Positions 1 through 35,124 of a stretch of 35,124 nucleotides of DNA are shown here, in pieces. Each line of letters opens with the position of its first letter. The first letter of the stretch is position 1. A program made the position numbers and the translations under genes. Where the stretch lies: positions 1-35,124 of the forward strand of contig JAKLLB010000042.1 in assembly GCA_023150345.1 (NCBI GenBank), given 5' to 3'. Source of the stretch: Aquabacterium sp. GTDB taxonomy: Bacteria > Pseudomonadota > Gammaproteobacteria > Burkholderiales > Burkholderiaceae_C. The notes beneath the pieces are model-generated. The model made no database searches, had not been told where the DNA came from, and was given only the letters and a program-made list of their open reading frames with translations.

Positions 1-1
1 G

Positions 2-520
2 GAGCAGTTCCCGTTCGAGATCCTGGGCTTGCATGCCGACAACGGCAGCGAGTACGTCAACCGCCGCGTGGCCAAGCTGCTGGACAAGCTCAGGGTCGAG
101 TTCACGCGCAGCCGCCCGCGCACCAGCAACGACAACGCACTGGCCGAGACCAAGAACGGCGCGGTGGTGCGCAAGACCTTCGGCTACGCGCACATCCCGC
201 AGCGCCACGCCGCTCGCTTCAACAGGTTCTGCGTCGAGTACCTCAACCCGTTCCTGAACTTCCACCGTCCGTGCCTGTTCGCCACCGACGTGCCGGACCC
301 GAAGAAGCCGGGGCGCATCAAGCGGGTGTACCGGGCCCAGGACGTGATGACGCCGCTGGACAAGCTGGCCGGCCTGCCCGAAGCGCACAGGCATCTGCGC
401 GAGGGCATCACGCTCGAAGACCTGCACCAGCTCGCCCGCGCGCTGAGCGATGTCCAGGCTGCCGACGAACTCAACGAGGCACGCGCGGCGCTGTTCCGGC
501 GCGTGCCGGCGCGCGCATGA
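2..520 (+). CDS. Integrase-core (DDE) transposase, 3' part only
   Basis: The reading frame is open from the window edge, so the N-terminal part lies outside. The visible ~172 residues contain the second half of an rve-type integrase core: an HADNGSEY segment carrying the second catalytic Asp, then SNDNALAETKNGAVVRK, where the Glu of ALAETKN is the likely third acidic residue. A C-terminal tail follows with NPFLNFHRPC and a MTPLDKL segment. Proteins of this kind cut and join the ends of an insertion sequence. I recognise the fold but cannot assign the IS family, because the N-terminal helix-turn-helix and the left terminal repeat are missing. Whether the element is intact cannot be judged from here. 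Confidence 0.85.
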   Translation, partial: EQFPFEILGLHADNGSEYVNRRVAKLLDKLRVEFTRSRPRTSNDNALAETKNGAVVRKTFGYAHIPQRHAARFNRFCVEYLNPFLNFHRPCLFATDVPDPKKPGRIKRVYRAQDVMTPLDKLAGLPEAHRHLREGITLEDLHQLARALSDVQAADELNEARAALFRRVPARA

Positions 521-551
521 GCACGCGCGAACTCGTCGGGGCCGACGGGGG

Positions 552-679
552 GCCGGGCGCTGCGCGCCCGGCAAGGCCGTGGACAAGTGGACGATGCGCC
601 TGGCGGCGCACCGGGCACGGCCCGTGGACAACGCAAGCGTTGCCCACCGCCCGCGCCCTTCGCCCACTTGCCCACCGCC
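552..679. repeat. Nested palindromes between the transposase and lon
   Basis: This gene-free stretch (521-815) holds three inverted repeats. GCCGGGCGC (552-560) pairs with GCGCCCGGC (564-572) over a 3-nt loop. GTGGACAACGC (624-634) pairs with GCGTTGCCCAC (637-647) with one mismatch. The segment 575-600, containing GTGGACAAGTGG, is an imperfect inverted copy of 653-679, containing CCCACTTGCCCAC. None is followed by a T-tract. They could be the structured end of the insertion sequence or an extragenic palindromic repeat. No gene is visible between 521 and 815. Confidence 0.5.
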
Positions 680-815
680 TCCCACCACCGGCGAAGAGTC
701 GAGCCAATACACTGACCGCCGTCAACAACGGATCGACACGCCTCGCGTCGCCGATCCAGGCCGCTCCAGGCTCAAACCTCATTTGGAAAAGACTGCCCTA
801 CACGTTGCACGGCCG

Positions 816-3257
<2,442 letters not shown>

Positions 3258-3352
3258 GGGGGAATCCTTTCTTTCTCAGGCCGATGTGAGGCCCGAGCCA
3301 ACGATTGCAAGTACCGGTGCGGCGGATCCGGCCGTCCGGAGGCGCGCAGCGC

Positions 3353-4624
3353 TCAGGCGCTGGCCTTGGCCTGTTCCCGATAGACCAGAAGGGGCTTGGC
3401 GCCCTCCTCGACGATGTGCTCGTCGATCACGACCTGTGCCACGCCGTCGAGCGTGGGCAGGTCGAACATGGTGTCGATGAGCACATGCTCCATGATGGAC
3501 CGAAGGCCGCGAGCCCCGGTCTTGCGCTCCAGCGCCTTGCGCGCGATCGCCGAGAGCGCCGACGGGCGCACCTCCAGTTCGACGCCGTCCATCGCGAAAA
3601 GCTTCTGGTATTGCTTCACGAGCGCGTTGCGGGGCTCGGTGAGGATGCGCACGAGTGCTTCGTCGGTCAGTTCGCCCAGGGTGGCAACCACGGGCAGCCG
3701 GCCCACGAGCTCCGGGATCAACCCGAATTTGATCAGGTCTTCGGGCTCGGCCTGACGGAAGAGGTCGGCCGCACGCTTCTCGGACTTGCTGTGCACCGAC
3801 GCGGCGAAGCCGATCCCCGACTTCTCGGTCCGGTTCTGGATGACCTTCTCCAAGCCGTCGAATGCACCGCCGCAGATGAACAGGATGTTCGTCGTATCGA
3901 TCTGCAGGAAGTCCTGATTCGGATGCTTGCGGCCTCCCTGTGGCGGCACACTGGCCATGGTGCCTTCGACCAACTTCAGCAGGGCTTGCTGCACGCCCTC
4001 ACCGGAGACGTCACGCGTGATGCTCGGGTTGTCTGCCTTGCGAGAGATCTTGTCGATCTCGTCGATGTAGACGATGCCGCGCTGGGCCCGCTCGACATCG
4101 TAATTGCAGTTCTGCAGCAGCTTCTGGATGATGTTCTCGACGTCCTCGCCCACGTAGCCGGCTTCTGTGAGCGTCGTGGCGTCGGCGATCACGAACGGTA
4201 CGTTCAGCAGCCGGGCCAGTGTTTGGGCCAGCAGTGTCTTCCCAGAGCCGGTGGGGCCGATGAGCAAGATGTTGCTCTTGGTGAGCTCCACCTCTTCTTT
4301 GTTGCCCGTGCCCATGTGCTTCAGGCGCTTGTAGTGGTTGTACACCGCTACTGCCAGCGTGCGCTTGGCCGTGTCCTGCCCGATCACATACTGGTCGAGA
4401 CTGGACTTGATCTCGGCGGGAACCGGCAGGTCCGACCGCGCCGCCTTGCCCTGCGAGCCATCCGCAGGCGCCTCGTCGCGGATGATGTCGTTGCACAGCT
4501 CGATGCACTCATCGCAGATGAACACCGACGGTCCGGCAATCAGTTTTTTCACCTCGTGCTGGCTCTTGCCGCAGAAGCTGCAATAGAGCACTTTCTCGCC
4601 GGAGGCGCCTTTCTTTTCGGCCAT
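3353..4624 (-). CDS. clpX: ATP-dependent protease ATPase subunit ClpX
   Basis: AAA+ unfoldase that recognises tagged or specific substrates and threads them into ClpP. The 423 residues match the usual length. The N-terminal zinc-binding domain has Cys15, Cys18, Cys37 and Cys40. Walker A GPTGSGKT is at 123-130, the pore loop GYVG at 156-159 and Walker B VYIDEID at 185-191. A weak Shine-Dalgarno CAGGA precedes the ATG. The 158-bp gap to clpP contains a TATCAT hexamer (4666-4671, minus strand) that could be a -10 box, so clpX may have its own promoter as well as read-through from clpP. Confidence 0.98.
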
Positions 4625-4782
4625 GGGTTCCTGTGTCCCGCTGATGACGCGTGATGTGCAGTTCTATGATAGTCCAAACGCCCGGACATGCCGGCGTGGA
4701 AATGGGGTGATTTCCGGGCCCTAGCCGGTTACAGCCAGCTCGTGCATGGACCGGAAGCCCACGCGCGCTGCCGCCGCAGTGC

Positions 4783-5391
4783 TCAGGCGCGCTTCTCGAG
4801 CACCTGGTCGATCAGTCCGTAGTCCTTGGCTTCCTGCGGGCTCATGTAGAAGTCGCGCTCCATGTCGGCTGCTATCTTGTCCAGAGACTGGCCCGTACGG
4901 TCGGCATAGATGCGGTTGAGTTGCTCACGCGTCTTCAGGATCTCGCGGGCGTGGATCTCGATGTCGGTGGCCTGCCCCTGGGCGCCCCCCGAAGGCTGGT
5001 GGATCATGATCTTGGAGTTGGGCAGCGCCAGCCGCTTGCCCTTGGCACCGGCCATCAACAGGAACGAGCCCATGCTGGCCGCCATCCCCATGCACATGGT
5101 GGACACATCAGGCTTGATGAACTGCATGGTGTCGAAAATCGACAGGCCGGCGCTGACGCTGCCTCCGGGCGAGTTGATGTACAGGAAGATGTCCTTGTCG
5201 GGGTTCTCGCTCTCGAGGAACAGCAACTGGGCCACCACCAGGTTGGCCGTGGCGTCGGTCACCGGCCCGACCAGGAAAACGATGCGCTCGCGCAGCAGGC
5301 GACTGTAGATGTCGTACGCGCGCTCGCCGCGACCCGACTGCTCGATGACCATGGGCACCAGGCCCAGTGCTTGTGTGTCCAGTGCGCTCAT
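4783..5391 (-). CDS. clpP: ATP-dependent Clp protease proteolytic subunit ClpP
   Basis: Serine peptidase forming the tetradecameric chamber used by ClpX and ClpA. I take the ATG at 5391 (202 residues) because AAGGA lies five bases upstream and the product begins [15 protein letters not shown], as expected for the family; a longer open frame upstream is unlikely to be translated. The catalytic triad is visible: Ser106 in MGMAASMGS, His131 in MIHQP and Asp180 in ERDFYMS, with the same spacing as in E. coli ClpP. The gene follows tig on the same strand and precedes clpX. A stable hairpin sits between tig and clpP. Confidence 0.97.
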
Positions 5392-5448
5392 GCCTGTCCT
5401 TAAGGGGAATCGTCCGGGATGATTATGGCGTGGCGGCTCAAGGCGCAA

Positions 5449-5477
5449 CGGGGCGAGGGCCCATCGCCCTCGCCCCG
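5449..5477 (-). terminator. Strong hairpin between tig and clpP
   Basis: A perfect 12-bp inverted repeat, CGGGGCGAGGGC (5449-5460) and GCCCTCGCCCCG (5466-5477), with a 5-nt loop. It lies 35 bp after the tig stop and 57 bp before the clpP start. There is no T-run after it on the minus strand, so it may be a partial terminator or an RNA-processing/stability element that sets the tig to clpP ratio, rather than an intrinsic terminator. Confidence 0.6.
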
Positions 5478-5512
5478 TCGATGCGATCGATCTGGCAGCC
5501 GCGTCGGACGGA

Positions 5513-6829
5513 TCAGCCGCCCATCAGTTCGTCGAAGGCCAGCGCCTTGTCGACCACCTTGGCCTGGCCCAGCACGTAATCGGTGACGTTGTTCTCGATG
5601 ACGATGGCCTCGACTTCGGCCATGCGCTGGCGATCGGAGAGGTACCAGCGCACGACTTCCGCGGGCTTCTCATAGCTTTGTGCCAGTTCCTCGATGTGAG
5701 CCTGCAACTGCTCGGGCTTGGCCTGCAGCGCTTGGGCACGCACCAGTTCGGCCACCACCAGACCCAGGCGCACGCGGCGCTCGGCCTGGGGCCGGAACAG
5801 CTGCAGCATGTCCGGCGGAATCGGGGCCTGGTCGGCATCCTTGACACCGCGGCGCTTGAGGTCTTCGCGCGCGGCCTGCCCCATACGCTCGACTTCGCTG
5901 TCCACCAGCGCCTTGGGCACATCGAGTTCGGCAGCCTGGCTCAGGGCCTCCATGGCCGCCGCCTTGTTGCGCGCCAGCACCCGGAACTTCACCTCCCGCT
6001 CGAGGTTCTTCTTGACGTCGGCGCGCATGGACTCAATGGCGCCATCGGCGATACCCAGCGACTTCACGAAGGCGTCGTCCACCTCAGGCAAGTGCTGCAC
6101 CTCGATGCGCACCATCGTGACCAGGAAGTCGGCCTCCTTGCCGGCCACGTCCTTGCCGTGGTAGTCCTCGGGAAACTGCAACGGGAAGGTTTTGCTCTCA
6201 CCCACCTTCATGCCCCGCACGGCCTTGTCGAACTGCTCGAGCATCTGGCCTTCGCCGATGATGAACTGGAACGCCTCGGCCTTGCCGCCGGCGAAGGGCT
6301 CGCCGTCGATCTTGCCTTCGAAGTCGATCGTCACACGATCGCCCTCGGCAGCACCCTCGGCCGCCGGGCGCTGCGCGAATGTACGGCGCTGCTTGCGCAG
6401 GATCTCCACCGTGCGATCGATGGCCTCCTCCGTGACTGCGGCGCTCGCGCGCTCGACCTCGGTCGCGGACAGCTCACCGAGCTTGACCTCGGGGTACACC
6501 TCGAAGGTGGCGTCGAACGCGAGCGCGCCTTCGGGCGACTCGTCCTTCTGGGTGATGCGCGGCACGCCGGCGACCCGCAGCCGGGCCTCGTTGGCCGCCG
6601 CGTTGAACGCCTCGCCAATCTTGTCGTTCATGACCTCGTACTGAACCGAATAGCCGTAGCGCTGTGCCACGACCGACATCGGCACCTTGCCAGGTCGAAA
6701 GCCGTCGGCCTTGACCGTGCGCGACAGCTTCTTGAGCCTGCTTTCGACTTCAGTGGTGATCGCGTCGGCCGGGATGGTCAGCGTGATGCGGCGTTCGAGC
6801 TTCTCGAGGGTTTCTACAGTCACAGCCAT
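5513..6829 (-). CDS. tig: Trigger factor, ribosome-associated chaperone
   Basis: Peptidyl-prolyl isomerase and chaperone that binds at the ribosomal exit tunnel. The N-terminal domain carries the ribosome-binding signature GFRPGKVP at about residues 43-50. The FKBP-like domain starts near [17 protein letters not shown], and a long helical C-terminal domain follows. I prefer the second ATG (6829, product [14 protein letters not shown], 438 residues), which matches the conserved family start; an ATG four codons upstream (6841) is possible. Only 26 bp separate it from the tRNA-Leu gene on the same strand, so it is probably co-transcribed with, or processed away from, that tRNA. Confidence 0.96.
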
Positions 6830-6855
6830 GGTGGAACTCATGAGGATGAATAGTC

Positions 6856-6942
6856 TGGTGCGCGGGGCCGGACTCGAACCGGCACGCCCGTGAAGGCGTC
6901 AGGACCTAAACCTGGTGCGTCTACCTATTTCGCCACCCGCGC
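6856..6942 (-). tRNA. tRNA-Leu (anticodon UAG)
   Basis: An 87-nt gene with encoded CCA. The acceptor stem GCGCGGG pairs with CCCGCGC and is followed by A73 and CCA. The anticodon loop is TTTAGGT with anticodon TAG. It has a T-arm GGTTCGAGTCC and a long variable arm of the type II (leucine) kind. The D-arm region GTGGCGAAATAGGTAGACGC is close to that of E. coli tRNA-Leu(UAG). It reads CUA and other CUN codons. It lies directly upstream of tig. Confidence 0.97.
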
Positions 6943-7066
6943 CCGCGGATTCGTGCCTCGAAAACGACGAGGGGAGCCGGCTTGGCCCCCCCACCTCGCT
7001 GGCATGGGATGCCCCTGCGGCCCCCGTCACGACATTCCCGACTGGCGATCCGGTAAACGGGCCATT

Positions 7067-10000
7067 CTATCCGGCCGGCAGCCGTGAGTGGCCCGAAACA
7101 TGGCGGCGCACCCGGAACCAGGCCGCGTACATCGCCGGCAGCGCCAGCAGCGTGAGCGCCGTGGCCACGATCAGGCCACCCATGATGGCCACCGCCATGG
7201 GGCCCCAGAAGACGCTGCGCGACAGCGGCACCATGGCCAGCACCGCCGCCGCGGCCGTCAGCACAATCGGCCGGAAGCGCCGAACAGCGGACTCGACGAT
7301 GGCATCCCAGGTCGGCATGCCGCGCGCGCGGTCCTGCTCGATCTGGTCAATCAGGATCACCGAGTTGCGCATGATCATGCCCATCAGCGCGATCACGCCC
7401 AGCAGGGCCACAAAGCCGAAGGGCCTGTTCGTCGCCAGCAGGGCGAAGGCCACGCCCGCCATTCCCAGCGGCCCCGTCAGGAAAACGAGCATCGCGCGCG
7501 AGAAGCTCTGCAGCTGCAGCATCAGCAGCGTGAAGGTGATGAACAACATCACCGGGACACCAGCGGCGATCGAACCCTGGCCCTTGCTGCTCTCTTCCTG
7601 CGTTCCAGCGATACGAATCGCGTAGCCCACCGGCATGCGCGCCTGCAGCTCAGCCAACTTCGGCCATACCGCCTTGGTCACGGTGGGCCCTTGCACGCCT
7701 TCGGCGACATCGCCCTGGACCGTGATCGCATAGCTGCGTCCCTCGCGCCAGATGACCCCGGGCTCCCAGCCGAAGGTGGCCTGGGCGATCTGCGTCAGCG
7801 GTATCGAGCGCCCCGTGGCCGTTGGCAGGTAGGCGCTGGCCAGGTCGGTGATGGCATTGCGCTCTTCGAGCGGTTGGCGCAGCACGATATCGACCAGCTT
7901 GTCGCCTTCGCGGTACTGACCCACCGTGACGCCCGTCAGAATGGCGCGGGACGCCTGCGCGATCGACTGGCTGGACACACCCAGCGCCCGAGCCTTGTCC
8001 TGGTCGACGTTCAGGCGCAACACCTTCACCTGCTCGTTCCAGTTGTCGTTCACGCCCACCATGTCGGGATTGGCGCGCAGCACCTCTTTTACCCGGTCAG
8101 CCCATTGCCTCAGGGCCGCTGGATCCGGTCCCACGACCCGGAACTGCACCGGATACGGCACGGGAGGTCCGTTGGGCAGGATCTTCGTGCGGGCCCGAAC
8201 CTCTGGAAACTCGCTGGCCAGCACGGCGGGCAAACGACGGCGCAGCGCCTCGCGTGCCTCCAGGTCCTTGGGCAGCAGGATGGCCTGGCTCACGTTCGAT
8301 TGCGGGAAGATCTGGTCCAGTGGCAGGTAGAACCTGGGCACGCCGCTACCGATCCAGGTGCTCACCGACTCGACACCGGTCTCGCGCATCATGCGTGCCT
8401 CGAACCGCTTGGCGACAGCCTCGCTCTCGCGCACGGTCGAGCCCTCGGGTAGCCACAGGTCGACGAGGATCTCGGTTCTGGCTGAGTCCGGAAAGAACTG
8501 CTGCTGCACGCGGCCCATCCCGGCCAGGCCGGCGGCGAACAGGGCGACCGTCACGCCGATGGTCACCCAGCGGTGCTGCACACACCAGTCCACCGTGGCT
8601 CGCAGCCGGTTGTAAAAGGGCGTGTCGAACAACTCGTGCGCCTCGCCCGTGACCTTGCTGCGCGTATGCAAGAGCCACGCGCCCAGGTAGGGCACGAAGT
8701 AGACCGACACCAACCAGGAAATGACCAGCGCCGCAGTGGTAACCGCGAAGATCGCAAACGTGTACTCACCAACTGCCGAACGCGCCAGGCCGATGGGCAG
8801 GAACCCCACCGCGGTGATGAGCGTGCCTGTCAGCATGGGCATGGACGTGACGTCGTAGGCGTAGGTCGCAGCACGTGTCTTGTCGTAGCCCTCCTCGAGC
8901 TTGCGCACCATCATCTCGACGGCAATGATGGCGTCGTCCACCAGCAGGCCCAGGGCAATGATGAGCGAGCCCAGCGAAATCTTGTGCAGCCCCACGCCCC
9001 AGTAATACATGGTGACGAATGTGATCGCCAGCACCAACGGGATGGTGATCGCCACGACGAGCCCGGGCCAGATGTCGATGCGCAGTGGCCGTGTGTGCAA
9101 CCCCAGGCTGACGAAACTCACCGCCAGCACCACGACCACAGCCTCGATCAGCACCTTCACGAACTCACCCACGGAGCGCGACACGGTCTGCGGCTGGTCC
9201 TGGATCTGGTGCAGCGAAATGCCTGCTGGCAGTTCGGTTCGAATCTCGTCCAGCCGCGTCCGCAATGCCTTGCCCAAGGCAATGATGTCGCCTCCTTTGG
9301 CCATCGACACTCCCAGCGCGATGACGGCCTTGCCTTGGTGGCGCACCTTCACAGCCGGCGGATCGACGTAGCCGCGCCTCACCTCGCCGATGTCGCTCAG
9401 TTGCAGCACACTGGCCACGCCTGTGGCGGGGTTGACACCGCGTATCGGGAAGCGCTTGAGTTCGTCAACGGAATTGAAGGCTCCGGCCACCCGCACCTGC
9501 AGGTTCTGCGAGCCCGCGTCCATGACGCCGGCACCCTCGATCGCGTTTTGAGCAGACAGCTGGCCGAGCACCTGGTTGAGATCCAGGCCGAGCTGAGCCA
9601 GTCGCTTCTGCGAGATTTCGACGAATATCTTCTCTGGCTGTGCGCCGAACACCTCGACTTTGGCGACGTCGGCCACGCGCAGCAACTGCGACCGCACGCG
9701 CTCCGCGAAGACCCTCAGCTCCTCGTCGCTGAATCCGTCGGCCGACAAGGCAAAGATCGAGCCGTACACATCGCCGAAGTCGTCGTTGAAGAACGGGCCG
9801 ATCACGCCCTGCGGCAGTGACGCACGTGCGTCGCCGACCCGCTTGCGCACCTGATACCAGACGTTGGCCACGTCCTTGGGAGGAGAGCTGTCCTTGATCT
9901 GCAGGATGGTGATCGACTCACCCGGCTTGGTGTACGTGCGGATGATGTCGGCGTAAGGCACTTCCTGCAGCGTGCGTTCGATCTTGTCGGAGACCTGGTC

Positions 10001-10219
10001 GGCCATCTGAAGCGCACTGGCGCCGGGCCAGTAGGCCTGAACCACCATCGCACGAAACGTGAACGGCGGATCCTCGTCCTGCCCGAGCTGGAAGTAGGCC
10101 GCGAAACCCAGCACGAGCATCACGATCAGAAGGTAGCGGGTAAGCGCAGGGTGCTCCAGGGCCCAGCGCGAAATGTTGAATCGCGAGCGTTTGGCTGCCG
10201 CGGTCGCAGTGGCATTCAT
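7067..10219 (-). CDS. RND efflux transporter, inner-membrane permease subunit
   Basis: Proton-driven multidrug pump of the HAE1/AcrB-like class, about 1050 residues and full length. The start at 10219 is chosen for GGAGA eight bases upstream and a product beginning MNATATAAAKRSRFNIS; the frame extends further upstream without support. The first membrane span is at about residues 28-46 (YLLIVMLVLGFAAYF), followed by the large periplasmic loop with DEDPPFTFRAMVV. The paired Asp428-Asp429 in LGLLVDDAIIAVEMM are the proton-relay residues of TM4. Twelve spans in two repeats are expected from the family. The adaptor gene lies 19 bp upstream, forming a two-gene operon. No outer-membrane channel gene is present, so it probably borrows a TolC-like partner. 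Confidence 0.93.
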   Translation of the reverse strand: MNATATAAAKRSRFNISRWALEHPALTRYLLIVMLVLGFAAYFQLGQDEDPPFTFRAMVVQAYWPGASALQMADQVSDKIERTLQEVPYADIIRTYTKPGESITILQIKDSSPPKDVANVWYQVRKRVGDARASLPQGVIGPFFNDDFGDVYGSIFALSADGFSDEELRVFAERVRSQLLRVADVAKVEVFGAQPEKIFVEISQKRLAQLGLDLNQVLGQLSAQNAIEGAGVMDAGSQNLQVRVAGAFNSVDELKRFPIRGVNPATGVASVLQLSDIGEVRRGYVDPPAVKVRHQGKAVIALGVSMAKGGDIIALGKALRTRLDEIRTELPAGISLHQIQDQPQTVSRSVGEFVKVLIEAVVVVLAVSFVSLGLHTRPLRIDIWPGLVVAITIPLVLAITFVTMYYWGVGLHKISLGSLIIALGLLVDDAIIAVEMMVRKLEEGYDKTRAATYAYDVTSMPMLTGTLITAVGFLPIGLARSAVGEYTFAIFAVTTAALVISWLVSVYFVPYLGAWLLHTRSKVTGEAHELFDTPFYNRLRATVDWCVQHRWVTIGVTVALFAAGLAGMGRVQQQFFPDSARTEILVDLWLPEGSTVRESEAVAKRFEARMMRETGVESVSTWIGSGVPRFYLPLDQIFPQSNVSQAILLPKDLEAREALRRRLPAVLASEFPEVRARTKILPNGPPVPYPVQFRVVGPDPAALRQWADRVKEVLRANPDMVGVNDNWNEQVKVLRLNVDQDKARALGVSSQSIAQASRAILTGVTVGQYREGDKLVDIVLRQPLEERNAITDLASAYLPTATGRSIPLTQIAQATFGWEPGVIWREGRSYAITVQGDVAEGVQGPTVTKAVWPKLAELQARMPVGYAIRIAGTQEESSKGQGSIAAGVPVMLFITFTLLMLQLQSFSRAMLVFLTGPLGMAGVAFALLATNRPFGFVALLGVIALMGMIMRNSVILIDQIEQDRARGMPTWDAIVESAVRRFRPIVLTAAAAVLAMVPLSRSVFWGPMAVAIMGGLIVATALTLLALPAMYAAWFRVRRHVSGHSRLPAG

Positions 10220-10238
10220 CGTGGCGATCTCCGACGAT

Positions 10239-11411
10239 TCAACGCGCGTCCGATGCCGCCGGCGCGGCGCTCGCCGGGCGACCACCAGGGACCGCCACTG
10301 CAGGCGCGGCAGGATCGATGTAGAGCTTCACTTTCTGGCCCGGGGCCAGCGCGTGCACGCCGGCAGTGACCACCACCTGGCCAGGCAGTACGCCGTCGGT
10401 TACCAGGACATCGTTTCCGTCCGCGCCGACCACCTGCACCCGCCGTTGCCGCACCGTCATGGCGTTGCGCTCGAGGAGCCACACATGGCTCTTGCCCTGC
10501 AGCTCGAACACGGCCGAGAGCGGCAGCCGGATCACGCCGTCCACCGCGGGCAGCCGAACCACCACGCTGGCCGTCTGACCCAGGCGCACCGGCGCTGCAC
10601 CGATGTCGGCTTTGACCGCGAATGTCCTGGTGGTGGGGTCCGCCGCGGCGGCCACTTCCCTTATCGTGGCGGGCAACAGGTCGACCTGGCCCCAGAGGCG
10701 CACTTGCACGGCCTCGCGCCGACCCAGCAGCGCCCGAACCAGCGCCACCCGGTCCTCGGGCACGGCGAACACCACATCGCGCGGGCCATCGTGCGCGAGC
10801 CGCAGTATCGGCATACCTGCAGCCACTACGGCGCCGGGCTCGGCATCCACTCCCGTGACGACGCCCGGCGCATCGGCCTGCAGCGTTGCATAGGACGTTT
10901 GATTGCCCTGGACATTGGCCTGCGCCCTCACCTGCTCGGCCTGGGCTCGGGCCGCCTTCAAGGCAGCCTCGCGACGATCGAGTTCCATCCCGCTGATGAA
11001 TCCCTGCTCGCGCAACTCCTTGAAGCGCCTGAACTCCGCTTCCATGAGTTCGAGGTTCACCTTGGCTGCAGCGAGTGTGGCCTGTGCCGCTTCCTGGCCG
11101 AGCCGGAGGTCCTGTGCATCGAGTTGGGCCAGCACCTGGCCGACCCTCACCGATTCACCCAACTCGACATGTCGCCGTACGAGTTTGCCCCCCACCCGAA
11201 AGCCCAGACGGGACTCGGTCCGCGCGCGGACTTCGGCGGCGAACTCCTGCTGTCCGGAAACATTGGACGATTCGACCACTGCAGTACGCACGGCACGGAT
11301 CGGTTCGTCACCGCCGGCGCCCCGATTGCAGCCGACGAGCAGCGCTGCCACCATGAGCGGGGCGACCAGTCCAATGGCCAGACGTTTGGGACGGGTGGGG
11401 ACGTTCTGCAT
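10239..11411 (-). CDS. RND efflux periplasmic adaptor (membrane-fusion lipoprotein)
   Basis: HlyD/AcrA-type adaptor that bridges the RND permease and an outer-membrane channel. The ATG at 11411 gives 390 residues beginning with a lipoprotein signal, MQNVPTRPKRLAIGLV, and a lipobox LVGC with the lipidated Cys at 28. Paired lipoyl-like segments (RLGFRVGGKLVRRHVELGESV and LQADAPGVVTGVDAEPGAVV) flank a coiled-coil region rich in Ala, Gln and Glu (about residues 110-160). An upstream in-frame TTG is rejected because it lies within the operator. Transcription starts from the sigma-70 promoter at 11459-11487 and is probably repressed through the palindrome at 11438-11461. Confidence 0.92.
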   Translation of the reverse strand: MQNVPTRPKRLAIGLVAPLMVAALLVGCNRGAGGDEPIRAVRTAVVESSNVSGQQEFAAEVRARTESRLGFRVGGKLVRRHVELGESVRVGQVLAQLDAQDLRLGQEAAQATLAAAKVNLELMEAEFRRFKELREQGFISGMELDRREAALKAARAQAEQVRAQANVQGNQTSYATLQADAPGVVTGVDAEPGAVVAAGMPILRLAHDGPRDVVFAVPEDRVALVRALLGRREAVQVRLWGQVDLLPATIREVAAAADPTTRTFAVKADIGAAPVRLGQTASVVVRLPAVDGVIRLPLSAVFELQGKSHVWLLERNAMTVRQRRVQVVGADGNDVLVTDGVLPGQVVVTAGVHALAPGQKVKLYIDPAAPAVAVPGGRPASAAPAASDAR

Positions 11412-11437
11412 CGCGCTACCAAGGGTGTGGGGTCGCA

Positions 11438-11461
11438 ATTACTGACTGACCGGTCAGTAAT
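11438..11461. promoter_or_regulatory. TetR-type palindromic operator of the efflux operon
   Basis: The 14-bp perfect palindrome ACTGACCGGTCAGT (11445-11458) lies within a wider 9-bp inverted repeat, ATTACTGAC (11438-11446) and GTCAGTAAT (11453-11461). It overlaps the -10 box and transcription start of the efflux promoter. Palindromes of this size and position are typical of TetR/AcrR-family repressor sites in front of RND pumps. No TetR gene is present in the window. Confidence 0.75.
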
Positions 11462-11487
11462 GTATTTGACCATCCGGAGCCTGTCAA
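11459..11487 (-). promoter_or_regulatory. Sigma-70 promoter of the RND efflux operon
   Basis: On the minus strand a perfect -35 box TTGACA (plus positions 11482-11487) is followed after exactly 17 bp by TACATT (11459-11464), a 4/6 match to the -10 consensus. The start point would fall inside the palindromic operator, roughly 40 bases before the adaptor ATG. Confidence 0.75.
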
Positions 11488-11571
11488 CGCCCGTCGCGAT
11501 GCCCGGAACCGGAAACAGCCGGGCAACGCCAACGCGCCACGTGCCGCCGATGATGGCGACAATCGCAGCCC

Positions 11572-12423
11572 GTGAGTGTCTCCCATTACGAAAACTTTCC
11601 GGTAGCGTCCTGGTTGTGTCCGCCAGCGCTGCGACCGCCAATCGCGGCCATCTACTGGTTCGCCAGGACGGCCGATGACATTGCGGACGAGGGCGATGCG
11701 CCGAGTCAGCATCGCATTGCCGAACTCGCGCGCTACCGGCACAGCCTGCGGGCCGCCGCCGCGGGGCAACCCGATGGCGGCTGGACGGCGGTCTTCGAAC
11801 CGCTGGAACGCGCGCTGCAGCAGTACGCGCTGCCCCTGCAGCCCTTCGAGGATTTGCTGGACGCGTTCGAGCAGGACTGCACGGCGCCCACCTACACTGA
11901 CCGACCCATGCTGCTCGATTACTGTCGCCGATCGGCCAATCCCGTGGGCCGGCTGCTGCTCGCCCTCTATGGTGTCCACGACCCCTGTGCCCTGCGTCGC
12001 TCGGATGCCATATGTAGCGCGCTGCAGCTGATCAACTTCTGGCAGGACGCCGGCGTCGATCTCCGACGCGGCCGGCAGTATTTCCCGGTCTCCGACCTGC
12101 AGCGCCATGGGCTGTCGGCCGCTTCACTGCAATCCGGGACCGACACCACCGCAACGCGTGCGCTGGCAGCCGACCTGTGCGACTGGAGCCGCCAGCTGAT
12201 GCTGTCCGGTGCGCCGCTGGCACTTCAACTGCCAGGCCGCATCGGCTGGGAACTGCGCATGGTTGTGCAAGGTGGGCTGCGCGTGCTGGATCGCATCGCC
12301 GCGCGCGGCCACGACATCCTGTCCCACCGCGTCACCGTGGGACCACGCGACCTCCCCGCGCTGCTTTGGCGCGCTTGCGTCATGCGCGGCCCCGAACTTG
12401 CACACGGTTTGGGGCCATCATGA
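11572..12423 (+). CDS. hpnC: Squalene synthase HpnC (hydroxysqualene synthase)
   Basis: Prenyl-synthase-fold enzyme of the hopanoid pathway. In the HpnCDE route HpnC converts presqualene diphosphate to hydroxysqualene. The start is a GTG, giving MSVSHYENFPVASWL, which fits the family; no in-frame ATG lies close upstream. The two Asp-rich metal-binding motifs are DDIAD at residues 35-39 and DAGVD at 159-163 within NFWQDAGVDLRRGRQYFP. It is 283 residues long. The last bases overlap the hpnD start (ATGA at 12420-12423), implying coupled translation. It is first in an hpnC-hpnD-hpnE set. Confidence 0.93.
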   Translation: MSVSHYENFPVASWLCPPALRPPIAAIYWFARTADDIADEGDAPSQHRIAELARYRHSLRAAAAGQPDGGWTAVFEPLERALQQYALPLQPFEDLLDAFEQDCTAPTYTDRPMLLDYCRRSANPVGRLLLALYGVHDPCALRRSDAICSALQLINFWQDAGVDLRRGRQYFPVSDLQRHGLSAASLQSGTDTTATRALAADLCDWSRQLMLSGAPLALQLPGRIGWELRMVVQGGLRVLDRIAARGHDILSHRVTVGPRDLPALLWRACVMRGPELAHGLGPS

Positions 12424-13271
12424 CCACCCCGCAGCAGTACGTGCAGGAGCGCGCAGCAGCCAGCGGGTCGTCGTTCTACTACGCATTCCTGTTCCTGCCA
12501 CCGCAGCAGCGCGCGGCCATTACCGCCTTTTACGCCTTCTGTCGCGAAGTCGACGACGTGGCCGACGAGGTGCACGATCCGTCGGTCGCAGGCACCAAGC
12601 TCAATTGGTGGCGACAGGAGGTGCGTGCGGCTTTCGCAGGTCACCCGACCCATCCGGTCATGCTGGCGCTGATGCCATTGGCCGCTCCTTTCGGCATACA
12701 GGAACACCACTTGCAGGCGGTGATCGAAGGTTGCCAGATGGACCTCCAACAGACCCGCTATCTCGACTTCGCATCGCTGCAGCGCTACTGCCACCTCGTG
12801 GCCGGGGTCGTGGGTGAAGTCGCCAGCGGCATCTTCGGCCGCACGCAGGAGGCGACCATCGCCTACGCGCACAAGCTCGGCCTGGCTCTGCAGCTGACGA
12901 ACATCATCCGCGATGTCGGCGAGGATGCCCGACGCGGCCGTATCTACCTGCCGGTGGACGAACTGCAGCGCTTCGATGTCAGGGCACATGAGTTGCTGCA
13001 TCGCAAACCACCCTATGGCTACAGCAGCCGTTTCACGGCACTGATGAAGTTCCAGGCTCAGCGCGCACACCAGACCTACGACGAAGCCCTTGCGCTGCTG
13101 CCGCAAGCCGATCGATCGACCCAGCGCCCCGGGTTGATGATGGCCCACATCTACCGTGCGCTGCTGCAAGAGATCGAGGCCGACGGTTTCCAGGTGCTGC
13201 ACCAGCGCACGTCGCTGACGCCGGTGCGCAAGCTGTGGGTCGCGCTGCGCACGCACTGGCGCGGCCGATGA
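12420..13271 (+). CDS. hpnD: Presqualene diphosphate synthase HpnD
   Basis: Condenses two farnesyl diphosphates to presqualene diphosphate, the first committed step to squalene. The 283 residues show both metal-binding motifs: DDVAD at 45-49 (FYAFCREVDDVADE) and DVGED at 165-169 (LTNIIRDVGEDARRGRIYLP). The start at 12420 is fixed by the ATGA overlap with hpnC; an open frame further upstream is a shadow of hpnC. Its own stop overlaps the hpnE start in the same way. Confidence 0.95.
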   Translation: MTTPQQYVQERAAASGSSFYYAFLFLPPQQRAAITAFYAFCREVDDVADEVHDPSVAGTKLNWWRQEVRAAFAGHPTHPVMLALMPLAAPFGIQEHHLQAVIEGCQMDLQQTRYLDFASLQRYCHLVAGVVGEVASGIFGRTQEATIAYAHKLGLALQLTNIIRDVGEDARRGRIYLPVDELQRFDVRAHELLHRKPPYGYSSRFTALMKFQAQRAHQTYDEALALLPQADRSTQRPGLMMAHIYRALLQEIEADGFQVLHQRTSLTPVRKLWVALRTHWRGR

Positions 13272-14596
13272 ACCGCAGTCGAGTGCCGGCACTGCGCGTT
13301 GCAGTGATCGGAGCCGGCTGGTCCGGGCTGGCCGCTGCCATCGAGCTGGTGGAAGGCGGTGCGGAGGTAACCCTGCACGAGATGGCCCGGCACCCCGGCG
13401 GTCGGGCGCGGAGCGCGCTCGCCGATGGCAGGCGCCTCGACAATGGACAGCACATCCTGATCGGGGCCTACACCGAAACGCTCGGGCTGATGCGCCGAGT
13501 CGGCGTCGACCCCGCGCACGTGCTGATGCGCTTGCCGCTGGCTATGTGTGGCCCTACCGGTCGCGGCTTGCGCCTGCCCGAGGGCCATCCTGTGCTGGCA
13601 TTCCTGCGCGGCGTCGCCGGCCACCGCGACTGGCGCTGGTCCGATCGGCTCGCGTTGCTGCGCACGTGTGCCGGCTGGGCCTTCGCCGGGTTCCGCTGCG
13701 ATGATCACCGCACCGTTGCCGAGCTGTGCCACAGCCTCCCCGCTGTCGTGCGGCACGACGTCATCGATCCGTTGTGCGTAGCCGCCCTCAACACGCGCGC
13801 CGAGTACGCCAGTGCCCAGGTATTCCTGCGCGTGATTCGCGATGCGCTGTTCAGCGCGCCCGGCAGTGCAGACCTCGTACTGCCTCGCGTGGCGCTGGAC
13901 GATCTGCTGCCCGCACCCGCCCTGCGGTGGCTGGCCCAGCGCGGCGCCACGCTGCGCATGGGTCATCGCGTGATGGCGATTCGCAGGCACGAAGGAGTGT
14001 GGCGCGCAGACGACGAGCCGTACGACGCCGTCGTGATGGCCTGCTCGGCGCGCGAGGCGGCGCGACTGACACAGGTGGCAGCAGCGCCATGGAGCAAGGC
14101 GACATCTGCGTTCGCATACGAACCCATCGTCACGGTCTACTTGCGCGACGACCGCCTGCGATTCGCTCACCCCATGGTGGCACTGCCGGAAGACGGGCAG
14201 TCGCCCGCGCAGTTCGCGTTCGACCTGGGTGCGCTGGGCGCAGCGCCCGGCTTGTTCTCATTCGTGGTCAGCGGCGCGCGAACCTGGGTGGACCGCGGGC
14301 TGGACGCCACTGCGCGGGCCGTCATTGGCCAGGCGCGTCGTTGCTTCGATGGAGGGTTCGGCGGGCAGGACGACCGTGTGCTGGTCCACGCCCGAGCGGA
14401 GCACCGCGCGACCTTTGTCTGCTCGCCCGGTTTGCGGCGTCCTGCCTGGCGCGTGGCGCCCGGTCTGGTGGCGGCCGGCGACTACATCGAGGGCCCCTAC
14501 CCCGCGACGCTGGAGGGTGCTGTACGCAGCGGCTTGCGCGCCGCCCGGCAGCTGATGGCCGGCTCGAGCGCGGCGGTTGCAGCGGCCGCAGACTGA
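13268..14596 (+). CDS. hpnE: Hydroxysqualene dehydroxylase HpnE (FAD-dependent)
   Basis: FAD-dependent amine-oxidase-fold protein that reduces hydroxysqualene to squalene. The dinucleotide-binding motif GAGWSG is at residues 15-20, followed by the typical acidic strand end TLHE and the PGGRARS segment. The C-terminal FAD-contacting region reads APGLVAAGDYIEGPYPATLEGAVRSG. It is 442 residues long. The ATG at 13268 overlaps the hpnD stop (ATGA). With hpnC and hpnD it forms a complete farnesyl diphosphate to squalene module. The squalene-hopene cyclase gene is not in this window. Confidence 0.93.
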   Translation: MNRSRVPALRVAVIGAGWSGLAAAIELVEGGAEVTLHEMARHPGGRARSALADGRRLDNGQHILIGAYTETLGLMRRVGVDPAHVLMRLPLAMCGPTGRGLRLPEGHPVLAFLRGVAGHRDWRWSDRLALLRTCAGWAFAGFRCDDHRTVAELCHSLPAVVRHDVIDPLCVAALNTRAEYASAQVFLRVIRDALFSAPGSADLVLPRVALDDLLPAPALRWLAQRGATLRMGHRVMAIRRHEGVWRADDEPYDAVVMACSAREAARLTQVAAAPWSKATSAFAYEPIVTVYLRDDRLRFAHPMVALPEDGQSPAQFAFDLGALGAAPGLFSFVVSGARTWVDRGLDATARAVIGQARRCFDGGFGGQDDRVLVHARAEHRATFVCSPGLRRPAWRVAPGLVAAGDYIEGPYPATLEGAVRSGLRAARQLMAGSSAAVAAAAD

Positions 14597-14626
14597 GCGC
14601 CTGGCACGATCTGCGTACCGTTCGGC

Positions 14627-14663
14627 GTTTCGCCATGCAAAAATTGCCCAAACACTGCGAAAC
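14627..14663. promoter_or_regulatory. Inverted repeat upstream of the IclR-family gene
   Basis: GTTTCGC (14627-14633) and GCGAAAC (14657-14663) form a 7-bp inverted repeat around a 23-bp A-rich centre, ending 6 bp before the regulator ATG. The position suits an autoregulatory operator, but the match to known IclR sites is not specific. Evidence is positional only. Confidence 0.35.
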
Positions 14664-14669
14664 GAAATC

Positions 14670-15440
14670 ATGGCATCCAAACCAGAGGGTCAGCAGCCGG
14701 CCATCCAGGTGATCGAGCGCATCTTTGCCCTGCTCGATGCGCTGGCCGCGCACCAGGACCCGGTCAGCCTGAAGGAACTCAGCGAAACGACACAGCTGCA
14801 TCCGTCGACCGCCCACCGAATCCTGAACGACTTGGCACTCGGCCGGTTCGTTGACCGTCCCGAGGCCGGGAGTTATCGCCTCGGCATGCGACTGCTCGAG
14901 CTGGGCAATCTGGTCAAGGCGCGGTTGGACGTGCGCGATGCGGCCCTGGGTCCGATGCGCGAGTTGCACAAGCTGACTCATCAGCCGGTGAACCTGTCGG
15001 TGCGCCAGGGCGACGAGATCGTCTACATCGAGCGCACCTACAGTGAACGCTCAGGCATGCAAGTGGTGCGCGCGGTGGGTGGTCGCGCGCCACTGCACCT
15101 CACGTCAGTTGGCAAACTGTTCCTCGCCCATGACGAACCGCAGCGGGTGCGCGCATACGCCACCCGCACTGGGTTGTCAGGTCACACCCGCAACAGCATC
15201 ACCGATCTGCCCCGCCTGGAACGTGAACTCGCACAGGTCAGGGCATCGGCTCTGGCTCGGGACGACGAAGAACTGGAGTTGGGCGTGCGCTGCATGGCCG
15301 CCGGCGTCTTCGACGACCAGGGCAAACTGGTGGCCGGCTTATCGGTATCGGCCCCAGCTGACCGGTTGGAGGAGTCATGGGCCGACCGCGTCAAGGCGAC
15401 GGCGGCACAGATCTCCTCAGCGCTGGGTCACCGGGACTGA
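14670..15440 (+). CDS. IclR-family transcriptional regulator
   Basis: A 256-residue regulator starting at MASKPEGQQPAIQVIERIF. The N-terminal winged helix-turn-helix (about residues 13-75) includes VSLKELSETTQLHPSTAHRILNDL, and the C-terminal GAF-like effector domain contains LHLTSVGKLFLAH and ELELGVRCMAAGVFD, typical of the family. A longer frame opens 31 codons upstream inside hpnE, but the conserved start favours 14670. No strong ribosome-binding site is visible. It follows hpnE by 73 bp on the same strand and converges with the D,D-peptidase gene. Its effector and targets cannot be told from sequence. Confidence 0.9.
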   Translation: MASKPEGQQPAIQVIERIFALLDALAAHQDPVSLKELSETTQLHPSTAHRILNDLALGRFVDRPEAGSYRLGMRLLELGNLVKARLDVRDAALGPMRELHKLTHQPVNLSVRQGDEIVYIERTYSERSGMQVVRAVGGRAPLHLTSVGKLFLAHDEPQRVRAYATRTGLSGHTRNSITDLPRLERELAQVRASALARDDEELELGVRCMAAGVFDDQGKLVAGLSVSAPADRLEESWADRVKATAAQISSALGHRD

Positions 15441-15464
15441 GCCCGTGCCATCAGCTTGCGGCGC

Positions 15465-16466
15465 TCAGGACCTGGTACCGCTGGCCACGACCTGGGCCGC
15501 GTTCTGCTGACTCAGCCAGCGACGGATGCGCTCGGCATCACCGATACGCGTGTACTTGCCCGCGGAGTCGAGCAGCACCATGATGAGCTTGCGGCCGGCC
15601 AGCTGCGCCTGCATCACAAGACAGCGCCCGGCTTCCGCGATGTAGCCCGTCTTTTGCAGACCGATCTCCCACTGCGGGCTGCGCACCAGGCCGTTGGTGT
15701 TCCGGTATTGCAGCGCGCGGCTGCCCACCTGCACCTGCGCCTCGTGGGACGTCGACAACTCGCGCAACAGCGGTTGCTGGTGAGCCTCCTTCACCAGCAG
15801 CACAAGGTCGCGTGCGCTCGATCGGTTGCGGCTGGACAGGCCGGTGGGCTCGACGTAATGGGTGTCGATCATGCCCAACGTGGCGGCCCGCGTGTTCATC
15901 GCATCGACGAATGCCCCCAGTCCGCCAGGGTAGTGCCGACCCAGGGCGTTCGCAGCCCGGTTCTCCGAGGACATCAGGGCCAGGTGCAGCATTTCGCCGC
16001 GAGTCAGCTGGGTACCGACCGACAGCCGCGAGTGGCTCCCCTTCTCGGTGTCGATGTCCTCCTCCGAGATGGTCAAAACCTCATCGAGACGCTGAGCGGC
16101 GTCCATGACCACAAGCGCAGTCATCAGCTTGGTGATCGAGGCGATTGGCTGCACGGACTGCGCGTTCTTGCTGAACAGCACCTCGTCGGTGTCCTGGTCG
16201 ACCACAAAGGCAACAGCCGATCGCAAATGGGGTGGATCATCCTCCGCCTCGGTTGCCACGGCGGGCCCTGCCATCCGACGCGCGACCACCGTGCGCGCTG
16301 CCACACGGCTGGCCTTCGGTGCTGGCGCCGCTTGCTTCACCGCCTTGGCCACACGCGAAACAGGCTTGCGTGCCGGCGACGCCGATGCCGCCTCACTGGC
16401 GACCGGCGCGATAGCGCAAAGGGCCAACACCAGCACCCCCAACCCGAATGTCAAAGCCCGCTTCAT
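15465..16466 (-). CDS. D-alanyl-D-alanine endopeptidase (PBP7-like, peptidase S11)
   Basis: Periplasmic low-molecular-weight penicillin-binding protein that cleaves peptidoglycan crosslinks or stem peptides. The 333-residue product starts with an Sec signal peptide, MKRALTFGLGVLVLALCAIAPVA. A Lys/Ala/Pro-rich linker (about residues 27-70) comes next. The three active-site motifs are SITK (Ser110 to Lys113), SEN (167-169) and KTG (272-274). It most resembles PbpG/PBP7. The ATG at 16466 is chosen because it begins the signal peptide. A terminator for leuA lies just upstream. Confidence 0.9.
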   Translation of the reverse strand: MKRALTFGLGVLVLALCAIAPVASEAASASPARKPVSRVAKAVKQAAPAPKASRVAARTVVARRMAGPAVATEAEDDPPHLRSAVAFVVDQDTDEVLFSKNAQSVQPIASITKLMTALVVMDAAQRLDEVLTISEEDIDTEKGSHSRLSVGTQLTRGEMLHLALMSSENRAANALGRHYPGGLGAFVDAMNTRAATLGMIDTHYVEPTGLSSRNRSSARDLVLLVKEAHQQPLLRELSTSHEAQVQVGSRALQYRNTNGLVRSPQWEIGLQKTGYIAEAGRCLVMQAQLAGRKLIMVLLDSAGKYTRIGDAERIRRWLSQQNAAQVVASGTRS

Positions 16467-16523
16467 TGTTCCGATTCGTCCAACGCGCGTTCGAACATCA
16501 AGCCCCGAGTGTAGAGCCAGCCA

Positions 16524-16559
16524 AAAACACACGCAAGATCAGAAACTTGCGCGTGTTTC
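16524..16559 (-). terminator. Intrinsic terminator after leuA
   Basis: On the minus strand a 13-bp stem (arms 16547-16559 and 16526-16538, one A-C mismatch, 8-nt loop) ends in GTGTTTTTGG, giving a run of five T. It begins 23 bp after the leuA stop and before the D,D-peptidase ATG. Confidence 0.8.
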
Positions 16560-16581
16560 CTAAAGTGTCGCCGCGCGGCCT

Positions 16582-18123
16582 TCAACCTTGGGCGGCGACC
16601 CGGTCGAGATTCGCGTGCAGCTTGTTCAGCGCTGCCAGATAGGCCTTGGCGGACGCCACCACAATGTCCGGGTCTGCCCCGACGCCATTGACCACGCGGC
16701 CGCCGAGTTGGAGACGCACGGTTACCTCGCCCTGCGATTCTGTGCTGCCGCTGGTGATGGCATTGACCGAATAGAGCACCAGTTCGGCGCCACTCTCGAC
16801 GACCGACTCGATCGCCTTTAGAACCGCATCCACCGGGCCATTGCCCTGGCTGTGGGCGTGGTGCTCACGCTCGCCCACCGAAAAAGCGACATCGGCCTGC
16901 GGGCGCTCGCCGGTTTCGCTGCGCTGGCTCAGAGACAACAGCCGGTAGTGCTCTCGTTCGCTGGTGACGCTCTCGTCACCGACCAATGCAACGATGTCCT
17001 CGTCGAAGATCTCGCTCTTGCGATCGGCGAGATCCTTGAACCGGGCGAACGCGGCGTTGATCTCGGCTTCGGACTCGAGCTCGATGCCCAGCTCTTGCAA
17101 GCGCTGCTTGAAGGCATTGCGACCAGACAGCTTGCCCAACACGATGCGGTTGGCGCTCCAGCCAACATCCTCTGCACGCATGATCTCGTAGGTGTCGCGT
17201 GCCTTGAGTACGCCATCTTGGTGGATGCCCGATGCATGCGCGAACGCATTGGCACCGACGACCGCCTTGTTGGGCTGCACAACGAAGCCGGTGGTCTGGC
17301 TGACCATGCGCGAGGCCGGCACGATCTGTGTGGTGTCGATGTTGACCTGCAGCCCGAAATAGTCGCGACGGGTCCGCACCGCCATCACCACTTCTTCGAG
17401 CGAGCAGTTCCCCGCGCGCTCGCCCAGCCCGTTGATGGTGCACTCGACTTGGCGCGCACCGCCGAGCTTCACGCCAGCCAATGAGTTGGCAACGGCCATG
17501 CCCAGATCGTTGTGGCAGTGGACGCTCCACACCGCCTTGTCGGCGTTTGGAATGCGCTCGCGCAGCGAGAGAATGAAGCTGCCGTAGAGCTCAGGCACCG
17601 CATAGCCCACTGTATCCGGGAGGTTGATCGTCGTCGCACCCTCGTCGATCACGGCTTCGATCACGCGGCACAGGAAGTCCGGGTCTGAACGATACCCGTC
17701 CTCGGGCGAGAACTCGATGTCGGCACACAGGTTGCGCGCAAATCGAACGGCCAGGCGAGCCTGTTCGTAGACCTGCTCCGGCGTCATGCGCAGCTTCTTC
17801 TCCATGTGCAGGGCACTGGTTGCGATGAACGTGTGGATGCGCGAGCGCGGCGCCGAGCGCAGCGCCTCCGCCGCGCGCGAAATGTCGCGGTCGTTTGCCC
17901 GCGCCAGTGAGCAGACGGTGGACTCGCGGATGTGGTCGGCGATCGACTTGACGGCTTCGAAGTCGCCGTTGCTCGATGCCGCGAAGCCTGCCTCGATGAC
18001 GTCGACCCGCAGCCGCTCGAGCTGACGCGCGATGCGCAGCTTCTCGTCCTTGGTCATCGACGCGCCGGGAGACTGCTCTCCGTCGCGCAAGGTGGTATCG
18101 AAGATGATGAGTTGGTCGGCCAT
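16582..18123 (-). CDS. leuA: 2-isopropylmalate synthase
   Basis: First committed enzyme of leucine synthesis: condenses acetyl-CoA with 2-ketoisovalerate. The 513 residues give the HMGL-like TIM barrel with [12 protein letters not shown] (Arg13, Asp14), the metal-binding HCHNDLG, and a C-terminal LeuA regulatory domain that binds leucine (ending in [19 protein letters not shown]). The start at 18123 has AGGAG seven bases upstream. Upstream lie a leader peptide and a hairpin (18188-18312) that look like an attenuator. It is last in the ilvB-ilvH-ilvC-pssA-leuA run and is followed by an intrinsic terminator. Confidence 0.97.
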
Positions 18124-18187
18124 GGTGGCGCTCCTGGGCAAGTGTGAGGCTGTGAGGTGAGGCAACCCGCGAATCCCAGAAGAGCAA

Positions 18188-18217
18188 ACGGCCCGCTGCG
18201 GGTTGCAAACGGGCCGT
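18188..18217 (-). terminator. Attenuator hairpin in the leuA leader
   Basis: On the minus strand ACGGCCCG (plus 18210-18217) and CGGGCCGT (18188-18195) form a perfect 8-bp stem with a 14-nt loop, followed by TTTGCTCTTCT. Two competing pairings exist. ACGGGC in the last leader codons (plus 18254-18259) can pair with GCCCGT (18209-18214), which includes most of the terminator 5' arm. GCAACCCGC in the loop (18198-18206) can pair with GCGGGTTGC (18162-18170) downstream. This is the layout expected of leucine-responsive transcription attenuation. Confidence 0.65.
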
Positions 18218-18246
18218 GAGATCGGTAGACGAACAGACGTGAGCGA

Positions 18247-18312
18247 TCAACGAGCCCGTGGAACTCCTAGAAGAAGCACTAGCACTAGCGCGATCGCGGA
18301 CTGGAACGTCAT
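18247..18312 (-). CDS. leuL: leuA leader peptide (21 residues)
   Basis: A short frame beginning MTFQSAIALVLVLLL and ending GVPRAR. It contains five Leu in seven codons, written CTA, CTA, CTT, CTT, CTA, with Val codons between. These are uncommon Leu codons next to genes that mostly use CTG and CTC, so low charged tRNA-Leu would stall the ribosome here. No Shine-Dalgarno is visible. The extended -10 at 18320-18328 would start transcription at or next to the ATG, so the message may be leaderless. The stop precedes the hairpin at 18188-18217. Confidence 0.75.
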   Translation of the reverse strand: MTFQSAIALVLVLLLGVPRAR

Positions 18313-18319
18313 GGCGGTC

Positions 18320-18328
18320 AGTCTAGCA
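18320..18328 (-). promoter_or_regulatory. Putative extended -10 promoter for the leuA leader
   Basis: The minus strand reads TGC-TAGACT, an extended -10 with a 4/6 core, ending 7 bases before the leader-peptide ATG. No good -35 is visible at 16-18 bp; that segment lies in the end of pssA. Read-through from pssA is the alternative. Confidence 0.4.
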
Positions 18329-18336
18329 CGGCATGG

Positions 18337-19179
18337 TCAGCGGTGCAGCCCCTGCTCGTCGGGCTCATCGGTCGACGTCGCGATCACGCTGACCGGTTTG
18401 CCCTTCATGCGTCGCCACACGTATACGCCATAGCCCGACAAGCCATACACGATGAAAAGCGTGAAGAGCATTCCAGGAACGTGCAGGTTGATCAACGCAA
18501 TCACCAGCGCAATGGCGACGATCACCACGAACGGAACCGAGCGCTTGAAGCTCACGTCCTTGAAGCTGTAGAACGGCACGTTGGTCACCATGGTCAGGCC
18601 CGCATAGAGCGTGACGCCGAAGGTCAGCCAGACCAGCCAGGTGATGTCGCGTATGCCCTCGCGGTAGCCGGCGTCATCCATGATCCAGATGAAACCGGTG
18701 ACCAGCGCGGCGGCCGCGGGGCTGGGCAGCCCCTGAAAGAAGCGCCGGTCTACGACTGCGATGTTGGTGTTGAAGCGTGCCAGCCGCAGCGCAGCGCAGG
18801 CGCAATAGACGAACGCAGCGATCCAGCCGGGCTTGCCCAGGCCCTTGAGCGCCCACTCGTAGACGATGAGTGCGGGCGCTGCTCCAAAGCTCACCATGTC
18901 CGACAGGCTGTCCATCTGCTCGCCGAACGCACTTTGGGTGTGCGTCATGCGTGCGACGCGCCCGTCCAGGCTGTCGAGCACCATGGCGCAGAACACCCCG
19001 ATGGCTGCCTGCTCGAAGCGGCCGTTCATCGCCATCACGATGGCATAGAAGCCCCCGAATAGCGCCGCCAGCGTAAAGAGATTGGGCAGGATGTAGATGC
19101 CCTTGCGGCGGGGCCGCAGCGGTGCATCCACGATATCCGCCATCTCGTGCTCTTCGCCTGGATCCTGGGGTTCACTCAT
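18337..19179 (-). CDS. pssA: CDP-diacylglycerol--serine O-phosphatidyltransferase
   Basis: Integral membrane enzyme that makes phosphatidylserine, the precursor of phosphatidylethanolamine. The CDP-alcohol phosphatidyltransferase signature is complete: Asp69, Asp72, Gly73, Ala76, Arg77, Gly86, Asp90, Asp94 (DSLDGRVAR...GEQMDSLSD). Several hydrophobic spans follow. The start is uncertain: 19179 gives 280 residues, while an ATG at 19143 (MADIVDAPLRPRRKGIY) is closer to a purine-rich GAAGAG. It sits between ilvC and leuA, an order familiar in betaproteobacteria; the decarboxylase psd, often adjacent, is not here. Confidence 0.93.
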   Translation of the reverse strand: MSEPQDPGEEHEMADIVDAPLRPRRKGIYILPNLFTLAALFGGFYAIVMAMNGRFEQAAIGVFCAMVLDSLDGRVARMTHTQSAFGEQMDSLSDMVSFGAAPALIVYEWALKGLGKPGWIAAFVYCACAALRLARFNTNIAVVDRRFFQGLPSPAAAALVTGFIWIMDDAGYREGIRDITWLVWLTFGVTLYAGLTMVTNVPFYSFKDVSFKRSVPFVVIVAIALVIALINLHVPGMLFTLFIVYGLSGYGVYVWRRMKGKPVSVIATSTDEPDEQGLHR

Positions 19180-19275
19180 GGGCGGCGAGCATACCGCAGC
19201 GCGCACTTGCGCAGCACGAGCCACCCGCGCCCCGGGAAGTGCATCCCCGAGGGGCAGCAGGGGCAGGTGGCAGCT

Positions 19276-20821
<1,546 letters not shown>

Positions 20822-20988
20822 GTGTGTTCCTCCTGGCGGGACCTCGAACCCGGCAGCGGTAACCGCCGGTCCCTGGCCACGCCGTCAGAAGCGTTGAGCG
20901 AAATGTCGTCCGGGCCCGCAGGCGCCCCTCGGGTGATTCGGCTGCGCCGGCCGCGGTAGCGACCGGAACCCCGCCACCCTCGGCAGCG

Positions 20989-22770
20989 TCACAGTTCCTC
21001 GGACCCCAGAAGCATCTCGGTGATGCCCTTGCCTGCCTGCACCATGGGCCAGACGTTCTCGGTCGGGTCGGTGCGCACGTCGAGGAACACCGTCCGGTCC
21101 TTCAGGCGCAGCAGCTCCTTGAGTGCAGGCTCCACCTCGGACGGCTTGTCGATGCGGATGCCCACGTGCCCGTAGGCCTCAGCCAACTTGACGAAGTCGG
21201 GCAACGCATCCATGTAGCTGTGCGAATAGCGGCCGCCGTAGTCGAGCTGCTGCCACTGACGAACCATGCCGAGATACCGATTGTTGAGTGAGATGATCTT
21301 CACCGGCGTCTTGTACTGGGCACAGGTCGAGAGTTCCTGAATGCACATCTGGATCGACCCCTCGCCCGTGATGCAGACGACTTCCGACTCCGGCTTCGCC
21401 AGCTTGATGCCCATGGCATAGGGCAACCCCACCCCCATGGTGCCGAGCCCGCCGGAGTTGATCCAGCGCCTCGGCTCCTCGAAGCGGTAAAACTGGGCCG
21501 CCCACATCTGGTGCTGCCCGACGTCGGAGGTGATATAGACATCCTGCCCGCGGGTGAGCTCGCCGAGGGTCTCGACCACATACTGCGGCTTGATCACGTC
21601 GGCGCTGCGCTTGTAGGCCAGGCATTCGCGCTTGCGCCACTCGTTGATCTGCGACCACCAGGACGACAGCGCGCTCACGTCCGGCCGCGCCGAGTTCTCA
21701 CGCAGATGCGCCAGCATCTCCTGGAGCACGTCCTTGGTGTCGCCCACGATTGGAATGTCCACCCGCACGCGCTTGGAGATCGAGGACGGATCGATGTCGA
21801 TGTGAATGATCTTGCGCTCGACCTGCGCGAAGTGCTTGGGGTTGCCGATCACACGATCATCGAATCGCGCACCCACGGCCAACAGCACATCACAGTGCTG
21901 CATGGTCATGTTGGCCTCGTAGGTTCCGTGCATCCCGAGCATGCCCAGGAACTTGGGGTCGCTCGCCGGCGTGGCACCCAACCCCATCAACGTGTTGGTG
22001 CAGGGGAACCCGAGAACATCGGCCAGTTCGCGCAACTCCGCGGTTGCATTGCCCAGGATCACCCCACCGCCGGTGTAGATGTAGGGCCGTTTGGCGCCCA
22101 GCAGCAACTGCATGGCCTTGCGGATCTGGCCGCCATGACCCTTCTTGGCCGGGCTGTACGAACGCATCTCGACGCGTTCGGGATAGCTGAACGAGCAGGT
22201 CTTTACCGAGACATCCTTGGGCACATCGACGACCACCGGGCCCGGACGACCGGTGCGAGCGATGTGGAACGCCTTCTTTATCGTCGTGGCCAGGTCACGC
22301 ACGTCCTTCACCAGGAAGTTGTGCTTGACGACCGGGCGGGTGATGCCGACGGTGTCGCACTCCTGGAAAGCGTCCAGACCGATTGCCGGCGTGGGAACCT
22401 GCCCGGTGATGATCACCATCGGGATGGAGTCCATGTACGCCGTTGCGATGCCGGTCACCGCGTTGGTGACGCCGGGACCGGACGTCACCAGCGCAACACC
22501 GACATCGCCGGTCGCCCGCGCGTAGCCATCTGCGGCATGCACGGCAGCCTGCTCATGGCGCACCAATACGTGCTGGATCGACTCCTGTTTGTACAGCGCG
22601 TCGTAGATGTAGAGCACCGCGCCACCTGGGTAGCCCCAGATGTACTTGACGCCCTCTGCCTGAAGGCAGCGGACGATGATTTCCGAGCCGTTGATCTCGG
22701 TGGCGTGTGTTGGGGGGGAATGCGGTTGTGCCGATGCGGCACGCTTGACTTCCGCGGCAGACATGTCCAT
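20989..22770 (-). CDS. ilvB: Acetolactate synthase large (catalytic) subunit
   Basis: Thiamine-diphosphate enzyme for the first common step of branched-chain amino acid synthesis. It has the N-terminal Pyr domain with the catalytic Glu in VRHEQAAVHAADGYARATG and FAD/central domain features such as GARFDDRVIGN. The C-terminal ThDP/Mg motif CITGEGSIQMCIQELSTC ends in a bound Asn (SLNNRYLGMVRQWQ). I place the start at 22770 (MDMSAAEVKRAAS, AGAGG six bases upstream, 593 residues). An in-frame ATG at 22806 with AGGAGG seven bases upstream is a real alternative and adds 12 residues. Upstream lie a terminator and a leader split by a group II intron. Confidence 0.95.
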   Translation of the reverse strand: MDMSAAEVKRAASAQPHSPPTHATEINGSEIIVRCLQAEGVKYIWGYPGGAVLYIYDALYKQESIQHVLVRHEQAAVHAADGYARATGDVGVALVTSGPGVTNAVTGIATAYMDSIPMVIITGQVPTPAIGLDAFQECDTVGITRPVVKHNFLVKDVRDLATTIKKAFHIARTGRPGPVVVDVPKDVSVKTCSFSYPERVEMRSYSPAKKGHGGQIRKAMQLLLGAKRPYIYTGGGVILGNATAELRELADVLGFPCTNTLMGLGATPASDPKFLGMLGMHGTYEANMTMQHCDVLLAVGARFDDRVIGNPKHFAQVERKIIHIDIDPSSISKRVRVDIPIVGDTKDVLQEMLAHLRENSARPDVSALSSWWSQINEWRKRECLAYKRSADVIKPQYVVETLGELTRGQDVYITSDVGQHQMWAAQFYRFEEPRRWINSGGLGTMGVGLPYAMGIKLAKPESEVVCITGEGSIQMCIQELSTCAQYKTPVKIISLNNRYLGMVRQWQQLDYGGRYSHSYMDALPDFVKLAEAYGHVGIRIDKPSEVEPALKELLRLKDRTVFLDVRTDPTENVWPMVQAGKGITEMLLGSEEL

Positions 22771-22856
22771 TTCGAACCTCTGTGAATTTCTCTGACGAAA
22801 AACCATCGGTGCCCCTCCTCGCGCCCTCATGAGGCGGAATCAGAACCTGCGCGATC

Positions 22857-22887
22857 AAAAACGGCGACTCCCGGGGTCGGTGAGCCG
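22857..22887 (-). terminator. Terminator with T-tract in the ilvB leader
   Basis: On the minus strand CGGC (plus 22884-22887) then GAC (22876-22878) pair with GTCGCCG (22862-22868), a 7-bp stem with a 5-nt bulge and a 7-nt loop, followed directly by TTTTT (22857-22861). It lies 86 bp before the chosen ilvB ATG and in the same direction, where an attenuator of the ilv operon would be expected. Confidence 0.6.
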
Positions 22888-22951
22888 GCTTGAGACCTCT
22901 ATCGCTTTGTGGAGGGTAGGGACAGACCATCGCTGGTCCATCCCCCCCTAA

Positions 22952-22985
22952 GAACCGGACGTGCCTCTTTCGAGGCATCCGGCTC
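22952..22985 (-). ncRNA. Group II intron domain V (catalytic hairpin)
   Basis: A 34-nt hairpin reading GAGCCGGATGCC - TCGAAAGA - GGCACGTCCGGTTC on the minus strand. It has the AGC catalytic triad near its 5' end, the GAAA-type terminal loop and the internal bulge typical of bacterial domain V. Domain VI follows directly. Confidence 0.9.
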
Positions 22986-23047
22986 ACGCACATCACTTGT
23001 TTGTAACCACCCCGGAGTTTACCCGAGGCGGTTAACAAGTCGAAGCC

Positions 23048-24748
23048 TCATGCCGAGGCCGGCTTCACAACAGATAGTCCGTTGGCATGCACTCTGGTGT
23101 GGCACACCGGGTGCAGCAGCACCCGGTTGGACAATGCGTCCGACCCGCCTGCCACCCGAGGGATCAGGTGGTGGTCGTGCCAGCCGGTCTCATCCGACAA
23201 GACGCCGCCGCAGAGGGCGCATTGCCCGTGCTGGGACAGGAACAGCGAGGCCCATTGCTTCCGGTAGGCCATGCTTTGCAGCAGGCGCCGGGAGCGCAGG
23301 TCTTCGCCGTATGCCTCCCACCTCGGATCAAAGGGGTTGTAGCTGCCCCTGACCTTCTGGTGTCGCACGATGGCTGTATCGGCGAGCCGATACAAGCGCG
23401 CCCATCTGGGCGCTTCGTCCTCGACCGGAACCCGAACTGCAAATTCCGGCCTGCCCTCGACGGACGGCCAGTACTTCGCGGCCACCCATCTCGGGTTCTT
23501 GTTCGGATGCCTCCGACGTGCCCAGCGCGTCAACCGCCACCACAGCAGCGAGTCGAGTCGGCTGAACGTCTCCTTGGCGACCACCGGCTGGTGGTACCTT
23601 GCCCAGCCCCGTAGGACCGGGTTCAGCAGCTGGATGAGCTCCGCCTGCTTCACCGTCTTGCGCGACACGACGATCTCCTTCACCTTGCCATAGAACGCTT
23701 GCACGTTCTTCCTGCTCGGCTTGATCAGCAGGGTCCCCGAGTACTTCCGGAAATTCCAGCCGAGGAAATCGAACCCCTCGTTGATGTGTGTGACTCGCGT
23801 CTTCGCCGGCGACAGTCGCAGTCCTCGTTGTGCGAGGAAAGCTTCCACCCACGGCCGGACTTGCGTCTCCAGGAGGTCTTTCGACATCCCGGTGATCACG
23901 AAGTCATCGGCGTACCGGACCACATTGACCTTGAGCTTCTCGACCGTCGACTTGCCCAGCGCCGCACCGAGGTGCGCCAGCAGGCCGGTCTCCAGGCCGT
24001 TCAGTGCCACGTTCGCCAGGGTTGGCGAGATGATGCCGCCTTGCGGCGTGCCCGCTTCGGTGGCCGTCAGCTGGCCCTTGTAGACCACTCCGGACTTCAA
24101 CCACTGGTGGACGATTCGCTTGTCCATCCGCGCGTGCTGGACGAGCCACGCATGGTTGATGTGGTCGAAGCAGCCCTCGATGTCCGCTTCCAGCACCCAG
24201 GAGGCGGAAGCCTTCCGGGCGAGGCAGATGAACAACTGGCTCATGGCGTCGGCCGTCGAGCGATTGCGCCGAAAGCCGTAGCTGTTCGGGTCGCTCTGCG
24301 ACTCCACGACAGGCTCCAGGCCGAGCAGGTGGAGCGCCTGCATCGCCCTGTCGCGCATCGTCGGAATGCCCAGTGGGCGCTCCTTGCCGTTGGCCTTGGG
24401 GATGTAGACCCGCCGTAGAGGCGCGGGCCGGTACCCCCGTTGCTGCTTCAACCGGCTGACAGCCGCCCTTTTGCAGGCCGGCGTATCCCACAGCTCGCGG
24501 TCGACGCCTGCCGTCCGCTTGCCTTGGTTCTCTGTCACTCGTCGCACCGCCAGTGCCCTGGCGCTGAACGAGCGGGTCAGCGACCGCTGCAGGGCTTTCA
24601 CCCGGCGGTAGTCGCCTTCCTGCGTTGCCTTCGCTATCCGCATCTGCATCGTCCTCACCTGCCGGTCGACCCGCCGCCAATCGATGGCGTGCCAGGTGTC
24701 GGGCGAGTGCGAAGACGCAGAACCATCGGTGTCGATGATTTCTTCCAT
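23048..24748 (-). CDS. ltrA: Group II intron reverse transcriptase/maturase with HNH endonuclease
   Basis: Multifunctional protein encoded inside the intron, 566 residues and apparently intact. An N-terminal extension leads into the reverse-transcriptase fingers/palm, with [49 protein letters not shown] and the catalytic YADD at 279-282. The maturase (X) domain is about 340-430. The C-terminal HNH DNA endonuclease has Cys510, Cys513, His526-His527, Cys549 and His554. It should help splicing, nick the target and copy the intron into DNA. The start has CGAGG five bases upstream. All key motifs are present, so mobility may be retained. Confidence 0.97.
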
Positions 24749-25426
24749 GCTGTCCTCGTTGGTGAACCCGCGGGAGACGCACTTTTTCCCCGAGGGGAAG
24801 GTGCATCCCCTCAGGGCGTTAAGAACTCAGCAACCGGCTAACGACGGTTGCACGACGTGGAAGTGGGCCTGCTTTCGCAGCGGGGCAGCTGCCCCTATCC
24901 CGGCCGTTACAGCCGGGCGTTCGCTTTCTCCACGATCCCATACCCCCTGGTCCGACAGGTCGCCTTGCGGCTTCCCTGCCCGATCACCTAGATGATCGGG
25001 CGGACGGTGGGGCTTACCACGTTCCTCTGATGGCCGACAGCGCGGTGGTGATCCGCGATGTCTCTCCGTTTAGGGCCCGTCTATCCCGGGGCTGCAGCGT
25101 CAGCGACGTGCTCCGGCCTCGCACTGGAGCATCCTGGCAGCGTGCCGTTTTGGCTATGGCCTGACAGCAGGTTTGGCCACTCAATGCTTACCCGGGTTCA
25201 GACGACGGTTCACTTACGTTACCCATGCGGAACTCGCCTGGCCTCTCGTCCGCCTTCCTGCTGGCAGAGTCCGTGGTCGTCCTCGCGGATCGAGCCACGC
25301 CACCGAAGTGGGAGACGTTGTCGGATGGGCTTCACACAAGGCCGTTACCCGCCTTGCATGCCATCCTAGGCGACTGTTGGTCGCACAACAGGTCACGGCA
25401 CCGGCAAGCCGGGCGTGACAAGGCAC

Positions 25427-25692
25427 TCAGAGACTTGATCGCTCTTGAAAGACCCGTCTCCCGACGGTGCACGCCCGCGTTCTGCCCAGGGCAGTTGCGG
25501 TGCGCGCCTCTTTCACGGTCCGCCTGGAGAAACCCCAGGCATTCCGTCAACGATCCGCCAGAGGCGGATGCACTTCGTGGGCCTGTCAGCCCGTGATCAG
25601 AGCCGAGGCCCCGATCGCTCTTGAAATGCTGCGTAGCCCCGCAGCTAGGGAAGAGCGACACCACGTGTCGCACGCGAAGCAGCATTATTGCA
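25427..25692 (-). promoter_or_regulatory. Upstream half of the ilvB leader, with repeats and hairpins
   Basis: This gene-free stretch lies between the divergent sigma-factor gene and the intron. An extended -10 (TGC-AATAAT on the minus strand, plus 25684-25692) could start the ilvB leader RNA; no good -35 is visible. The RNA could fold into GCTGCG/CGCAGC (25628-25645), ATCCGCC/GGCGGAT (25553-25569), GCCTGG/CCAGGC (25522-25540), CTGCCC/GGGCAG (25482-25494) and CCGTC/GACGG (25454-25467). The 14-mer GATCGCTCTTGAAA occurs twice (plus 25437-25450 and 25613-25626). No complete short leader peptide could be assigned. Confidence 0.5.
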
Positions 25693-25738
25693 TCAGTTGC
25701 TCGACGACCCGCCCCTGCGGTCATCCGCATGGAGCCGA

Positions 25739-25747
25739 TGACATAAT
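25739..25747 (+). promoter_or_regulatory. Putative extended -10 promoter of the sigma-factor gene
   Basis: TGA-CATAAT is an extended -10 with a 5/6 core, about 45 bases before the TTG start. The -35 position is poor. It lies back to back with the putative ilvB promoter at 25684-25692. Confidence 0.45.
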
Positions 25748-25792
25748 CGCGCCCGCTCTCGTCCGGCCCGTTACACGCCGGGCAGGTCAGCC

Positions 25793-26362
25793 TTGGCAAC
25801 CGACAAAGAACTCACCGACTTCCTGCGCAGTGCCGAGCGGCGCGCCTTCAAGCGCACCGTCTACGCCGTTCGCGACGAGGACGCTGCGCTGGACATCGTC
25901 CAGGATGCCATGATCCGGTTGGCCGAGAAGTACGCCGACCATACGGCCGCCGAGTGGCCGCTGCTGTTCCAGCGCATCCTGTCCAACGCCACCATGGACT
26001 GGTTCAGGCGTCAACGCGTGCGCAACGCCGTGATGCAGAACCTCTCGGACTTCGAGGCCGATCACGATGATGGCGGCGACTTCGATCTGCTGGAGACACT
26101 GGAGGTCGCCGACGGGCTGCTGGGCACGGAAAGTGCAGCCGAGACAGTCTCGCGGGCACAAATCCTGCAGATCATCGAAACCGAGGTTCAACGACTGCCG
26201 ACGCGTCAACGCGAAGCGTTCCTCCTGCGTTACTGGGAAGAACTCGATGTTGCTGAGACAGCGCTCGTCATGGGATGCTCGGAGGGCAGCGTGAAGACGC
26301 ACTGCTCGCGGGCGGTTCACGCGCTGGCGAAGGCGCTTCGAGCCCAGGGTATCCCATCATGA
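25793..26362 (+). CDS. ECF-type RNA polymerase sigma factor
   Basis: A 189-residue sigma-70 family protein. Region 2 covers about residues 15-80, with ALDIVQDAMIRLAEKY and the DWFRRQR DNA-melting end. Region 4 (about 125-180) includes LPTRQREAFLLRYWEELDVAETALVMGCSEGSVKTHCSRA, the -35-binding helix-turn-helix. Between them is an acidic linker (DFEADHDDGGDFD). The start is TTG, supported by AGG six bases upstream and the family-typical MATDKELTDFL. Its stop overlaps the next ATG (ATGA at 26359-26362), coupling it to a membrane protein. It is divergent from the ilvB leader. The target promoters are unknown. Confidence 0.93.
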   Translation: MATDKELTDFLRSAERRAFKRTVYAVRDEDAALDIVQDAMIRLAEKYADHTAAEWPLLFQRILSNATMDWFRRQRVRNAVMQNLSDFEADHDDGGDFDLLETLEVADGLLGTESAAETVSRAQILQIIETEVQRLPTRQREAFLLRYWEELDVAETALVMGCSEGSVKTHCSRAVHALAKALRAQGIPS

Positions 26363-26805
26363 GCACCAACGGCAATCGCGCAACGCACGCATCAATCCAG
26401 CTGGAAGCCCGGGTGGCAGCCCGGATGGCAGCTTGCCTGAGCGCGCAGGCCAATGCTGTCCCGCACGACATTTCCGAGCGACTGCGTGTCGCGCGAGAGC
26501 AAGCCCTTGCACGTGCCCGAGCCGCCCGCCGCGTCGAGGCGGCGGCGTGGTCAGTGGCTGGCCTGTCTGGCAACTCGGCTTCGTTGGCCTGGCGCGGGGC
26601 ACCAGCATGGTGGATGAAGCTGGCCTCGCTGCTGCCTCTGGTCGTGCTCGCAGCCGGCCTGCTGCTCATCGAGTACCAAGACGAGCGCGCGCAGATTGCC
26701 GTGGCCGCTGAGGTCGACGCTGCACTGCTGGCCGACGACCTGCCGCCATCTGCCTACCGCGACCCCGGATTTGCCGAGTACCTTCGGCAGACCGACTCCC
26801 CTTGA
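26359..26805 (+). CDS. DUF3619-family single-span membrane protein
   Basis: A 148-residue protein of unknown function. An Ala/Arg-rich, basic N-terminal part (about residues 1-85) is followed by one hydrophobic span, LASLLPLVVLAAGLLLIEY (88-106). An acidic C-terminal segment follows with AAEVDAALLADDLPPSAYRDPGFAEYL. The topology predicted from charge is N-terminus in the cytoplasm and about 40 residues outside. Translation is coupled to the preceding sigma-factor gene by an ATGA overlap. Size, topology and coupling resemble an anti-sigma factor, but no zinc-binding anti-sigma motif is visible, so this role is only an inference. Confidence 0.85.
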   Translation: MSTNGNRATHASIQLEARVAARMAACLSAQANAVPHDISERLRVAREQALARARAARRVEAAAWSVAGLSGNSASLAWRGAPAWWMKLASLLPLVVLAAGLLLIEYQDERAQIAVAAEVDAALLADDLPPSAYRDPGFAEYLRQTDSP

Positions 26806-26815
26806 GGCGCAGGCG

Positions 26816-27715
26816 TTGAAGGGGCGTCGGGCCGTCGCAGCGCTGGTGACCACGGTCTCACTGGTAGCCTGGGCGCAATCGAACACTGCCCAGGGCCCCA
26901 CCGCGGCGGTGAACCGTGCGGCGGCTGCATCTTCTCCCGCTCCCGCTCCCGCGCCCGCGCCGGCAACCGGTCCCAGTTGGTCGTCGCTCACGGCAAACCA
27001 ACGTGCCGCGTTGGCGCCGCTGGAACGGGACTGGCCGCGGATCGACGAGCAGCGCAAGCAGAAGTGGCTCGAGATCGCGACACGCTATCCGTCACTGCCG
27101 TTGGCTGAGCGTCAGCGCCTGCATGAGCGCATGACCGATTGGGCCCGATTGACTCCCGCGGAGAGGGCGCGGGCACGCCTGTCGTTCCAGGAAGCCAAGC
27201 AGTTGCCGGCGCCAGAACGGCAGGCCCGCTGGGAGGCGTACAAGGCGCTGCCCGCGGAGCAGCGGCGCGCACTTGCCGAGCGTGGCTCTGCCAAGCTGAC
27301 CGATCGTCCTCGGGCGGTGGCCGCCAGCGCACCCGCACCGGCACCGGCGTCAGCAGCTGCCGCATCCGCCGCCGGCCCGGCGCGCGTGGCGCCGAGATCT
27401 CTTGCCGTCAAACCAGTGGCGCCAACGATCGTTCAAGCCAAGCCCGGAGCCACGACCACTCCGGTCAACCGTATCGCGCTTCCCGCCTCGCACCCCAGCC
27501 CGCCCGGGCCTGCCAAGATCGCCGCGTCACCCAGCCAGGTCGATCGCCGAACGCTCCTGCCCAAGGTCGGCCCCCAGAGCGCAGTACCTGCCGCGAGTGC
27601 GGTCCGCCCCACGGGTCAGCCGGCTCGTTCCACTGCTCCCGCGCCAAATCCGGCGGTCTCGACAGCAGTGGCCGACCCGGTCGGGCAGGCATCGTCGGCA
27701 TCGACGGCGCGGTGA
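26816..27715 (+). CDS. DUF3106-family secreted Pro/Ala-rich protein
   Basis: The start is taken as the TTG at 26816, with GAGG eight bases upstream. This gives a 299-residue product that begins with a signal peptide, MKGRRAVAALVTTVSLVAWAQS; a longer frame upstream overlaps DUF3619 and lacks such a signal. The folded part (about residues 53-160) has repeated units of the form W..L....R..L (PSWSSLTANQRAAL, DWARLTPAERARARL, WEAYKALPAEQRRAL). The remaining half is a low-complexity Ala/Pro/Ser tail. It starts 10 bp after DUF3619 and is probably in the sigma-factor operon. It should be periplasmic; the function is unknown. Confidence 0.82.
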   Translation: MKGRRAVAALVTTVSLVAWAQSNTAQGPTAAVNRAAAASSPAPAPAPAPATGPSWSSLTANQRAALAPLERDWPRIDEQRKQKWLEIATRYPSLPLAERQRLHERMTDWARLTPAERARARLSFQEAKQLPAPERQARWEAYKALPAEQRRALAERGSAKLTDRPRAVAASAPAPAPASAAAASAAGPARVAPRSLAVKPVAPTIVQAKPGATTTPVNRIALPASHPSPPGPAKIAASPSQVDRRTLLPKVGPQSAVPAASAVRPTGQPARSTAPAPNPAVSTAVADPVGQASSASTAR

Positions 27716-27805
27716 TGCGCGCACGCGTTGCCCACCACACCGTTGCCGCGGTGCGGCACCTCCCCTGCCTCGCCCGTCGGCGCTTCGGCCAGCCGGACAT
27801 CCGAA

Positions 27806-28339
27806 ATGAGTAGCACGCCTCCGACGCCTGCGCCGCTGGAGACCCCGGGACTGGCGCGCCGCATGGCCAGCTTCCTCTACGAGGGCGTGCTGCTGTTTGG
27901 CGTGGTGGTGGTGGTGGCTCTGTTCTATGCCGGACTGACCGACCAACGCCACGCTCTGCGCGGTCAGACAGGTTTGCAGATCAGCCTCTTCATCGTGCTG
28001 GGCATCTACTTCGTCGGCTTCTGGACCCGAGGTGGGCAGACGCTGGCCATGAAGACATGGCATATCCGTGTGGTGGCGCGCGACGGAAGCGCGCTGACGT
28101 GGCCGCGCGCCCTGTCGCGCTACCTGGCTGCCTGGATGTGGTTCCTGCCCGCACTGGTATCGGTGCATCGAGCACAGCTGAAGTCGGCCTGGCCCGCGTT
28201 TGTCGCACTGTTCGTCGGCGCGCTGGTCTATGCGCTGCTCACGCGCCTGCACCCGGACCGTCAGTTCCTGCACGACGCCCTCTGCGGCACCCGCCTGGTG
28301 ACCTGGCGGCCGCCCCGGCCGGCAAAATCCGCAGGATGA
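27806..28339 (+). CDS. RDD-family membrane protein
   Basis: A 177-residue integral membrane protein with the RDD domain. The first span is LLFGVVVVVALFYAGL, preceded by GLARRMASFLYEG, whose Arg-Arg and following residues form the first part of the domain. A second span, SLFIVLGIYFVGFW, precedes the TRGGQTLAMKTWHIRVV segment. Further spans cover about residues 105-150, and the end is HPDRQFLHDALCGTRLV. RDD proteins are often linked to ion or small-molecule transport, but this one has no assigned substrate. The ribosome-binding site is weak. Its stop overlaps the next ATG (ATGA). Confidence 0.85.
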   Translation: MSSTPPTPAPLETPGLARRMASFLYEGVLLFGVVVVVALFYAGLTDQRHALRGQTGLQISLFIVLGIYFVGFWTRGGQTLAMKTWHIRVVARDGSALTWPRALSRYLAAWMWFLPALVSVHRAQLKSAWPAFVALFVGALVYALLTRLHPDRQFLHDALCGTRLVTWRPPRPAKSAG

Positions 28340-28719
28340 GCAATCCACACAAGGGTCGTACCGGTTGGCAGCGCATGGTCTGGGCCACGCGCCACTCCAT
28401 GCACGGGTTAAGACTCGCCTGGCGCACGGAGAGCGCCTTTCGCCAGGAAGCGACTGCGGCAGCCCTCATGCTTCCCGCATCGCTGTGGCTCGGGCGAAAC
28501 GGAGTAGAAGTGGCGTTGCTGGCCGGCAGCGTGCTGGCGGTGCTGATCGTCGAACTGCTCAACTCCGCGGTAGAGGCGGCAATCGATCGCGTCTCATACG
28601 AACTGCACGACCTCTCCCGACGCGCCAAGGACTTCGGCAGCGCAGCGGTACTGCTCTCACTGCTGGCTTGCGCGTCCGTATGGCTGGGCCTGCTCTATGA
28701 CCGCCTGGGCGCACCATGA
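28336..28719 (+). CDS. dgkA: Diacylglycerol kinase
   Basis: Small trimeric membrane kinase that phosphorylates diacylglycerol to phosphatidic acid, recycling lipid released during envelope glycan synthesis. The 127 residues match the usual ~120. The sequence shows an amphipathic N-terminus, then FRQEATAAALMLPASLWLG, then the catalytic signature VELLNSAVEAAIDRVS, then a final membrane span. It overlaps RDD upstream and the LOG gene downstream, each by an ATGA. Confidence 0.93.
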   Translation: MSNPHKGRTGWQRMVWATRHSMHGLRLAWRTESAFRQEATAAALMLPASLWLGRNGVEVALLAGSVLAVLIVELLNSAVEAAIDRVSYELHDLSRRAKDFGSAAVLLSLLACASVWLGLLYDRLGAP

Positions 28720-29336
28720 CAGCATCACCGGCTGAACTTCAAGTGACTCGAACCGTGCCATTCAGCGTATGTGTGTACTGTGGCTCACGGCCGGGCAAAC
28801 GGCCCGAGTACGCCCAGGCGGCCCGCCGGCTGGGCGAGGACATCGGACGGCGGGGCTGGCAGCTGGTCTACGGAGGTGGGCGCGTCGGCTTGATGGGCGA
28901 AGTCGCCAATGCGGCGCTGGCCGCCGGCGCTCGCGTGATCGGCGTGATCCCGGAATCGTTGATGCGCCTGGAAGTGGGCCATCGGGATCTCACCGAGCTG
29001 CACGTCGTGCGTACCATGCACGAGCGCAAGCAGCTGATGGCTGAGCGCGCCCAGGCCTTCATCGCGTTGCCTGGCGGCATCGGAACGTTTGAAGAGCTCT
29101 TCGAGGTCTGGACCTGGCGCCACCTCGAGTACCACGCGCATCCGATCGGTCTGCTTGATGTTGCGGGCTACTACGATGCACTGGAGGCGTTCCTGGAACG
29201 CGCGGTCGACGAGGGTTTCCTGAGTCCCGTGCAAATGTCGATGCTCCACCGCAGCGGCGACCCGGCAGTGCTCTTGGACACCTTGTACGATTCGCGCGCG
29301 AGGGCGATGCAGGCACCGCCGCTGGACCGCATCTGA
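28716..29336 (+). CDS. LOG-family protein (cytokinin riboside 5'-monophosphate phosphoribohydrolase-like)
   Basis: A 206-residue Rossmann-fold protein of the TIGR00730/LOG family. The signatures are GGGRVGLMG at 53-61 and PGGIGTFEE at 118-126. Family members hydrolyse nucleoside 5'-monophosphates to base plus ribose 5-phosphate; in plants and some bacteria this frees cytokinins. Physiological substrates in betaproteobacteria are not clear. The start is set by the ATGA overlap with dgkA. It converges on glnB, with a GC-rich hairpin after the stop. Confidence 0.92.
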   Translation: MTASPAELQVTRTVPFSVCVYCGSRPGKRPEYAQAARRLGEDIGRRGWQLVYGGGRVGLMGEVANAALAAGARVIGVIPESLMRLEVGHRDLTELHVVRTMHERKQLMAERAQAFIALPGGIGTFEELFEVWTWRHLEYHAHPIGLLDVAGYYDALEAFLERAVDEGFLSPVQMSMLHRSGDPAVLLDTLYDSRARAMQAPPLDRI

Positions 29337-29338
29337 TC

Positions 29339-29365
29339 GCCAAGGGGCGCGGCGGCGCCCCTGGC
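29339..29365 (+). terminator. GC-rich hairpin after the LOG gene
   Basis: AGGGGCGC (29343-29350) and GCGCCCCT (29355-29362) form a perfect 8-bp stem with a GGCG loop, extendable by GCC/GGC on either side. It starts 3 bp after the stop codon. It lacks a T-tract, so termination efficiency is uncertain. Confidence 0.5.
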
Positions 29366-29463
29366 ACCCCGCTCGGGAACCAGAGCGCAGAGCGGCGCAG
29401 GCGCTCGTTGTCGCTTTCGGACGAGCCAACCAACCGGCCGACGCGACTGCGGCCAGCGCGATA

Positions 29464-31112
<1,649 letters not shown>

Positions 31113-31116
<4 letters not shown>

Positions 31117-31138
31117 CGGCGTCGCTGCGCCGCGTCAG
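31113..31138. terminator. Palindrome spanning the stops of two convergent genes
   Basis: CTGACG (31113-31118) and CGTCAG (31133-31138) are inverted repeats that contain the TGA of the FemAB-like gene and, on the other strand, the TGA of ppa. The intervening GCG and CGC can extend the stem with a small bulge. No T-run flanks it. A bidirectional terminator is plausible but not proven. Confidence 0.4.
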
Positions 31139-31677
31139 GCCGAACGATGGCGTGCCTGCCAGCGGCGGGCGCCCTCCACCACTTCGGAGCAAGCCTCTTG
31201 CGGGCCGACCCAGCCCTGCACACGCACCCACTTGCCTTCCTCGAGATCTTTGTAGTGCTCGAAGAAGTGCTGGATGGTCTTCAGGCGGGCGGGATTGAGA
31301 TCCTCATGCGAATGCCACTGCGAGTAGATGGGGAGGATCTTGGTGGTGGGAACCGCGAGCAGCTTGTTGTCGCCGCCGGCCTCGTCGAGCATCTTGAGCA
31401 TGCCCAGCGCCCGGCAGGTCACGACCACGCCCGGGATCAGCGGAACCGGCGTGACCACGAGCACGTCGACTGGATCACCGTCGTCGGCCAATGTCTGCGG
31501 AATGTAGCCGTAGTTGCACGGGTAGTGCATCGCCGTGCCCATGAACCGATCGACGAACAGGGCACCGGACTCCTCGTCGACTTCGTACTTGATGGGGTCG
31601 GCGTTCATCGGGATCTCGATGATCACGTTGAACTCGTCCGGGCAGCGCTCGCCAGGGGTGACGTTGTGCAGGCTCAT
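31135..31677 (-). CDS. ppa: Soluble inorganic pyrophosphatase (family I)
   Basis: Cytoplasmic Mg-dependent enzyme that hydrolyses pyrophosphate and pulls biosynthetic reactions forward. The start [21 protein letters not shown] gives 180 residues; a much longer open frame upstream overlaps hppA and is a shadow. The family signature [10 protein letters not shown] carries the metal-binding Asp residues, and substrate-contact segments [15 protein letters not shown] and [13 protein letters not shown] are present. GAAG precedes the ATG. The neighbouring divergent gene encodes the membrane pyrophosphatase, so both pyrophosphate-using enzymes are side by side. Confidence 0.96.
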
Positions 31678-31903
31678 GATGGTGCTTCGGGCAGGCAGGG
31701 GAAACCCGTATTCTACGGACCGTGCTTGCCACGCCCTGACAAGCTCGTGACCTTGAGTTACCGCAGGAAAACACGGTTCCGCGCTGCAGCATGTTCCCGT
31801 AGCATCCGCCGGCGCGACCGCGCCCCCGTTTGTTCCGGGGGTCCACACCCAAAGAAGCGCGGCACGTTCACCACAGGGCCAGTCCGACGAGGAAGGAGAT
31901 ACC

Positions 31904-34087
31904 TTGATTTCGACCACCATGGCGCTCTACATAGCGCTGGCATGCGGCCTTGCGGCCGTGCTCTACGGCTTCGTCCAGCGCAGCTGGATCCTGGGCCAGG
32001 ACGCGGGTAACGCCCGCATGCAGGAAATCGCCGGTGCGGTGCAGCAAGGCGCTGCGGCCTACCTGTCCCGGCAGTACAAGACCATCGCGATCGTCGGTGT
32101 CGTTCTTGCCATCCTGATCGGCGTCTTCCTCGACGGCAAGACCGCCGCCGGCTTCATCCTCGGCGCCGTGCTGTCGGGCGCCTGCGGCTTCATCGGCATG
32201 AATGTGTCGGTGCGCGCCAACGTGCGCACCGCGCAAGCGGCCACCAAGGGCATCGGCCCGGCGCTCGACGTCGCCTTCAAGGGCGGCGCCATCACCGGCA
32301 TGCTGGTGGTCGGCCTGGGCCTTCTGGGCGTCGGCATCTTCTTCTGGTTCATCGTCGGCAACGGCAATTTCACGCCTGACAAGAGCCTGTCGTCGGTGCT
32401 CAAGCCGCTGCTGGGCCTGGCCTTCGGCTCGTCCCTGATTTCCATCTTCGCGCGCCTGGGCGGCGGCATCTTTACCAAGGGTGCCGACGTCGGCGCCGAC
32501 CTGGTGGGCAAGGTCGAGGCCGGCATTCCAGAAGACGATCCCCGCAACCCCGCCGTGATCGCCGACAACGTGGGCGACAACGTGGGCGACTGTGCCGGCA
32601 TGGCTGCCGACTTGTTCGAGACCTACGCCGTCACGCTGATCGCCACGATGGCGCTGGGTGCCCTGGTGGTCACTGCCGCGCCGATGGCCGCCGTGGTCTA
32701 CCCGCTGCTGCTGGGCGGCGTGTCCATCATCGCTTCCATCATCGGCTGCGGCTTCGTCAAGGCCTCGCCGGGCATGAAGAACGTGATGCCCGCTCTCTAC
32801 AAGGGCCTGATCGTCGCCGGCGTGCTGTCGTTGATCGCCTTCTACTTCGTCACGGTGGCGGTGGTTCCGGCCGACGCCCTGGGCAGCGGCACGCACATGC
32901 GCCTGTTCGGTGCGTGCGCCGTGGGCCTGGTGCTGACGGCTGCCATGGTGTGGATCACCGAGTACTACACGGGTACGGACTACAAGCCCGTGCAGCACGT
33001 GGCGCAGGCCTCGACCACCGGCCACGGCACCAACATCATCGCCGGCCTGGGTGTCTCGATGAAGTCCACCGCGTGGCCGGTGGTCTTCGTCTGCATCGCG
33101 ATCTGGGTGTCCTACATGCTCGGCGGGCTGTACGGCATCGCCATCGCGGCCACCTCGATGCTGAGCATGGCCGGCATCGTCGTCGCCCTCGACGCCTACG
33201 GTCCGATCACCGACAACGCCGGCGGCATTGCCGAGATGGCCGAGTTGCCCGACAGCGTGCGCGACATCACCGATCCGCTCGATGCCGTGGGCAACACCAC
33301 CAAGGCGGTGACCAAGGGCTATGCCATCGGCTCGGCCGGCCTGGCTGCGCTGGTGCTGTTTGCCGACTACACGCACGCCCTCGAGGCGCGCGGCATGCAC
33401 ATCAGCTTCGACCTGTCCGACCACAAGGTGATCGTGGGCCTGTTCATCGGCGGCCTGATCCCCTACCTGTTTGGCGCCATGGCCATGGAAGCCGTCGGCC
33501 GGGCCGCGGGCTCGGTGGTGGAAGAGGTGCGCCGTCAGTTCCGCGAGATCAAGGGCATCATGGAAGGCAAGGCCAAGCCCGAGTACGGCAAGGCCGTCGA
33601 CATGCTGACCGTGGCCGCGATCAAGGAAATGATGATCCCCAGCCTGCTGCCGGTGGTGGTTCCGGTGGTGGTGGGCCTGGCCTTGGGCCCGGCCGCGCTG
33701 GGCGGCTTGCTGATGGGTACCATCGTCACCGGCCTGTTCGTGGCCATCTCGATGTGCACCGGTGGCGGTGCCTGGGACAACGCCAAGAAATACATCGAGG
33801 ACGGCCACTTCGGCGGCAAAGGCAGTGACGCGCACAAGGCGGCAGTCACTGGCGACACGGTCGGCGATCCCTACAAGGACACCGCCGGCCCCGCGGTCAA
33901 TCCGCTGATCAAGATCATCAACATCGTGGCGCTGCTGATCGTGCCGCTGTTGCCGATGAGCCAGGCCACCAGCGCCGGCGGGGCCTCGCATGCGGCCCCG
34001 GCTGCCGTGACGGCGCCGGCGCCCGCGACGGCCGCTCCGGCCACGCCGGCACCCGCACCGGCACCGGCCTCGGCAGCGTCGAACTGA
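31904..34087 (+). CDS. hppA: Membrane-bound proton-translocating pyrophosphatase
   Basis: Multi-span pump of 727 residues that couples pyrophosphate hydrolysis to ion transport. The PPi-binding signature [18 protein letters not shown] and the following [23 protein letters not shown] are intact, as is the C-terminal [20 protein letters not shown]. In [16 protein letters not shown] the Lys and the Thr three residues later are those of K+-independent H+-pumping enzymes; K+-dependent ones have Ala there. The C-terminus is a 40-residue Ala/Pro tail. The start is a TTG because AGGAAGGAGA lies five bases upstream. A strong terminator follows. Confidence 0.95.
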
Positions 34088-34097
34088 CGCGCTTGCA

Positions 34098-34123
34098 CCG
34101 ACCGCCCGCAAACGGGCGGTCGG
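34098..34123 (+). terminator. First hairpin after hppA
   Basis: A perfect 11-bp stem, CCGACCGCCCG (34098-34108) and CGGGCGGTCGG (34113-34123), with a CAAA loop. It starts 10 bp after the hppA stop and has no T-tract. It probably acts together with the second hairpin at 34162-34187. Confidence 0.55.
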
Positions 34124-34161
34124 CCTGCCTGCGGTGTCAGGTCACCCCTGATGAGCAGGAT

Positions 34162-34187
34162 GGGCCACCCGAAGGGGTGGCCCTTTT
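34162..34187 (+). terminator. Intrinsic terminator of hppA
   Basis: A perfect 9-bp stem, GGGCCACCC (34162-34170) and GGGTGGCCC (34175-34183), with a GAAG loop, followed by TTTT (34184-34187) on the plus strand. There is no matching T-run for the minus-strand gene that converges on it. Confidence 0.8.
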
Positions 34188-34253
34188 CATTGGGCGGTGC
34201 CGCCGCGGATGGCGTGCCTCGAACTTGTGCCTGAGCAAGATGCCTTCGGTGGA

Positions 34254-34559
34254 TCAGGCGTTGAGGTCGAGCAACGTGCCCATCATCTCGAATCCGGTCC
34301 TCACCACCGCCAGGTTGGCACGGAAGTCGTACAGGGCCACGCGCTGCGCGACGAGGTCTTCGGCGAGTTGCGCGCCTTCGTTCGGTGACGACGCCGCGCT
34401 CACCGTCACGCCACCGCCGACTTGCGTGCGGATCTCCGGCACGAGCCGGTGGAACCCCGGCGTCGACGAGTTGGCGACGTTGTGAGCAGCCATGGCCAGG
34501 CGCGAGGTGGCTGCGCCCATGCCCGACAGCGCGACCGAGCTGATCGATTGCAGGTTCAT
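34254..34559 (-). CDS. Very short flagellar basal-body rod-like protein
   Basis: A 101-residue protein with the N-terminal flagellar rod motif SGMGAATSRLAMAAHNVANSSTPGFHR. The C-terminal part LAEDLVAQRVALYDFRANLAVVRTGFEMMGTLLDL resembles the end of FlgC/FlgG-type proteins. The two conserved ends are joined almost directly, without the usual middle domain. No other flagellar gene is in the window, so it is an orphan outside a flagellar cluster. It may be a rod-family paralogue of unknown role or a relic. The ATG has only a weak upstream GAAG. Confidence 0.75.
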   Translation of the reverse strand: MNLQSISSVALSGMGAATSRLAMAAHNVANSSTPGFHRLVPEIRTQVGGGVTVSAASSPNEGAQLAEDLVAQRVALYDFRANLAVVRTGFEMMGTLLDLNA

Positions 34560-34819
34560 CGTGGGGACTTCGGCACCGCGCCCGCATTCATGAGGGTCAC
34601 CGCCATCAGGCCGTGAAATCCACCACGACCTCGCTGCACAGCGGCGTTTGGCTGGGCCGTGTCGGCAAGGCGTGGCTTGTCATCGATGGGCGGTAGCATC
34701 CGTGCCCAGCCCGCGGCTCCCGCAGCGCCGTGTCTCGGCAGGGGCAGGTCGTACGCACGGGCCGAACCGGTGCCCCTAAACCCACTGCGCGGCGACGCCA
34801 GCGCGCACGAGCACCACTG

Positions 34820-35124
34820 ATGACCGAACAGACACGCCAGCGCGAAGACGAAGCCAACACGGGTGCACCGATGCTGCCTCGCGCTGGCGCGGGCAGCGCC
34901 TGGGAAGTCTTCATCGCGTTCCTGCGCCTTGGACTGACCTCGTTCGGTGGCCCTGTCGCGCACCTGGGTTACTTCCGGGCCGAGTTCGTCGACCGCCGGA
35001 AGTGGACCGACGAGCGCAGTTATGCCGATCTGGTGGCGCTGTGCCAGTTCCTGCCCGGCCCCGCCAGCAGCCAGGTGGGCATGGCCCTGGGCATGCAACG
35101 CGCCGGCTGGCTGGGTGCGTTGTC
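34820..35124 (+). CDS. chrA: Chromate transporter, N-terminal part (runs off the window)
   Basis: The first 101 residues of a ChrA-family membrane transporter. After a polar N-terminus of about 25 residues, the family signature is clear: FIAFLRLGLTSFGGPVAHLGYFRAEFVDRRKW and LVALCQFLPGPASSQVGMALG, which cover the first spans. The family exports chromate, but close relatives lack a proven substrate, so the name is provisional. The 260 bp upstream (34560-34819) shows no other gene and no clear promoter. Confidence 0.88.
   Translation, partial: MTEQTRQREDEANTGAPMLPRAGAGSAWEVFIAFLRLGLTSFGGPVAHLGYFRAEFVDRRKWTDERSYADLVALCQFLPGPASSQVGMALGMQRAGWLGAL

Follow-up and report, generated by a model that had tools for sequence, protein, structure and literature searches.

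The window, that is, the whole stretch of 35,124 nucleotides that was analysed, carries a group II intron in the leader of ilvB, in the sense direction with the gene. The features of this locus are as follows.

20989..22770, minus strand: ilvB, acetolactate synthase large subunit (protein-model match)
22771..22910, minus strand: 3' exon, the native ilvB leader, 140 nt
22911..25673, minus strand: group II intron, 2763 nt, GTGCGACACG...CCCTACCCTCC (empty site in relatives, homologous introns)
22911..22951, minus strand: domain VI and intron 3' end (Rfam and sequence comparison)
22911-22987, minus strand: RF00029 (D5-D6), Rfam, 61.8 bits, E 5.4e-10
22952..22985, minus strand: domain V (Rfam and sequence comparison)
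23048..24748, minus strand: intron-encoded protein with reverse transcriptase (RT), maturase and HNH domains, a 566-aa ORF with YADD present
25242..25392, minus strand: group II intron core RF02012 (D1-D4), Rfam, 109.9 bits, E 1.8e-22
25393..25673, minus strand: 5' part of the intron preceding the Rfam D1 match, 281 nt
25684..25689, minus strand: putative ilvB -10 element AATAAT with TGC before it (extended -10), 10 nt from the intron

The intron and its ends

An earlier reading of the letters alone, the first-pass annotation, had described an ORF-bearing group II intron in the sense direction upstream of ilvB, and this was borne out by Rfam and by the protein models. The encoded protein matched TIGR04416 with 367.6 bits (cut-off 300) and also matched RVT_1, GIIM and HNH. 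Among the hallmarks of mobile group II introns, D5 and D6 and the D1-D4 core are present and the 5' end, GTGCGACACG at 25673, agrees with GUGYG. The consensus for the 3' end of group II introns is AY, from which the window intron departs, ending in ...CCCTACCCTCC according to the empty site. Other introns of the clade end in AC or CC. Because non-AY ends are found repeatedly in the clade and the remaining testable hallmarks are present, we take it as a tolerated variation.

In the intron-free relatives the DNA is continuous across the junction, with ...GCTTCGC joined directly to ACAAAGCG... (in L004, for example, GATGCAATAATGCTGCTTCGC is followed by ACAAAGCG). This empty site joins 25674 to 22910, and the window bears the same letters on both sides of 22911-25673. 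When 80 relatives were searched with window positions 25387-25792, G019 was found to have an intron copy that is 96% identical, and its ilvB is 98% identical to that of the window. The same search gave a 46-base match in G017 which starts exactly at GTGCGACACG (window 25673) and lies elsewhere in that genome; the homologous intron at this different site begins with GTGCGACACG. Since the empty sites and the homologous intron fix the ends, the intron is 2763 nt long and starts 10 nt past AATAAT. The candidate exon-binding sequences, EBS1 and EBS2, also covary with a junction at 25673. The 5' end previously placed at 25426 (GTGCC...) is, by the empty sites, the homologous intron and this covariation, 247 nt inside the intron, and the 3' end given as 22909 is corrected to 22911. 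The comparison with the empty site had been suggested as a check, and it upheld an insertion upstream of ilvB but not the proposed 5' boundary. One copy of the intron was found in the window's genome, a draft of 251 contigs in which copies may have been collapsed.

The maturase of the window has a dN/dS of 0.20-0.25 against four relatives and, judging by this, seems to be under selection. In the comparison of the window (23051-24748) with G019:C316, dS was 0.145 for the maturase and 0.383 for ilvB. With dS lower for the maturase, the intron may have been transferred from one of these two lineages to the other after their split, possibly by lateral homing to the same ilvB site; the contrast is that of a single gene pair.

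The ilvB loci number 30 in total, of which the 26 intron-free ones were read, with the window, G019 and the truncated L022 and L024 omitted. An xATAAT hexamer is found in 25 of the 26 (L025 has none), and it lies 154-169 nt ahead of the start codon in 23 loci; for L026 and L029 the distances, 197 and 168, are counted from a protein match that begins inside the gene. In many of these relatives TGC or TGT precedes the hexamer, which resembles an extended -10 element. Since it is present in intron-free relatives, the -10 element of ilvB is older than the intron. The candidate promoter proposed earlier at 25684-25692 is this same element; we also agree that the intron lies downstream of it and that its transcripts must cross the intron. 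A sigma-70 consensus scan of 22600-25900 on both strands gave no match, which says little because the scan demands a -35 box and misses the conserved -10 element too. Transcription usually starts 7 nt after the hexamer, and with this distance the 5' exon of ilvB would be about 4 nt. The ilvB transcript would then have only a few nucleotides of 5' exon, followed by the 2763 nt intron and the native 140-nt leader.

The last 60 nt or so of this leader (22771-22830) look strongly conserved in relatives, and the same stretch holds an in-frame upstream ATG (ATGGTTTTTCGT...). In L020, L023, L027 and L028 a TAG in the frame of the upstream ATG gives a short MVFR peptide.

A promoter-like hexamer ahead of related introns

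When contigs were scanned with five aligned maturases, 80 loci came up, and these together with the loci of further searches and the window made 98 rows. L059 and G017 are one guaB record from two collections and therefore the totals of 98, 70, 65 and 60 given here each contain one double. The 5' end was set for 81 of the 98 rows by a first rule; among the other 17, seven were placed at groEL by a second rule and ten stayed unplaced. Five of these ten are in the promoter clade, four of them cut by contig ends and the fifth, L129, not. Setting aside from the 81 the introns at the groEL stop codon (4), in tRNA-Gly (2) and with a short 5' part (10) left 65 introns, which were grouped into 40 flank clusters by joining flanks with 60% identity over 40 nt. 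L083 and L140 have identical flanks, as do L088 and L090, each pair lying within one cluster, and L110 and L139 were merged by the 60% rule into one cluster even though they are at different genes. Forty clusters are not forty genes, because guaB and ahcY are each behind two clusters.

A TAnnnT hexamer was found 9-12 nt upstream of the intron in 36 of the 40 flank clusters (35 of 39 without the doubled L059), with a spacing of exactly 10 in 24. At each of the other spacings tested (0-8 and 13-34) it was found in 0 to 2 clusters. Shuffled flanks gave a mean of 1.9 clusters and a maximum of 9 in 2000 shuffles, and random upstream positions in the same loci had TAnnnT at 162 of 20019 (0.8%). The four clusters lacking it are those of L086, L096, L108 (CACAAT) and the window, whose AATAAT agrees at five of six positions. 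When all promoter-clade introns with a 5' end are counted singly, 60 of 65 have the hexamer. Among sister introns TAnnnT at 9-12 nt was seen in 0 of 10 with the short 5' part, 0 of 11 at groEL and 0 of 2 in tRNA-Gly. The -35 boxes are weak, with at least four of six matches in 9 of 40 flanks versus 9.0% in shuffles, and this was counted against the promoter reading. L086 and L096 are not at promoters; their flanks read as gene ends, like those of the groEL lineage.

The pattern was tested out of sample on 299 genomes of another family, that of G360, of which 41 had copies under strict cut-offs, with at least 29 new loci. A 5' end was available for 28 of the 29, L201 having none in its stretch, and the hexamer was present at 9-12 nt in 28 of 28. 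Of these, 18 were at known sites, some of them possibly from the same genomes as in the original maturase scan, two were duplicates, and eight made new clusters (8/8 with the hexamer), two of which, L197 and L220, seem to precede the same gene. Among three plasmid copies, the hexamer of L191 is TACTAT with a spacing of 10, L192 is a short-type intron that has no hexamer, and L190 is a circle without flanks. L190 (CP075775.1, 1-2837) is a 2837-bp circular 'plasmid' record that is a single intron of the same kind, head to tail (...CTCTACCCGAC running into GTGCGACACG...), either an intron DNA circle or an assembly artefact. With the same strict cut-offs, and with the window's genome counted, the lineage was found in 11 of 399 genomes of the order and in 3 of 369 genomes of the class, the latter giving one new locus, L193. 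The lineage is rare outside its main hosts.

In a FastTree tree of the maturases one bipartition with support 1.0 unites 70 of the 98 rows, and these contain the promoter-type introns: 63 rows are at promoter-like sites (the window and G019 included), two are at gene ends and five are without a 5' end. The groEL introns are outside this promoter clade. The distance from the 5' end to the ORF is 824-1289 nt in promoter-lineage introns versus 628-647 nt in ten sister introns. L129 has a promoter-clade maturase and no recognisable intron 5' end, and the DNA upstream resembles trpA; it is probably 5'-truncated, because no 5' end was seen despite 5 kb of upstream sequence. In L056 (3153-3226, minus strand) and L149 (1389-1462, plus strand) related introns break a tRNA-Gly gene near the anticodon, and each of these introns holds an intact tRNA-Gly(CCC) upstream of the maturase ORF, like a replacement.

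The genes downstream of promoter-lineage introns are co-oriented with them, and in most clusters the distance to the start of such a gene or tRNA is at most about 210 nt, some of the gene starts being ORF calls in GC-rich DNA. The downstream gene could be named in 29 of the 40 clusters: guaB, ndk, bamE, an aminotransferase, psd, ppsA, ptsN, ribF, secA, uvrC, hpnD, a ribonuclease, FKBP, secB, rnt, erpA, gltX, ahcY (twice), tig, lptD, hemB, grxD, an aminotransferase IV (ilvE-like), purL, a tetrapyrrole methylase, an APH-family kinase, ilvB and tRNA-Leu. Carriers include Roseateles koreensis hw8 (at guaB) and Cupriavidus necator SHC 2-3 (at the FKBP gene). The names for L062, L078 and L091 have strong E-values with scores below the curated cut-off, and that for L066 is just under the cut-off in NCBIfam and over it in Pfam. 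A family scan of the genes downstream of L063, L072, L086, L089, L094, L096 and L104 gave no family, and both the scan and the count of 29 leave out L059 (10 residues of a guaB-like start), G037, L141 and L142. The earlier premise that group II introns avoid essential biosynthetic operons does not fit this lineage, which is mostly at the promoters of housekeeping genes. What lies at ilvB is one case of something broader, a group II intron lineage that seems to specialise in the -10 boxes of promoters, most of them belonging to housekeeping genes.

Joined flanks were used to look for occupied and empty sites. For ahcY, 24 of 40 genomes were matched, all of one genus; 19 read through, in four the flanks lay about 3 kb apart on one contig, and in one they lay on separate contigs. 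For ribF, 20 of 41 genomes were matched, of which 13 read through, six matched on one side only and one was a carrier. Sites that are filled in some genomes and empty in others are as expected for homing. The hexamers are also present in the empty relatives at ahcY, ribF and ilvB. At ahcY, a model of the S-adenosylhomocysteine (SAH) aptamer in the empty relative L150 starts a few bases before the junction, in keeping with transcription that begins only a few bases ahead of the intron's insertion point. In L087, L092, L097 and L151 the intron lies at the ahcY SAH riboswitch or precedes it by no more than about 40 nt. L137 has tandem tRNA-Leu(CAG) genes (3331-3415 and 3629-3713) with the intron at the promoter of the first one, and the promoter of the second copy resembles an empty site.

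The 5' exon ends in ATG in four of the 40 clusters (L104, L108, L119 and L142), and in 4 of 4 the 3' exon is in frame for at least 200 codons; frame 0 is open for 100 codons in 10 of the 36 clusters whose 5' exon does not end in ATG. From these frames the four look like leaderless genes with the start codon split from the body.

Reading of the target and proposed mechanism

The 65 intron 5' halves were aligned, and columns able to pair with the flank were sought in the alignment. The pairing elements found in this way are located in the window as follows.

25117..25122, minus strand: EBS1 GCGAGG, intron 5' half, upstream of the ORF
25183..25187, minus strand: EBS2 GCATT, intron 5' half, upstream of the ORF
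25674..25679, minus strand: IBS1 CTTCGC, the final 6 nt before the intron, in the expected transcription start region
25682..25686, minus strand: IBS2 AATGC, overlapping the last 3 nt of the -10 box

The EBS1 candidate column scored 0.92 for the six bases preceding the intron (background mean 0.34, SD 0.06) and the EBS2 candidate column 0.78 for bases -13 to -9 (background 0.33, SD 0.07). The EBS1-IBS1 score was 0.917 versus 0.417 +/- 0.029 with permuted flanks (maximum 0.525 in 5000 permutations), and the Watson-Crick pairs seen at each EBS1 position include all four types. When EBS2 may slide freely from -2 to +4, its five bases all pair in 39 of 40 clusters; the mean is 4.975 versus 3.29 +/- 0.10 and a maximum of 3.63 for 2000 permuted flanks with the same slide, and the partner of EBS2 is the last 3 nt of the -10 box plus the next 2 nt. 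In the eight new clusters EBS2 pairs 5/5 in 8 of 8 and EBS1 pairs at 4.5-6 of 6. When the hexamer is anchored by EBS2, position 1 is T in 36 of 40 clusters, and all 40 have A at position 2 and T at position 6. Neither EBS reads positions 1 and 2, and therefore their conservation would reflect recognition by the protein or selection of true promoters. Since an active -10 box is absent from the RNA of its own promoter, the EBS2-IBS2 covariation would reflect recognition of a DNA target, as in retrohoming. Active boxes would therefore mean that EBS2 works on DNA, during retrohoming into promoters; transcripts from promoters farther upstream would be an escape from this argument. The boundaries, empty sites, -10 spacing, EBS/IBS covariation, monophyly and co-oriented genes rest on sequence.

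We propose that the window intron very probably belongs to a lineage whose ribonucleoprotein (RNP) homes to sigma-70 -10 elements. In this proposal EBS2 would pair with the final three bases of the hexamer and the following two, EBS1 would pair with the six bases ahead of the insertion point, and the TA of the hexamer, unread by either, would probably be recognised by the intron-encoded protein. The intron would land in sense with the gene, 9-12 nt past the -10 box, which is near position +4/+5 of the transcript. The host promoter would then drive the intron, the maturase and the gene alike, the spliced product would be a nearly native mRNA, and the same EBS pairings would allow retrohoming into empty promoters. 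What we infer is where transcription starts, that the intron is spliced and mobile, and that the protein reads TA. A more far-reaching version is that a retroelement recognises promoters by RNA base-pairing: the RNP would capture -10 boxes, perhaps melted in open complexes, insert at the transcription starts of housekeeping genes and splice from a 5' exon of 3-5 nt, which in one sub-lineage would be essentially the AUG of a leaderless mRNA. This version we offer tentatively, as a possibility with somewhat less than an even chance; if it is true, genes carrying introns of that sub-lineage would be unable to use their own AUG unless the intron is spliced out.

The main alternative shares the reading of the site with our proposal and differs in whether promoters are targeted. 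In it, TAnnnT would be read by the protein and EBS2 for the intron's own reasons and the location in promoters would be incidental, intergenic insertions being those that survive and the genes staying expressed. In the gene-end loci L086 and L096 the second and sixth bases of the hexamer are still A and T (GAACGT and CAAGAT), as if the machinery itself may want these bases, and this, like the weak -35 signals, favours an incidental location. Against it, -10 elements show this conserved pattern of T, A, three weak positions and T, the hexamers are in the empty relatives too, and most clusters have the co-oriented gene or tRNA close by. Moreover, a bare TAnnnT specificity should yield many insertions in coding DNA. 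We judge an incidental location to be unlikely.

Two other explanations make use of the motif at 25426. A nested arrangement, or twintron, in which an inner intron from 25426 lies within an outer ORF-less intron from 25673, would account for two possible 5' motifs on one strand, but the long 5' part is common to the 65 introns of the lineage and the window has a single D5-D6 at the Rfam gathering score, which makes it highly improbable. Still harder to credit is the account of the first-pass annotation, in which an ordinary group II intron had inserted in the ilvB leader (22909-25426) as an isolated event. The GTGCC at 25426 does resemble a 5' end, and a TCAGAG stretch in the intron 5' half looks able to pair with the preceding six bases, but homologous introns begin at GTGCGACACG, the junction of 25674 with 22910 in the empty site refutes the boundary, and covariation puts EBS1 and EBS2 elsewhere. 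TCAGAG was dropped as a pairing partner because covariation shows EBS1 at 25117-25122. Insertion after an intrinsic terminator, as in group IIC introns, was also considered and rejected, the 5' flank containing a -10 box instead; in a scan of 22600-25900 terminator-like sites were on the plus strand only, with none on the minus strand.

If homing to -10 elements is true, a selfish intron can live in essential operons because it is inserted after the promoter and before the message, gaining the promoter and leaving the gene intact after splicing. This raises the questions of whether the RNP is able to track open complexes, how short a 5' exon can be and still be spliced, and whether housekeeping genes such as ilvB, gltX and guaB depend on splicing of the intron. 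Such an intron may also be a natural tool for recognising promoters.

Comparison with known group II introns

A promoter-homing group II intron was not found in the literature searched, which consisted of open-licence PMC papers, and the portion of PMC12350094 consulted does not mention promoter sites. Three target specificities of group II introns are named in the consulted portion of a 2015 review, promoters not among them, and most bacterial copies are placed there outside housekeeping genes (PMC4424553). The -10 box of promoters would, if our proposal is true, be a fourth.

The introns at the groEL stop codon, found in the same search, resemble the lineage of the window in having a related maturase, the 5' end GTGCGAC and a long 5' part; they differ in lying at a stop codon, in having no TAnnnT at 9-12 nt (0/11) and in falling outside the promoter clade. 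According to the part of PMC4465626 consulted, which cites Michel et al. 2007, the groEL intron of Azotobacter comes from a monophyletic subset whose 5' extremity carries a large insertion. That 2007 paper may contain related observations.

Group IIC introns insert after intrinsic terminators or at attC sites and have proteins without an endonuclease domain, as stated in the same portion of the 2015 review (PMC4424553). They are like the window lineage in that the target is a transcription signal and not one unique sequence, whereas in the window lineage this signal would be a -10 box, the protein has HNH and EBS2 pairs fully with the target. The likeness to Ll.LtrB and RmInt1 is in the EBS1/IBS1 and EBS2/IBS2 pairings, the RT-maturase and presumed retrohoming. 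Ll.LtrB and RmInt1 are ordinary homing group II introns; in the promoter lineage, in contrast, the EBS letters of each copy match its own promoter, and the target class appears to be a functional motif present at many genes rather than a single homing site.
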